A stretch of DNA of 64,000 bases from Marinobacter similis (GTDB lineage Bacteria > Pseudomonadota > Gammaproteobacteria > Pseudomonadales > Oleiphilaceae), in NCBI RefSeq assembly GCF_000830985.1, contig NZ_CP007151.1, positions 3,782,001-3,846,000 of the forward strand. The letters are read 5' to 3'. Made by a program: the position numbers and the translations under genes. The notes beneath the pieces are model-generated. The model had not been told where the DNA came from and ran no database searches. It saw only the letters and a program-made list of their open reading frames with translations. Positions 1-64,000 of this stretch are shown here, in pieces. Each line of letters opens with the position of its first letter. Position 1 is the first letter of the stretch.

Positions 1-903
1 CGCTTCATCGCTGTCGACGGCCCCGGTAAGGTCCTGGAAATACACCGCCAGTGCCCGGATATCGTCATTCGGAGCCTCGATCAGTCCCTTGTGCACCACA
101 CTCGACATGGAGCCGGCGGCAATGCCATGCCAATTCGAGCCACCGGAGCGGAGGTACTGGTATAGCTCTTCCTCGGTCCAGGGCACCGGGGCCGCGTGGG
201 TGGTGTTGAGTGCCGGCGCATACCAGTTATCCACAACCGCACCGTTGTAGGTTTTATCGGCGATTTCCGCGCCGAAGGCATTCCGGGGCGAGTGGCAGGC
301 AGTGCAGTGGCCCAGGCCTTCGGCAATGTAGGCACCGCGGTTCCAGGCATCCCCCTTGCTGTCGTCGGGCTGAAAACGCTCGCCATCGAAGAACAGGGTC
401 TTCCAGCCAGCCTGCAGCATGCGCAGATTGAACGGGAAATCGAGCTGGTTGTCCGGGCCCTGGTGGTCCACGGCCTGGCGACTCATGATATAGGCGTACA
501 GCGCGGACAGGTCGTCGTCAGTGACCTTGGTGAAATGGGTGTACGGAAAGGCCGGATAGAGATGTGAGCCATCCCGGGAAACCCCCTCGCGCATGGCGCG
601 GACAAAAGCTTCCTCGGACCAGTTGCCGATACCTTGCTCCGGGTGCGGGCTGATGTTGGTGGAGTACAGGGTGCCGAAAGGGGTCGGGAAATCCACACCA
701 CCGGCCAGAGGTTTTGATGGATCGCTGGTATGGCAAGAAGCGCAGTTGCCCAGTCCCGCCAGTACTTTGCCCCTGGCGATCTGATCCTGGCTGAAGGAGT
801 CTGCGCTGGGTTGGTCTATCTCATCAATGGCGGGCTTCCAGATAATCAGGAAGGCGACGACGACGGCGATAACGATAACGCCTGACAGAATTTTTTTAAT
901 CAC
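1..903 (-). CDS. Membrane-anchored diheme cytochrome c (C-terminus cut by window edge)
   Basis: Two c-type heme motifs are visible, CASCH near residue 54 and CTACH near residue 200, in a protein of at least 301 residues. It starts at a GTG (903) with Lys residues and one hydrophobic segment (about residues 6-22), so it is an exported, membrane-anchored electron carrier. Family knowledge: this two-domain layout is that of cytochrome c subunits of periplasmic alcohol/aldehyde dehydrogenases; which dehydrogenase it serves is not visible. No upstream in-frame ATG was found, so GTG is the best start; the Shine-Dalgarno is weak. The frame is open to base 1, so the C-terminus is missing. The 144 bases up to the next gene hold nothing I recognise. 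Confidence 0.88.
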   Translation of the reverse strand, partial: MIKKILSGVIVIAVVVAFLIIWKPAIDEIDQPSADSFSQDQIARGKVLAGLGNCASCHTSDPSKPLAGGVDFPTPFGTLYSTNISPHPEQGIGNWSEEAFVRAMREGVSRDGSHLYPAFPYTHFTKVTDDDLSALYAYIMSRQAVDHQGPDNQLDFPFNLRMLQAGWKTLFFDGERFQPDDSKGDAWNRGAYIAEGLGHCTACHSPRNAFGAEIADKTYNGAVVDNWYAPALNTTHAAPVPWTEEELYQYLRSGGSNWHGIAAGSMSSVVHKGLIEAPNDDIRALAVYFQDLTGAVDSDEA

Positions 904-1047
904 GAGCGTGTCCCGTTTGTGCGATGAATTTTCTTCCGTGTAACGCTAGTCGGCTTTGGTAAAACCGGCAAATCGCGGGCCAGTACCTTTAGATGGCACG
1001 CCAGTGCTGATCAGCCTGCTGGTGAGCCCGGCCGTCAGACTGCAGCT

Positions 1048-2619
1048 TTAGCAGGTGGGCCAGAGCAGATCGGGCAGCAACCCCGTGCAGGCTTCGGGAA
1101 CATCGTCATAGGCTTTGGCGGTCAGAGCCTTCAGGGAGCGGGCCTCCTGGTCGGAGAGCGCCCGGAACACTTTGTGTTCCCGCGCCAGACGATGGGTGAT
1201 CAGGTAGTCGATCACCGCTTCCGGATGCGCCATGAGAAAACCATGAGCCGGAGCGATGATACGAACGGATTCACCAAGTAGATCGTAAAGGGATTCGAGA
1301 TAAGCTTTCATGTCGCCATCGGGCGGGTTAATGACTACCGTCGAACCCTGCATGATGTGGTCGCCGGAAAACAGCATATCCGGGCCCGCCAGCAGAAAAC
1401 ACAGGTGATTGGAGGCGTGCCCTGGCGTCTTCAGGCATTTCAGAATACCCGCTTCGGTCACGATGAGATCGCCGTGTTCCGGTTCGTCATCCGGAGCAAA
1501 GGTCTGATCCTGGGCGGCACCCTCGGGAGCCGAGATACCCAGCACGCGGCAACCGGTCTTCGCCTTCAGCGCCTTGGTGGCGGGTGAATGGTCCTGATGG
1601 GTGTGGGTAACAACTACCTGATCGATAACCCCGCCGGTGAGTTCCAGAATGCGCTCGATATGGGTGTCGTTATTCGGGCCCGGGTCCAGAACCGTGAAAC
1701 GCTCATGGCCGAGTATGTAAGTGTTGGTGCCGGGCCCGGTCATCATGCCGGGGTTGGGTGCAGTCAGTCGCACCACTCCGGCAGCGATCTCAACCGGCTG
1801 CCCGGGGATGATCTCCGCGTGGGTACTGCCTTCGCCCTCCGGATCAAGTTCCGCCGCTTCATCGTATGCCGGTGCTCCGGGCTCCAGTGTCACCGGCCGG
1901 CCCTTTTTCTGCGCCGGCCAGGGATCGGTCGGAAAGGCCTCCGGCGGATTGGCATCGGCATAGCGCATCAATGCCTCGGTGGATTCGAACTCACTCAGCA
2001 CCCGCAAGGTACGAATGGTCGGCAGCCCCAGCATCCGCTCGCCACTGCGATGGTCTTCCAGGGCCTGGGCCGGATTGATCCACAGATGATCAATGGTCTC
2101 GATGCCATCATGACTGGCTAACTGGCCTGCCGGTGCGGTGGTCACAAAAAACCGGGTATCGAACCGCCGCGGTGGCCCCGGCGGCGTGGTCCAGTGACTG
2201 AGATAGGCCAGTCGGTCCAACGGAATCGTCAGTTCGTGGCGATGGCACAGATCGGCCAGGCTCAGCTCGCCCTTGAACACCGACTCGCGATCGCCGTGTA
2301 CGGCGTGATCACCACCAATGGCTTGCCCGTCCCGGTCCACCGCCACCAGAATGCCGGCTTCCTCAAAACATTCCCGCACCGCGGCCAGCATATAGTCGGC
2401 GCCGCCCTCGTCCAGACTCATGGTCTGGCTGATAACGGCATCGTCCGGCCCCTGCGCATGTTTGCGAGCCTGCGTCTCCTGCTGGTCCACGGCGCCACCG
2501 GGAAACACGAAATAGCCCGGCAGAAACACCGCGTCCCAGGTGCGCTGGAGCAGCAACACTTCTACACCGTTGTCGGTGTCGCGGGTGAGAACCAGAGTGG
2601 CGGCAGGGCGAATATCCAT
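1048..2619 (-). CDS. NUDIX hydrolase fused to metallo-beta-lactamase-fold hydrolase
   Basis: A 523-residue, two-domain protein. Residues about 1-230 are a NUDIX domain with the box residues REcfEEaGI (82-90). Residues about 270-500 are an MBL-fold hydrolase of the LACTB2/glyoxalase-II type with the zinc motif HTHQDH (339-344) and later His/Asp ligands (TPGHASNH, FSGDH). NUDIX enzymes cleave nucleoside diphosphates linked to another group; LACTB2-like proteins act as hydrolases or endoribonucleases. The substrate of the fusion is not evident. Likely cytoplasmic; no signal peptide. It is transcribed divergently from the thioesterase at 2903, with a hairpin repeat between them. Confidence 0.87.
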   Translation of the reverse strand: MDIRPAATLVLTRDTDNGVEVLLLQRTWDAVFLPGYFVFPGGAVDQQETQARKHAQGPDDAVISQTMSLDEGGADYMLAAVRECFEEAGILVAVDRDGQAIGGDHAVHGDRESVFKGELSLADLCHRHELTIPLDRLAYLSHWTTPPGPPRRFDTRFFVTTAPAGQLASHDGIETIDHLWINPAQALEDHRSGERMLGLPTIRTLRVLSEFESTEALMRYADANPPEAFPTDPWPAQKKGRPVTLEPGAPAYDEAAELDPEGEGSTHAEIIPGQPVEIAAGVVRLTAPNPGMMTGPGTNTYILGHERFTVLDPGPNNDTHIERILELTGGVIDQVVVTHTHQDHSPATKALKAKTGCRVLGISAPEGAAQDQTFAPDDEPEHGDLIVTEAGILKCLKTPGHASNHLCFLLAGPDMLFSGDHIMQGSTVVINPPDGDMKAYLESLYDLLGESVRIIAPAHGFLMAHPEAVIDYLITHRLAREHKVFRALSDQEARSLKALTAKAYDDVPEACTGLLPDLLWPTC

Positions 2620-2670
2620 AAACTTTCCGAGGTCAGGTTAATGAGGGTGCGCGCAGTAGGTTAGCGAGGG

Positions 2671-2770
2671 CATTGGATTGGGTTTGCCAAAATTGTGCGA
2701 AGCCATGGATGGCGAAGCTCAAGCGCCACAGGGATGTGCTTGAGCGGGTTTTGGCAAACCCAATCCAATG
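2671..2770 (+). repeat. Hairpin repeat, copy A (conserved loop, perfect 22-bp arms)
   Basis: Arms 2671-2692 and 2749-2770 are perfect 22-bp inverted repeats. The 56-nt loop (2693-2748) contains the family core, including GCCATGGATGGC and the inner pair CTCAAGC/GCTTGAG. The core is in + orientation. It lies in the divergent gap between the NUDIX-MBL gene and the thioesterase, so as RNA it would be in the thioesterase leader. Confidence 0.9.
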
Positions 2771-2902
2771 TCCAATACGCCAGAGCGAGATGCGCATGGG
2801 ATAACTAGCAAGATAGCGGATACAACCGCCAGATGAACAGTGCTGAGCAAACGCGTATCATGCTCGCTTTCCAACGAACCCCCAGCCAGACAGGTACACC
2901 CC

Positions 2903-3328
2903 GTGGCCCGCATCAAACTCGCTTTCCCGGACGACGTCTTCTGCTTCGAGACCAACATGCCGGTTCGCATCACCGACATTAATGGCGCCAACCACCTGGG
3001 CAATGACGCGCTGATCTCCATGCTGTCCGAGGCGCGAGCCCAGTTCCTGGTGAGCTACGGTGTCCAGGAAGCCGACCAGAATGGCATGGGTATCATCGTC
3101 ACCGACCTGGCCACCATGTACCAGTCAGAATCCTTCTTTCCGGAGATGCTGCGGTTCGAGGTGGGCCTGATGGACTTCAACAAATACGGCGGGGATTTCG
3201 TGTTTCGGGTCACCAAGGCCGAAAGCGGCCAGCCGGTGGCGCTGGCCAAGTACGGATTTGTCTTCTTCAACTACCAGCGTAAAGCGGTAGAGCCGATGCC
3301 CGAGAGCTTTCGCTCACGCTTCAGCTGA
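2903..3328 (+). CDS. Hotdog-fold acyl-CoA thioesterase (4HBT/FadM-like)
   Basis: 141 residues with the hotdog-fold pattern of the 4-hydroxybenzoyl-CoA thioesterase family: an early RxTDINGANHLGND stretch, in which the Asp/Asn occupy the usual catalytic region, then a strand-rich second half. Such enzymes hydrolyse acyl-CoA thioesters in the cytoplasm; the natural acyl chain is unknown. I chose GTG at 2903 because homologous length begins there and an AGG-like site precedes it; an in-frame ATG at 2840 would add 21 poorly folded residues. The 3' end overlaps the convergent MATE gene by 15 bases. Confidence 0.78.
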   Translation: MARIKLAFPDDVFCFETNMPVRITDINGANHLGNDALISMLSEARAQFLVSYGVQEADQNGMGIIVTDLATMYQSESFFPEMLRFEVGLMDFNKYGGDFVFRVTKAESGQPVALAKYGFVFFNYQRKAVEPMPESFRSRFS

Positions 3329-4645
3329 TGCAGTACGTAGCTTGTTCATGCCGGCCCGGTAGAACGAATAGGCCATGACGCCGGCGAACAGATTGCCCAC
3401 CAGGGCGCCACTCATCAGGCCGTAAATGCCGTTGATTTGGCTACCAAGCCAAAGCAGCGGCAGGAAGCACAGGAACAGGCGAAGGGTGGAGACCAGCAGG
3501 GCGCGCATTGCGAGCCCGAGCGCATTGCACACCGACACCATCAACATACACACCCCAAGCCCGCTGTAACTCAGCGGCACCCGCACCAGATAGCCGGCCA
3601 GAACTTCCTGCACGTCGGCGTCGCTGGTGAACACATCCGACACAAGCCCGGATGCGGCCAGCCAGATCAGCCCGATGGCCAGCTGCCACACCACCACAAA
3701 CCGCACCCCGATTCTGACCAGCTTGCGGATCTGTTCTATATCGCCGGCGCCCAACAGGCGGCCAATCATCGGTGGCATCGACATGGTCAGCGCCAGCACC
3801 ACCACAATCGAGAAAAACTCCAGGCGCGTGCCCAGGCCCCAGGCGGCAACCGCGGCCGAACCAAAGCCGGCTACCAGCGCCGTGGCCAACATGGCGGAGG
3901 CCGCAGGCATTAGCTGACTGACCATGGCCGGCGCCATGATGTTGTTGAGTTGTTTCAGGGCCTGACCAAGGGCGAGCTGGCTCAGATCAAACCGGGCCCA
4001 GTGTCGCTTCAGCAGCTTCGGATAAATCACCAGGCAACCGATGCCAAACGAGGTCACCGTTGCCCAGGCGGCGCCGGGCAGACCCCAGCCGAACACGAAG
4101 ATGTACAGCGGATCCAACGCAATGTTGAGCAGGCTGGTGACGACCATCATGTAGCCGGGTAGTTTGGTGTCGCCGTGGGAGCGGCACACACTGTAGCCGA
4201 AATAGAGCACCGCACCGGTCCAGGCGGCAATTAGCCAGGGCAGCCAGTAGCTGCGGATCATCGGCAGTAACGATTCTTCGGCGCCGAGCCAGGTCATGAT
4301 CTGGCTTTGTAGCAGCCACAGCCCTATACAAAGCACGAATACCAGACTGCCGCCGACGGTAATCACCAGGCCGCCCAGCCGATAGGCACGGAGCTCGTCA
4401 CCGGCACCCAGGGTGCGGGAAATGATCGCCGTGGTGGCAATGCCCAGGCCCACCTGTAGGCCAATGATCAGTTGTTGCATGGGCAGGGTGAAGCCCAGTG
4501 CCGCCAGAGGATCGCGGCCCAGTTGGCCGATGAAGGCACTGTCGGCCAGTTGGAACGTCATCAGCGAGAGTACGCCAAACAGCATGGGCCAGGTCATGAT
4601 GAAGAGCTGGCGGGGTAGGCTGGCGGACTCGGGTGGTTTATTCAC
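3314..4645 (-). CDS. MATE family multidrug efflux transporter
   Basis: 443 residues with about twelve hydrophobic segments, the usual size and layout of MATE proteins. The N-terminal half has the family-type WPMLFGVLSLMTFQLADSAF helix. MATE transporters export cationic drugs or metabolites in exchange for Na+ or H+ across the inner membrane. The gene is intact. It lies downstream of tpx on the same strand with a hairpin repeat between them, and converges with the thioesterase, sharing 15 bases. Confidence 0.92.
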   Translation of the reverse strand: MNKPPESASLPRQLFIMTWPMLFGVLSLMTFQLADSAFIGQLGRDPLAALGFTLPMQQLIIGLQVGLGIATTAIISRTLGAGDELRAYRLGGLVITVGGSLVFVLCIGLWLLQSQIMTWLGAEESLLPMIRSYWLPWLIAAWTGAVLYFGYSVCRSHGDTKLPGYMMVVTSLLNIALDPLYIFVFGWGLPGAAWATVTSFGIGCLVIYPKLLKRHWARFDLSQLALGQALKQLNNIMAPAMVSQLMPAASAMLATALVAGFGSAAVAAWGLGTRLEFFSIVVVLALTMSMPPMIGRLLGAGDIEQIRKLVRIGVRFVVVWQLAIGLIWLAASGLVSDVFTSDADVQEVLAGYLVRVPLSYSGLGVCMLMVSVCNALGLAMRALLVSTLRLFLCFLPLLWLGSQINGIYGLMSGALVGNLFAGVMAYSFYRAGMNKLRTASAEA

Positions 4646-4730
4646 AGGTTGAGGTCAGGGTCTTGGTTGGAATGGGTGGGGGAGTCTAACAGGTCTGGGT
4701 ATTGGTGCCTGCTTTGGTGCCTGCTGATAA

Positions 4731-4823
4731 CCGGCGGGGATTTCCGAAACACGCTGTGAATACGTCCGTGTACGCTCGGCTCCGCCATCCCTGGCTCCGC
4801 ACGGTTTCGAACATCCCCGCCGG
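4731..4823 (-). repeat. Hairpin repeat, copy D (diverged core)
   Basis: Arms 4731-4750 and 4804-4823 pair at 18 of 20 positions around a 53-nt loop. The half of the core with GGCTCCGCCATCC is kept, while the inner CTCAAGC/GCTTGAG stem is replaced by an unrelated-looking stretch. Core orientation is minus, the same as transcription of the flanking tpx and MATE genes. Confidence 0.82.
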
Positions 4824-4850
4824 CCATCAGGCCGAACGGGTTCTATGGAA

Positions 4851-5348
4851 TCAAAGCGCCTTTAGAGCGGCCTCGTAGTCCGGCTCGTCTTTGATTTCGT
4901 CGACCAGCTGGCTGTGGATAACCTTATCTTCCTCGTCGAGCACTACGACTGCTCGGGCACAGAGACCGGCCAATGGGCCGTCCTGGATGGCGACGCCATA
5001 GTCCTGCTGGAAGCTGTAGTTCCGGAAAGTGGATAGGGTGATTACGTCTTTCAGGCCTTCGGCGCCGCAGAAGCGGGCTGCCGCGAACGGCAGGTCTGCC
5101 GAGACCACCAGGACAACGGTGTTGTCGAGGCTGCTGGCTTTCTCATTGAACTTGCGGGTAGACGCCGCGCAAACACCGGTATCGATGCTGGGAATGATGT
5201 TCAGGATTTTGCGCTTACCCGCCCAGTTATCCAGCTTCACCTCTTCCAGACCGCTGTTGGTGAGGGTGAACGGTTGCGCGTTGTCACCGACTTTCGGGAA
5301 GCTGCCGCTCAGTTCGATGGGGTTGCCGTCGAGATTTACTTTGCTCAT
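4851..5348 (-). CDS. tpx: Thiol peroxidase (atypical 2-Cys peroxiredoxin)
   Basis: 165 residues, the usual Tpx length. The peroxidatic Cys60 lies in [17 protein letters not shown] and the resolving Cys94 in RFCGAEG, the spacing typical of Tpx. The enzyme reduces H2O2 and organic hydroperoxides with electrons from thioredoxin, in the cytoplasm or periplasm depending on species; no signal peptide is seen here, so cytoplasmic is likely. It is single-gene sized and is followed on its strand by repeat copy D and the MATE gene. Confidence 0.96.
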
Positions 5349-5442
5349 AGGGGTTCCTTGTTAACGGGTGTATGAGAATCAACTGATCCAACTTACTCTT
5401 TCTAGTTCAGTTTGGACTATCTTGCACCCGATAAGAAACCGT

Positions 5443-6662
5443 TTACTGGGCTGAGGCGCTCTGGGGTTCAAAACCAGGCGCCGGATGCCGTTGCACCAGC
5501 AGCAGGTAACTGGCGAGGGCGGCACAGGCGCAAGTGGCGATGATCACCGCCATGACCACCGAGGTGCCGTCGTGTAGATGACCCACCAGTATGCCCGCTA
5601 CCGCGGCCACGGCCATCTGTCCGAATCCGAACAGGGCCGATGCTGAGCCCGCCATGCGCGGGAAATTTGCCATTGCCCCGGCCATGGTCTGGGGTAACAC
5701 CATACCGGTGCCGACCATGAACAGGGTTTGCGGCAGGATCACCGCCCAAACGTTGTAAACGCCACTGAGTGCCAGGGCGGCCATCAGGCTTCCGCCGGCG
5801 ACCGCAATCACCAGTCCCCGCACCAGAATCTGGTCGGGCACCAGTTTGCTGCCCAGGCGGATGGCGGTCAGGTTGCCGGTGACATAGCCCACCACCATGC
5901 AGGCGAAGAACAGGCCAAAGTGCTCAGGCGCCACACCCAGGAAGTCGATCAGAACGAAAGACGAACCGGACAGGAACGCGAACAGGCCGGAGAAGATCAG
6001 TGCGTTGGTCAGGGTGTAGCCAAGGAAGCTGATATCGGTGCCAATGCTGCGATAGTTGCGCAGCAGGCTGCACAGCCGCAACGGCTGGCGGTATTCCGGG
6101 CGCATGGGTTCGGGAATGCCGAAAGCCACCACTACTGCCATAACCAGGGCGTAGGCGCCCAGTACCAGGAAAATGGACGACCAACCAGGCTGGCGACCAG
6201 TACACCGCCGATGGTTGGGGCGATGGCCGGCGCGAGGGCCATGATGCTGGCCAGAATGGCGAGGATCTTGGCCGCTTCGCGCGGTGTGTAGATATCCCGA
6301 ATGGCGGCCCGGCCCAGTACCGGGCCAGCGGAGCCACCCAGGGCCTGCAGTACGCGGCACAGAGTCAGGGTTTCTATGTTGGTGGCCAGGGCACAGCCAA
6401 TACTGGCGATGGCGAACAGGATGAAGCCGCCAATCATGATCGGCTTGCGACCAAAGCGGTCGGCGAGCGGCCCACAGATCAGCTGGGCGATGGCAAAGCC
6501 TGCCATGTAAAGGCTCAGGGTCAGCTGAACCTGATCAGTTCCGGAGCCAAAATCGCGCCCGATCTGCGGCAGCGCCGGCAGATACATATCGGTCGCGAGC
6601 GGGCCGAGGGCTACGGCGGCCGCTAGCAGAATGGTTGTCCAGACACTGGTTAACGTAAGCAT
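5443..6662 (-). CDS. Bcr/CflA family drug-resistance MFS transporter (frameshifted)
   Basis: The N-terminal part (6662 to about 6180) carries the MFS motif GPLADRFGRKP and the family ATDMYLPALP segment; the C-terminal part continues in another frame to 5443. The break is near 6180, where CTGGTTGG would restore the frame and the sequence SLGWSSIF if one G were added. The whole has about twelve membrane segments and about 406 residues, normal for Bcr/CflA proton-driven exporters. A LysR regulator lies just upstream on the same strand, separated by repeat copy B. Confidence 0.88.
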
Positions 6663-6684
6663 TTATCTTCCTGAATTGGGAGTG

Positions 6685-6794
6685 GCCGACTGGCGTACAG
6701 GCTGTCCAAAACCCGCTCAAGCACGTCCATGTGGCGCTTGAGCTCCGCCATCCATGGCTCCGCACAGTTTTGGACAGCCTGTACGCCAGCCGGC
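6685..6794 (-). repeat. Hairpin repeat, copy B (27 of 28 paired arms)
   Basis: Arms 6685-6712 and 6767-6794 pair at 27 of 28 positions; the one mismatch (A-C on +) becomes a G-U wobble on the minus strand. The loop is 54 nt with the full conserved core, oriented minus. It sits between the LysR and MFS genes, both on the minus strand. Confidence 0.9.
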
Positions 6795-6883
6795 GATCAA
6801 ACTATGGAAGGGGAGTCTATGGGCTAGTAACCAGGAAGATAACGGCCGCAGGCTTCATACAATATATGAACAATATCGATTGA

Positions 6884-7792
6884 TTATGAGTTGAGGCCGT
6901 TCATGGTGGCGGCGACGCTGTTGACCTGGTTGCGTAACCAGCGGTGGGCCGGGTCGTTCTGGTTCCGGCGGTGCCACAGCATCAGCAGCGTAAAGGGTTT
7001 GAAATCAAAGGGCAGCGGAGTCCAGGCGAAGTCGCGGAGCAGGTGCTTGCTCATCAGTTCCGGCGCCGTGGCCAGCATGTCTGTGCCGCGCAGGAACTCG
7101 GGCAGGCCGGAGAAGTTGGATACGGTCACCAGGGTGCGGCGGGTCAGGCCGCGGGCGGAGAGCGAGGTTTCCAGGCCAGGCTTTTCGCCGGTGGCAAACA
7201 GCAGGGCAATGTGGTCGGCCTTCAGATATTCCGGCAGGTCCTTGGGCGCGTCGCGCTGTTCCGGATCGTAGAACACCACCATGCGGTCGGCCATCAGCCT
7301 CGCTGCATGATGTCGGTCGCCTCCGGGGCATGGGGCGAGATAATCAGGTCGCATACGTCTTTTCGCAGCATGTCGGCATTGGGAATACCGGAGGGAATCA
7401 CTTGCAGCCGGATGCCCGGGGCCTCTCGGCGCAGGGCCGCGACCAATGGTGGCAGTAACAGATCGCGCTGGTAGTCGTTGGCGGCAATGGTAAAGGTGAA
7501 TTCGGCGGTGGCCGGTGAAAACGGTGGACCGGAGGACAGCGAATGCAGGTCGTCCAGAATCTGGCGAATGTGTGGGCCAGCCTGCAAGGCGTAGCGGTAG
7601 GGGCAATGCCGCGCCCGGATTTGACGAACAGGGAGTCGCCTAGCGCCTGCCGCAGGCGGTCCAGGGTGTGACTGACCGCAGATTGCTGACGCCGAGCTTC
7701 ACGGCAGCACGGGATACGCTGCCTTCGTCGAGGACCGTTACGAAGGTGCTGAGGGCGCGAATGTCGAGATTGAATGTATCAACGGGGTTCAT
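6884..7792 (-). CDS. LysR family transcriptional regulator (three frameshifts)
   Basis: The N-terminal helix-turn-helix begins at ATG 7792 (MNPVDTFNLDIRALSTF, then a SRAAVKLGVS recognition region). The frame breaks near 7682, near 7600 and near 7303; each is repaired by adding one base to a short run (CC, CCC, GG). The rest reads as a LysR effector-binding domain (SHTLDRLRQALGDSLFVKSGRG, then the periplasmic-binding-like fold) to the stop at 6884. The total is about 303 residues, the usual size. LysR proteins control neighbouring genes, so the MFS exporter at 5443-6662 is the probable target, but no operator was identified. Confidence 0.82.
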
Positions 7793-7831
7793 GAATGGGA
7801 GTTTACCCCAGTCACTCACCGGTCGAAACGC

Positions 7832-9085
7832 CTAGCGCGATGTCTGGCCCTGGATAAAGGTTGCCATGGCCGCCACCATTTGGTCGTACCAGGGGTTATA
7901 GGTCAGTCGGCTGGTGGGGACTGAACGGGCATCGTCGTGCCAGGCACTGAACCAGAGTTGGCTCTCCGGTACCTGTCTGCAGTCGTCCAGCGAGAGTCCG
8001 TTGGGCTCCAGGCAACGCTGGAGCACTGCGCCGGCCCCGTAGAGCTCGTTGTTCGGCGCCACTGCCAAGGCCTGGTGCGAGAACTCCAGGATGTTGGCTT
8101 CAGGCAGGTAGCTGTTCAGGAACGACAACCGTTCATCCTGCCAATTTTTGGCCCAGGATTGTCGGGTGTCCCGGAATATGAGCATGCGGCTGGCCGGGTG
8201 GACGAAGTCCCTCCGGAACCGCTCGGTGAGGTAGTTCAGGTTGATCACTGAGTCCGCTTCGGTCGCCACAAGGAACAACGGCAAATTTGCCGATGCCGGC
8301 TGTTCGATTGCCTGCTGGGTTTTTCGGAGCACGTCGCCAATCTGGACCGCAGCGTTGAGGGTTACCGACTCGTATTTGACCGGGTTCAGTTCCGGTTCCT
8401 CTTCAACAAAATCTGCGAAGACGTCGGCAATGCCCGCCAGCCATAGATAGTTTCGCAAGCCATTCAGTTGCCAGGCCGGCGCGATTGCGACCAGGCCCCG
8501 GGGAGCAGGCTTTTGTCCGGACAGTGCGTACTCGGTGGCCAGTGCACCGCCGAGTGAAAAGCCGCCGATGAAGGAGTGGTCGACGTCCCGGGCCAGAGTC
8601 TCGAAGTGGGTACTGACTTGCTCGCGCCAAATAGTCGCTTCGGCGTCGATCATGTCACCGGGGCGGGTGCCGTGTCCTTGCAGCAGGATGGTTCTGACTT
8701 CAACGCATTGGGCCGCGAGGGATTGGGCAAGGTCTCTGAACACAAACGGGGAGTCGCTCAGACCATGGATCAGCAACAGGCCGGTGGTCGGTTGGCCCGC
8801 ACAGTGGTTGGCGGCCGGCGAGCGAAAAGGCAGATTCCACGCGATTTGCTGCTCCCGTGGAAATCCCTCTACCGGGATCAGGTTGCGCTCCAGGTAACCC
8901 TGAACGTGTGCCTGGTATTCATCGAAGTCTCCGTAAGGTTCGGCGTCCAGAGCTTCTGGGCCAGGTTGGTAAAGTGCCGAGCTGGGTGTGCAAGCGGATA
9001 CGGTGAGCACAAGCAGAAAGGCCGCAATGCATGCGGTTGCGCTGAGTCGGTGCTGGCGGAAGAGAAGGGTTGGGCGCTGGCGCAT
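7832..9085 (-). CDS. Alpha/beta-hydrolase lipoprotein (lipase/esterase-like)
   Basis: 417 residues beginning with a signal peptide ending in a lipobox (LTVSAC, Cys32), so it should be lipidated and anchored in the cell envelope. The alpha/beta-hydrolase core has the oxyanion stretch LLIHGLSDSPF and the nucleophile elbow GFSLGG. It probably hydrolyses an ester; the substrate is unknown. It is divergent from the HAD gene at 9181. The gene is intact and long for a simple esterase, with extra C-terminal residues. Confidence 0.83.
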   Translation of the reverse strand: MRQRPTLLFRQHRLSATACIAAFLLVLTVSACTPSSALYQPGPEALDAEPYGDFDEYQAHVQGYLERNLIPVEGFPREQQIAWNLPFRSPAANHCAGQPTTGLLLIHGLSDSPFVFRDLAQSLAAQCVEVRTILLQGHGTRPGDMIDAEATIWREQVSTHFETLARDVDHSFIGGFSLGGALATEYALSGQKPAPRGLVAIAPAWQLNGLRNYLWLAGIADVFADFVEEEPELNPVKYESVTLNAAVQIGDVLRKTQQAIEQPASANLPLFLVATEADSVINLNYLTERFRRDFVHPASRMLIFRDTRQSWAKNWQDERLSFLNSYLPEANILEFSHQALAVAPNNELYGAGAVLQRCLEPNGLSLDDCRQVPESQLWFSAWHDDARSVPTSRLTYNPWYDQMVAAMATFIQGQTSR

Positions 9086-9180
9086 GGTGTTGGTATATCT
9101 GATAGGGTTGAGTGATCGTTCAAGTCGTTATGGTGAAAGATACGGCGGATTGGGCACAACTGGATGAGGAGAAGATCGAA

Positions 9181-9805
9181 ATGACTATGCGACTGGCATT
9201 TGATGTCTACGGCACCCTGGTCGATCCAATGGGCATGTCTGATCTGCTGCAGCAGGATGCCGGCGGCAATGCCGGAGCGGTCGCTGCCTTGTGGCGGGAG
9301 AAGCAGTTGGAGTTCTCTTTTCGCAAGGGCCTGATGCGGGTGTATGAGGACTTCGGTGTCTGTACCCGGCAGGCGCTGAGGTTTGCTATGGCGACTCACA
9401 AGCTGCCGTTGTCCTCTGAGCGTGAGGACGAGTTGATGACGGCCTATCTGTCGCTGCCGGCGTTCGACGATTCCCTGCCGGCCCTGAAAGCTCTAAAAGG
9501 CCAGTACGCTGTTTGCCTTTTCCAACGGCAGTTACCCGGCGCTGGAGAAGGTGTTGGGCCACAACGATCTGCTGGAGCAGTTCGAGGGGTTGGTGTCGGT
9601 AGATGACTTGAAGAGTTTCAAGCCGGACCCGGCGGTGTATGCCTATGCCCGACGTAAGACCGGGGCCTGGGATGAGCCGCTGTGCCTGGTGTCCAGCAAT
9701 GCCTGGGATGTGATTGGGGCGCGGGCGGCTGGGTTGCTGGCGGTTTGGGTTAAGCGGGATTCGGAGAAGGTATTTGAGGATTGGGGGATTGACCTTCGGC
9801 GGTGA
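9181..9805 (+). CDS. Haloacid dehalogenase type II / HAD hydrolase (frameshifted)
   Basis: The start MTMRLAFDVYGTLVDP holds HAD motif I (DxYGT) and is preceded by a GAGGAG ribosome-binding site, which favours 9181 over the earlier in-frame TTG/ATG codons. The frame breaks near 9515; removing one base there gives FSNG (motif II Ser) and then LKSFKPDPAVY (motif III Lys) and SSNAWD (motif IV). About 207 residues, normal for L-2-haloacid dehalogenase-like enzymes, which hydrolyse 2-haloacids or small phosphates in the cytoplasm. The true substrate cannot be told from sequence. Confidence 0.82.
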
Positions 9806-9863
9806 TTGGTTCTTTGAGTGAGCTGCCGGAAACCCTGGCTAATCTCTGACTTCGGAGGTGAGT

Positions 9864-9965
9864 GCGCCGAGCGGATGTTTTCAAAACCCGCTCAAGCACA
9901 TCCCTGTGGCGCTTGAGCTCCGCCATCCATGGCTCCGCACAGTTTTGAAAACATCCACTCGGCGC
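9864..9965 (-). repeat. Hairpin repeat, copy C (23 of 24 paired arms)
   Basis: Arms 9864-9887 and 9942-9965 pair at 23 of 24 positions; the mismatch is C-A on + and therefore a G-U wobble on minus. The 54-nt loop is almost identical to that of copy B. It lies between two convergent genes (HAD and PHA-synthase-like). Confidence 0.9.
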
Positions 9966-10001
9966 CCTCGCGAAGCCTGTTATTGCCGTCCTTTCAGGCG
10001 C

Positions 10002-11165
10002 TTAGTCCGATCGTTCCGCCAACCATTCAGCCAGCTCAAGCCAGCTGGCTTTCGGCGCCTTGCTGCCCGCCAGAATACCCATGTGGCCACCGGGTACGAC
10101 GCGGAAGGTGACGTCGACTGAGCGGATGTGCTGCTGGATCTTGGCCACCGCGTCGGGCATCGCCAGGGTGTCGGTTTCCCCGGCGATTGCGAAGATGCTG
10201 GAGGTGACGTTTTCCAGTCGGGCCACATCTTGGCCAATCTGTATTTTTCCCCGTGATGGCTGGTTGGTGATTAACAGGCGCACCACCGCGTCCTGCACGA
10301 TTCCCCCCGGATAGGCCACCATGCGGTCCAGGAAGGCCGAGGTGGTGGCGTGGTCGGCGACGAATTCCCGGTCGCCGAGTTTTGCCAGTAATTCCCAGTA
10401 GCCCTTGAAACTGCCAATGGGGTTGGTCAGTTTGAAGCCAATGGTGTTCGCCCAGCCAGGGCTGTGAAACCAGTCTGGCTTGAGGTCGTGAAGTTTGAAG
10501 CCGGTACGGCGCTGGACAAAATCTGACGCGCCGGACACTCCCTGGTACAGCAGTCCCATCAGCCCGGAGGCGTGGCTGTCGATGGGCGAGCCCACGACGA
10601 CGGCGTTGCGGACGTGCTGGTCTTTACTGAGTGCCGAATAAAACAGGGTGAACATGCCGCCCAGGCTCCAGCCGTGCAGGGTCAGTTCCTGTTCGCCGCT
10701 GTGTTGGCGTACCCGGTTCAACGATGCCGGCAGCAGTTCCGCCACGTAGGTGTGCAGGTTGTAGTGGCTGTGGGCCCGGGTTGGCATGCCCCAGTCGATC
10801 AGGTACACCTCAAAGCCCTTGGCCCGCAGGAATCGCACCAGGCTGCGCTGGGGGAACAGGTCGTAGATCAGCATGTTCACCGCCAGGGGCGGGATGATGA
10901 CGATGGGCGTGCGGTGGCTTTGCCGCTGCACCGGGATCACGGTGTCGTCCAGCTCGATGAAGTCTTCTGCCAGCGGAGGGTAGTAACGCAGGCTGACCAG
11001 ACCGTCGCTGTGCAGGGTCTCAAACGGAGTTTGTCCGGCTTGCACCAGGCTGGCGGCCCGGAATACCCGATCGAAGGCGTTGCCGGCATAGAGGGCGGTT
11101 TGCCGGGGCAGTCCCGCAGCTTTCGCAGTGGCGGCTTTGAGCAGGTTTGGCATGGGTGTTTCCAT
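10002..11165 (-). CDS. PHA synthase-like alpha/beta hydrolase (Ser nucleophile)
   Basis: About 387 residues from METPMPNLLKAA (ATG 11165); an in-frame ATG at 11333 would add 56 residues of unlikely sequence. The protein resembles poly(3-hydroxyalkanoate) synthases in the stretch VIIPPLAVNMLIYDLFP and DWGMPTR, but the nucleophile elbow is HGWSLGG with Ser where true synthases have Cys. This may be a synthase-related hydrolase or depolymerase and not a polymerase. Likely cytoplasmic or granule-associated. It converges with the HAD gene. Confidence 0.78.
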   Translation of the reverse strand: METPMPNLLKAATAKAAGLPRQTALYAGNAFDRVFRAASLVQAGQTPFETLHSDGLVSLRYYPPLAEDFIELDDTVIPVQRQSHRTPIVIIPPLAVNMLIYDLFPQRSLVRFLRAKGFEVYLIDWGMPTRAHSHYNLHTYVAELLPASLNRVRQHSGEQELTLHGWSLGGMFTLFYSALSKDQHVRNAVVVGSPIDSHASGLMGLLYQGVSGASDFVQRRTGFKLHDLKPDWFHSPGWANTIGFKLTNPIGSFKGYWELLAKLGDREFVADHATTSAFLDRMVAYPGGIVQDAVVRLLITNQPSRGKIQIGQDVARLENVTSSIFAIAGETDTLAMPDAVAKIQQHIRSVDVTFRVVPGGHMGILAGSKAPKASWLELAEWLAERSD

Positions 11166-11349
11166 CACAAGTAGTAACGATATTAGGGTGAGCCGTAGTC
11201 TGCGCTCACCATAAGGCACCAGGCCAGCCGCGGCTATGGCAGATCCGTCCAACCGCGTGGGCAAGGTGGTCACTTTCGGCCACTGCCCAAGTGAGTCGCT
11301 GGTTGCTATCATTGCCAGCCATTCAGACAACAATTACCACAGGAATCGC

Positions 11350-12239
11350 ATGCTCAGTTTCCTACCGGCTCCCGTTATAGGCGTTATCAATTCCATCCTG
11401 CTCGGCATCAACACCTTGTTTTGGTGCATCCTGCTCTACATTCCGGCGGTATTGAAGCTGGTGGTTCCCCACAAGGCTTCCGGGTTTTGTGCACCAAGTT
11501 GATCATTGCCATTGCTGAGGCCTGGGTCGCTTGTAATGGCGCCTGGATGAAGCTGACCCACGCCACTCGTTGGGACGTCAAAGGCGCCGAAGAGCTGGAG
11601 CGGGAAAGTTGGTACCTGGTGCTCAGCAATCATCAGAGCTGGGTGGATATTCTGGCGATGCAGCGGGTGTTCAATCGCCGGGCGCCGTTCCTGAAGTTTT
11701 TTCTGAAGCAGCAGTTGATCTGGGTACCGGTGATCGGCCTGGCATGGTGGGGGCTGGATTTCCCGTTTATGAAGCGTTACACCCCGCAATATTTGATCAA
11801 GCATCCGGAGAAGCGGGGTGAAGACCTGAAGGCGACCCGCATTGCCTGTGAGAAGTTCCAGCATACTCCGGTCAGCGTGATGAACTTCGTCGAGGGCACT
11901 CGCTTTACCCAGGCCAAGCACGACAAGCAGAAATCTCCTTACCAGCACCTGCTGGTGCCGAAAGCCGGTGGTGTCGCGTTCGTACTGGATGCCATGGGGG
12001 ATTCGATCGAGACCCTGGTGGATGTAACCATCGCTTATCCGGATGGCGCGCCCACGTTCTGGGATTTCATCTGTGGACGGGTGAAGGACATTCGGATGGA
12101 GATCCACACGGTCGCCATTCCGGATCACCTCAAGGGCCGGGATTATTCAGCAGAAGCGGAGCACCGCAGGAACGTGAAAGACTGGCTGGCGGAACAATGG
12201 CGCGCCAAGGACGAACGACTTGAGCGCATGCTGGGTTGA
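11350..12239 (+). CDS. Lysophospholipid acyltransferase, YihG/PlsC-like (frameshifted)
   Basis: It starts at ATG 11350 (MLSFLPAPVIGVINS, a membrane segment) after an AGGAA site. The frame breaks near 11480; adding one G to AAGG gives HKGFRVLCTKL and joins the rest. The acyltransferase motifs are clear: NHQSWVD (HX4D) and FVEGTRFT. About 296 residues, close to YihG, a membrane enzyme that acylates lysophosphatidic acid during phospholipid synthesis. Acyl specificity cannot be judged. Confidence 0.87.
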
Positions 12240-12257
12240 TGCGGCCGGGATGACGAC

Positions 12258-12464
12258 TCAGGTCTGGTCGTCATCCTCTTCCACTTCGTCAGGGTGTTCG
12301 CGCTTGTAGCGCTCCCATTCTTCCCAGTCATGAGGCGTACCCGCATGGGGCCGGCGCAGGTGCTTGGCGTGCTCCATTGCGTTGTGCCGCAAGCTGTGGT
12401 CCCGCTCCTCTTCTTCCGTGTCGAAACCGTATTTTTTCAGAAACTCATCGGGCTTGATGGGCAT
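12258..12464 (-). CDS. Small acidic hypothetical protein
   Basis: 68 residues, very charged, with an acidic tail (EVEEDDDQT) and many His/Glu/Arg residues (WEEWERYKREHPDE); no membrane segment or known motif. It is preceded by GAGGTG at a good distance from ATG. It lies between the convergent acyltransferase and the upstream RNase gene on its own strand. I do not recognise a family; the ribosome-binding site and codon pattern support a real gene. Confidence 0.62.
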   Translation of the reverse strand: MPIKPDEFLKKYGFDTEEEERDHSLRHNAMEHAKHLRRPHAGTPHDWEEWERYKREHPDEVEEDDDQT

Positions 12465-12534
12465 AACGCACCTCGCTATAGCTCACTAAAACTGCCGCTC
12501 TATATAATTACGATGCGCCTGCCCCAGCGGTTTA

Positions 12535-14518
12535 TCAACCGTTGTTGGTGTCGCTGCCGCTTTGGATTTCCTCGGCCTCCACCAGTGTGAAATTGATCTG
12601 ACGACGCTCCTCGTCAACATTGGCGAAGGTGACCTTCACCGACTGTTCCAGTTGGAAGATGCGGCCGTTCTTGTTGTGGATCAGGCGCAAGGTGACCGGG
12701 TCAAAGCCGTATTTGCCGTCCAGATCCTTGCAGCTGACGAAGCCTTCCAGGCCGTTGGCGTCGAGCCGGACGAAGAACCCGGCCGGCACGGTACGGCTGA
12801 TGGTTCCGGTCATGGGCGCATCGCCCAGGGTCCGGGCAAAGTCGCTCTTGAGCCAGGCTTCCAGGCTGTTGGCTGCCTGACGCGCGTTGATCTGGGCCTG
12901 CTGCAGGGCATCCAGCTGCTCGGAGGTCAGGGCTTTGAGCGGGTGGTCCCACAATGCAGACTTGATCAGCCGGTGCACGTAGAAGTCAGAGAACTTGCGC
13001 AGCGGTGAGGTGAAGGTGGTATAGGCGTTCAGCCCCATGCCCTGGTGTGGCGCGGGCTGGAAGCCCAGTTCGGCGCGGGCCAACTGACGGGAAATTATTG
13101 CCTTGACCGGAACCTCGGCGGCCAGCTGTTCGGTCTGGGTCATTAGTTGCCGGAATCCGGCGGGGCTGGTGGCGTCTACTTCGGCCAGCTCCGGGGCGTG
13201 GCTTTGCAGCAGCGCGCGGATGTTGTCGATGCGATCGTCCCGGAGTCCGGGATGCTGGATGAACAGGCCGGAGGGCTGTTGGCTCAGGAAATCCGCCGCG
13301 CACCGGTTCGCCGCCACCATGCACTCTTCAACCAAGCGATGGGCTTCATTCTGTGCCGATGGTTCAATCAGGCGAATGCGCCGGTTCTCGTCCAGGCGCA
13401 ACCGGAATTCCGGCCGATCGCCGCTGAGCAGGGCGTGTTCGGTGCGCCATTTGCGCAGGGCAGTGGCGGCCTGGTGTAGTTGGTCCAGGCTGTTGGCAAC
13501 GGCATCGGGCAACGCCTTGATGTCGTCGTCCTCGCGGCCTTCGATCAGGTTGGCCACCAATTCATAGCTGAGCTTGCGCTGGGAGCGGATCACCGCCTGG
13601 TGGAAGCTGTAGTCACCCAGCTACCGTCATTGTTGACCTGCAGGTCACACACCAGTGCCAGACGATTCACCTCCGGCATCAGTGAGCACAACCGGTGCTC
13701 AGGCCATCGGGCAGCATTGGCAGCGGCTCGCCCGGGAAGTAGATGGCGGTGGCGCGATTGAACGCTTCCTGCTCGGCGGCACTGCCGGGCTCGATCACCG
13801 ACGTCGGATCGGCGATGGCAATCGACAGGGTCCAACCGGTGGGGTTGGGTTCGGCCAGGAGGGCATCGTCCATGTCCTGGGTGCCCGGGCTGTCGATGGT
13901 GACGTAAGGTTGTCCGGTCCGGTCTTCCCGGTCGCTTTCGCGAGCCTGGATATCCTGTTCTCCCAGGCCGTCGACCTGGGCCTGGACCGGTTCCGGCCAG
14001 GCGTCTGCCAGATCGAAGGTGGCCAGGGTCAGCGCCCGTTCAATGCCAGGATCACCGGTCTTGCCAATCACTCGCAGGATTTTGGCCTGGCCCTTGCCAT
14101 CTTTGATCGGGTGTTTGTGGATCTCGCAATAGATATAGTCGTCCGGTTTCGCATTCATGCGCTCTTTCGGCGGAATGAAAATCCAGCGATTGATGCCAGG
14201 GGTTTCCGGCACCACAAAGTGACCTTTGCCTTTAATCAGGTAGCGGCCAACGAAGGTGCTCAGGCGGGTTTCCAGCAGTTCATCCACTGCGCCTTGAGTC
14301 TTGCCTTTCTCGACTTCCTGCTCGGTGACGTTGACGCGGTCGCCGGGCAGCACCTTCTGCATTTCTTCCGGGGGTAGAAAAACGTCCCGACCTTCATCCA
14401 GGGCGACGAACCCGAAGCGTCCATTGGTGGCTTTAACCGTGCCGGGGAAGACGATCTTGTTGTCGTGGATATCGGATTTCAGCTGGCGCAACTGGCTGAT
14501 AGCGTCGGCATTGAGCAT
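12535..14518 (-). CDS. Exoribonuclease II/R family protein (two frameshifts)
   Basis: The product is about 660 residues: N-terminal cold-shock-like domains, a central RNB domain with the metal-binding cluster IDSPGTQDMDDAL, and a C-terminal S1 domain (GTISRTVPAGFFVRLDANG). RNase II/R enzymes degrade RNA 3' to 5' one nucleotide at a time in the cytoplasm. Length fits RNase II better than the longer RNase R. The frame breaks near 13690 and near 13620; adding one base at each (GG and GGG runs) gives STGLCSLMPEVNRL and GSWGDYSFHQAV. It is followed by the small acidic gene. Confidence 0.88.
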
Positions 14519-14598
14519 GAATGGACCTGGCTGTTAAAAAGAATGTTGGGCGGAGTATAACGGTTATGGTCCATGCGTCAGATAGCGGACTTCCCAAA

Positions 14599-15273
14599 CT
14601 AGATCTCGGCCCAAAATCGCTGGAGATTGGCCAGGGACTTGGTGAGTAGATCGAACTCGGCGGTTTTGCCTTCGCGTTCAAACAATTGGCGCCGGGCGGT
14701 GTCGAGATCGAACAGCACTTCCCGCTGGGCCGGGTCGCGGATGGTGCTCTGAATCCACCCAATGGCGACACGGCGCTGGCCCTGGCTGACCGGTTCAACC
14801 CGGTGCAGGGTGGAGGAGGGATAGACTACCGCCGAGCCCGCCGGCAGTTTGTATCTTTGTTCGCCGGCGGTGGTTTCAGTCACCAGTTCGCCGCCCTCGT
14901 AGCTGTCCGGGTCATCCAGAAACAGGGTGAAGGAGATATCCGTGCGCAGCCGGCCTGGCCCCCGGCCCATCACCGGGTCATCCACGTGGTTACCGTAGGT
15001 CATGCCGTCGCGGTAACGGCTGAACATTGGGGGCGTCATCTTGGCGGGCCTGACTGCCATCTGGAACACCGGGTGTTCGGTCAGGGCCTTTTCCACTTCT
15101 GCTCGCAGGGCACGGGCGGCGTCGTCGGCCATCTGCATCTGTTCGTTGTTCTTGACCAGGCGAGCATGCCAGCCGGCGGTCTTGCGACCGTCATCGAAGC
15201 TGCCATTGTCGAGCGCGGCGCGAACGCGTTTCAGCTGCTCGTCGCTCAAAATCTGGCCGATACACAGAATCAT
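14599..15273 (-). CDS. PKHD-type Fe(II)/2-oxoglutarate hydroxylase (PiuC/YbiX-like)
   Basis: 225 residues from ATG 15273, which has a GGAG site just upstream; an earlier in-frame ATG (15375) lacks one. The iron ligands are His96 and Asp98 (NHVDD) and His157 (STLHR), with Arg167 for 2-oxoglutarate. PiuC/YbiX proteins are cytoplasmic oxygenases commonly found with iron-uptake receptors and controlled by iron, but no such receptor is adjacent here. Divergent from the Gly-Glu-His repeat lipoprotein at 15409, with which it may share a control region. Confidence 0.9.
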   Translation of the reverse strand: MILCIGQILSDEQLKRVRAALDNGSFDDGRKTAGWHARLVKNNEQMQMADDAARALRAEVEKALTEHPVFQMAVRPAKMTPPMFSRYRDGMTYGNHVDDPVMGRGPGRLRTDISFTLFLDDPDSYEGGELVTETTAGEQRYKLPAGSAVVYPSSTLHRVEPVSQGQRRVAIGWIQSTIRDPAQREVLFDLDTARRQLFEREGKTAEFDLLTKSLANLQRFWAEI

Positions 15274-15408
15274 GGTGGGCTCCAATTCGTAATACGAATA
15301 ATTTGCAAATAAGACAGTTATTGATTCATCATGCACCACCATTGACCGACCTTCAATATTGCCGTCGTTGGCCAAGCGAAACGGCGGAGTTCAGACAGGA
15401 GCAAGTGA

Positions 15409-16443
15409 ATGAAAAACCAGACTGTAAAACTGTGGACCGGCATCGGTATGGCCACACTTATCGCGGGCTGCGGCACCCTGGGCGGTGAAGGTGGCGAAGG
15501 CGGAGAGCACTACGACGATCAGCTGCACGCCTCTTCCCACGGCGGCGAAGGTGGTGAAGGCGGCGAACACCACGGCGGCGAAGGCGGTGAAGGTGGCGAA
15601 CACCACGGCGGCGAAGGCGGTGAAGGTGGCGAACACCACGGCGGTGAAGGTGGTGAAGGCGGCGAACACCACGGCGGCGAAGGTGGTGAAGGCGGTGAAC
15701 ACCATGGCGCCGAAGCCGGTGCAGCTTTCAGTTATTTCGCGGCCGGCGGTGAAGGTGGCGAAGGCGGAGAAGGCGGAGAAGCCGGCAGCTCTGTTTCTTC
15801 GGTCACCTCTGACGGCGCCTATGTCGCCATGCTGCAGATGATGCAGGGGCACCTGCTGGCGGCCCGCGAACTGATCAAATCCGGTGAGGTGGCCGAAGGC
15901 CGTCCGCACCTGACGCACCCCTGGGTTGAGGTTTACCCGATGGCCGAGCCGGGCCTGGAGCATCGTGGCCAGAATGGCCTGGGTGGACACCTGAAGGCAC
16001 TGGCGGAAAAATCCGGTGGGATCGAGGACTGGAGTGATATCAATCAGCAGTTCCAGGCGGCCTGGGTTGCCATCGAAAAAGCCGCGAATAACGTCGGTGA
16101 AAAAGGTGTGAGCAGCGCAACCGTTTCCAAGGTCGTCCTGTCGCTGACCAAGCAGGCGGTGTTGGAGTATGACGAGGCGCTGGAAGAGGGCCAGTTCGTG
16201 GCTGTGCACGAGTACCAGGACGGTCGCGGCTTTGTCCGTGCCGCCCGCGAGTACCTGGACGGTCAGCAGGCGCTGCTGAAGCGGGACAACAAAGAGGCCT
16301 GGCGCGTAGCCAGCAAGGCTCTGGATGATCTGCAGAAAGCCTGGCCGACGGCCGTGCCGCCTGAGCAGCCGGTGGTTCCGGTAGCTAATCTGTACGCGGC
16401 CCAGGCCCGGTTGGAATTGGCGCTGGCACCATATCTGTACTGA
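15409..16443 (+). CDS. Lipoprotein with Gly-Glu-His tandem repeats
   Basis: 344 residues. The N-terminus is a lipoprotein signal (LIAGC lipobox, Cys about 21). Residues about 25-105 are built of an 11-residue unit GGEGGEGGEHH, then a second Gly-Glu block. The C-terminal 220 residues are mostly helical, without a motif I recognise (VAMLQMMQGHLLAARELIK onward). The Glu/His repeats suggest binding of divalent metal ions at the cell envelope; this is inference. The start ATG follows an AGGAGCAAGTGA site. Divergent from an iron-dependent hydroxylase, and followed by a hairpin terminator. Confidence 0.85.
   Translation: MKNQTVKLWTGIGMATLIAGCGTLGGEGGEGGEHYDDQLHASSHGGEGGEGGEHHGGEGGEGGEHHGGEGGEGGEHHGGEGGEGGEHHGGEGGEGGEHHGAEAGAAFSYFAAGGEGGEGGEGGEAGSSVSSVTSDGAYVAMLQMMQGHLLAARELIKSGEVAEGRPHLTHPWVEVYPMAEPGLEHRGQNGLGGHLKALAEKSGGIEDWSDINQQFQAAWVAIEKAANNVGEKGVSSATVSKVVLSLTKQAVLEYDEALEEGQFVAVHEYQDGRGFVRAAREYLDGQQALLKRDNKEAWRVASKALDDLQKAWPTAVPPEQPVVPVANLYAAQARLELALAPYLY
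15541..15705 (+). repeat. Five tandem 33-bp coding repeats
   Basis: Five consecutive 33-bp units each encode GGEGGEGGEHH. They differ only at third positions of Gly and His codons (GGC/GGT, CAC/CAT). A sixth, separated unit (15481-15513) encodes the same peptide ending in His-Tyr. The synonymous variation shows the repeats have aged under protein-level constraint and are not a recent slippage product. Confidence 0.95.
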
Positions 16444-16455
16444 TCAGGCGTGAAG

Positions 16456-16480
16456 CCGGGGTCTCGATGACCCCGGTTTG
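16456..16480 (+). terminator. Convergent hairpin terminator
   Basis: An 8-bp perfect stem (CCGGGGTC/GACCCCGG) with a 5-nt loop is followed by TTTG. It lies between the ends of the repeat lipoprotein gene and the converging diguanylate cyclase gene and may act on both. Confidence 0.75.
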
Positions 16481-16498
16481 CCCGTCCTATCCCGCTTT

Positions 16499-18220
16499 TC
16501 AGTTCTCCGTCAGGACGCTTTCGTCATCCCGCCGTTCGATACACACCCGATTACGACCACCTGCCTTGGCACGGTAGAGCGCTCGATCGGCGTACCGAAG
16601 TATTCTATCGCCGGTGTCGCCCGGGTTGCATAGGTAGCCGCCAACGCTGAGCGTAAACGGAGAACCGGTCTTTTTGCCTTCCTGCTCCACCGATTGTCGG
16701 ATTCGTTCGGCGATCTGTTTCAGAGTTGGGTGGTCACAGGGCGAGAGTACCACCACAAATTCGTCGCCACCCCAGCGTCCGGGGTGATCGTAGGGCCTTA
16801 CACTGGCCTTGAGCCACAGTGCGACCCGACACAATATGTCATCGCCGGCCTGGTGCCCGAGTTCGTCATTGATGGCCTTGAAGTGATCAATATCGAGCCA
16901 GAGAATGCCAAAGCCACTGCCCTGACGTCGGGCGCGCTGTATTTCATCCTCCAGAATTTCGTCCAGGCCACGTCGGTTTTTGAGCCCGGTGAGCGGATCA
17001 ATACGCGCCAGTCGAGATAGTTCATCGGTTCGGGCGGCGACTTTTTCTTCCAGTTCCCGGGTGGAGTGTTGGAGCGAATAGGCCATTTTCTCGAAATGGT
17101 CTGCCAGTCGGCCGATTTCGTTGTTGGGCTTGTCTAGTTTGGGCAGCTCAAAACTTCCCGCGCGCACCTTCTCGACAGCATGTTCAAGGGTCACGATCGG
17201 TTTCAGGATGCGCGTCCGAATAACCAGATGGAACAGGCCCAGAGTGACCAATAATGTGGTCAGAAACACGGCGATCAGTGGCCATAGGTGGCTTTTGGGC
17301 AGCAGGGTGTTTAGATCCAGCAAGGTGATTTCGAACCAACCGATCGCTGGTAAGAAGGCGATGCCGGCCAGGTGCCGGCGACCGTCCACAGTCACAAAGT
17401 CACTCTCTACGTGTCCGGTCTGGTTCGGGTTGTCTTTCAATCGTTGCAACATGCCCAGCACCCGTTCCTTGTCTTCCGGGTCTTCAAACAGCAGATCGAC
17501 GGTGTTTTTCTGACCCTCAGGTTTGATGATGCTGGCAAAATCGATGTAGTTGCGGTCCCGGTAAAGTTGAATCGCACCGTTGTAATCCACGAACAGGGTA
17601 GTAATGCCGTCCTGGTCAATATCAACAATGTCCTGCAGGAAAGTATCCAGATTCAGTCCGGTGCCCACCATGCCGACAATGCGATCAGTTTCATCGCGCA
17701 TCAGCACATCAATCCACAGTTTGGTGACGCCCAGCTCGGTATCAGGGTTCACATTCAGGTGGAAATCCCTGCCTTCTTCGATGAGGTGAAAAAACCAGGC
17801 GTCGTCGGGTTTTTTGGGGTCTAGAACGTACTGGAATTGGTTACCGGCAAAGTCATTGGCGGCATTGTTGTAGTAGTAGTGGCCATTCTCGCGCAGGGCG
17901 ACAAAGTAGCTGTTGTCGCGGAAATTACTCCGGAAGCTCTCCATCTGACGAATGGCGTTAGCTTTAAAAATTGGGCGGTCGGGCGCTTTGGCCCAGCTTA
18001 TCAGGGTGGAGGAACGGGCCATCTGCCGGGCCAGGCCAATCTCCCGTTCCAGCGACTGCAGCAGACGTGCGCTGTCATAGCGAACCTGAATCTCCGCAAC
18101 CTGCTCGCCCCAGCGCTCGATGAGATGCTCCGACAGCTCGCGATAGGCGAGCCAGGAGGCAGCCGACGCGATGATGATCAGTCCGGCAAGCAGGCCTAGG
18201 ATTCGGGTTTTCAAACTCAA
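16499..18220 (-). CDS. Membrane diguanylate cyclase (Cache-like sensor, HAMP, GGDEF)
   Basis: 573 residues: membrane helix at about 7-26, a periplasmic sensor region (about 30-290) of double-Cache type, a second helix (about 300-325), a HAMP segment, a short coiled stretch, and a GGDEF domain with RWGGDEFV. The intact GGDEF motif predicts synthesis of cyclic di-GMP from two GTP. An RxxD inhibitory site was not clearly seen. The ligand sensed is unknown. The gene is not frameshifted. Confidence 0.93.
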   Translation of the reverse strand: MSLKTRILGLLAGLIIIASAASWLAYRELSEHLIERWGEQVAEIQVRYDSARLLQSLEREIGLARQMARSSTLISWAKAPDRPIFKANAIRQMESFRSNFRDNSYFVALRENGHYYYNNAANDFAGNQFQYVLDPKKPDDAWFFHLIEEGRDFHLNVNPDTELGVTKLWIDVLMRDETDRIVGMVGTGLNLDTFLQDIVDIDQDGITTLFVDYNGAIQLYRDRNYIDFASIIKPEGQKNTVDLLFEDPEDKERVLGMLQRLKDNPNQTGHVESDFVTVDGRRHLAGIAFLPAIGWFEITLLDLNTLLPKSHLWPLIAVFLTTLLVTLGLFHLVIRTRILKPIVTLEHAVEKVRAGSFELPKLDKPNNEIGRLADHFEKMAYSLQHSTRELEEKVAARTDELSRLARIDPLTGLKNRRGLDEILEDEIQRARRQGSGFGILWLDIDHFKAINDELGHQAGDDILCRVALWLKASVRPYDHPGRWGGDEFVVVLSPCDHPTLKQIAERIRQSVEQEGKKTGSPFTLSVGGYLCNPGDTGDRILRYADRALYRAKAGGRNRVCIERRDDESVLTEN

Positions 18221-18248
18221 GCGGACGTCCTGTCAGTAATCGGGTTAG

Positions 18249-18312
18249 GCGAGGCTAAATAATAGAACACCCAGTAACCAGAGTGTAGAAAAAACACCCT
18301 GGGAAGCCTCGC
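18249..18312. repeat. Imperfect inverted repeat between DUF411 and cyclase genes
   Basis: GCGAGGCT (18249-18256) pairs with AGCCTCGC (18305-18312), and inside it CCCAG pairs with CTGGG. There is no T-tract. It lies after the end of the copper operon and before the cyclase gene on the same strand. It could be a terminator or processing hairpin; evidence is weak. Confidence 0.35.
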
Positions 18313-18394
18313 ATGGGCTGGCGACCTTGGTGTCGTGACAGGGGCGCGACAGGGGCGCAACAGCGCCCGTGTCCAGCTCTATGCACACCCAGGC

Positions 18395-18847
18395 CTATTG
18401 GTTGTGCTCTGAAAAAATCCGAGTTTGGCCCTCGTTATTGAACAGAAGCACCTGGTAAGGGTCTTTGCGGTCCCCCATTTCCATGCCTGGTGAACCGATA
18501 GGCATGCCCGGTACGCTGAGGCCTCGAGCTTTTGGCGCGTCGGCAATCAGGCGTTGAATATCGCTGGCAGGCACGTGGCCTTCGATGACGTAGTCACCGA
18601 CAAAGGCGGTGTGGCAGCTTGCCAGGGCTGGCGTCAGTCCAGCGTCGCGTTTGATCGGATTGAGGTTGTGGGTCTCGGTAACGTCCACTTCAAAGCCGTT
18701 AGCTTCAAGATGTTTGACCCAGTCTTCGCAGCAGCCGCAAGTAGGCGATTTGTAGACATGAATGTTCTGGGCCGCTCCGGCAGCCAGCAGCGGCGTACTG
18801 AATCCCAATGCCGCGGTCAGGGCCAGTCCAAGTGCTTGTGATTTCAT
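18395..18847 (-). CDS. DUF411 periplasmic metal-binding protein
   Basis: 150 residues from ATG 18847, preceded by AAGGAC. A cleavable signal peptide (…LLAAGA) is followed by the DUF411 motif YKSPTCGCCEDW, a CxCC metal-binding site, and later LASCHTAFVGDYVIEGH, GMPIGSPGMEMG with Met residues. DUF411 proteins often lie with copper-resistance genes, and the Cys/Met/His pattern fits periplasmic Cu(I) binding. Last gene of the merR-copA-peptide-DUF411 set, 25 bases after the 38-residue peptide. Confidence 0.9.
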   Translation of the reverse strand: MKSQALGLALTAALGFSTPLLAAGAAQNIHVYKSPTCGCCEDWVKHLEANGFEVDVTETHNLNPIKRDAGLTPALASCHTAFVGDYVIEGHVPASDIQRLIADAPKARGLSVPGMPIGSPGMEMGDRKDPYQVLLFNNEGQTRIFSEHNQ

Positions 18848-18872
18848 GAGAATGTCCTTCTGCAATAGAGCG

Positions 18873-18989
18873 TTAGTGTTGGCTATGGTCTTGATCAGAG
18901 CTTTCGCCGGTTGAGGACGATAGCCAGAACCACCAGACAATTGCGGCCATGAGGGCGATGCCACCAGCGTTGACCATAAAGGTTTCCAT
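18873..18989 (-). CDS. 38-residue membrane peptide coupled to copA
   Basis: The peptide starts [20 protein letters not shown] and then turns polar (STGESSDQDHSQH), giving one membrane helix and a His/Asp-containing tail. Its ATG overlaps the copA stop as TGATG, and AGGAGG lies nine to ten bases upstream, so translation should be coupled to copA. The segment resembles the membrane anchors of some cupredoxin-domain proteins, but no cupredoxin follows. Possible role as a small partner of the copper ATPase; inference from position only. Confidence 0.7.
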   Translation of the reverse strand: METFMVNAGGIALMAAIVWWFWLSSSTGESSDQDHSQH

Positions 18990-21594
18990 CAGTTCCGCGC
19001 CTCCTGTGCAGTTTGATTTGATTTTGTCATTGCCTGCGCTGGCTTCTGGCTTGTTCTAAAAAATCGTAATCGGTTGGCGTTGGACACCACGGTGACCGAC
19101 GACAGCGACATGGCCGCCCCCGCCAGAATCGGACTCATCAGGATGCCCCACACCGGGTACAGCAGGCCGGCGGCGACCGGAATGCCCAGACTGTTGTAGA
19201 CAAAGGCACCGAACAGATTCTGGTGAATGTTTTTTACGGTCGCGCGGGATATTTCGATGGCATCCGGCACCCCATGCAGGGAGCCCCGCATCAGGGTAAT
19301 CCCCGCACTTTCAATGGCCACGTCAGTGCCGGTTCCAATGGCAAAGCCGACATCGGCAGCGGCCAGGGCGGGGGCGTCGTTAATCCCGTCACCGACCATG
19401 GCCACGGTGTAGCCCTTACCCCGCATGGCACTGACCACCTCGGCTTTGTCCTCCGGGAGCACTTCCGCCCGGTAGTCGTCAATGCCGGCTTTGGCTGAAA
19501 TAGCCTGGCGGTCGCGTCTATGTCACCGGTTACCATCATCACCTTGATCCCGGCCGCGTGCAGGCGTTCGATGGCGGCCCGGGAGTCGGCTTTGATGGCG
19601 TCGGCGACACCGATAACCCCTAAGACGTCGCCATCAAGAGCCAGGAACAGGGGGGTGCCAGCCTCCTCGGTAATGGCCCGGGCGGCTTCATCCAGATCCG
19701 GAAGTTCGAGCCCCTCATTCTCCAGCCAGCGCCGGTTGCCCAGGCGCAGCGCCTGACCCTGGAAGCTGCCCCGGACGCCCTTACCATTCAGGGCTTCGAA
19801 GTCAGTGACCTTCTCGATGGCCACGTTCTGCTCGCTGGCTTGGGTGACAATGGCTTCTGCCAGCGGATGTTCGGAATGTTGTTCGAGCCCGGCGGCCAGA
19901 CCTAGCAGTCGGTCTTCATCGCCATCCACCGCATGCACCCGGGTAACGGTTGGGCGGCCTTCGGTAATAGTGCCGGTCTTGTCGAGAATTACCAGGTCGA
20001 GCTTGCCTGCCGTCTGCAGGGCATCACCCTGGCGAATCAGTGCCCCGTATTCGGCGGCCTTACCGACACCAACCATTACCGACATGGGCGTGGCAAGCCC
20101 CAGGGCACAGGGACAGGCGATGATCAACACGGTGGTGGCCGCCACCATCATATGCACCACGGCCGGTTCTGGTCCGAGGTTGAACCACACCAGCGCCGCT
20201 ACCACAGAAATCAGCATGACCGTGGGCACAAACACCGAGGAAATCCGGTCCGCCAGCCGACCGATCGCCGGCTTGGAGCCCTGGGCCTTCTTCACCAGTT
20301 TGATGATTTGAGCCAGGGCGGTGTCACTGCCTACACGCGTGGCCTCGTAGATGATGCTGCCGTGGGTGTTCAGAGTGCCCGCGGAGACGCGATCGCCCTC
20401 GCCTTTGCTGACCGGCATGGGTTCACCGGTGAGCATGCTTTCATCGATTCGGGTGTTGCCCTCGGAGATGACCCCGTCCACTGGCAATTTCTCACCCGGA
20501 CGAACCCGGATGCGGTCGCCCTTGACGACCTCCTCTACCGGGATATCCCGCTCCTCACCGTCACGCAGTACGCGGGCGGTTTTTGCCCGCAGATCCAGCA
20601 ACCGCCGGACCGCTTCCGAGGTCTTGCCTTTGGCCCGCAATTCCAGGGCCTGGCCGAGGTTGATCAGGCCAATGATCATGGCCGAGGCCTCGAAATACAC
20701 ATGCCGCGCCATCTCCGGCAACGCATCCGGGATACTGGACACCACAATGGAATAGAGCCAGGCGGTGCCGGTACCCAGGGCAATCAGCGTATCCATGTTG
20801 GCGTTATGGTGCCGGAACGCCTTCCAGGCACCGGTGTAGAAATGCCCGCCGGTGGTGGCCATCACCAGCAGAGTAAGTCCGCCAAGCCCAAGCCAGAGGA
20901 TTTGATTGGCCTCGGTCACCATCATGGTGCCGAACCCCATGCCCCATACCATCAGGCCAACGCCCAGGGTCAGACTCACCGCCATCTTGATCAAAAGGTT
21001 ACGGTAGAGGGCGCGGTCCTCTTCCTGCCGGCGCTCGTCGGCCTCATCTTCATTCTCAATGACCCGAGCGCCATAGCCGGCGCTCTCGACAGCCCGGACC
21101 AGTGCCTGTGGGTCGGCATGGCCGGTCGCGGTGGCGGTATTATCGGCCAGATTCATGTGCGCCCCGGTTATCCCGGGTACCGAAGTCAGCGCCTTTTCGA
21201 TGGTGCTCACACAGGAAGCGCAGGTGGCCCCGCTCACCGACAGGGCAACCTGATCGCCGTTATCCGCCGAAGGGCTGGCGCCGGCGCTGGCATCCTCGGC
21301 CTGGGCCTTGGCAGTGTCGGCCGGCGGCGCTGATGCCTCGTGGCTCTCGCAGCAACTGGCTGGTTCGGCCTGTGAGATCGGTTGGGCCGGGTACCCGGCT
21401 TCAGAAACCCGGCGCGCCGCGTCGTCACGGTCAACATGGTCTGGCAGCGCGACCGTATGCTGTTCCAGATCCACCTCAACCAGGCTCTGATCGCCAGTGA
21501 CCGGCTCCAACGCGGTACGAATTCGGTTGGCGCAGCCCTGACAGGTAGCGCCGGAAATGGACAGGGCGGTGTGCAGTGTCTTCGGCTCAGGCAC
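18989..21594 (-). CDS. copA: Cu(I)-exporting P1B-type ATPase (frameshifted near C-terminus)
   Basis: Two N-terminal HMA domains have CQGC (18-21) and CASC (125-128). Then come eight membrane segments, the TGE motif (389-391), the metal-site CPC (494-496), the phosphorylated Asp538 in [13 protein letters not shown], and GDGINDAP. After the frameshift near 19505 (GCCAGGCT needs one more G), the last helices show YNxxGIP and MSxxSV, as in Cu(I) pumps. The enzyme uses ATP to move Cu(I) out of the cytoplasm. A Cys-Cys/His-rich linker joins the two HMA domains. It begins seven bases after the merR gene ends. Confidence 0.94.
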
Positions 21595-21600
21595 GGTTGT

Positions 21601-22047
21601 TCACTCCTCGTTTCCATTCACGGTTGATGGACTTGCCGCGGGCGTGTCGTCCCAATGCTCAATCAGCCGGCAAATGGTGTGGCCATCCGGCGTACCGTCG
21701 GGCATGTCCTGCCAGGCACTCAGCGCAGAGGTCATGCGTTGGCGCAGTGCCTGCAGTTCGCTGATTTCCCGTTCAACTTCAGCCAGGCGCTGCTCAAAAA
21801 CCTCGCGCACCATGGGGCAGGGCGAATGATGATCCTCGGCCTGATCCAGAATGGCCCGGATTTCCGGCAACGAAAATCCAAGCTGCCGGGCCTTGCGTGC
21901 AAAACGCAGGCGCCTGAGGTCATCGGCGTCGAACTGCTGGTAGTTGTTGTCCGGATTCCGGCTCGGATTTAACAGCCCTTCACGGGTGTAGAACCGCACG
22001 GTATCCGGATTGACGTCAGCAGCGTTTGCTATGTCTTTGACTTTCAT
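21601..22047 (-). CDS. MerR family metal-responsive regulator
   Basis: 148 residues. The N-terminal winged helix-turn-helix (KVKDIANAADVNPDTVRFYT) is followed by a long dimer helix with a Cys at its start (HHSPCPMVREVF) and a second Cys near the C-terminus (GHTICRLIEHW). MerR-type regulators with such Cys activate metal-export promoters with over-long spacers. It is directly upstream of copA on the same strand, so copper is the probable signal, though the Cys placement is nearer to Zn/Cd/Pb-type members than to classic CueR. Confidence 0.88.
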   Translation of the reverse strand: MKVKDIANAADVNPDTVRFYTREGLLNPSRNPDNNYQQFDADDLRRLRFARKARQLGFSLPEIRAILDQAEDHHSPCPMVREVFEQRLAEVEREISELQALRQRMTSALSAWQDMPDGTPDGHTICRLIEHWDDTPAASPSTVNGNEE

Positions 22048-22081
22048 AGCTCAAACCCATTCAGAAGGTTGAACGAGTGCT

Positions 22082-22260
22082 TGGGTGCCTGTCCTTCCGA
22101 AACTGTGCGTAGCCATGGATGGCGGAGCTCAAGCGCCACAGGGGTTTCGCCAAGTGTTTACGAAGCAACGCTTCGTGCGACGGCGAAACGACCGCAATCT
22201 GTGATTGCGGGCTGGACCCGCTGGCGGGTGCTTGAGCGGGTTTCCTATCGCACCCCCAAT
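22082..22260 (+). repeat. Hairpin repeat, copy E (interrupted and degenerate)
   Basis: The core GCCATGGATGGCGGAGCTC AAGCGCC is present in + orientation, and the closing GTGCTTGAGCGGG is found about 80 bases later than in other copies. The inserted part (about 22145-22227) contains its own hairpins (CGAAGCAACGCTTCG, CCGCAATC/GATTGCGG). The outer arms pair poorly. It lies just upstream of the merR start, antisense to it. Confidence 0.75.
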
Positions 22261-22297
22261 CGGGCACGTCATGCACAAAAGTACAGCTTATAGGAAA

Positions 22298-22325
22298 CAA
22301 TAAAACCTGTGAGCAACTCACAGGT
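22298..22325 (-). terminator. Rho-independent terminator after the zinc-ribbon gene
   Basis: A perfect 9-bp stem (ACCTGTGAG/CTCACAGGT) with a 3-nt loop; on the minus strand it is followed by TTTTATTGTTT. It ends the gene at 22348-22662. Confidence 0.85.
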
Positions 22326-22347
22326 CAACGGTTTTTTCGGAGGAGGC

Positions 22348-22662
22348 TTACTGGCCTTTGGCGCGCAGGAAGGTGCCGCAGGTTTTACACTGGTCTGGCG
22401 CCATTAACTTGGCTTGCCAACCGATCTTGTTGCCACAAGCAGGGCAGGCCAGTCGAAGTTGCAGCACAATGATGGGGGCAACGATTGCGGCAAGTAGCAG
22501 GCCGAGCGGGCCCCAGCTAGTGCCGCTGGACAGACCTAGCTGACTGCTGAACACCAGGATGATGATCAGGGCCAGAAAGGCGAGAATGAAATAATTACGG
22601 TTCCAGCGCTCCCAGCGACGGATATCACGATCCTGTTCTGGAGTCAGGTATTTCGACGTCAT
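22348..22662 (-). CDS. Small membrane protein with C-terminal zinc ribbon
   Basis: 104 residues: a charged N-terminus, two hydrophobic segments (about 25-45 and 50-68), then CPAC and CKTC pairs 19 residues apart, a zinc-ribbon pattern facing the cytoplasm. I do not recognise a named family. It stands alone, with its own terminator, between the cyclic-di-GMP gene upstream and the copper operon downstream. Confidence 0.75.
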   Translation of the reverse strand: MTSKYLTPEQDRDIRRWERWNRNYFILAFLALIIILVFSSQLGLSSGTSWGPLGLLLAAIVAPIIVLQLRLACPACGNKIGWQAKLMAPDQCKTCGTFLRAKGQ

Positions 22663-22713
22663 AACAACTTACCCGGGGAATTTGTCTTTAATGATGGGGT
22701 TGGTGTGACGGGA

Positions 22714-24994
22714 TTACAATTCCGAATTTACGGCAATACCCTTCAGCAGCGAACCCTCTGCCATGGCTTGTTCAAGTTTTACGGCGGGAATGGGCCGGCT
22801 GATCAAATAACCCTGGGCCACATTACAGTGATTGTCCTTCAGGAAGGCCAGCTGCTCCTCGGTTTCGACGCCCTCGGCCACCACATCCATCCCCAGGTTA
22901 TGGGCCAGATTGATCACCGCGCGGGTGATCACGGCGTCGTCGTGACGCTTGGTGACTGCATTGATGAAAGAGCGGTCAATTTTGAGAACGTCGACCGGGA
23001 AGTCGCGCAAATATCCGAGTGAAGAATAGCCAACACCAAAATCATCAATGGCCAGATGCACGCCCAGTTGCTGCAATCGGGACAGCTGGTCCCGGTTACG
23101 CTCGATGTTCTGGATGAACACCTCTTCGGTCAGCTCCACTTCCAGACGGTCGGCAGGCACATTTTCGGACTCCAGCGCCTCGCGAATGTGGTCCACCAGT
23201 TCCTCGTCATCCAGTTCTCGTCCGGACAGGTTCACCGCAATCCGCAGGTGTTCGTAAGGCGTGTCCTGCCACTGGGCGAGCTGACGGCAGGCGGCCAAAA
23301 CCACCCAGCGACCAATATCGGTGATGCGGCCGCTCTCCTCCGCCAGGGGAATAAAGTCGACCGGTGACAACAGGCCCCGCCGGGGGTGCTGCCAGCGAAT
23401 CAGGCTTCTACACTATTGATTTCACTGTGATCCAGGTCTAGCTGAGGCTGGTAGAACAGGACAAATTCATCATTGCGAAGGGCCTGGCTCAGGTCCTTAT
23501 CCAGCTCCAGGCGCATAACTTCCCGGTCCTGCATGCCTTCGGTATAGAACTGGTAGGTGTTGCGGCCCTGATCCTTGGCTCGGTAAAGGGCGATGTCCGC
23601 GTTACGCAACAGGGTGTCGGCATCGAGACCACTTTGCGGGTACACGGCAATGCCCATGGTCGCGGTCACGTTGAGGCTTGTCCCTGCACTTCGTAGGGCG
23701 CTTCAAAGCACTGTTTGACCTCACCCAGCAGGTGGATGACGTCGTCAACGCTGTCCACCTGTTGCTGGCACAGCATAAACTCGTCCCCGCCGGCATAGGC
23801 CACCAGAATACGTTCGTCGCCCAGTCCATTGAGCCGCTCAGAGATCTTGATCAGCAGTTCGTCACCAAACTGGTGGCCGAGTGAGTCGTTGAGCATCTGG
23901 AAGCGGTCGAGATCCAGCAATACAAGGGCCACCTGGCGCATCTGCCGATCGGCGATGCTCAGGGTGTGGGCCAGATCTTCCATGAAAAACCGGCGATTGG
24001 CGAGCCCGGTGAGAGTATCGGTGGATTCCAGTCGGGCCACGTCCTGCTGGATAATCTTGCGTTGATCAATCTCCCGGTCCAGCTCAATGCGGGTTTTCAG
24101 TAGGGCACGATTGCGCTTCAGGATCAGCTGCACCAGCAAGGTGGTCAGGCTGGTCAGCAGTCCGAGCAGGGACAGCGAGCCGAAGGTCATGGCGGGCCAG
24201 TCACTGCGTTGGTTCTGAACCCACGCTTCGGTGGGGTGCAGGGTGAACGACCAGTTCAGGGTTGGCAGATTGACCGGTTCGGTGTGGGCGAAAATCTCGC
24301 TGATGCCGTCCGAGGGTGTCAGTTGATAGGTTCTAGTGTCGCCGGTGATCAGGTCGATCTGGAAGGAATCGAGGATACGGCTGCTGAGCATCTGCTGCGC
24401 CAGCACCTCCATGCGGAAGACACCAGCAATAAAGCCATTGTTGTCGGTGCCGGTGCCGACCGGGGCATAGATCACAAAGCCCTGCCCACCCTGTTTCAAG
24501 CTGATGACGCCGGAAATGTCGGGGTTGCCGGTTGCGCGGGCCGATTCCAGGGCTTGTCGGCGCTGCTCGGAAAAGGCGACGTTGAACCCAATGACGTCCG
24601 GGTTGCCCGAAACGGGTTCAAGCCAACGAATGATGAAGTTTCGGTCAATCCATTCCACCGCCTGATAGACGCCGAAATCCTTGAGGTAACGCCTGGCATC
24701 GGCACTCCAGACGGACTCGGGGGTTTCTGGCATGACTTCCAGGCGCTCGGCCATGCGCTGGATGGTTTTTACGTGGATGGAGAATTCGCGTTCAAGGCCG
24801 GCGGCCATGGCTTCGGCCTGGTGTTCCAGGTTGGCAGCGATTTGGCGGTTGTCCTGCTGCTCCAGGCCGTGGCGGAGAAGCGTAGCCAGCGCAAGAAACA
24901 CCAGGAATATCAGAACCGGGAAGACGGGACTCAACAGAACTCGCACGAGGGTTCTGGTGGCTGATGCCGGTTTGCTCACACGTTGCTCCATCAC
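22714..24994 (-). CDS. CHASE-type sensor GGDEF-EAL protein (two frameshifts)
   Basis: The N-terminal part has a membrane helix, a periplasmic CHASE-like domain (about 50-270) and a second helix, then a GGDEF domain with YAGGDEFM. The frame breaks near 23680, where GGACAAGCC lacks one A (QSLNVTATMG follows), and near 23395, where GAAGCCTG lacks one C: repair gives EALIRWQHP, so the break falls inside the EAL signature. The C-terminal EAL domain continues to 22714 (AIDDFGVGYSSL, KIDRSF, AEGVET). The protein probably makes and/or degrades cyclic di-GMP; with both motifs restored, either activity is possible. Confidence 0.88.
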
Positions 24995-25114
24995 TGAACC
25001 GATCCGAACCCGGACGTTGACTGGCTGGGGGGCAACGATTATGGCAGAGCGGGGCAGTGAGTCACAGCCCCGGAATGAAAGTGTGAACGGGTTCTCAGTT
25101 CTTTGCTGGCGAAT

Positions 25115-25546
25115 TCAGGCCATTACGGGTGGTAGGCCCAGGCGGGGGATTTCCTGCTTGGGGCAGCGATCCATCACCGTGATCAGGCCGGCGGCCTCGG
25201 CGCGAGCCACGCCGGCTTCGTTGATCACGCCAATTTGCAGCCAGAGTACGGGAATCTTGAGCGTAATGGCCTGATCAATGATGGCGTCGGTGCGCTCCGG
25301 TGCCAGGAACACATCCACCATATCAACCGGCTCAGGCAACGACGGCAAATCGGCCACCACGGTTTCGCCCAGCAACTGGCGCCCGGCAATCCGGGGGTTA
25401 ACCGGAAGTACCCGGTAACCCTGTTGCTGCAGAAACACCATGACCTCGTGCGACGGGCGGTTGGTCTTCTCGCTGGCGCCCACCAGGGCAATGGTTCGAA
25501 CGTTCTCCAGAATGGCCCGAAGCTGTGTCGGCGAGTTGTGTGGCAT
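25115..25546 (-). CDS. CoA-binding protein, YccU-like
   Basis: 143 residues with a Rossmann fold start (ALVGASEKTNRPSHEVMVFL) and the domain pattern of CoA_binding_2 proteins (VDVFLAPERTDAIIDQAI, LWLQIGVINEAG). These small cytoplasmic proteins bind CoA; their function is not settled. It lies 22 bases after folX on the same strand and may be its last operon member. Confidence 0.86.
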   Translation of the reverse strand: MPHNSPTQLRAILENVRTIALVGASEKTNRPSHEVMVFLQQQGYRVLPVNPRIAGRQLLGETVVADLPSLPEPVDMVDVFLAPERTDAIIDQAITLKIPVLWLQIGVINEAGVARAEAAGLITVMDRCPKQEIPRLGLPPVMA

Positions 25547-25568
25547 GGCTGGTTATTACCCGCGTTGC

Positions 25569-25943
25569 TTAGCGATGGGCCTCGAGACAGACCGAGACAG
25601 ATTCGGCATAACGCAGGGCGTGAGGCTTGTCGATTTCCACCTGGGCCCACTGCACCGCCGTGTGTTCCATGACAATGCTTAACACCTCGTGTGTCAACCG
25701 TTCAAGCAGGGCAAACCGGTTGCCGTCGACATGATGGATGATCTGCTTGGTGATGGTCCGGTAATTCAGCGCCGCCGAGATTTCATTCTCATTGATGGCG
25801 TCGGTCGCATCGTAGGTCAGACAGACATTGATCAGCACGTCCTGCTGGTTGTTGATCTCCTCCTCCTTGATGCCGATGTAGGCTCGGAGTAGCAGGTCTT
25901 TAATGCGGACCCGGGCCTGATGGTTGCCGGTTACGTCTGTCAT
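25569..25943 (-). CDS. folX: Dihydroneopterin triphosphate 2'-epimerase
   Basis: 124 residues of the FolB/FolX fold. The stretches [18 protein letters not shown] ([14 protein letters not shown]) and [18 protein letters not shown] match FolX more closely than FolB. FolX converts dihydroneopterin triphosphate to the monapterin form, used for tetrahydromonapterin in Pseudomonas-like bacteria. It lies 24 bases after folE, which makes its substrate, so the two are one pathway unit. Confidence 0.93.
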
Positions 25944-25967
25944 AGTGTCTCCGTTCTCCGGTTGGAA

Positions 25968-26537
25968 TCAGCGGTTGTTACCAATGAGATTCAGGAACTC
26001 GGTGCGGGTAGCTTGGGATTTTCGGAACTGGCCCAGCATCATCGAGGTCTTCATCCGGGAATTCTGCTTTTCGACGCCCCGCATCATCATGCACATGTGC
26101 TGAGCTTCGATGACCACCGCGACGCCCTTGGCGTTGGTGACTTCCTCGATGGCCTCAGCGATCTGCCGGGTCAGATTTTCCTGGATCTGCAGGCGCCGCG
26201 CGTACATGTCGACAATCCGGGCAAACTTGGACAGCCCCAGTACCCGGCCCTGGGGCAGGTAGGCGATGTGGCACTTGCCGATAAAGGGCAGCATGTGGTG
26301 TTCGCACATGCTGTACAGCTCGATGTCCTGCACTACCACCATTTCGTCCATGGCGGATTCGAACACGGCGTTGTTGACCAGGTCAGACAGACTCTGCTGG
26401 TAGCCTTGGGTGAGAAACTGCATGGCCTTGGCGGCGCGCATGGGTGTGTCTTGCAGACCTTCGCGGTCGGTGTCTTCACCGAGCCCATTAATAATGGAGC
26501 TATAGTGACCTGCGAGGTCGTCAAGGAGTTTGGTCAT
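25968..26537 (-). CDS. folE: GTP cyclohydrolase I
   Basis: 189 residues from ATG 26537 ([15 protein letters not shown]). The zinc and catalytic residues are in CEHHMLPF and the later [11 protein letters not shown]; the [15 protein letters not shown] segment is typical. The enzyme opens GTP to 7,8-dihydroneopterin triphosphate, the first step of pterin and folate synthesis. First gene of a folE-folX-yccU set; divergent from the hydrolase at 26730. Confidence 0.96.
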
Positions 26538-26729
26538 AATCAATTCCGATCTGCTGTGTCTTACGAGGCCCAAAGCTTAAGGCAATTTGTTTGTCATCTC
26601 TACGCTTTACGAGGCGTGACGGGGAAAAGACCACTTACAAGTCTCAATGGCCTGAAACCAGACACTGGCTATGGCAGCCAGCACGCTATTGTTTTACAGT
26701 TTGGGGCTGGATATCCCCGGGGAAAAAGG

Positions 26730-27644
26730 ATGGAGCAGGTAATCGCCGATGCCCGAAAGGCCGTGCCCAGGCACGAAGAGGGTACCCTTGATGGGTGGCA
26801 GCAGGGAGGCAAGTGGTTCAAGTACGAAGGCCATGCCATTTTCAGCCGTATGAACGGCCAGGGCGAGCCGCTGGTGTTGCTGCACGGTTTTCCCACCGCG
26901 AGTTGGGACTGGAGCCGGGTCTGGCCCATGTTGACCCAGCAATACAGTGTCCTGACCCTGGACCTGCTTGGCTTCGGATTCTCCGACAAGCCCGTTAACT
27001 ACCCCTACAGCATCGAAGACCAGGCCGACCTTGTTCAGGGTTGGATTGAGGGTCTGGGGCTGAGTTCTGTGCATCTGTTTGCCCACGACTATGGTTGCAG
27101 TGTGACCCAGGAGTTGCTGGCCCGGGAACAGGAAGGCGCGCTGCCGTTTGCCATTACCAGTGTCTGTTTCCTGAATGGCGCCCTGTTCCCGGAAGTGCAT
27201 CACCCGTTGCTTATCCAGAAACTCCTGCGCAGCCCACTGGGTGGTTTGGTTAGTCGCGGTCTGACGCGCCGGAGTTTCGAGCGGAGTTTCCGGCGCCTGT
27301 TTGGCAGCCAGAATCCGCCCGATCAGAGTGACATGGAGGATTTCTGGCATCTGCTGACCTACAACAATGGCCGTGGCATCCTGCATAACCTCATTCATTT
27401 CATGGAAGAGCGGCGCTGTCACCGCAATCGCTGGGTTCGCGCCCTGCAAAACGCCAGTCAGCCGATGCGGCTGATTTCGGGCACGGCGGACCCGGTGTCC
27501 GGCGCCGCCATGGCCAGGCGCTACCGCGAATTGATCGCCAATCCGGATGTTGTCAGCTTGAGGAATATTGGCCACTACCCCCACTTCGAATGTCCGTGGG
27601 ATGTCTTCGGGGCTTACCGGGAATTCCGCAAGCGGATCGGCTAG
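26730..27644 (+). CDS. Alpha/beta hydrolase (haloalkane dehalogenase/epoxide hydrolase-like)
   Basis: 304 residues. The core has LLHGFPTASWDWSRV (oxyanion HGFP), the nucleophile elbow FAHDYGCSV with Asp as nucleophile, and a late GHYPHFECP with the catalytic His. An Asp nucleophile in HDYG fits epoxide hydrolases and haloalkane dehalogenases. Start at ATG 26730 after GGAAAAAGG; the frame is open further upstream but that stretch overlaps folE and folX. Cytoplasmic; substrate unknown. Confidence 0.86.
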   Translation: MEQVIADARKAVPRHEEGTLDGWQQGGKWFKYEGHAIFSRMNGQGEPLVLLHGFPTASWDWSRVWPMLTQQYSVLTLDLLGFGFSDKPVNYPYSIEDQADLVQGWIEGLGLSSVHLFAHDYGCSVTQELLAREQEGALPFAITSVCFLNGALFPEVHHPLLIQKLLRSPLGGLVSRGLTRRSFERSFRRLFGSQNPPDQSDMEDFWHLLTYNNGRGILHNLIHFMEERRCHRNRWVRALQNASQPMRLISGTADPVSGAAMARRYRELIANPDVVSLRNIGHYPHFECPWDVFGAYREFRKRIG

Positions 27645-27657
27645 GGCTTGTTCCTGC

Positions 27658-28716
27658 TCAGGTCGCCGCCGAATCCGGCTGGGTGCCGGCGGCAGAGGGT
27701 GGCGGTCGCTGGGCGTTCACCACCTGATCGCGGCCTTTGGACTTGGCTTGATACAGCGCCTGGTCTGCTCGGTTCAACCACACCGACCAGGTTTCCCCCC
27801 GGCTTACCTCGGCCACGCTGGCGCTGGCGGTCAATTTGATGTCGTTCAGGAATGGCCGCGCGCTGATGCTGGCCAGGAGCTGATGCGCCAGAATATCGGC
27901 GTCGCGCTGGCGGGTTTCGGGCAATACAATCATGAACTCCTCACCACCGATGCGGAATAGTTGGTCACTTTCCCGCAGCCGTTTGCGCAGTCGCGTCGCC
28001 ATCTCTCTCAGCACCTTGTCTCCGGCCTGATGACCCCACTGATCATTGATAGTCTTGAAGAAATCCAGGTCCAATAGCACCAGGCTCGACACCCGCTCGT
28101 AGCGCTCCCGCATCTGTATTTGGGTGTTCAGGATGTCGGCTAGCTGGGACCGGTTCAGGCAACCGGTCAGAGGATCGGTGGTGGCCAGCCAGGTCAGCTC
28201 TTGTTGCAGCTTGCCCACCAGCCAGGCAAAGACCATGGCGAAGATGCAGGTCAGGCTCAGGGACACGACAATACGCCAGAACTCGGCCTCTGGTAGGTAT
28301 AAAAAGGAAATGACCGCCATCACGGTAATGAACACGATGTTGCTGGCGGCGGCCTCGCGCAGAGGCAGCAGAAAGAACAGCGCGGTTGCGGCTGGATAGA
28401 CCCAGTACAGGCCTGAGTGGCCGTTGATCACGGTGGAGTAACCGGCGGCAATCATGGCAAGCAGCGGAAAGAGACGCCCCTTCAGGAAGTAGGTGTTGCG
28501 AAACCGGAGAAAGGCGATGACCAGCACTGCGTTAAGGCAGAATAGCCCAAGCAGGGCGGACAGCAGGTAATGTTCCTGCTGCCATTGCACCAGGATCAGC
28601 GGGGCGATCGCTACAAACGCCCAGAAGTGCAGGTGGTACATCAGCTGCCGCCGGAAGCCCAGAACGGCCAGGGTGGGATTACGGGCGATTTGGTCAGGTG
28701 AGGAAAACGGGTTCAA
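27658..28716 (-). CDS. Membrane diguanylate cyclase (GGEEF)
   Basis: 352 residues: five to six membrane segments over residues 20-180, then a GGDEF domain with RIGGEEFM, a functional variant of the signature. It should make cyclic di-GMP under control of an integral-membrane sensor with no large periplasmic domain. It converges with the hydrolase gene, with 13 bases between stops. Confidence 0.93.
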   Translation of the reverse strand: MNPFSSPDQIARNPTLAVLGFRRQLMYHLHFWAFVAIAPLILVQWQQEHYLLSALLGLFCLNAVLVIAFLRFRNTYFLKGRLFPLLAMIAAGYSTVINGHSGLYWVYPAATALFFLLPLREAAASNIVFITVMAVISFLYLPEAEFWRIVVSLSLTCIFAMVFAWLVGKLQQELTWLATTDPLTGCLNRSQLADILNTQIQMRERYERVSSLVLLDLDFFKTINDQWGHQAGDKVLREMATRLRKRLRESDQLFRIGGEEFMIVLPETRQRDADILAHQLLASISARPFLNDIKLTASASVAEVSRGETWSVWLNRADQALYQAKSKGRDQVVNAQRPPPSAAGTQPDSAAT

Positions 28717-28938
28717 AACATACTCTCGCTGCCAAGGAAACGCCGGTTACAGCCGGTGCCGGACCGAGCATAACGCCAGCTAGGAATTGTACGACCAGCT
28801 AGGAATCGTACGAATAGTAGCATGAACGTCCGGGCAAAGAAGTAGGTACTGTAGTTGCAGACGACATATCTGTTGATTCGGTTGGCTGCCCAGCGGCGGC
28901 TTCGTTAAACTTCGCGCATTGACCACAGGGAATTCAAC

Positions 28939-30020
28939 ATGACTGCTATCCATACCCGGCCGCCAGCCTTGACCATTCGCGCTGGCCGCCGCGCGCTGCA
29001 GCGCCTGAAAGACAAGCCACTTGGTCCGGAAGACGTGCACGTGGTCCCCGGTGCCGCCGGCGGCCCCAAGGCGCTGGGCCTCAGCGGCCTGGACAAAGCA
29101 ATCTTCGGTGACTGGTTGCCCCGGGCGCCCCAGGAACGCTCGCTGATTGGCTCGTCCATTGGCAGCTGGCGCTTTGCCGCCGTCGCGTCCTCCGACGATC
29201 CCAAGTCGCAGTTGGCGAAACTTGCAGAACTTTATACCTCTCAGCGGTTTGCCAAGGGTGTCAGCGCGGCGGAGGTCAGTCGCAAGAGTGTGTTGTTCCT
29301 GGAAACGCTGTTAGCCGGTTGTGAGGATTATATTCTCAACCATCCGTGGTATCGGCTGAATGTTGTGGTGGTGCGCAGTCTGGGGATGCTCGAACACGAC
29401 ACCCGGGGCCGGCTTAGCTGGGTCTGATGAATGCCATCAGTGCCAACATGGTTAGCCGCCGTCACCTGGGCCGGTTCATGGAGCGGGGAATTCTGCACGA
29501 CGCCCGGCTCAAGGCCCCAGTCTCCAAGTTGATTGATTTTCCCAGCCACGAAGTGGCCCTGACCCGTGACAACCTGATGCCGGCCCTGTTGGCGTCGGCG
29601 TCCATTCCGATGGTGATGTCCGGGGTTCGAAATATTCCGGGCGCGCCGGAGGGTGTCTATCGGGACGGCGGGCTGCTGGATTACCACCTGGACCTGCCTT
29701 ATGAGCAGCCCGGGGTGATTCTGTACCCGCACTTCACCGACAAGGTGGTGCCAGGATGGTTTGACAAGACTCTACCCTGGCGCCGTGGCGATGCCACCCG
29801 GCTGCAGGACGTGGTGTTGGTGGCACCGTCGAAGGAATACCTGGAGACCCTCCCGGACCGCAAGCTGCCGGACCGGAAGGATTTCGAGACTTACGTGAAT
29901 AATGATCAGGGCCGGGAGCGAGCCTGGCGCAAGGCGATTGCCGAAAGTGATCGCCTGGGTGATGAGTTCATGGAGCTGACCGAAACCGGCAAGCTGACCG
30001 AGGTGCTGCGCCCGCTCTGA
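28939..30020 (+). CDS. Patatin-like phospholipase (frameshifted)
   Basis: The nucleophile region GSSIGSWRF (GxSxG) and the catalytic Asp in DGGLLDYH are both present, the patatin dyad. The glycine-rich oxyanion stretch AAGGPKALGLSG precedes the Ser. The frame breaks near 29425; adding one G to AGCTGGGTC gives LSWGLMNAIS and joins both halves, about 360 residues. Patatins hydrolyse acyl lipids; the cellular target is unknown. ATG 28939 has an AGGGA site. It converges with arsJ, three bases apart. Confidence 0.86.
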
Positions 30021-30023
30021 GCC

Positions 30024-30788
30024 TCAGGCCGAGACCGGGCGCCTTTCCGGCAGTCCGGTCGCGATCAGCGCAGCCAGGGCGATCAGCCCGGCGGACAGCC
30101 ACAGGCAGGCCTCAAGGCCATAAACCTGGTACATCCAGCCCGACAGCACCGTGCCCAGCAGGCGACCGGCGGCGTTGGACATGTAATAGAAACCAACGTC
30201 CAGTGAGACACCATCGCCGCGGGCATAGCTGACGATCAGGTAGCTGTGCAGGGACGAATTGATGGCGAACAACACACCGAACAGCAGCAGGCCGCCAACG
30301 ACTGCCACCTGCGGGGATACCCCGGTGATCAGCCCCAGGGCAATGGCTGCCGGAACCACCGCCAGTAGCGCGGCCCAGAGCACCGCCGGCAGGCGCCCGG
30401 CCTGATCGCCGGTGATGCGTGGCGCCAGGGTCTGCACGATGCCGTAGCCAATGACCCAGCTGGCCATGAAGCCACCCACCTGCCAGAAATCCCAGCCGAA
30501 TACCGTGTGCAGGTATACCGGCAGGGCCACCACGAACCAGACGTCCCGCGCACCGAACAGGAAAAGCCGGGCACCCGAGAGCAGGTTGATCGGGCGGCTT
30601 TTGGACAGGATGTCGGTGAACTTGGGTTTGGCCGTGCTCTTGCCAAGTTCTTGCTGTAACAGCACCAGACTCGACAGCCAGATCAGCGCCAGCACCGCAG
30701 CCATGGCAATGACCGCACCCTGGAACCCGATCGCCATCAGCAGCACCCCGCCCAGGAAGGCTAATGTTTTTAGTGTGCGGTTAAGCGA
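30024..30788 (-). pseudogene. arsJ: 5'-truncated arsJ-like MFS transporter
   Basis: Only about the last 254 residues remain, with six to seven membrane segments and the stretch LFLFGARDVWFVVALPVYL, characteristic of the organoarsenical exporter ArsJ. The frame opens at 30788 after a stop and has no plausible full N-terminus; a full MFS protein needs about 400 residues. ArsJ exports 1-arseno-3-phosphoglycerate made by a partner GAPDH, which is not seen here. To the right the DNA becomes more A+T-rich and foreign-looking, so arsJ was probably cut by insertion of the island. Confidence 0.8.
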
Positions 30789-30969
30789 TCACGTGTAGGT
30801 AGTGTTTGTCTAGAAAACTTTCCTCATAGTAATGCCTTTTTCAAGCTAGATTCAGCTTCGTCTGTTGTTATAGCGGGTCGCTTGAAGTCCGATCTCTTAG
30901 CTATTTTTGAGTTGCTCTCGAGAAGGGCGACAGCCACAACTTTCCAACATCCAGATACGGCGCTTATAG

Positions 30970-31656
30970 ATGAAGGTTCTAATTGTCGAAGACAACGCGG
31001 TACTCGCAGAAAAAATCTCCGCTTGGCTTGCGAAGGAAAACTTTACTGTAGATGTTGCCCAAAACGGAAAAGAGGCAAATTTCTTTGTAGAGACAAGCAG
31101 TTATCAGGCGATCATTCTGGATATAGGACTGCCCGACGAGAACGGGCTTTCTTTGATGCAAAAATGGAGAAGCAGTGGCAGAGATGAAGCTATTCTTATT
31201 TTAACTGCCCGCTCCAACTGGACAGAGAGAGTTGAGGGCTTGAATGCCGGGGCAGACGATTATCTTCCAAAACCCTTCGAATTCGATGAACTGAAAGCTC
31301 GACTTAGCGCCATAATACGAAGAAAAGACGGGCGAGCAACTGATAAGATCATCGTGGATGGTTTTCTACTTAATGCAACCTATAGAACCCTAACAACTCC
31401 CGATCATAAAGAGTTCAGACTAACCGCAACGGAGTACCGCCTTTTACAATGCTTTCTTCGCTCTCCTGACAGAGTTTTCTCACAGGACGAACTTGTTGAA
31501 GCACTCTATAATATCGAAAGGTGCCCAACCAGAAATGTCGTTCAAGTCTACATAGCCAGGCTAAGAAAGATACTCGGAAAAAAACGAATAAAAACATTGA
31601 GAGGACAAGGATATTACTTTGCAAGAGATTCTCTTCAAAAAAGGGTTGAAGCTTAA
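30970..31656 (+). CDS. OmpR/PhoP-type response regulator
   Basis: 228 residues. The receiver has Asp51 (LDIGLPDE) as phosphorylation site, acidic residues VEDN, the Thr in LILTAR and Lys101 (PKPFE). A winged-helix DNA-binding domain of OmpR type follows (LTATEYRLLQCFLR, RNVVQVYIARLRK). The upstream 180 bases hold no gene. Codon use is more A+T-rich than in the genes to the left. Its kinase partners are probably the sensors at 34866 and/or 53060, separated from it by the TorF-like gene and an insertion sequence. Confidence 0.94.
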   Translation: MKVLIVEDNAVLAEKISAWLAKENFTVDVAQNGKEANFFVETSSYQAIILDIGLPDENGLSLMQKWRSSGRDEAILILTARSNWTERVEGLNAGADDYLPKPFEFDELKARLSAIIRRKDGRATDKIIVDGFLLNATYRTLTTPDHKEFRLTATEYRLLQCFLRSPDRVFSQDELVEALYNIERCPTRNVVQVYIARLRKILGKKRIKTLRGQGYYFARDSLQKRVEA

Positions 31657-31714
31657 ATGATTTTACTGTGATTTAACCATTTTCCTCAAGGACCAGGGCT
31701 CGCCAGATAAATGC

Positions 31715-31741
31715 GCTGGCCCATAAACCGGGCCAGCTTTC
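31715..31741 (+). terminator. Terminator after the response regulator
   Basis: An 8-bp perfect stem (GCTGGCCC/GGGCCAGC) with a 7-nt loop is followed by TTTC. It lies between the convergent regulator and TorF-like genes. Confidence 0.78.
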
Positions 31742-31779
31742 TCAACGATTAACCATTTCGGTGAAAAATACCAAATAGA

Positions 31780-32508
31780 TTAAAAAGACTTAGTCCAGCC
31801 CAGCCAAAACTTCGGGTCGTCCGAATTGACCGAACCAAGTGCGTTACTTGAATCGATATCAGCGTACTCCAGATTAACACTAAAAGCTCCAAAGCTTCCC
31901 GCATCTTTGGTGACGTTAACAGCTGCATGTCCGTAGCTCGCCTTGCCAATAGACGCCTTGCCATCATCAGTGAAATCATAATAGCCAATCAAAACACCTG
32001 TGCTGAAATCGTCTTCCAGTGGCACATCAACTGATGCGTAATAATAGATATCGCCTTGAACGAACAGCCCTTCGCCGCTTACGTCGCTGTTTGCTGTGTA
32101 AGCAACACCTATAGATGCAATGCTGTAACTCAACTCTCCGTATATTTCGCCAAAATCAATAGATTCAGGAGCATCAGGGTAAGAGTAATAAATGTAGCCA
32201 ACATCGTAACCGATATCCTCAATTACACCGGAGAAGCCAGCATAAAGATCAAGCTCGTAGCTCGTCCCATCGCCGAAATCCACATTGGAGCCCCAGCCGC
32301 CAACATAAAGCCCCGACGCATGTTCGTAGTCAAGCCCGCCTTGCGTCGCCGTTGAGCCATCTGTTTGTGTCACACCGCGAAATAAGTAGTTGCTTGTTAT
32401 GCCCAAATTAGCACTAACACCTGCGCTGGCAATTAACGGGACCGCTTGGAGGGTTACGAGCAAACCAACACTTAGCAAACAATCTTTAGTCGAGATACGT
32501 CTTCTCAT
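31780..32508 (-). CDS. TorF family putative porin
   Basis: 242 residues with a signal peptide (…IASAG) and the family opening GITSNYLFRGVTQTDGSTATQGG, then alternating aromatic beta-strands ending in a C-terminal Phe. TorF-type outer membrane proteins are named from sequence models; substrates are unknown. It converges with the regulator and may be under its control. The next 267 bases up to the insertion sequence are A+T-rich and hold no gene I can support. Confidence 0.88.
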   Translation of the reverse strand: MRRRISTKDCLLSVGLLVTLQAVPLIASAGVSANLGITSNYLFRGVTQTDGSTATQGGLDYEHASGLYVGGWGSNVDFGDGTSYELDLYAGFSGVIEDIGYDVGYIYYSYPDAPESIDFGEIYGELSYSIASIGVAYTANSDVSGEGLFVQGDIYYYASVDVPLEDDFSTGVLIGYYDFTDDGKASIGKASYGHAAVNVTKDAGSFGAFSVNLEYADIDSSNALGSVNSDDPKFWLGWTKSF

Positions 32509-32842
32509 CGTGTTTACCTTCTATTTGGACAGCTTAGTTATTTGCGCATTGAATAACGCACCTATAATGCATACACGTTTTGTGCCACCTTTTAAAAAAC
32601 TTATTCTATGAGCAATTATTGTCAAATCAGGGCCGCAGTTCATAAAATTGATTAAATATTTAACAATTCAATGCAATAAGCACTCTGCTTCAAGTGTTGC
32701 ATTGCTCGTCGATAGTGCGCTCATCAATAATGCGCACCAAATAGGAACAAGAATTGAAAAAACGATGACTAAAATTGTAGTGGTTCAATGATTCCGGACA
32801 CCAACGTAGGTGGTAAAATCGCCACCATAAACGAGGTGTCTG

Positions 32843-34005
<1,163 letters not shown>

Positions 34006-34224
34006 CCACTACAAATAGAACTATTTTTAACTTGATAATTCTAGATTAGATATGGTTTTATGAAAAAATCGAGAGAGGTCTGAATTAGCCATGAATACTG
34101 CAAAATATCTTAGTTAAGAATGCAGCTTTCCAACATTTTGCGCTCTGTCTTTCTTACGAGATTCATCAATACTAAAGCGCGACTTTCGCAATTTTGGGAA
34201 AATTAATAAAAATCTACCATTAAA

Positions 34225-34263
34225 TTAATCTTGGAGCCACGTAATTGCCCGTCTGGCTCCAAG
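34225..34263 (-). terminator. Terminator after the small secreted protein gene
   Basis: A 10-bp stem CTTGGAGCCA/TGGCTCCAAG, then ATTAATTTAA on the minus strand. The remaining bases between the insertion sequence and this hairpin hold no recognisable gene. Confidence 0.72.
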
Positions 34264-34279
34264 TAAACAACGATAAATG

Positions 34280-34510
34280 TTATTGCTTTTCCAAGAGATC
34301 CCCAATCAACTCTTTAATCAATCTATGTTCTTCCTTCAGTTTTTTGATGGTCTCGCTCTCTTCCACACGATACTGGGAGGAACGTTCATCTATGCTCTTA
34401 TTAGGATAGCTTCTTGCCTCGTTGTATCTGTCCGCTTGCCCTCCTGCGTGGGCTATAGAAGCACCACTTGCCACGAAAAAAGCTACTATAATCATGGATA
34501 CTTTCTTCAT
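34280..34510 (-). CDS. Small secreted protein next to sensor kinase
   Basis: 76 residues: signal peptide ending in AHA, then about 54 polar residues (…RSSQYRVEESETIKKLKEEH) predicted helical. No Cys. I do not recognise a family. It is divergent from the kinase at 34866. A second small secreted protein, at 52578, lies beside the other kinase, which suggests periplasmic accessory proteins of the sensors; this is inference. Confidence 0.7.
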   Translation of the reverse strand: MKKVSMIIVAFFVASGASIAHAGGQADRYNEARSYPNKSIDERSSQYRVEESETIKKLKEEHRLIKELIGDLLEKQ

Positions 34511-34865
34511 AAAACGCCCCCGACATTTTTTTCAATTAGACCAGCAACATTCAATGGCCTTGGGTGTTTAGTAGAACATCGAAACTTTAAACACACTTGA
34601 AAATATATGCTGATGAAACGTTTTTTTCAGCGGCTACCACAAGCTCAAAAGCCATTTAGGTCGGCTTTGATTTGATGACACTAAATCAAGTTATTCAAAT
34701 GCCTAAGAACGATAAGACCAAGCCAGACCGATCTGAAGACCAGAGCGGCCCTCCCTCCGGCTCGCACCCGTTGCGGCACGCTTCGATTCCAACTATGCTT
34801 TCCAATCAGAGCACGTCTATGTGCCTTCAACTGAAGCCTTCCGCTCAATCGACAAAAGCACCTTC

Positions 34866-36186
34866 ATGACAGCGCAGAAAAGCATCCGAAAAACTGCACT
34901 CCAATATGGCATCGTTTTCAGTCTCTTGTATTTTCTACTTATTTTTCTCTCGCACACTTATGTAATAGAGCAGCTTTCGAACGAATCCAGAAAACATCGC
35001 CTTAACAAGGAGGTGGAGAGTTTTCAAACCATCATTGACAACGAAGTTCCGTCGCCCGACGAGATCGGCAGCATGATTGATCGGTTCCAATTGCTACTGG
35101 AGCACGCCCTCGTCGTCGAAATGAAAGACGGAAGCATCATTGCCAGTAGCAACATAGATCAAACAACGTTGCGCATGGTTTCAAAAAAGCCGGCGGGCTT
35201 TGTAGAAATATCCCAAGGTGCAGATGGCCTCCTTGGATTGAAACGAAGTGTCGGAATTGATAGCCCGTTTTCGTCAGTCACCATCCTGGAAATGGAAAGT
35301 GGACTAGCTGGGCGATCCAGTGGGGCTCACCTGACCTTGCTGGCTGCCTCCGCATTATTACTTGGTGTTCTCTTGGCCCTGGTAGGCACCACTACTTACC
35401 TGGCTTTGAAACCGATCGAACACATCAAGGACGACATGAGGCGACTGCTATCTGGCAAACAACCTCGTTCGAATCCTGACGCACCAGAGGAGTTCAGCCC
35501 ACTGATCAAACAGTTCAATAACCTACTTGAACTAGCAAGTCGCCGCCTTGACCGCCATCGACGTCTAAATTCTGATCTTTCTCATATGGTAATGACCTCT
35601 ATCTCTGCCAATCTGGCAATCTTGTCAGACACTGGTTCATTACCTCCGTCCCGCGACGACATAGAGTTCATGATCTCCAACCTAAAGGATCTAAGCCGAT
35701 CCTTAAACTACCGCATGAGCAAGGCAGATATATCCGGCAGGCAGATGGGGCAAACATGTTTCCCGATTGAAATAGCGAACAACGTCATTTCTGTCATGGA
35801 AAAATTTTCCCGACAAGAGTTTTCGTATCAATACTTCCTTGCCGAATAGCTTCAGCTGGCCTATGGAGCGTCAGGACCTATCAGAGTTATTCGGTAACCT
35901 GCTCGAAAACGGCGGGAAGTGGAGTCAGGCTGAGATTGACGTTTCAATTAACCAGACCGATTCCGGGCTAACGATAGAAGTTGCAGACGACGGTCCTGGG
36001 ATTAATCCAGAAGCGGCCTCAAAAGTGATGGATAGAGGTTCCCGGCTTGACGAAACCGTTTCTGGATTTGGACTGGGACTGTCCATCGTGTCCGAAATAC
36101 TAGAAGATAATTTCGGACAGATGAACATTGGCCCCTCAGAAACAGGGGGCGCCAGAATCACAGTTATGCTTCCTTTCCCAGAGTAG
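34866..36186 (+). CDS. Sensor histidine kinase with atypical H-box (frameshifted)
   Basis: About 440 residues: membrane helices at about 13-35 and 155-178 around a short periplasmic domain, a HAMP-like linker, a dimerisation helix with SDLSHMVMTSIS where the usual kinase has SHSLKTPLA, and an ATPase domain with N-box NLLENGGKW, DDGPGI and GFGLGLSI. The frame breaks near 35842; removal of one base gives YFLPNSFSWPMER and joins the parts. The H-box His is kept but the following residues, including the Pro, are changed. Similar in layout to the kinase at 53060. Confidence 0.86.
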
Positions 36187-36267
36187 AGCACAACCATAAT
36201 TCCTCCTCCCCGCTATGAGGGAGGGATTACCCTTCCCTGCTCACGACCAAATATTTTCACTTCCCGT

Positions 36268-39200
36268 CTACTGTTGCATATCATCGAGTTTAGCCCTTGA
36301 GAAGCGCTTGAATAGAGCCGGTAAAACAAAAAGCGTTAGGAAAGTCGCAGTCACGAGACCACCCACAATCACGCTGGCCAGTGGCTTCTGAATTTCCGCC
36401 CCCACGCCCGTCGACAATAGCATCGGTATCAAACCGAGCGCCGAGGTTATTGCTGTCATCAAGACTGGACGCAAACGGGAGACGGCACCTTCAAACACCG
36501 CGGTATCCACATTCAACCCATCCTGTATTCGCTGATTGATGCTTTCGACCATAACGACCCCGTTAAGCACCGCCACACCGAACAGCGTGATAAATCCAAC
36601 GGAACTGGGCACTGAAAGATACTGACCGGAGATCCAGAGTGAAAATACGCCACCAATAACGGCAAGCGGCACGTTGACTAGAATCAACAACGCTTGACCG
36701 ACCGAACTGAAAGCGAAGTACAGCAACAGCGCGATCAGGCCCAGAGATACAGGTACCACAATGGTCAACCGCTCCTGTGCTCGCTGCTGGTTTTCGAACT
36801 GACCACCAATATCAACCGAATAGCCGGGAGGAAGGTTCACTTCTGACGCGATGGTATCCTGAATATCGGCAACCACACTGCCCATGTCACGACCCTGCAC
36901 ATTGGACTGAATGACCACACGGCGCTGCACGTCATCGCGGCGCACCTGAGGCGGGCCGGACTCAATAGACACATAGGCCACATCACCGAGTCTCACCCAG
37001 GCTCCGGACGGCGCCTGTAACCGGAGATCGGCAATGGCATCCCGGTCCTCCCGGAAACGTTTGGCCAGACGCACATAGATATCGTACCTCTCATTTCCGT
37101 TGATGATCTGGCCTGCAGCGGCACCACCCAGACCATCCCGGACAACACTCATCACATCAGACACGGCGAGTCCGTACCGGGAGAGTGCCTGACGGTCAGG
37201 CTGAACCACCAACTGCGCTTCACCAGCAATCTGCTCCATGGCCACGTCTCGTGTTCCCTGAACTGTTCGGACCGCCGCTTCAATCTTCTGGCCTTTCTCC
37301 GCCAGTACGCCGAGATCCGGGCCAAAGAGTTTGATGGCCAACTGCGCACGAACACCTGACAACAGTTCATCAACCCGAGTCGCGATAGGCTGAGAAAAGT
37401 TAAACAGTAGCCCCGGGTGCTGTTCGAGCTTCTCCTCAAACAGGGCCTGCAATTCATAGCGATTACTGGCGCTGGTCCACTCCGAAGTGGGTTTTAAGCC
37501 AATATAGATCTCTATGTTGTTGACGGGCTCCGGGTCGCCGCCAATTTCTGCTCGGCCAGCCCGGGAGAGAGCGTAAGTAACTTCAGGAAATTCCATCAAC
37601 ATCGCTTCCAGTTTTGGCGCAACTTCAATCGCCGTATCAAGCTAGATGAAGGGGCCAGCGTCACCCGGAGGTTGATCGTCCCCTCTTCCAACTCGGGGAC
37701 AAACTCAGTACCGAGTCGCGGCACGACCAGGGCCGCCAGCACGACAAGGACAGCTGCTGCACCGACAACAGAGCGGGTGTGGTTCAACGACCAGTCAAGG
37801 CCCTTGCGATAAAGCTTTTCGAGGGGCTTTAAAATGAAACTTTCCCGCTCCCGAATACCCTTGCGAAACATAAACGATGCCAAGGCCGGCACAACCACCA
37901 GAGCAACGATCACAGCGGACACGATGGCCAACATTATGCTGATCGCCATTGGCTGAAAAAGCTTGGCTTCCACACCTTCAAAGCTGAATAAAGGCATGAA
38001 AACGACCAGGATAATCGCCGTCGCGAAAAAAATTGGCCGCGCCACTTCCCGGCCTGCTTCCTGCAGTCGAAGCGCAATGCCATGGTCATCGTGTGAGGCG
38101 TCCAATGGGTCCGGGTCGTTTTTCACCAATTCATCCCGATGGGCGTCGTGCTCAGCATCAGGATGCGTCAGATGTTTGAACATGTTCTCGACCATAACAA
38201 CAGAGCCGTCCACCAGCATGCCAATTGCCACAGCAATGCCGCCCAGAGACATCAAGTTGGCCGAGAGACCGAACCAGGCCATGATCATCAGGGCAATACC
38301 GATGGAAATCGGTATTGAAAGCAGCACAAGCGTTGTTGCCCGCAGATTCATCAGAAACAGGGCGAGCACAATCGCAATAAACACAAAAGCCAACAAAAGC
38401 GCATTGGTCACCGTCTCTACGGCCTTGGTCACCAGATCCGCTTGGTTGTAATAGGGCTCAAAACGAACCCCACTCGGAAGCGCCTGGTTTATGCGATCAA
38501 TGCGGGCCTCAATGCCGTCGATGGTTGCTTTTGTGTTGGCCCCCATTCGCTTGAGTACAATGCCAGAAACCACTTCACCCAGTTGTTCAACCTGACCGTC
38601 TTCATCCTTCCGGGTCATGGTTACCGCACCCTGCGAATTTCAGTGCCCAGCGCTACCTCGGCGACATCGTTCACTGTCACTGTAATGCCATCACTGGTTT
38701 TAACGGGCACCTGACGGATCTGCTCGAGCCCCTGCTCGCCATTACCCAGCCAGCCCATACCGCGAATAACCAACTGCTCCTGCCCGCGGCCCATATACCA
38801 GCCCCCAACATTGGAGTTGTTGCTCTCCAGGGCTTCCATGACATCGTTCTGTGATAAGTCATAGGACAGCATTCGCGCCGGGTTCAGGTTAACCTGGTAC
38901 TGGCGGACCTCTCCGCCAAACGACAGGATTTCTGTCACCCCTTCAGCAGGTATCAGCAACAGTTTGACCAGCCAGTCGTGCAAGCTGCGCAATTCCATTG
39001 CGTCGTACCCCGAATCCGGGTCCGCTATCAGCAAGTACTGGTAGACCTGGCCAAGACCGGACGTATTCGGCCCCATTTCAGGCACCCCGACCCCGTCCGG
39101 AATCAGCTCCCGCGCGGCCTGCAACCGCTCGAAAACCAGTTGGCGCGCGAAATAGATATCCGTGCCCTCTTTAAAGACCACGGTGACACCAGACAACCCG

Positions 39201-39463
39201 GTTTTGGAGATGGACCGAACCTCCTCAACATCCGGCAACGCATACATCACCGCTTCAATGGGATAGGTGATCAGCTGCTCGACTTCCTCAGCCGCAAGTC
39301 CGGGCGCCTCTGTATTAACAGCGACCTGGACGTTTGTAACGTCGGGGAAAGCATCAAGGTTCAGTTTTGGTATCTGAAACGCGGCCGTGGCGATAAGCAC
39401 TGCAAGCGCAATAAGAACCAACAGGCGGTTCTGAACCGCCCAGTCGACAACTCGGTTGAACAT
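36268..39463 (-). CDS. HME-RND heavy-metal efflux pump, CusA/CzcA-like (two frameshifts)
   Basis: About 1065 residues with the RND layout: one N-terminal helix, a large periplasmic loop, six helices with LSANLMSLGGIAVAIGMLVDG and VMVEN, a second large loop, and five more helices. The frame breaks near 38630 (AGGGTGCGG lacks one G) and near 37638 (AGCTTGATA lacks one G); repair gives EIRRGAVTMTR and SSSLDTAIEVAPK. HME-RND pumps take metal ions from the periplasm or cytoplasm, powered by protons. Third gene of a TolC-adaptor-pump operon; metal specificity not assigned. Confidence 0.92.
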
Positions 39464-39477
39464 AATGGCTCCCGGAA

Positions 39478-40727
39478 TCAGTGGTTGTGTGGGTCAAAGC
39501 CGCCTTTGGCAATTTCAGAGGCCACAAAAAATGCGCCCCGCGAAACGATCCGTTGGCCCGCAGTCAGGCCCGAAATCTCACGGAGTCCGCCAATTGAGCG
39601 ACCCAGTTCCACTTCCACAGGCTCATACTCCCCTTCAGCCTCTTCCACATAGACCGTCCAGTCGCCATCGGCGCCTCGCATCAACGCACTTTCCGGCACC
39701 GCAAGCACCGGTTCCGTGGTTTTAAAAAGGAAATACACATCTGCAAACATTCCGGGATGAAAACGATCTTCAGGATTGTCCAGCTCCAACCGAACAATCC
39801 GCGTGCGAGTCACAGCGTCAATGGTATGAGCTTCCTGGGATACCGTTGCCACAGCTACACGACCTGCAACTCTTACTTCCGCTTCTGCTCCTTGCTTAAG
39901 GACAATGTCGGAGTTTGCTGGCAGGTGAGCCTCTACCCAAAGTTCGCTTTCATTAGCCAGAGTCACCAGCGGTTGGCCTGCCTCAACTCTTTGTCCTTGC
40001 TCAAACTCATCGGTCAGTACTGCACCGTCCACGCGAGCCCTGAGCGTGTATTCACCGAGACTACCTACGCCGCTGGCCCTCAGCGCACCAATGTCATCAT
40101 CGTTTAGCCCATAAGCAAGCAGAGTCGCCCTCGCCGCTTCAATATTGGCTTTCGCGGTATTGAACCGTTGATCACCCACCACGGAACGACCCAGCCCGCT
40201 GATTCGCTCCCATTCAGGAAAAGCCTTCCTGTAATCAGCCTGAGCCTGTGCCACCGTCTCACTGAACAGGGTGACCAGCTGCTGGCCTTTGGTTACGTGC
40301 TCACCCAATTCCACATGACGTTTCAACACCACCGAGGCAACCCGGGGGATACGTGATAGCTGGTATAGCCGTTGGTCAGCAGCTCACCGGGAGCGTAGAT
40401 TTCATAGTCAACGCGCTTGCTCTCGAGGGTTGCTACTTCAATGCCGGCGAGCTCTTTCTGTTTGGCATTGATGCTTGCGGTAGTTGCTTCTTCATGACCA
40501 CCATCGCTCTCCTCTTCGTGGCCATGACCTTCTTCCTCTTCATGCTCACGTTCTTCAGCATGTCCGCCCTCATGCTCATCCTCTTCACCGGTGCCTTCTC
40601 GATGATCGTCGCCACCGGCGGCATGATCATGGCCGGCCTCCTTATGAGCATCTTCCTCGGCCTGCACCAGTGAAGGGGGAGCTATAAACAGTGTCAGTAC
40701 AAATACTGAAATCAGAGTTTTTTTCAT
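39478..40727 (-). CDS. RND periplasmic adaptor with His/Glu-rich N-terminus (frameshifted)
   Basis: About 416 residues. A signal peptide (…SLVQAEE) is followed by about 50 residues very rich in His, Glu and Asp (DHAAGGDDHREG, EEGHGHEEESDGGHEE), then the CusB-type adaptor fold (GELLTNG, GEHVTKGQQLVTLFS, ALMRGADGDWTVYV). The frame breaks near 40340; adding one C to CCCCC gives SPRVASVVLKRH. The acidic/His-rich region probably binds metal ions before transfer to the pump. It lies 15 bases before the pump gene. Confidence 0.9.
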
Positions 40728-40751
40728 AATGAATATCCAGTTTCCAGAATA

Positions 40752-41972
40752 TTATTGGAAGGAGGTGATCAGTTCGCCAGAATGGCTCAAGAGCTCAATC
40801 AGACCCAGCTGCGCCAGCTTTTCCAGTTCAATACCGGTTTTCAGGCTCTCCGCGCGCTGGCCCAGCGCCTGGAGATACTCAGAGGTGGAGAGGTCGCCGA
40901 CCTGCCACTGCTTCTCAAGCAAATCGGCACTTCGCTGTACACGCCCCTGGGACAGTTCTTTCCATCGACGGAGTTGCTTGTCGTATCGCTTCCAGGAAGC
41001 GCGAGCGCCCGCCAGGTCATATTGTTGTTTCCGGTAGAGCGCCTGAAACCGCGCTTCGGCCTCCACAGCCCGTCGATTCGCAGCCCGGATTTCAGCGCTG
41101 TAGTTATTACGGACGTTCAGAGGGATCGAGAATGTCAGGCCAACCACGCTCTCTCCGCCGTCACGTCCTCCGCTCAGCCCTACTGTCGGCGATGCTGTCG
41201 CTTTGCGCCTGGCAACCTCTGCCTCACTTTTCAACACCTGCCACTTGGCTCGAGCGGCTGCAATTGACGGGTGTGCCAACAGATCGGCATCACCAATCTG
41301 GGACTCCAGCGCTGGCCATATATACTCGGGGATTCCCCCATCCTGAGGCCTCCAGTCCGGCAGACGTTCTTGAACCTGAGTTTCTGCCCGATTAACTGCG
41401 GCCTTTGCCTGGGCGACTTCGCTCAACTGACGGGATAGATTTAAAAACAGAAGCTCTGCGTCGGCACGCCCCAGATCACCTGCCTGCTGGCGCTGTTCAA
41501 CCTGGTCCAGCAAGGTATCCAGGCGCTGCTGTTGGGATTCAGCAATTTCCTCAAACAGCGTAGTGGCGCGCCACTCGACAAGCGCAAACAATGATTCAGA
41601 CGTTTGTGTCAGAACTGCTTCGCTCAAGCCAGCTTGCGCAGAAAGCCTGATCAGCTTTGCCTTCTCCTGTAATGCGCCCTGTTGATCAGACCAATCGATC
41701 GTTTGTGACAGCCCTGCCTCAAAGTTATTCTCACTGCCCGTTCTGTCTGCTCCCACGGACAACTCCGGGTTATACAGCGGTTGTTCACTTGCCTCAGCGT
41801 CCTCTTTCCGCGCTGCCGCCTGCTCTGTCGCCGCCAGTACCTCTGGGTGCTTGCTTATCTGGCCAGTGAGCCAATTCGCCCAATTAACAGTCTCCGCCTG
41901 ACCTAACAGAGGAATGGACAATAGTACTGAACACAGCAACGCCCGAAGCGAGTGCTTGCTTGCCTTCATCAT
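40752..41972 (-). CDS. TolC-family outer membrane factor of RND operon 1
   Basis: 406 residues: signal peptide (…LLGQAETVNW) then two repeats of long alpha-helical stretches (ETQVQERLPDW, DLLEKQWQVGDLSTSEYLQA), the TolC/CusC pattern. ATG 41972 follows GGGAG; an ATG three bases later is also possible. It should form the outer membrane channel of the efflux complex. First gene of the operon, 24 bases before the adaptor. Confidence 0.9.
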   Translation of the reverse strand: MMKASKHSLRALLCSVLLSIPLLGQAETVNWANWLTGQISKHPEVLAATEQAAARKEDAEASEQPLYNPELSVGADRTGSENNFEAGLSQTIDWSDQQGALQEKAKLIRLSAQAGLSEAVLTQTSESLFALVEWRATTLFEEIAESQQQRLDTLLDQVEQRQQAGDLGRADAELLFLNLSRQLSEVAQAKAAVNRAETQVQERLPDWRPQDGGIPEYIWPALESQIGDADLLAHPSIAAARAKWQVLKSEAEVARRKATASPTVGLSGGRDGGESVVGLTFSIPLNVRNNYSAEIRAANRRAVEAEARFQALYRKQQYDLAGARASWKRYDKQLRRWKELSQGRVQRSADLLEKQWQVGDLSTSEYLQALGQRAESLKTGIELEKLAQLGLIELLSHSGELITSFQ

Positions 41973-42385
41973 CGTTCTCCCGAAGCGATTAGTAGCCAAA
42001 AATTATGGGCGTGAGAAGCCCGTGGCGAGGTAGGAAGTGATCGAAATGTTAAGTGCAAACTTTGAATTGAGTTTGAATTTGCAGCTTATTTTAGAAAAAT
42101 CGCCTAGGGCCTGCGCGACAGAAGCTTTTGACCTGCCGTGTTTTGAACCGGATCATCGCCCGACTGGCCAGTTGGTCAACCGGGGCGCCAGCATGGCTCA
42201 CGGCATCACCCTCAGACCGAGTAATCAGGGAGAGGTTGTTAACCGTTTTCAGCCTGGTGACACCTTCCCGCACCATGAGCATTGACTATTGACTCGATAG
42301 TTACAGAGCCGTAAAGTCACGCAACCTAAATGCGAATTATTTTTACCTGCATTAATAACAGCAAATGATAACGGAGAATAACCAC
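41973..42385. other. Divergent control region between RND operon 1 and TonB receptor
   Basis: This 413-base gap separates divergent genes. Short open frames on both strands (for example 42037-42285) have no ribosome-binding site or recognisable product. A+T-rich stretches near 42325-42360 are suitable for promoters; a partial Fur-like pattern there is too weak to call. Confidence 0.5.
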
Positions 42386-44527
42386 ATGTTTAAACCTTCC
42401 CGACTATCACTGGCCGTGGCAATCAGCCTTGCCCCGGGTCTGAACTGGGCCGCCGGGGACGACCTGCCCCAGATGCTTGAACCCATGGAAATCATTGGCG
42501 ATGCTTCTGCCGCCCAGACCTTGCCAGGGTCAGGCTACGTTGTTGGTGAGCAGCAGATGAAAACCGAAGTTGAGACCGACATCAACCAGGTACTGAAAAC
42601 CGTTCCGGGTGTCTATGTGCGGGAAGAGGAAGGTCTGGGTCTGCGCCCTAACATCGGCATCCGCGGCGCCACGGCCGAGCGCAGCAGCAATGTCACCCTG
42701 ATGGAAGATGGCATTCTTATCGCACCGGCGCCCTACTCCAATCCGGCCGCCTATTATTTCCCGACGCTGAAGCGGATGTCCTCGCTGGAAGTGCTCAAGG
42801 GTGCCCCGCTGCTGCGCTATGGCCCGCAAACCACCGGCGGTGCCATCAACCTGATTTCCACACCCATTCCCGAAGAGCGGCAGGGTTATATTGAGACCGT
42901 CACCAACGACCGCGGCTCCACCGACGTTCATGTAACCTATGGTGACACGGCCGGCGACTGGGGCTACCTGCTTGAGACCGTCCAGCGCTCCGCGAAAGGC
43001 TTCAAGGAAATTGACCGCAGCAACCGCGATACCGGCTTTGATATCGAAGACTATGTCGGCAAACTGCGCTGGCAGGGTGATCGCCAAAGCGTGACCACCA
43101 AGCTGCAATACTCCGAGGAAACCTCCAACTCCAGTTACCTCGGCCTGACCGATGCGGACTTCAGCCAGGATCCGAACCGGCGTTACGGGCTGTCCAGCGT
43201 CGACCAGATGAACAACACCCACTCCGGCATCAGCCTGACCCACCAGTTCGAGTGGAGCGACACCGTGAGCAGCACCACGACCCTCTACCGCAACGACTTC
43301 AAGCGGAACTGGTTCAAGCTCAGTGGCGGTGGAAACATCATCGACGCGGCAAACGCAGGAGACGCCAATGCCCAGGGTATTCTGGACGGCACAGTTGATG
43401 CCAGCGGCCTGGATTACAAAAACAACGCCAGGGACTACCTGTCCGAGGGCGTGCAGGTAAACTTTGATGTCGACATGGGCAGCCACCAGTTTGATTTCGG
43501 CGCCCGCTACCACGAAGATGAAATGGATCGTTTCCAGCCGGTCGATGTTTATGACCAGGTCAACGGCTCTCTGGTGTTCCAGAACACTGTCGCCCCCACG
43601 GGCAGCAATAATCGCTTTGAGACCGGCGAGGCCCTGAGCTTCTGGGCGCTCGACACCTGGCAGGCGACGGACAAGCTCAGCGTTAACCTCGCCTTACGCT
43701 ACGAGGATGTGAAAACCGGTCGCACCCAATACGCGGATCCCGGCCGCACAACCGTCGAGAGCACCCGCGCCAATGACAGTGCTGAACTCCTGCCCGGCGC
43801 TTCCTTTACCTATGACCTGTCCCAAAGCTGGCAGGTTCTGGGTGGAGTGCACCGGGGTTTCTCCCCTCTCGGAGGTGGCGCCAAGGCAAACGAAGAGCCG
43901 GAAACAAGCAAGAACTGGGAGGCCGGCCTTCGGTACTTTGGCAATGCGTTCTTCGCGGAAATGATCGGCTTCTACAGCGACTTCTCCAACAAAGCCGAAA
44001 ACTGTTCCGTGGGATCGCCGTGCAGCAATGGCGCCACCTCCGGCAGTTTCGTAACCGGCGAGGCCGAAATTGCCGGTGTTGAGTTCCAGCTCCAGACCGG
44101 CACTCGGGCGGGAGAGTTCTACCTTCCGGTCAGCCTTACCTACACCTTTACCCAGGCGGAAATCAGCAAGGACAATGCCGCCTCGGGCCTGAAAAAAGGT
44201 GAGCAGCTCAAGGACGTACCTGAAAACCAGATGAGCTTCCGAACAGGCATGGAACACCCGAGTGGCTGGGACAACTACCTTGTGGCCACCTACACCGACG
44301 AATTGTGTGTCAGCGCGGGATGCAACAACACCGCCACGAAACTGGACGAGACCGAGTCCCTGTTCCTGGTCGATTTCATTAGCCGCTACGCACTGACCGC
44401 CAGTGCGGATGTCTTCCTGAAAGTGGACAATGTGTTCGATGAGCAGCAAATTGTCTCACGTTTGCCTGACGGCGCCATGGCAAACCTGCCACGCACCGCC
44501 TCATTGGGGGTAAGCGTCAATTTCTGA
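42386..44527 (+). CDS. TonB-dependent outer membrane receptor
   Basis: 713 residues from ATG 42386, with GGAG nine bases upstream. A signal peptide (…GLNWAAGD) precedes the plug domain (INQVLKTVPGVYVREEEG, GIRGATAERSSNVTLMEDGI) and a 22-strand barrel ending in Phe (SLGVSVNF). The plug resembles FecA-type receptors. It should import an iron chelate or, given its place between metal-efflux operons, another metal complex, driven by TonB. The gene is intact. Confidence 0.92.
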   Translation: MFKPSRLSLAVAISLAPGLNWAAGDDLPQMLEPMEIIGDASAAQTLPGSGYVVGEQQMKTEVETDINQVLKTVPGVYVREEEGLGLRPNIGIRGATAERSSNVTLMEDGILIAPAPYSNPAAYYFPTLKRMSSLEVLKGAPLLRYGPQTTGGAINLISTPIPEERQGYIETVTNDRGSTDVHVTYGDTAGDWGYLLETVQRSAKGFKEIDRSNRDTGFDIEDYVGKLRWQGDRQSVTTKLQYSEETSNSSYLGLTDADFSQDPNRRYGLSSVDQMNNTHSGISLTHQFEWSDTVSSTTTLYRNDFKRNWFKLSGGGNIIDAANAGDANAQGILDGTVDASGLDYKNNARDYLSEGVQVNFDVDMGSHQFDFGARYHEDEMDRFQPVDVYDQVNGSLVFQNTVAPTGSNNRFETGEALSFWALDTWQATDKLSVNLALRYEDVKTGRTQYADPGRTTVESTRANDSAELLPGASFTYDLSQSWQVLGGVHRGFSPLGGGAKANEEPETSKNWEAGLRYFGNAFFAEMIGFYSDFSNKAENCSVGSPCSNGATSGSFVTGEAEIAGVEFQLQTGTRAGEFYLPVSLTYTFTQAEISKDNAASGLKKGEQLKDVPENQMSFRTGMEHPSGWDNYLVATYTDELCVSAGCNNTATKLDETESLFLVDFISRYALTASADVFLKVDNVFDEQQIVSRLPDGAMANLPRTASLGVSVNF

Positions 44528-44621
44528 CGAACAACCGGAGGGCGCTTGATTTCCGGGTGACTTCGCGTTTGCGTTGCGACATTAAAGAGCCCTGGCCCGA
44601 GGCCCAGGCTCAGAGTGCTGA

Positions 44622-44650
44622 CAAACCCTCGCCATTTCGGCGAGGGTTTG
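44622..44650 (+). terminator. Hairpin after the TonB receptor gene
   Basis: A perfect 12-bp stem (CAAACCCTCGCC/GGCGAGGGTTTG) with a 5-nt loop. There is no separate T-tract. It lies between convergent genes and may serve both strands. Confidence 0.65.
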
Positions 44651-44683
44651 CAGCCGCGATGCCGCCATCCAGTTCAAAGAGAA

Positions 44684-45028
44684 CTAGCTTGAAGTGGGCT
44701 GAAGTGCGTCCTCATCATTTGCACCATCCTCGATGCGAACAGCCCGAACCAGGCGGGATACCAGTACCTTGCCATCCCCCGGGTGTCCATCCCGGGTCCT
44801 GCTCGTTCGCACAATGATGTCTACAACTTCATCGGCAACAGTTTCAGTCGCTACATCTACTTCCAGCTTGACCATCTGCACTTTCTCCAGAGGCGACTCA
44901 TCGCCGACCAGATGACCAAATTCGTTGAGAGACACGACGGCAATGCTTGCCACTCCCTTGACTTTGGCCAGAGCATCAACCACATGCTCCGCCATCACCT
45001 CTCTGACATACGCCTTTATTTCATACAT
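44684..45028 (-). CDS. PII-like protein linked to HME-RND pump (PII-NG type)
   Basis: 114 residues of the PII signal-protein fold: MYEIKAYVREVMAEHVVDAL at the start and KVQMVKLEVDVATETVADEV, then a GDGKVLVS segment as in PII B-loops. ATG is preceded by AGGAGAAGG. A PII group (PII-NG) is known to occur next to heavy-metal RND genes; this gene lies 18 bases after such a pump and fits that group. The uridylylated Tyr of classic GlnB is not evident. Possible metal- or nucleotide-responsive regulator of the pump; function not established. Confidence 0.85.
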   Translation of the reverse strand: MYEIKAYVREVMAEHVVDALAKVKGVASIAVVSLNEFGHLVGDESPLEKVQMVKLEVDVATETVADEVVDIIVRTSRTRDGHPGDGKVLVSRLVRAVRIEDGANDEDALQPTSS

Positions 45029-45045
45029 AAACCTTCTCCTGACTA

Positions 45046-48000
45046 TCAGACTTCAACGTCACGACGTTCGGATGCAAACCACTGGTACACACTGGGCAAC
45101 ACCAACAGCGTCAGCAGCGTTGAAGTGATCAGACCGCCAACCACAACCGTTGCCAGCGGCCGCTGGACATTGGAACCAATGCCGTCTGCCAGTAGCAGGG
45201 GAATCAGCCCCAGGATAGCCACCGAGGCTGTCATCAGAACCGGCCGTAAACGGCGTTGAGCGCCCAGCTTGACTGCTTCAATGACTTCATAGCCTTCGTC
45301 CCGCAACTGATTGATGTAGCTGACCATCACCACACCGTTCAGTACGGCTACGCCAAACACCGCGATGAATCCCACAGCAGCAGGCACGGAGAGGTAAAGC
45401 CCCGTCACAAATAACGCGACAATGCCACCAGTAACCGCAAAGGGCACATTCATGAAGATCAGCGCCGCATAGCGCAGACTACTGAATGCCGAAAAGAGAA
45501 GCAGAAAAATAAGCGCCAGGGTAATAGGCACAACAATCGCCAGCCGCGCCATGGCCCTTTCCTGGTTCTCAAACTGGCCGCCGAACTCCACGAAATACCC
45601 CGGCGGCATGTCCACTTGCTCCTCAATCCGCTTGCGCAAATCCTGAACAACACCGCCCATATCGCGACCACGTACGTTCATCTGCACGTACTGTCGCCGA
45701 CTGGCATTGGAGCGTGAAATCTTCTTGGGTCCCGCGTACATATCAACATCAGCTACCCGTGAAAGCGGGATCAGTTCGCCACTGTTGCCCCTGAGGGGAA
45801 GCTTCCTGATTTCATCGATGGACCCGCGATAGGACTCCTGCAGCCGGGCGAAAATCTCAAATCGCCGGACACCGTCGAAGACCAGCCCGGCGCCTTTACC
45901 ACCTATACCGGTTTCAACCGTACTCATCAGGTTATCGACGCTGATGCCGAACTGCGCCAGCACTTCACGGTCGGGGCGAATAACGATCTGTTTTTTACCC
46001 GCACTCTGCTGAGCGCGGACGTCCGTTGCACCAGGCACCTCTTGCGCCAGTGCCGCCACTTCCCTGCCGATCCGGCCCAACTCGTCCAGGTCGTCGCCGA
46101 AAATGCTGGCAACCAGTTGCGCCTGAACGCCTGACAGGAGTTCGTCGGTTCTGAGCTGAATCGGTTGGGACAGATTGTTGGCAAGCCCGGGAACCCGCTC
46201 ATCCAAAGCCTCTGCAATCCTGCTTTGGAGATCCTCGTAGCTCACGTCCTCTCGCCACTGATCCAGGGGCTTCAGATTGACGAGCGTCGCGACAACGTTC
46301 ACAGGTTCAGGATCACCACCCACTTCGGCACGACCGATCCGGGCATAGGTGCCGGTGACCTCTGGAAATTCGTCTACAACGGACTGTATCCGTTTGCCAT
46401 ACTTGATGGCAGATTCCAGGCTGGCTCCAGGAGGCAGTGTCGAGCGAATCTGGAACGTGCCTTCCTGAGCGTGGGCACGAATTCGCTCCCGAGATAGGGA
46501 AACAGCAGAAGACTGCCGGCAAAAGCAATGACGGCAACGCCCATCACAATCTTAGGGGCTTTGACGACAGTATTCACCACCGGCTTGTATAGCCGGTTCA
46601 GGAACAGAACCAGCTTCGGCTCTTTGTGACGCCCACCCATCTTGAATGACAGGGAGGCCAGAACAGGCACCAACGTCAACGCGAGTAACAGCGCACCGAT
46701 CAACGCAAAGCTGATGGTGTAGGCCATGGGCGAAAACAGCTTGCCTTCAACGCCCTGTAGCGTAAACAGCGGCAGAAAAACGATGATGATGATGCCAATC
46801 GCAAACACGATCGGACGAGCCACTTCCCGGGCGGACTCACCTACAAGCCTCAAAACGCTGATCTTTTCATCGGATCGCTCCTCAAGGTGTCGGAAGATGT
46901 TCTCTATCATCACGACAGCGCCGTCCACCATCATGCCGATGCCGATAGCCAGCCCCCCCAGACTCATCAGGTTGGCCGACAGGCCCGACATGCGCATAGC
47001 AATGAACGCAAAGAGTACAGACAACGGCAACGTCGCCACCACGATCAGTGTGGAACGAATATTTCCCAGGAACAGATAGAGAAAAACCAGCACCAGAACC
47101 GAGCCTTCAAGCAGCGCTTTCTCGACAGTGCCTATAGCCTTGCCCACCAAGTCTGCCTGAGAGTAATACGCTTCAATCTTCAGCCCCTCTGGGAGTGACT
47201 TGTTCAGGTCGTCGATTTTTGCATTGACGTCCTCAAGTACCTGACTGGTGTTGGTCCCGATCAACTTCATCACGTAACCGCCCACGGATTCCTCACCTGA
47301 GGACACCTCTGCGCCACGGCGAATTGCCGGTCCAAGGCCAACCTTCGCCACATCCTTGACGTAAATAGGAGATTCTCCCTCACTCTTGGACACAATGATG
47401 TTCCGGATATCTTTGATGCCTGCGGTACCGGAGTTGACCCAGCCGTAACCGCGGACAATGTACTCTTCACCTCCGCGAGTAATGAATGAGGCGCCGACGT
47501 TACGATTATTCTGGGTGAGGGCGCCGCGAACATCAGACACCGTCAGGTTCCTTGCCTGAAGCTTCTGCGCATCGATATTGACCTGGTACTGCTTTACCTC
47601 GCCGCCGATAGAAAGCACACCGGTTACGCCCGGCACGGTCCTGAGCTGGGGTTTGACAATCCAGTCCTGAATTGTGCGAATTTCCTGCAGGCTGTATTGA
47701 TCTTTATCCTCAGCTTCCAGGGAATACATCAGGATGCGCCCAAGACCGCTTGCGATGGGCCCGAGTTCGGGTTCCCCCATCCCTTCGGGAATCTGGCGTT
47801 TGGCCTCGGATAGCCGTTCGTTAACTAGTCGCCTGGCGAAGTAGATATCGGTGCCATCTTCGAAATAGATGTCACCCGCGAAAGTCCGAAAATCGACGTG
47901 CTCTGCACTTTTTCTAACTTGGGAATACCATACATGCTGATCTCAACGGGATAGGAAATCAGCGTTTCGATATCAACCGGCGACAATCCAGGACTGGTAG

Positions 48001-48151
48001 TGAATACCTGAACCATGGTCGGTGTCGCGTCCGGAAACGCATCCACCGGCAGTTTTTGAAATGAAAATACGCCGGCAACGATCACGGCGATAGCAAAAAC
48101 AAGCGTCATCAGACGATTGTTCAGCGCATAATTCACAATTGCGTTGATCAT
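45046..48151 (-). CDS. HME-RND heavy-metal efflux pump of operon 2 (two frameshifts)
   Basis: About 1035 residues with RND layout; the fourth helix reads SANLMSLGGLAIGIGMMVDG. N-terminus MINAIVNYALNNRLMTLVF. The frame breaks near 47885 (repair gives GDIYFEDGTDIYFARRLV) and near 46465 (CTCAGGAAGG lacks one base; EEGTFQIRSTLPPGASL-like reading follows). Similar to, but clearly different from, the pump at 36268-39463. Should pump metal ions out through the adjacent adaptor and TolC-like factor. Followed by the PII-like gene. Confidence 0.92.
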
Positions 48152-48165
48152 ACTCCCCCCGAGTA

Positions 48166-49349
48166 TTAGTGTCCGTGAGCGGCGCTGCGGCCACTGGCGG
48201 TAATGGCCGACATCAGATCAAAAGCGCCCACTGAAACCACTTCCGTGTTTGCGCTGATGCCGGATTTAATCTCTATCCAGTCGTTAGCCTCCTTGCCAAG
48301 AGTGACTGGAACCGCTTTGTAGGCTCCCCCTTCATTACCCGGAACAAATACAACGGACTCGTCATCGATGGTTTGCACGGCATCGTGCGGAACCAGGGGC
48401 AGTGATGCCGCCGATTGAGTCATGACTCTCGCTTTGGCATAGGTATTTGGACGAAGGTCGCCGTTGGGGGATTCGAGTACAACGCGAACCGGAATGGTGC
48501 GGGTTTCCTCATCAAGCTCATTTGAGATCCAGGACACTTCCCCGGTGTGAAAGCGGTCTTCAACCGACTTTGAGAAGACCTGAACTTCATCTCCGACGGA
48601 TACCCTGCCAATGTCAGTTTCGGCAACTTGCAACATCACCCACACCACAGAGGTATCAGCTACAGTAAAAGGCGTATCTGAAGAGCTTAAGGTTTGGCCC
48701 AACCGGGCATCCATGCGCTCAATGCGCCCCTGGATAGGAGAACGGAGCGCGTACTGTGCGAGACTGCTATCTGCGGCTGACGAATCACTGCCAAAAACCG
48801 CCAGTTGCTCACGAATAGAATCGTACTCCGCTGTAATCTCAAGATAAGCGGCTTTGGCGTCCAGGAACTCTTCTTCGCTGGTGAAGCTTTCACTCCGCAA
48901 TTGCTTTTCTCGCTGATACTCCGCAGTCGCGGCTTCTTTCCGAGCTTTCAACGAGTTCAGGCGGGAACGAATGCGGGCCAACTCAACGCTGTTCAACGCG
49001 GCCAACAACTGGCCTTTTTCAACCTGGTCCCCCAGATCAACAGCCAGTCTCGAAAGCTTTCCCTGCAATAGCGGCCCTACCTCAGCGACGCGATCCGGAA
49101 CATAGTGAACTTCAGCTGGCGCAGTGACGATATTGTCAGCACGGCCTCGGGGCACCGTTACAGTCTGCACGGAGAGCAACTCGCTCTGCTCTGGAGTCAG
49201 ATGAACTTCGCGGGCCTCACTGCCTTCAGCCGAGTGCCCAGCCTCACCCTTTTGGTGCTGCCCTCCTTCGGCTTCTTCGGCGCCGTACGCCAGTGCTGAT
49301 AGACCAGAAAACTGATCGCGACAAACAATATCTGCAGATTTCGAATCAT
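48166..49349 (-). CDS. RND periplasmic adaptor of operon 2 (frameshifted signal peptide)
   Basis: About 394 residues. The start ATG 49349 follows GAAGGTG and gives MIRNLQILFVAISFLV; adding one T near 49305 joins it to SALAYGAEEAEGG, completing a signal peptide. Without this repair only an implausible longer start is open. The rest is a CusB/HlyD adaptor with coiled-coil hairpin (SLKARKEAATAEYQREKQL) and lipoyl halves. A short His/Glu stretch follows the signal peptide. It bridges pump and outer membrane factor, 14 bases before the pump gene. Confidence 0.88.
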
Positions 49350-49436
49350 CTAAACACCTTCGATATAAGAGAACGTTCAACCATTAATTTTCTTGTCATC
49401 AGGAACCGGATGACATTGAAAGGGCACCGCCGGTGC

Positions 49437-50697
49437 TCACTTCCACGCCCGGACGGCGTCGATATAGTCGTGTTGCACTTGGACGTATTCCTTCCTCACC
49501 GACAAAAGATTGTCCTGAGCGGACAGGACATCGGAAGCATCGACTTTTCCCGCTTGAAGAGCTTTCTGCATAAGTTGCAGCGTTTCCTCCGAACGCTCGA
49601 GAATCGACTCGTTCATCTGGCGCAATCTGCGTACGGCGGATTCGTACTGAGCTACAGCAGATACGACCTGGCGTTCAGTAGCCAAACGCAGTGCCTCGGC
49701 CTCAAGCTCGGACATTTTCAACTGAGCCGAGGCCTTCCTTTTTTCACCGGAATAATCATGAAACACAGTCAGAGGCATCGACACACCCGCACCAAAAAGG
49801 TTGGATCTTTCCTCCCGCTCGTAGAACCCGAACACTTTCAGGTTCGGAATACTTAGACTCTTGGCCAGTTCCAGGCCGGACTCATTCGCAGCAATTCTGG
49901 CGGCTGCCGCTTTCAGATCCCCTCTCTGGCGCTGAGCATCGCGACCAGGCGATTAGTTGGTGGCAAGTTGGCACGAGCTACATTGAGTTCTCCCACGACC
50001 CCTACCGCATCGGAGGGGGACACCCCAAGAACTTCCGTCAGGTCAATTTTTGATTGCCTAAGCTTTTGCTCCGCTTCGGCCTTCTGGCTCTTAGCTCTTG
50101 CCAAGCCAATGACAGCGGTATTGAGGTCAATCCGGGTCTGTTTGCCCCGCTCAACGGACACCTCGACCAGCTCTTTGGTTCGCTGCATCAGCTCAACGGT
50201 GCGGCTTGCCGTTTCCAGCTCTTTCTGTGCAAGCAGTATTTTGAAGTAGGCTGACCGCACTCGGGCCTTGGTCGCCACCTTCAGGTATTCAAGTTCCTGC
50301 TGTTGAGAAGTGAGAGTGCTCTGAGCACGCGACTGACCGAGATCGCCCCGATTGCCCATCCAGACTTCCTGAGTAACCCGAACCTCGTAATTCAGTGACT
50401 GATCCGCCTGATCTGGATTATCACGCCACTCAGCTCAAGCTCCGGGTTGCTGGGCGCCCAGCGGCTGGCATGATCGAGCTCAGCTTCTTGCATGGACACT
50501 GCAGCCCGCCTCAAAGCCAACACCGGGCTATTCTCAAATGCCATTACCATTGCCTCTCTCAAGGAGACAGCCTGGCTGGCCTTGGCTCGTTGGTACTCCT
50601 TGAGTGAAACGCTCTCCCCGGCCGTGGCCGCCGCCGAAGGCATGACGTTCAAGATTCCGGGTACTATCAGCACCCACAACAACAGTCGTTTGTTCAT
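49437..50697 (-). CDS. TolC-family outer membrane factor of operon 2 (two frameshifts)
   Basis: About 420 residues: signal peptide (…VMPSAAATAG), then helical repeats (LKVATKARVRSAYFKILLAQ, KALQAGKVDASDVLSAQDN). The frame breaks near 50385 (GGCGTGATAAT lacks one G, giving DNPDQADQSLNYEVR) and near 49912 (GAGGGGATC lacks one G, giving REGDLKAAAARIAANES). Should form the outer membrane channel. First gene of operon 2. Confidence 0.88.
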
Positions 50698-50924
50698 TCA
50701 ATATCATCCTGGCTATTTGACTGAGATACATGAATCAGCGTTTTCGCCGTAAATGCCAGGACGACCCTACAGACAGACCTTTAAATCAGTCTGAATTCGG
50801 CGTCATCAAACCTAAACTCGTACGGAGTTCAACGAAACTATGGCGGGGTATACGTCAAAAAGTGGTGAAAGAAAGGGACAAAAGAGGAGGGCATCATCCA
50901 GCGCATGGGAGGGAGCACAGATGA

Positions 50925-50956
50925 AAAAAACGACGGGCCTATTTCAGCCCGTCGTT
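50925..50956 (-). terminator. Rho-independent terminator after the DcaP-like porin
   Basis: A 9-bp perfect stem (ACGACGGGC/GCCCGTCGT) with an 8-nt loop, then a run of T on the minus strand. A classic terminator for the porin gene that ends at 50990. Confidence 0.92.
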
Positions 50957-50989
50957 GGGTCCAATTATGTGAAGCAACACTATGAACGA

Positions 50990-52242
50990 TTAAAAATCGA
51001 ACTGCGCAGCCAGTTGCAGGCGAGTGTTATCAGCAGATTCGCCGTTGGCCAGCTCTTTGTCTGCGAAGGAAAGCTCCAATCCCAGCGTTACCGGGTCAGC
51101 AACTTTGTAGAAGTTGCTGAAGTGAACGCTTTGCAGAGTTTCAAAGGAGTTCGGGAACAGATCTGCTGGCTGATCGCCCTCTACGCGCCCATAGGACAGA
51201 CCAGAGGAGAACTTCGGCGTCCACTGCTGACTGATAGCAACGTTGGCACCGTATGCCTCAATGGTTTCAAGATCGCCGTTGGCGTCGATGTATGCCTCGC
51301 CAATACCAGTGCGGCTAGTGCTGCTGTCATTATTACTGAAGGAACTGTAGATGTAACGACCCACGCCGTCACCAAAGATCGCCCCTGCCATGAGCGTGGT
51401 GGCGTCGGTCAGGTTTAGCCGACCAGCAATCAAAACGCCATAACCAAAGGCGTTATCGTCGCCCGTAGCAGCTGCAGAGTCAGTCTGAAGCGAACGTGCC
51501 AGACCGGCAACTTCAATGCCACCAGAACTGCCGGCCCACTTGTACTTGGCAGTCAGATCCGGCGCATTATCGCGAGAGCCGTCAAAACCCGTTGTTTCCG
51601 GATTCTCAGCGGACACCGAAATATTAGCACCGCCGCCAAGAGGCATGGTGTAGCGCAATTGTGCCTGACGAATAAAAGAAACACCTACTGGGCCGTCGAA
51701 ATCAACGGTGGACGGATAGGCGGTAAATTGCATGAAGTTATTTCAGGTTTGACCGGCGAGCAGGCCGTTCAGCTCGCCATAAGCGTGACGAAGACGCAGC
51801 CTCTGGAGTTGGAGAAAATTTCATTACCGCCACCACCGTAGAAGTCACCTTCAACGGTCGTTTTGACATCGCCCACTTCGGTTGGCGTGGTTGTCTTAAT
51901 GCGAACCCGTGATTGTCGAGCATGGGCTCGGAATGAAGGGTCGCTCTCGCTATTAGCAGTGTCAAGGCCTGCTACGAACAGGCTGTCACCCATGTCCTGA
52001 TCAAAATCATAGATCATATCCAGCTTGACATAACCACCGATTGTTACAGTGGTGTTGGTGCCAGGCACCATCCAACCTTCCGACCCCTTACTTTCCGCCA
52101 TGTCATCCAATTGGCGCTGCAAATCATTAATCTGTGTCTGAAGTTCAGTTGCAGATTACGCATGAACAGACGGGGCCATCAGACCCGTAACCGCAAGCGC
52201 TAGTGTTGCTCTCATCGCTAACCTGAGTTTATTAGTTTGCAT
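50990..52242 (-). pseudogene. DcaP-like outer membrane porin with two stops and a frameshift
   Basis: Read through, this is about 417 residues: signal peptide (RATLALAVTGLMAPSVHA), a short coiled coil (TELQTQINDLQRQLDDMAES) and the DcaP-type barrel start VPGTNTTVTIGGYVKLD, ending LQLAAQFDF. Three lesions: TAA directly after the signal peptide, a one-base loss near 51810 (FSNSRG/LRLRHAYGELN), and TGA where the family has Trp (AGQT-stop-NNFM). DcaP porins take up dicarboxylates and other small anions. Two substitutions plus an indel make a real pseudogene possible, but errors cannot be excluded. Confidence 0.82.
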
Positions 52243-52577
52243 TGTGAATCAGTCTCCGTGAGCCTTTGTTGTATGTCATCTGACCGGTACGTGGCCCTGA
52301 ACAAACCGACAGCTAACGCGCTTCAGTTGTCGGCCACTACCGGTAAGTGGTTCATTGTTCTCGCTCTTTTCGCCAGAACAACGACTTGCCATTGATAGCA
52401 GATGAACTTGAAACGAAATTGAAAAAACGCCTCCTTAACACCTTTGTATCAACGACCCCGTCGCACCCGCTTTTCTAGCCGTGCTCTCTTTTCATCGTCT
52501 AATTTTATTTTTTCAAGCTTAGTTAAAGTTCATCTGTTTCCATCAGGGTGCAGATCATTCAACTCAAAGGTGACTCT
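52243..52577. other. A+T-rich intergenic region, probable divergent promoters
   Basis: 335 bases between the porin start and the small secreted protein gene. It holds A+T-rich tracts (near 52500-52530) suitable for promoters. No gene, repeat or hairpin stands out. Confidence 0.45.
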
Positions 52578-52874
52578 ATGAGAAAACATCTCTTGCTCAC
52601 ATCTCTAGCATTAACCTTGGCAGCAGGAAGTCTCCATGCCTCTGAGGCCAATGATGATAAGCTGAAACAAAACATGCTCTCCGAAAGCAGCGTTCAGGAC
52701 ATGAAGAGACAGCATAGGGTAATGACACAGGCAGCCTCATCTGAAGTGGGCATGGAGGCACGCCGAAAATTGATATTATCGAATAAGGACGATATCTATC
52801 ACGAGATGATCAAATCGGGAGACATCAATCTATCTGAATCAGACCAATCTTCAAAAGATAAGCTCATTCATTAG
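52578..52874 (+). CDS. Small secreted protein upstream of sensor kinase
   Basis: 98 residues from ATG 52578 after AAAGGTGA. Signal peptide (…AAGSLHASE) then a polar helical region (SESSVQDMKRQHRVMTQAA) without Cys. Family not recognised. It is followed by a strong terminator and then by the kinase at 53060 on the same strand. Along with the 76-residue protein at 34280 it suggests that each kinase of the island has a small secreted neighbour. Confidence 0.75.
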   Translation: MRKHLLLTSLALTLAAGSLHASEANDDKLKQNMLSESSVQDMKRQHRVMTQAASSEVGMEARRKLILSNKDDIYHEMIKSGDINLSESDQSSKDKLIH

Positions 52875-52978
52875 AAAAATGTCGCACTAATAGCTTTTTC
52901 GATTGAATAATAGAAACTTGTCGATACATGACATTTTTAAACCAGTTGCATCGTGAATGGTCTCCACCATTCCGTCTT

Positions 52979-53008
52979 GCCGCACTACTTTTGTAGTGCG
53001 GCTTTTTT
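52979..53008 (+). terminator. Rho-independent terminator
   Basis: A perfect 10-bp stem (GCCGCACTAC/GTAGTGCGGC), TTTT loop and TTTTTT tail. It separates the small secreted protein gene from the kinase gene. Confidence 0.95.
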
Positions 53009-53059
53009 AAACCTAGATTTAATCGATAACAACTTCTAACCACCTGCTTGGCAGACAAC

Positions 53060-54373
53060 ATGCCCAGAAAGAAACAACGTCCTTCAATAAAACGGAAACT
53101 GCTTACTTTCCTGACACTAACGGGTTTCGCGTGTACCGGACTAATATTCTTCTCACACACCCTTTTAATCGACTATATCCATGACGAGCTTCACAGACAG
53201 CAGCTACAGGCTGCAGCTAACCAGCTCTCAAAGATACTAACAAGTGATAAAAAAGAAATTACAAAACATTCTCTCAGAAATTTTTCTTTGTCTCAATATT
53301 CTGTTCACATCGAAGACAGTCAGGGTCGGAGTTTTACAAGCGAGAACATTAAACCGAAATTACAGGTGGTAGAATCGTTCAGAAATCCTGGAATTTTTCA
53401 CATATCGGATGATGATCGCTCAATCCTTGGCTATTACAAAATATTTAATAACAGACAAGATAAACTAAGCGTTACTATAATTGAAAAAAGCTCCTACTCC
53501 CCAAACACGCTTGACAAAATTCACGTTCTTATATGGATAATATCTTTTGCAATTCTCGTTACGATATCAATGATCATATTTATTGGGGTAACTATCGCAC
53601 TAAAACCCTTAAAAATGATGAGTTCCCAATTAACGTCGCTTAAAAAGGGTGAGCGTAATAGACTGGATGAGAACGTACCTGAAGAATTCAATGAACTTGT
53701 CAAACATCTTAATCGTCTATTAGAGTCGTACGACAAAAAACTTACCCGTTCACGCCACCTAGCCGCAGATATTTCTCATAGCTTAAAAACCCCCCTTGCC
53801 GTCATAAACTCCATGATCAATGACGAAGCCATTCCCACCACAATCGCGAGTCAAATTAAGTCTCAACTGTCTGAAATGCACGAGCTGATCGACACTCAAA
53901 TGAGAAAAACCGAAATGTCCGGTCAGTACATTGGAAAGGCGACACCAATCATTGAGAGAACTCTGGCACTGGTGGACGTAGTCAGTCGAATCTATCCTTA
54001 CAAACAGATCCATCTTCAAGAAACATTACCCAGAGAGCTTGTCTGGCCAATTGATGAGCGTGATTTTAATGAGATCTTGGGCAATGTGCTTGATAATGCT
54101 AGCAAATGGTGCTCTCAGGAAGCTCATCTACACTTGAAACTTCACGATGACACTTTGACTATTCTTGTTGAAGATGACGGCCCAGGAGTGGCTTCACACC
54201 AACTTGCCGATCTTACCAGGCGCCAGAAAAGACTGGACGAAAAAACCCCTGGCTATGGCCTTGGCCTATCAATCGTTGAGGAAATCATCAATGACTACGG
54301 TGGCGCCATGCATTTTTCTATATCACCCAAAGGTGGTCTTCGGGTTCTAATCGAGCTTTCCAGAAGCATTTGA
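53060..54373 (+). CDS. Sensor histidine kinase (PhoQ/QseC-like layout)
   Basis: 437 residues from ATG 53060 (MPRKKQRPS). Membrane helices at about 16-38 and 155-180 flank a periplasmic domain; then a HAMP-like linker, H-box ADISHSLKTPLAVI with a normal SHSLKTP, N-box NVLDNASKW, DDGPGV and GYGLGLSI. All catalytic boxes are intact. No response regulator is adjacent; the only one in the window is at 30970. Codon use is A+T-rich like that of the regulator. It converges with the gene at 54403. Confidence 0.92.
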   Translation: MPRKKQRPSIKRKLLTFLTLTGFACTGLIFFSHTLLIDYIHDELHRQQLQAAANQLSKILTSDKKEITKHSLRNFSLSQYSVHIEDSQGRSFTSENIKPKLQVVESFRNPGIFHISDDDRSILGYYKIFNNRQDKLSVTIIEKSSYSPNTLDKIHVLIWIISFAILVTISMIIFIGVTIALKPLKMMSSQLTSLKKGERNRLDENVPEEFNELVKHLNRLLESYDKKLTRSRHLAADISHSLKTPLAVINSMINDEAIPTTIASQIKSQLSEMHELIDTQMRKTEMSGQYIGKATPIIERTLALVDVVSRIYPYKQIHLQETLPRELVWPIDERDFNEILGNVLDNASKWCSQEAHLHLKLHDDTLTILVEDDGPGVASHQLADLTRRQKRLDEKTPGYGLGLSIVEEIINDYGGAMHFSISPKGGLRVLIELSRSI

Positions 54374-54402
54374 GACTACAAGGGCAACTTATCCAGCTTT
54401 AG

Positions 54403-55941
54403 TCAGCGACCAGCAGGCATAGCAGCGCGATACACCAACGTCTCAACGTCAAAACTGTCGCTTTGGACTGAGTTTTCATCAGGCGACATAAAGAATAATC
54501 CTGTATTGCCTGATACGGGGGACACCGGAGCCGACGTTAGAAAACTTGTTGACTGCGTTTCGGGAGATTTTCCGGATCTCAGCGTCAACCAATCAACTCG
54601 CGTATCATAAACACCTATCCTATCTTCGGCTGCCCTGGATTCCTGTGGAATCCCGATATTAACTGCGTCCTCACCGGAGCGTACTAGCAGGTTCGGCAAA
54701 AATAGTGTTTGCCTCGGACTAAACACCAGCTCAGGCGACACGTCGTAAGTCATACTCGTACCCGCAACCCGGTTTCCAATCTCATAGTCCAGATGTGGGC
54801 CCTCAGTGCCAGCAGGGAAAAATGAAACCTTCCCTTGGGAGACGGTCACCATAGTCAAAGGTCCCGGTTTGTTCTGAACAACGGCACCAATTACCCGAAA
54901 CACTGGCGTGTATCGGCTCAACTTTTCATGATCGACCTTATCGAGATCAGGCCCGCTCGGCGATATTAATATCTCATAAATCTCTGAACCAAACCCCTGC
55001 TCTGAGTAGAAAGACTGCCCGATAATAGTTTCCCGGCGACCGTCAGCATCCAAATCCTGCAATCCCAATATTAAGGGAATGAAACCGATGGCTTCGGCCT
55101 CCCCCTCGGCCAACTGGATCAAAGAACTTGAAACGCGACGGCCATTCCACTGATTTAAAATGAGGTAGTATGAGTTCTCTGAAACGTACCAGTCCATTCG
55201 GATGACTTTCTCCCGACGGGGCACCTCAATGGACGCCAGGCTCTGAACAGCCCCACTGGAATCAACACGGAAAAAGCTGAGTTTGTTTCCATGCTCCGCC
55301 GCAAAATAGTAATCGCTGCCAGAACGAAACGCGGACAACGACTTTGCGTTGATGGGCAGTCTGGCAAATGGAGACGCTAAAACCTCCTCCTCAACTGAAC
55401 CTACCCGACGTTCTTCATCATCGGTCTGTACGATGCCGACCAACCAGGTGTTATTGTAGGTCGCAACGGCTTGACCTCTCCCGGTAACTTGAAAGCGCAC
55501 CAATGGCACATCGTTTGACGCCTCTGGCTCGTCCCGCCACAAAAGATCAGGAAATCGGGCTTTCAACGCCGGCTTTACCGCCCTGGGGTCGCCGGCTCTG
55601 TCAGTAAACACCGCCGGGATACCGTAAAAGCGTTTCGCTACAGCGCCAACGGAGGGCATCGTTCCAAACAGCACTTTCCCTACTGCTTGATCCTTTCCGA
55701 TACTCTCGATACCGATGACTGAAGGATTTTGTTCCGGGATGCCTGCATTATCAGGCTCCCGCAACACAACAAATAAATCACCCACCTCAACAGTGGCATC
55801 GTCAACTGTGAGGGAAAGCACTTTTTGATCACGATCTACCTGAGTGACCTTTGCCTTTGCTGGATGCTCACGCTCAACCGCCTGTACCGCACCAGCTAGT
55901 AGTAGCATCAGGAACACAAATACTGCAGAACGAGTCATCAT
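54403..55941 (-). CDS. Secreted protein with FG-GAP/VCBS-like repeat, unknown function
   Basis: 512 residues with a signal peptide (…LLLAGAVQAVE). The middle has a calcium-loop-like DLDADGRRE, as in FG-GAP/VCBS beta-propeller repeats, and the rest is beta-rich with many short strands. No catalytic motif is visible. Downstream of the barrel protein at 56015 on the same strand, with a terminator between. I do not recognise a named family. Confidence 0.78.
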   Translation of the reverse strand: MMTRSAVFVFLMLLLAGAVQAVEREHPAKAKVTQVDRDQKVLSLTVDDATVEVGDLFVVLREPDNAGIPEQNPSVIGIESIGKDQAVGKVLFGTMPSVGAVAKRFYGIPAVFTDRAGDPRAVKPALKARFPDLLWRDEPEASNDVPLVRFQVTGRGQAVATYNNTWLVGIVQTDDEERRVGSVEEEVLASPFARLPINAKSLSAFRSGSDYYFAAEHGNKLSFFRVDSSGAVQSLASIEVPRREKVIRMDWYVSENSYYLILNQWNGRRVSSSLIQLAEGEAEAIGFIPLILGLQDLDADGRRETIIGQSFYSEQGFGSEIYEILISPSGPDLDKVDHEKLSRYTPVFRVIGAVVQNKPGPLTMVTVSQGKVSFFPAGTEGPHLDYEIGNRVAGTSMTYDVSPELVFSPRQTLFLPNLLVRSGEDAVNIGIPQESRAAEDRIGVYDTRVDWLTLRSGKSPETQSTSFLTSAPVSPVSGNTGLFFMSPDENSVQSDSFDVETLVYRAAMPAGR

Positions 55942-55979
55942 AGGAAAAAGTCACTTAATGCGGATTCATTTCGTATAAC

Positions 55980-56010
55980 AAAAGCGGGGTGGCGCTCCCA
56001 CCACCCCGTT
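55980..56010 (-). terminator. Rho-independent terminator after the barrel protein
   Basis: ACGGGGTGG pairs with CCACCCCGC around an 8-nt loop; on the minus strand it is followed by TTTTGTT. Confidence 0.85.
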
Positions 56011-56014
56011 CTTG

Positions 56015-57420
56015 TTAGAACTTGTACCTTACCCGACCGGCAACATGAACAATGTCCTGATCGCTTTTGCCGTCCTGTAAGGCAGTTTCCTCCAGCGCAT
56101 CCATGGCATCGCCTGATGCCAGGTATGCAGCTTCTGCCGACAGCTCAAGCGAAGGGTATGGGAAATACGAGACCTTGGAGCCAAATTCCAGTCCGAGATC
56201 TTTTGAGGACGATCCATCGGCAAGTGCAATGTCCTCAGCCAAGCGGTTGTAGACAATCATTCCGCTGACCGTAATATTGGCCGCTACTTTATGATCGAGC
56301 TGTAGCTTGTTCATGAAATACCCTTTGTCGAGGATATAGGGCGTTTCGGCGAAGTAGTCATCGCTCGTCATGTTTTCCTGAAAAATCATACTGTCGCTGA
56401 AGTCGACATCCGTGGCGATGAAGGCGTCGAAGTCCCCGTCTTGCTCATTGCCATCGCCCGATGCGTAGAGCACGGTGTACGTCAGTTGGTTTGGTCCAAA
56501 TTGCAGCCCGAGCTCGCCGCGTCCCAGAAAGGTCGAAAGGTCATAGTTCGTATTGGGATTCGTAGCACCATTCAATGGGACGAAATTTACACCTTCTATT
56601 GTTCCGCTTTGGCCAATCACCGTACCCTTCACGAACATGCGCCTAGCGACGTCTCCTGACCATAATCCATCTCCACCCCGAAGCTGGAAACGGAATATTT
56701 GGAGTTATCAGCGATACTCTTCAGTTCATACTCCCTGCTATTTACCGTACCTACTCCCTCAGCAATTTGATCATTCATCTGATAGAGATAGAATAGGCCC
56801 GCGCTCAGGTTCGGTGAGTAACGCTTGTTCAGGTTGATCGCGAAGTTGTCCGCGCCATCCCAGCCTTCGTCCTGTTCTGAGTCGACGCCGCTCTCATTGG
56901 AAGAGTCACCTCGCCCCCATAACAACTGATAGTCAAATCCAGAGCCCAGTGAGCCTTTCCAAACAGCGGCTGTGGCGGTTTCAGTCCAGACATGTCGGTT
57001 CACTGACACTGGCTGCAAGCCCAGCGAGACGCGCTGGTCTAGCGTGTTGGGCACCAAGAAATCCACATAAGCCCACCGTGTTTCGATGTTCACACCATCA
57101 CCGGAATAGTCGCCACCCGACCCCTCACCGTAGCGGATGCCACCAATCTCCGTCGCGAATACACCGGTAACTTTCTTGTCGTCGGAAGTTGCCTTCGCCC
57201 AGAAGCGATATTTGACCTCGCCGAAGCTCTCGGTCGGCTCGTCATCTTTCAGCGTACCGCCACCTGAGTTACCACCAGAAAACCAGTCTCTTTGATTGGT
57301 GTAAGCCTGAAAGCGGTTATCCATATCACCGTGAAATTCAATCTCCGCTGCCGTCGCGGCCCAACTTCCCGACAGTGTTGTCATCCCTGCAATCGCAGTG
57401 GCCAGAATGTTGCGTTTCAA
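56015..57420 (-). CDS. Outer membrane beta-barrel protein (frameshifted)
   Basis: About 468 residues: signal peptide (…WAATAAEIE), then alternating beta-strands (FGEVKYRFWAKATSDDKKV) to a C-terminal Phe (AGRVRYKF). The frame breaks near 56652; adding one G to CAGGAGAC gives YGQGDVARRMFVKG. The barrel is a porin or channel of unknown substrate; I cannot place it in a named family. Confidence 0.8.
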
Positions 57421-57520
57421 TGTAATCCCCTCCAGTTTCTTTCTTGATTGTTTGTGATATCCGATTCGTACGGATCGTGGCGTAAATCTAAAAACCAGCT
57501 AGAACAACGGACTAAAGGTC

Positions 57521-57552
57521 AAAAAAAAAGGCGGGAATGAAGCATTCCCGCC
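57521..57552 (-). terminator. Rho-independent terminator after the porin at 57670
   Basis: A 10-bp perfect stem (GGCGGGAATG/CATTCCCGCC) with 3-nt loop and nine T on the minus strand. It lies 117 bases after the porin stop. Confidence 0.93.
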
Positions 57553-57669
57553 ATTAAATAACCTTAGTTAACTCGCAAGTAGGCTCTCACACGAACCTTA
57601 AATGAACTTGAAATCCGGAAAAGATTTCAGATACGTCGGTCTCCCTGTATTCAGCGATCACGCTCGACC

Positions 57670-58659
57670 CTACATGGAAAACTTATGCTCGAAGCCCACA
57701 CCAAATGTGGAGTCCTCAGAGTCAGCCAAGTCCGCCTCCACCTGAGACACGTAAGCATAAACCTTACTCTTGCTAGCCAGTTTATAATCGAGCCCCAAGG
57801 CCAGCAGGGTTAGCTCCTCGTTTGTTGTCTCGGCTTCTGTCAGTCCGTACTGCGCCTTGATCTTCCAACGCTCAAGGTTAACGGCACCGCCAACCAGATA
57901 AGACGTATCTTCTCCAGGGCCATCGCTTTCTTCTGCCAACTGGTAAACTGCGCCGATCTCGAAGTTGTTTAATCGGACCTTCCCTACGGTTCGCAGGATA
58001 TTGAGACGACTATCGCCACTTGAATCGGCTTCCAGTGAATCTTCGATATCAGAATCGTAGGCAATACTGCCGTAGAAATGGTCGTTCTCAAACGTAAAAG
58101 AGCTGGAAACTGCATCCGCAGGTCCGTCGTTCTCTGCCCCAGCTGACTGCTCTTCACCCGGGATGACGGCAACACTAACGCCCACAGCATCAAACAGACG
58201 TGGAGAACTGTATTGAACAATGTTGCTGGTCCGATTTTCACCAGCCATGATATTTTTTATATCCGCCTGTAGGTCGTTGAACTGGTCAACCTTGCCCTGC
58301 GCTGACTTTAAAGGTGTGTCAAATTTTCCCGCAATCAGTGCACCAAGGTTCGCCTGCTTGAAGCCACCGTAAATATTACGCTGCGAGAAAGTCTGGCCAT
58401 CCTTATCTCCATCATCAATCGATATTTCAAATTCTGCCTTGTAGATCGCCTCCAAGCCTTCGAGGTCGGTATTGAGCGCCCCTTTTACCCCTAGACGGGA
58501 CGCATTACTCTGGAGCTTCCAGGTATCGCTATTACCGTCGTCCTGGTTTTCATATGAAACATTGGCTTTGCCGTACAGGATAGGACCTTCCGCCGCTAGT
58601 GCATTCATTGAAGTTACTGCAACCCCACCAAACACCAACATTGATAGACACTTTTTCAT
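57670..58659 (-). CDS. General Gram-negative porin
   Basis: 329 residues from ATG 58659 after GAGGTG. Signal peptide (…MNALAAEGP), then the porin opening ILYGKANVSYENQD and GVKGALNTDLEGLEAIYKAE and a C-terminal Phe before Ser-Met (FEHKFSM). The 16-stranded trimeric porins of this family let small solutes pass. The upstream 240 bases are strongly A+T-rich. Confidence 0.92.
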   Translation of the reverse strand: MKKCLSMLVFGGVAVTSMNALAAEGPILYGKANVSYENQDDGNSDTWKLQSNASRLGVKGALNTDLEGLEAIYKAEFEISIDDGDKDGQTFSQRNIYGGFKQANLGALIAGKFDTPLKSAQGKVDQFNDLQADIKNIMAGENRTSNIVQYSSPRLFDAVGVSVAVIPGEEQSAGAENDGPADAVSSSFTFENDHFYGSIAYDSDIEDSLEADSSGDSRLNILRTVGKVRLNNFEIGAVYQLAEESDGPGEDTSYLVGGAVNLERWKIKAQYGLTEAETTNEELTLLALGLDYKLASKSKVYAYVSQVEADLADSEDSTFGVGFEHKFSM

Positions 58660-58899
58660 GAGCACCTCTTCAGATTAGATAGATTCAAAATGACACTTGA
58701 AGTCTTTCAAATGCTGAGTAGATGGTGCTTTGCATTTATTGCAGAGTTGTTACATTTTTAAATTTTTTCTTTGTATTTCAACAACCTAAAACAAAAACCT
58801 TTTATTATATCCTTTGACACTGAATTGAACTTGAATATAAGCGGCTGTCTTCGTACATCGCGTCGTGGGCACGGAGGCGATTTCCGTCTGACTTCAGGT

Positions 58900-59150
58900 C
58901 ATCCATTGAGCTCTTCTGTTCGCTCCCTGTAGCTGCCCCGCTAAACCGGACACCACCTTGTTAATTTGATGCCAGCTCTGCCCGGTATTCCCCGGGCGAT
59001 CTAATTGTTCCGCCCGTTCACGCCCTTTTTCCAGCGACCGGCCTGCCAAGACAATGTCGCTGTCGATCCGTTGCCCAAGAGTGTTGCAATAGCCGCCCCT
59101 GCAGCTCCGTAGCTACCAAGGATTAGTACGGTCTTGTTGCCCTGCCTCAT
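58900..59150 (-). pseudogene. Remnant of a saccharopine dehydrogenase-like NAD(P)-binding protein
   Basis: From ATG 59150 (preceded by AAAGGAG) it reads VLILGSYGAAGAAIATLLG, a Rossmann dinucleotide-binding start. The frame then shifts near 59070 to DIVLAGRSLEKGRERAEQLD and stops within 85 residues; a full protein needs about 350. The rest is absent. It lies downstream of a MerR-type half-decayed operator. Confidence 0.7.
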
Positions 59151-59185
59151 CGTTGCTCAAACTCCTTTTAATGTGCTCCAGTTCA

Positions 59186-59206
59186 ACTCTTTAGTTACTA
59201 CAGGGT
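59186..59206 (-). promoter_or_regulatory. Second MerR-type dyad (imperfect)
   Basis: ACTCTTTAG-TTA-CTACAGGGT shares its right half with the perfect operator at 59273. On the minus strand ATGACC could be a -35, but no good -10 follows, so this promoter, which faces the pseudogene, may be decayed. Confidence 0.5.
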
Positions 59207-59269
59207 CATACCGCAAGTCGTCGAATCGCGGTGGGTTCACCAGTGTCGTCAAAAACTAACAACTTAACG

Positions 59270-59300
59270 TTGACCCTGTAGTGACTACAGGGTTTTAAAT
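59270..59300 (+). promoter_or_regulatory. MerR-type (PbrR/CadR-like) promoter and operator
   Basis: -35 TTGACC (59270-59275), a 19-base spacer, and -10 TTAAAT (59295-59300). The operator is a perfect 9-3-9 palindrome ACCCTGTAG-TGA-CTACAGGGT (59273-59293). The over-long spacer with the dyad inside is the hallmark of MerR-activated metal promoters. It lies 32 bases before the CDF/HMA-like gene. Confidence 0.88.
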
Positions 59301-59332
59301 AACGGATTTGTGTGAGAACCGGAGCCGCGAAA

Positions 59333-60229
59333 ATGAGCAAACCCTGCGATGGACAGTGTGGCAGCGAAGATTCAGTCGTAAACAATGAGCTTCAGAGACC
59401 CGTCACCGCCGAAACAGACAGCCAGCTCAGCACCTACAGCGTGCCAAAAATGGATTGCCCCTCAGAAGAGCGAATGATTCGAGTGGCGCTCACGGGTTTT
59501 GACAACATTCAGTCACTCTCATTCGACCTATCGAATCGAAAGCTGGAAATTATCCATCAAGGCGAAGTCAGACCTATTACCAGCAAACTGGAAACCCTGG
59601 GTCTGGGCGCTTCCTTGCAGAAGACAGAAGACGCCAGCCCTGAGTCCGTCAGGGCGGCTGAATCGTCTCATGCCAACGAGACTGAGGAATCCGGCACTTT
59701 ATGGATACTGCTGGCAATCAACGGCCTGATGTTTCTGGTCGAGATGACGATGGGCCTGATCGCGCAGTCTGCTGGCCTAATTGCAGACTCGCTAGACATG
59801 CTTGCCGACGCTGCCGTCTACGGTCTTGCTCTTTACGCCGTTGGGCACGGCATCAAAATGCAGGTCAGAGCTGCGCATGTGGCTGGCATTCTCCAGCTTA
59901 TCCTTGCCGTCGGTGTACTGGTTGAGGTTGGCAGGCGTTTTCTGTTCGGCAGTGATCCCCAGTCGTCAATGATGATGACCGTCGCCTCTGTTGCTCTCGT
60001 TGCCAACATCAGCTGCCTTCTTCTGATCGCAAAACACCGTGAAGGCGGTGCTCACATGAAAGCCAGCTGGATCTTTTCGGCCAATGATGTGGTTATCAAT
60101 CTGGGAGTTATCCTTGCGGGGCTTCTTGTTGCCTGGACCGGTTCAAACTATCCGGATCTGGTTATTGGCGGCGTTGTGGGAGGCATTGTATTCATTGGTG
60201 CCAAGCGCATCCTTGCACTAAAAGGATAA
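59333..60229 (+). CDS. Cation diffusion facilitator with N-terminal HMA-like domain
   Basis: 298 residues from ATG 59333 after GGAG. Residues about 30-95 look like an HMA domain in which the usual metal motif is MDCPSEE (one Cys). The C-terminal part has four to six membrane helices with CDF features (SAGLIADSLDMLADAAVYGL, GLIADSLDML Asp residues). It lacks the long cytoplasmic C-terminal domain. Should export divalent cations such as Zn/Cd/Pb. Five bases upstream of lspA; both probably belong to one transcript from the MerR-type promoter. Confidence 0.87.
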   Translation: MSKPCDGQCGSEDSVVNNELQRPVTAETDSQLSTYSVPKMDCPSEERMIRVALTGFDNIQSLSFDLSNRKLEIIHQGEVRPITSKLETLGLGASLQKTEDASPESVRAAESSHANETEESGTLWILLAINGLMFLVEMTMGLIAQSAGLIADSLDMLADAAVYGLALYAVGHGIKMQVRAAHVAGILQLILAVGVLVEVGRRFLFGSDPQSSMMMTVASVALVANISCLLLIAKHREGGAHMKASWIFSANDVVINLGVILAGLLVAWTGSNYPDLVIGGVVGGIVFIGAKRILALKG

Positions 60230-60233
60230 TTCG

Positions 60234-60749
60234 ATGTCTGAACACCGTGCTAGTTTTTCTACGTTTATCTTTCTCGGCTTTTCCACACTGGTAGCGCTGG
60301 CCGACCAGCTTATTAAATGGCTCGTCCAGCAATCCATGGCTTACGGGCAATCGGTTGAGATCACTCCTTTCTTTAATTGGGTGCACGTATGGAATAAAGG
60401 CGCTGCCTTTAGTCTCTTCGCCGATGGCGGGGGCTGGCAGCGATATTTTTTTATTGCGATAGCCGTTGTCGTCTCGGCTGTTCTGGTCAAATTGATGCGG
60501 GACAGCCATAAGCGAACAGAAGCCCTGGCCTATGCGATGGTACTTGGCGGTGCATTCGGAAATGTCATCGACCGAGTTTTCCGAGGCTACGTTGTCGATT
60601 ACCTGGATTTCCATTGGCAATCTTGGCATTGGCCGGCGTTCAACCTTGCCGACGTGTTCATCCTCCTGAGCGTGGCCATGATTTTGGTCACGGGCTTCAC
60701 AGCCGAGAAAGGTGCCGGGAATAACATGGAAAATCGCCAGAATGGCTAG
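60234..60749 (+). CDS. lspA: Signal peptidase II (pbr-type lspA)
   Basis: 171 residues with four membrane segments. The catalytic Asp pair is in GNVIDRVFRGYVVDYLD and FNLADVFI. It removes the signal peptide of lipoproteins after lipidation. Family knowledge: lspA homologues (PbrC) occur in lead-resistance operons. Its position after a metal CDF gene and behind a MerR-type promoter fits that type, rather than the housekeeping lspA beside ileS. Confidence 0.93.
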   Translation: MSEHRASFSTFIFLGFSTLVALADQLIKWLVQQSMAYGQSVEITPFFNWVHVWNKGAAFSLFADGGGWQRYFFIAIAVVVSAVLVKLMRDSHKRTEALAYAMVLGGAFGNVIDRVFRGYVVDYLDFHWQSWHWPAFNLADVFILLSVAMILVTGFTAEKGAGNNMENRQNG

Positions 60750-60759
60750 TTTTCGCGCG

Positions 60760-60809
60760 GTCGCAACACTCGCTAAGCCCTCTGAGCCAGGCTTAGCGAG
60801 TGTTGCGAC
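60760..60809 (+). repeat. Perfect 20-bp inverted repeat after lspA
   Basis: GTCGCAACACTCGCTAAGCC (60760-60779) pairs exactly with 60790-60809 around a 10-nt loop. No T-tract follows, only ACTACGTTTA-like sequence. It could be a terminator, an mRNA processing site or a control hairpin before the second CDF gene. Confidence 0.85.
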
Positions 60810-60846
60810 TACGTTTAATTGAACAGCAACGACCAAGGAGAAAACA

Positions 60847-61755
60847 ATGGGCCACGAGCATGCTCACATGTCACCGGATACTAAGGATAAGAGAGTTGCA
60901 GTAGCTATCTGGGCGAACGGTATCCTAACCTTGGCTCAGATCGCTGGAGGGATCTTCGCTGGCAGCTTGGCGCTGATAGCCGACGCTATACACAACTTTT
61001 CGGATATGGCGTCACTATTTATCGCATTTGCGGCGCGGAAGATTGCACGCCGCCCGGCCGACTCGAAGATGACCTTTGGCTACGGGAGAATTGAGGTTGT
61101 TGCGGCACTCATAAATTACACCACTTTGATAATGATCGGGGCATATTTGATCTACGAAGGTGGCATGCGATTCATAGATCCCCCGGAAATCAAGGGGTGG
61201 TGGGTAGTTTGGCTTGGCATTATCGCATTGGTAGTGGATGGTTTGACCGCGCTGCTTACTTACTCCATGCAAAAGGACAGCGTCAACATCCGTGCGCTGT
61301 TTCTACACAACTTGTCTGATGCGTTTGCGTCAATTGCAGTCGTTGTAGGCGGCGCCCTGATTCTCCTGTACGACATGCGTTGGGTTGATCCCGCGATCAC
61401 AATTGGTATCGCAAGCTATATTCTCTACCTGGGTCTAACGGAAATCGGCGGAACCATCCGGACACTCATGCTGGGTAGTCCATTGGATATCGACACAGAT
61501 TCTGTCATCGAGGCTTTATCAAACGTAGAAGGCGTTTTAGACCTTCACCACGTACATTTCTGGCAGATGGGTGAGCATGATGCCTCCCTCGACGCCCATG
61601 TGGTGGTCGAAATAAGTGCCTGGAATGAACTTGAAAAAGTCAAGGGTGGGATAAAACGAACTTTGGAAAACGAGTTCGGCATCACTCATTCAACATTGGA
61701 GTTTGAACATCCTGATCACAGTCACAAAGATGCCCATACTTATGGCCATGGCTAG
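60847..61755 (+). CDS. Cation diffusion facilitator (CzcD/ZitB-like)
   Basis: 302 residues from ATG 60847 after AAGGAGAAAACA. Six membrane helices with the metal-site residues HNFSD (helix II) and HNLSD (helix V), then a cytoplasmic C-terminal domain (LDLHHVHFWQMGEHDASLDA) and His-rich ends (MGHEHAHM, HPDHSHKDAHTYGHG). Exports Zn2+ and related divalent cations in exchange for protons. Confidence 0.94.
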   Translation: MGHEHAHMSPDTKDKRVAVAIWANGILTLAQIAGGIFAGSLALIADAIHNFSDMASLFIAFAARKIARRPADSKMTFGYGRIEVVAALINYTTLIMIGAYLIYEGGMRFIDPPEIKGWWVVWLGIIALVVDGLTALLTYSMQKDSVNIRALFLHNLSDAFASIAVVVGGALILLYDMRWVDPAITIGIASYILYLGLTEIGGTIRTLMLGSPLDIDTDSVIEALSNVEGVLDLHHVHFWQMGEHDASLDAHVVVEISAWNELEKVKGGIKRTLENEFGITHSTLEFEHPDHSHKDAHTYGHG

Positions 61756-61778
61756 CAGGCTGCTGAAAAGGGTACCGT

Positions 61779-62788
61779 GTGGCAGATATGCTGCGAATGG
61801 CCGACATTCCACTCGGTTACGAGCACGCCATGCGAGACGTAATTGAACGCCACCAGGTCTGGGCCTACCTCATCGCTGTTGTTTTCGGACTGTCTGTGGA
61901 TTGGACATCGTCCCTCGGTGACAGTGTGCCGGATTACTTAATCTGGGGGTTGCTCGGAGTTCTGCTCTACGCCACATTTACTCAAACACCGTTGACCCAC
62001 CTGTCTGATATGTTCCGGGACCGTCGGTTCATGGGTGCCTTGCTCACCGGAAATTTTCTGGTCATGCCGGCGATCACTGCCTTGCTGATATTGGCGCTGC
62101 CGGACAATGACGCGCTGAAGTTGGGAGTGCTTCTGGTATTGCTGATGCCCTGTACCGACTGGTTTGTCACCTTCACTCACCTAGCAAGGGGGACAGCACC
62201 CGAGCCATTGCGGCAACACCGGTTCTGCTGATTGCTCAACTGGGTCTTCTTCCACTTTACCTCTGGCTTTTCATGGGTAATCAGTTCGACGTGAATCTTG
62301 AGCTTGGGCGGCACCTCCTGCCGGCCTTTGGCGGGCTGATTATTGTCCCGCTTATCCTGGCATTTCTGACTGAAAAACGGGCCGAAAACTCCAGAAAAGT
62401 CACCGGGTTTATTCGCTTCATGGGCCTGATTCCGGTCCCTCTGCTTACAGTCGTACTTTTTATCATCACAATGACACAGGTCAGCCAGATCACCAGTACC
62501 GGCCCACTCATCTGGCCCTTGATGATTGTGTTCTCAACCTATCTTCTAGCCGCGGCTCTGGTTGGAAAGGCTCTGCGCTGGGTCTTTCGATTACCGGTGG
62601 AAACCGGTCGCACCGTCACCTTCAGCCTTGGAACACGCAACTCCTTCGTGGTTTTACCTTTGGCACTTTCAATGCCAGAGGCGTGGGCTGCGGCCGTTGT
62701 AGTGATTGTCGTGCAGTCCCTGGTGGAACTGTTTGGAATGATGCTTTATCTGCGGTGGGTGCCTAGTCGGCTGCTACCGAACACCTGA
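61779..62788 (+). CDS. ACR3/BASS family transporter (frameshifted)
   Basis: About 336 residues with about ten membrane segments. LMPCTDWFVTFTHLARG and GTRNSFVVLPLALS resemble ACR3 arsenite permeases and bile-acid/sodium symporters. The frame breaks near 62195, where a run of five G needs a sixth to give ARGDSTRAIAATPVLLIAQLG. The start is GTG 61779 after AAGGG; ATG 61791 is an alternative. Could export arsenite or another oxyanion; the direction and substrate cannot be fixed from sequence. Confidence 0.83.
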
Positions 62789-62832
62789 AAATCTGAACCC
62801 CGTAAACTCATCTAAAAATAGGAAGATCTCCC

Positions 62833-63471
62833 GTGCGAACCCGAACCCTGGTCGTAAGTCTTGTTCTTTTTTGTCTGGTTGTCTTTGCTGGTGCTTTTGT
62901 TATTTACGATCGCTCTCAGGGCACTAATGAACCCACCGTTGTTGAAAAAACGCCGCTGGTGCGAGATTACTCTCCCGTTATCGGCCCTGAGGACGCACAG
63001 GTAACCATTGTCGAGTTCTTCGACCCATCCTGCGAAGGCTGTCGCGCCATGTACCCTTATGTGAAACAGATTATGGCGGCCTACCCAGACAAAGTGCGCT
63101 TGGTATTGCGCTACGTGCTATTTCACAAAGGCTCGGAAGAGGCCGTCAGAATTCTGGAAACCGCCCGCGAACAGGGAATCTACGAGCCGGTGCTTGACGC
63201 TGTCATGCAAGCCCAGCCCCAGTGGAATGACGATCCGGATGTCACCGCAGCATGGGATGCGGCGGAATCAGCCGGGCTGGATGTAGAAGCCGCTCGGGCC
63301 GGTATGACCTCGCCTGAAATAAACGGCATTATTCAACAGGATGCTGCAGACGTTAAAGCGGTTAAAATTTCCGGAACTCCAACATTCTACGTCAACGGAG
63401 ACTCCTTGAGCCGGCTGGGGCCTCAGGAACTGTACGACCTGGTGACATCCAAGGTAGAGTCACTGGAATAA
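62833..63471 (+). CDS. DsbA-like thioredoxin-fold protein, membrane anchored
   Basis: 212 residues from GTG 62833, after AGGAAG. One N-terminal membrane helix (about 7-25), then a thioredoxin fold with CEGC (Cys67, Cys70) in EFFDPSCEGCRAMYPYV and a cis-Pro in SGTPTFYV. Probably a periplasmic thiol oxidoreductase. It follows the ACR3-like gene by 44 bases and precedes the oxidase assembly gene, which often uses copper and thiol helpers. Confidence 0.9.
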   Translation: MRTRTLVVSLVLFCLVVFAGAFVIYDRSQGTNEPTVVEKTPLVRDYSPVIGPEDAQVTIVEFFDPSCEGCRAMYPYVKQIMAAYPDKVRLVLRYVLFHKGSEEAVRILETAREQGIYEPVLDAVMQAQPQWNDDPDVTAAWDAAESAGLDVEAARAGMTSPEINGIIQQDAADVKAVKISGTPTFYVNGDSLSRLGPQELYDLVTSKVESLE

Positions 63472-63490
63472 CAACAAAACCGGCAACGCT

Positions 63491-64000
63491 ATGTCACTGC
63501 TTGACTACCTTCTACCCTACGATTTCTCACCGCTGACCGTGCTGAGCTACATGCTCGTGATGGGGTTCTATGGCATCGGTCTGCTTCGGATGCCGGATCA
63601 GGATCGGCCTGGCGCGCTGCGGATTTTTGCTTTCACCCTGGGGGTGCTGATCTGTTATGCGGTGATGCAGACCCGCTTCGATTACTACGCGCAATACATG
63701 TTCTTCGTCCATCGGGGCCAGCATCTGATCCTTCATCACATCGGGCCTATCCTGATCGCGCTTTCCAATCCCTTGCCGGTCATGCGGTTCTGGTTTGAAA
63801 AAATCAGCGGGCTGGAAGCGCACGCTCCGGCCTCTGGGTTGGTTCTATCAGGTTCTGCAACAGCCCTTCATCGCCCTTTTCCTGTTTGTGGGGCTCATTT
63901 ATTTCTGGCTGTGGCCATCGATCCATTTCGACGCCATGCTCAGCCGGGATCTGTACTGGGTCATGAACTGGAGCATGTTGCTGGATGGTCTGCTGTTCTG
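63491..64000 (+). CDS. Cytochrome c oxidase assembly CtaG-family protein (partial, frameshifted)
   Basis: The N-terminal part (MSLLDYLLPYDFSPL) begins a multi-helix membrane protein of the caa3-type CtaG family, with FFVHRGQHLILHHIGPILI holding the family His residues. The frame breaks near 63812; after it the reading WKRTLRPLGWFYQVLQQPF continues to the window end. The gene runs off the right edge. These proteins help assemble the copper-containing oxidase in the inner membrane. Confidence 0.83.
   Translation, partial: MSLLDYLLPYDFSPLTVLSYMLVMGFYGIGLLRMPDQDRPGALRIFAFTLGVLICYAVMQTRFDYYAQYMFFVHRGQHLILHHIGPILIALSNPLPVMRFWFEKISGLEAHAPASGLVLSGSATALHRPFPVCGAHLFLAVAIDPFRRHAQPGSVLGHELEHVAGWSAVL

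Follow-up and report, generated by a model that had tools for sequence, protein, structure and literature searches.

The closest described systems to the locus reported here are the couples CciT-CciO, Fiu-YbiX and PiuA-PiuC, in which a PKHD-type 2OG oxygenase is found together with a TonB receptor. As far as the accessible text of two reports goes (PMC12004947, PMC12004943), cciO is a direct Fur target in Caulobacter, the TonB receptor CciT is inactive in iron uptake without CciO, and the models for CciO, PiuC and YbiX have these enzymes make, break or oxidise a siderophore-like compound. One of the CciO models listed in the accessible part of PMC12004947 is a cell-tethered iron ligand, and according to that of PMC12004943 CciT is the neighbour of 87.7% of the CciO genes. 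In view of this proportion, an arrangement in which the neighbour is an exported arm protein has to be the rarer one overall.

The window, by which we mean the whole analysed stretch of 64,000 nucleotides of Marinobacter similis (contig NZ_CP007151.1, positions 3,782,001 to 3,846,000), carries a PKHD-type 2OG oxygenase gene which resembles these systems in its link to iron and in Fur control, the latter being shown for cciT/cciO and suggested here. In contrast to them, its partner is an exported protein with a Gly-Glu arm and not a TonB receptor, and the pair-linked oxygenases lie largely on a separate branch. No description of the arm protein-PKHD pair was found in the literature searched, whose coverage is thin for subscription papers; a PKHD gene beside a TonB receptor is already known, and the association of PKHD with a Gly-Glu motif protein seems to be a variant not described before. 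The features of the locus are as follows.

14599..15273, minus strand: PKHD-type 2OG-Fe(II) oxygenase, 224 aa, ATG at 15273, assigned by family models
15291..15309, no strand assigned: Fur-like box AATACGAATAATTTGCAAA, a 19-mer between the divergent genes
15409..16443, plus strand: exported Gly-Glu-His arm protein, ATG start, 344 aa (ORF list, translation)
15409..15471, plus strand: signal peptide with lipobox I18-A19-G20-C21 (from the sequence, by eye)
15481..15513, plus strand: degenerate first unit GGEGGEGGEHY (from the sequence)
15541..15705, plus strand: five exact contiguous 33-bp units, GGEGGEGGEHH, residues 45-99 (TRF, unit comparison)
15724..15744, plus strand: AFSYFAA cassette, a conserved hydrophobic break in the arm
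15745..15780, plus strand: (GGE)4 run, where PKHD-linked homologues retain a Gly-Glu motif
15811..16440, plus strand: C-terminal all-helical domain (C-domain), 8 helices, invariant His/Glu/Asp (predicted structure, alignment)

The arm protein, its oxygenase neighbour and the Fur-like box

The arm-protein gene and the oxygenase gene are divergent with 135 bp between them (15274-15408). A preliminary description of this DNA, made from the letters alone, had proposed a lipoprotein in which five exact GGEGGEGGEHH units with degenerate flanks follow a lipobox, and the sequence as well as TRF bear this layout out (period 33, 5.4 copies, 93% matches, score 302). Five nucleotide sites vary among the five units, all of them in third position and all synonymous, for which a chance of (1/3)^5 = 0.004 can be estimated. 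The differences had earlier been read as showing selection on the peptide; the count stands (5/5 third-position), while as proof of selection it is weak and partly circular, because the units were chosen as peptide-perfect, and it lends the idea modest support. Across the genus the region ahead of the C-domain spans 86-227 residues, and the unit number varies freely among close relatives. Long ORFs are also open in other frames at the repeat (15391-16209 on the minus strand, 15485-15841 on the plus strand), which we take for mechanical by-products of the repeat. In nearly all genus homologues the AFSYFAA cassette breaks the Gly-Glu arm, and counterparts with similar aromatic spacing occur in L029, L071 and L072. 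The full-length structure model has a pLDDT below 50 over residues 1-132 and is uninformative on the arm; its Foldseek list is a mix of EfeO and alpha-catenin-type folds. Elsewhere in the window, TRF reports an isolated 19-bp tandem duplicate of two copies at 28776-28813.

By the lipobox rule, which asks for a lipobox with Cys, the window protein qualifies as a lipoprotein (IAGC, residues 18-21), and its signal peptide agrees with the envelope export claimed before. The lipoprotein label holds for the window protein but not for the family at large: a lipobox is seen in 5 of the 28 genus copies, and the remaining 23 have, by eye, an ordinary-looking signal peptide.

As had been recognised in the preliminary description, the divergent neighbour is a PKHD-type 2OG-Fe(II) oxygenase. 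It scores 293.6 bits against NCBIfam NF003974 (cut-off 143), matches the Pfam families 2OG-FeII_Oxy_3 (3.4e-15) and PKHD_C (25.1 bits, cut-off 22), and stays under the cut-off of NF003972, YbiX proper (184.7 vs 399). Solved relatives are 3dkq (3e-50) and PiuC (9e-47; 9ghl, 9qn0-9qn4). The HxD...H motif forms the iron triad of such enzymes and is present as H96, D98 and the distal H157 in the alignment to 3dkq. A longer ORF, from a TTG and extending to 15375, is unlikely because it would run through the Fur-like box.

On one side of the window oxygenase lies the arm protein, on the other an RNB/S1 gene and then a GGDEF gene, and no CciT match lies within 1.5 kb of the oxygenase (L150). Among 13 pair-bearing relatives (among L089-L107), viewed up to 6 kb, a single weak CciT match was seen (L094; 1.3e-6, about 3 kb from the PKHD gene). 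Apart from the pair itself and ORFs antisense to PKHD, no gene is shared by at least three PKHD-linked loci in a survey whose ORF calling was strict enough to overlook some copies of these two genes. A second PKHD, with 45% identity, is encoded elsewhere in the window genome, in a classical cluster with a TonB receptor and an LldD-like FMN enzyme (L147, 1164000-1176500); among the 28 pair-bearing genomes of the genus, two have an additional PKHD. A likely copper-handling cluster with a DUF411 protein and a MerR regulator occupies 18395-22047 of the window, and its P-type ATPase ORF, judged by eye, is apparently split or frameshifted near 19290-19460.

The intergenic span had been given correctly as 15274-15408 in the preliminary description, which named it as a place for Fur sites, and a Fur-like candidate indeed stands there at 15291-15309. 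This 19-mer is kept in 28/28 genus loci amid variable sequence, and its core ATTTGCA is likewise found in 28/28. Scored against what we take to be the Fur consensus, the best sites of the genus reach 10-13 of 18; the window site reaches 11 of 18, which alone is not significant. At 13 other loci, a set that does not comprise L075, L110 and L111, 11 sites score 12 or 13 and the near-copies L076 and L077 score 10, near chance. The summed scores observed were reached in 0 of 1000 dinucleotide shuffles, both for the 28 genus loci and for the 13 other loci. A scan of the own genome with the box pattern, allowing two mismatches, returned 18 places including the window site vs 8 for the reversed control, and only two of the other places stand, by eye, beside iron genes, namely ExbB/ExbD-like genes and a TonB-receptor-like gene. 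The conserved box suggests that the pair is probably controlled by Fur and turned on when iron is short.

Distribution of the pair and of the Gly-Glu motif

The C-domain is present in 28 of 124 genus genomes, in 30 of 163 family genomes, in 22 of 390 genomes sampled in the order (18 of these outside the genus) and in 8 of 369 genomes sampled in the class, the last count including the window genome and two partial matches that are cytochrome c-FTR1 fusions. An orthologous PKHD (at least 57% identity) is present in exactly the same 28 genus genomes and is adjacent in all 28. Within the genus the pair is therefore present or absent as one unit, and the same gene pair, sought in other genomes along the line of the preliminary description, also recurs in other genera. 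In one further genome, G097, there is just an oxygenase of 42% identity, adjoining a TonB receptor. Genome G012 (L029/L107) has a divergent pair with 31% and 57% identity and EGGEGGEHGKHH units; both of its genes cluster with those of family f36, so that the two may have been acquired together by transfer. A contig with the label Rhodopirellula sp. MAG (L035, NZGD01000124.1) bears a typical Marinobacter arm protein-PKHD locus and is probably mis-binned.

The stretch from the signal peptide to the C-domain was read in 53 homologous loci. The oxygenase adjoins in 44/44 loci with a Gly-Glu motif and in 0/8 loci without it; L114 was left out of the latter because the contig does not reach its upstream side, and its readable part shows no motif. 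Automatic scoring of the 53 loci gave a PKHD in 42/42 arm-positive and 2/11 arm-negative ones, after which two loci were reassigned by hand to the motif-bearing group: L029, where an internal Met had been taken as the start, and L085, whose GGEGE run counts 5 residues at a threshold of 6. Restricted to loci outside the genus and minus two near-copies, automatic scoring yields 13/0/1/9 (Fisher p 1.2e-5). L075-L077 are near-copies of one another, and the eleven loci L030-L040 were uncounted, ten being genomes already counted and L035, with arm and PKHD, resembling L009. In six armless order genomes there was no PKHD match anywhere at E 1e-20; in class genomes without the motif only the near flanks were covered. 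Part of the co-occurrence of motif and oxygenase stems from linkage, because the genes are adjacent.

It is the Gly-Glu motif and not histidine that tracks the oxygenase. Most genus members have long His-rich arrays, the His count of the arm within the genus ranging from 2 to 28, and L013, L016 and L028 have Gly-Glu arrays with few His (2-3). In other genera the motifs are short, GEGEGEG or EGGEGGEG, and accompanied by 0-3 His (L073-L079, L082, L083, L110, L111). Six PKHD-linked loci (L073, L074, L076, L082, L085, L110) combine short Gly-Glu motifs with 0-1 His, and at L085 the PKHD adjoins a minimal motif, GGEGEG. Many His (8-22) are kept outside the genus at four loci (L065, L070, L071, L072). 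L080 has six His, no Gly-Glu and no PKHD. The preliminary description had treated His, together with Glu, as the working residues of a metal-capturing arm; as His is unconserved in PKHD-linked relatives, metal capture by His was rejected as the core function. For homologues in the same neighbourhood, the His half of that claim fails, whereas the Glu-Gly half passes at 44/44 PKHD-linked loci, and the weight it had placed on the gene pair proved justified, the oxygenase adjoining all 44 Gly-Glu loci.

On the C-domain tree of 32 rows the arm state has to change five times, and well-supported branches force four of these changes; a 30-row tree, which leaves out the long-branch armless rows L113 and L088, gives four changes, of which three are forced. 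In both trees L080 is placed next to three congeneric relatives that do have the arm. Since presence of the PKHD gene matches the arm state in every row, each motif change goes with a gene change, and motif and oxygenase have changed state together at least three times. Alternatively, a single deletion could have removed the gene, with the motif decaying later; such decay would in turn imply that the motif serves no purpose once the enzyme is gone.

The tree of 46 PKHD proteins is divided by a 100/100 branch into 25 pair-linked oxygenases and 19 of the 21 others, the exceptions on the pair-linked side, both with long branches, being L157, which adjoins a TonB receptor, and L160, for which neither kind of neighbour is in view. 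The bootstrap of this tree had not settled; a rebuilt tree, leaving out L160 and the near-copies L148 and L167, agrees and keeps the split (25 plus L157 vs 17). Because L157 stays on their side, the pair-linked oxygenases are not a strict clade. Comparison of the 25 pair-linked proteins with 17 others (TonB receptor matches at 16 of them, only an LldD match in view at L163) gave four group-specific sites, 26 (F/W), 85 (S/N), 115 (F/A) and 172 (G/F or M); judged from the alignment, the small-to-large and large-to-small swaps at the last two of these would be in keeping with a pocket of altered shape. The pair-linked PKHDs are also less acidic (mean net charge -2.3 vs -5.9), a difference too weak to argue from. 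Among the best 30 PKHD loci of the order, taken with 1.5 kb flanks from 89 genomes, 12 adjoin the arm protein, 16 show a match to a TonB receptor, 2 have neither of them and none both.

The C-terminal domain and its iron contexts

The C-domain had been called unrecognised, which is right in so far as Pfam, NCBIfam and PDB sequence searches with protein or profile gave nothing specific; it can nevertheless be tied to iron uptake. Over its 210 residues, eight helices are predicted (pLDDT 87 for the best AlphaFold2 model, 78 to 60 for the other four). In our own numbering, which starts at D135 of the protein, the residues G13, H14, L21, H33, H36, P37, E40, L61, E119, Y120, E134, Y135, Q136, D137, G140 and F141 are invariant in 28 diverse C-domains; the most divergent row, L113, lies outside this alignment and does not keep them all. 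The polar invariants fall in helices 1, 2, 5 and 6 of the model and could form a metal site.

The structure prediction called for in the preliminary description gave a weak match: the first two Foldseek rows are EfeO/EfeM (7wgu, 7q1g; E 0.04-0.06, TM 0.36-0.42). The fourth row is Algp7, E being 0.04-0.17 over these rows, and an alpha-catenin-type fold ranks between. VIA-align retrieved mostly unrelated helical bundles, EfeO/EfeM not being among the 50 rows listed. Like EfeO/EfeM and the imelysin-like M75 proteins, whose features we take from the accessible text of PMC9174327 and PMC3143127, the C-domain is exported and all-helical, has eight predicted helices that would be compatible with two four-helix bundles and occurs in an iron context. 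Unlike them, it has no sequence-profile similarity and its fold match is weak; GxHxxE, the M75 motif in the accessible text of PMC3143127, is absent, the conserved pattern being HxxHPxxE. Peptidase_M75 (PF09375) gave no match over the cut-off in the own genome and is not among the 25 families listed, of 28, for the 28 diverse members at E 1, and hhalign of the C-domain vs 16 M75 domains gave a probability of 0.1. With neither a profile match nor GxHxxE, membership of Peptidase_M75 was rejected by sequence. Given the weak Foldseek match and the lack of sequence-profile kinship, the domain may work like EfeM and should not be called one.

The second half of the C-domain shares the pattern EY...AV..G...EY(Q/A)(D/E)...F with the N-domain of cytochrome c-FTR1/EfeU proteins. 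With the profile of the 28 C-domains, E values of 8.7e-5 and 5.3e-4 are obtained for the N-domains of two cytochrome c-FTR1 fusions, and hhalign of the C-domain gives a probability of 93 (E 2.9e-7) against these two and of 71.5 (E 3.6e-5) against five further ones, the latter having been found with one of the first two as query and not with the C-domain profile. Pfam confirms the fusions, with no Pfam family reported at the N-terminal domain. Seven such proteins (L115, L116, L202-L206) have an N-terminal periplasmic domain similar to the second half of the C-domain. In contrast to the fusions, the window protein is not joined to a cytochrome or permease, and the match covers only about 50 residues.

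At 3 of 6 order loci (L100, L102, L103) the gene of the armless relative follows immediately downstream of one for a periplasmic binding protein (SBP_bac_6), with ABC ATPase ORFs close by. The binding protein of L103, the one compared with solved structures, is FutA/IdiA-like (2e-103 to 2pt1, 'Iron transport protein'); the best NCBIfam models for the three are 2-aminoethylphosphonate binding proteins, far below cut-off. The armless homologues may represent an accessory protein, as yet without a name, of FutA/IdiA-type Fe(III) ABC transporters. Unlike them, the window gene has no such gene adjacent, and within up to 6 kb of the PKHD-linked loci a related binding-protein ORF appears in 1/13 (L093), about 3.5 kb beyond the PKHD. 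The Fur-like box, the binding-protein and FTR1 contexts and the PKHD relatives CciO, PiuC and YbiX, themselves enzymes of iron uptake, strongly suggest an iron role of the pair, in agreement with the iron link drawn in the preliminary description.

Candidate function and its alternatives

The explanation we favour, with about even confidence, is that the two genes serve iron acquisition and that the oxygenase modifies the Gly-Glu motif of its partner before this is exported. Under iron shortage Fur would leave the shared box and both genes would be made; the cytoplasmic PKHD oxygenase would meet the newly made partner protein ahead of export and hydroxylate its Gly-Glu motif, most likely at Glu (or His). 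The target would be Glu then Gly, the feature that accompanies the oxygenase in every locus read. The modified, acidic and flexible arm would serve as an iron-gathering ligand at the envelope, where the helical C-domain would hold the iron or hand it on. The short motif, elsewhere as little as GGEGEG, would have been amplified in Marinobacter and some relatives to tandem arrays that are often rich in His. Collagen prolyl and lysyl hydroxylases act on the residue preceding Gly in repeats, so that hydroxylation of Gly-Glu would be chemically familiar; we know of no precedent for 2OG-oxygenase action on Gly-Glu itself, nor of Glu as a target. Only tentatively do we propose the more specific form, in which the PKHD is a protein hydroxylase of the Glu-Gly motif and the hydroxyglutamate/hydroxyhistidine arm a protein-borne, cell-tethered iron chelator.

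It is also possible, if rather doubtful, that the two proteins are partners in iron uptake with the oxygenase acting on a small iron ligand, made or imported, which the exported protein captures, the arm being a plain iron sponge. The iron evidence fits this equally well, and it matches the siderophore-compound models for CciO, PiuC and YbiX in the accessible text of PMC12004947 and PMC12004943. However, it leaves unexplained why even a motif as short as GGEGEG (L085) and the oxygenase are linked in every locus read while armless relatives are without the enzyme, and likewise why most of the pair-linked oxygenases share a branch and four group-specific sites.

A His/Glu arm for the capture of divalent metal (Zn, Ni, Cu, Fe) on a lipoprotein, with a neighbour that is only co-regulated, would make sense of up to 28 His in the arm region and of the DUF411 and MerR genes, probably a copper cluster, 2-6 kb away in the window. 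We regard it as unlikely, for many PKHD-linked relatives from outside the family have almost no His, three genus members (L013, L016, L028) have just 2-3, L080 has 6 His with neither Gly-Glu nor PKHD, and the lipobox occurs in 5/28 only. Finally, the link of motif and oxygenase might reflect no more than shared history; slippage would then have produced the repeat as low-complexity sequence, and the arm would only be a passive spacer. Unit number and length do vary freely among close relatives, like those of any tandem array. Against this speak the three or more changes that motif and oxygenase share on the tree, the retention in distant genera of a motif that is short and barely repeated, and five tandem copies that encode one peptide despite five nucleotide differences; we hold it to be very improbable.

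For the PKHD oxygenases, PiuC, YbiX and CciO among them, the neighbouring gene of the pair supplies a concrete candidate for a protein substrate. The locus also reveals a domain without a name, exported and linked to iron, which turns up again next to genes of Fe(III) ABC transporters and, over part of its length, in FTR1 permease fusions. If the oxygenase does hydroxylate the Glu-Gly motif of its partner, the arm would be a genetically encoded substitute for a siderophore, made by a new kind of protein hydroxylation.
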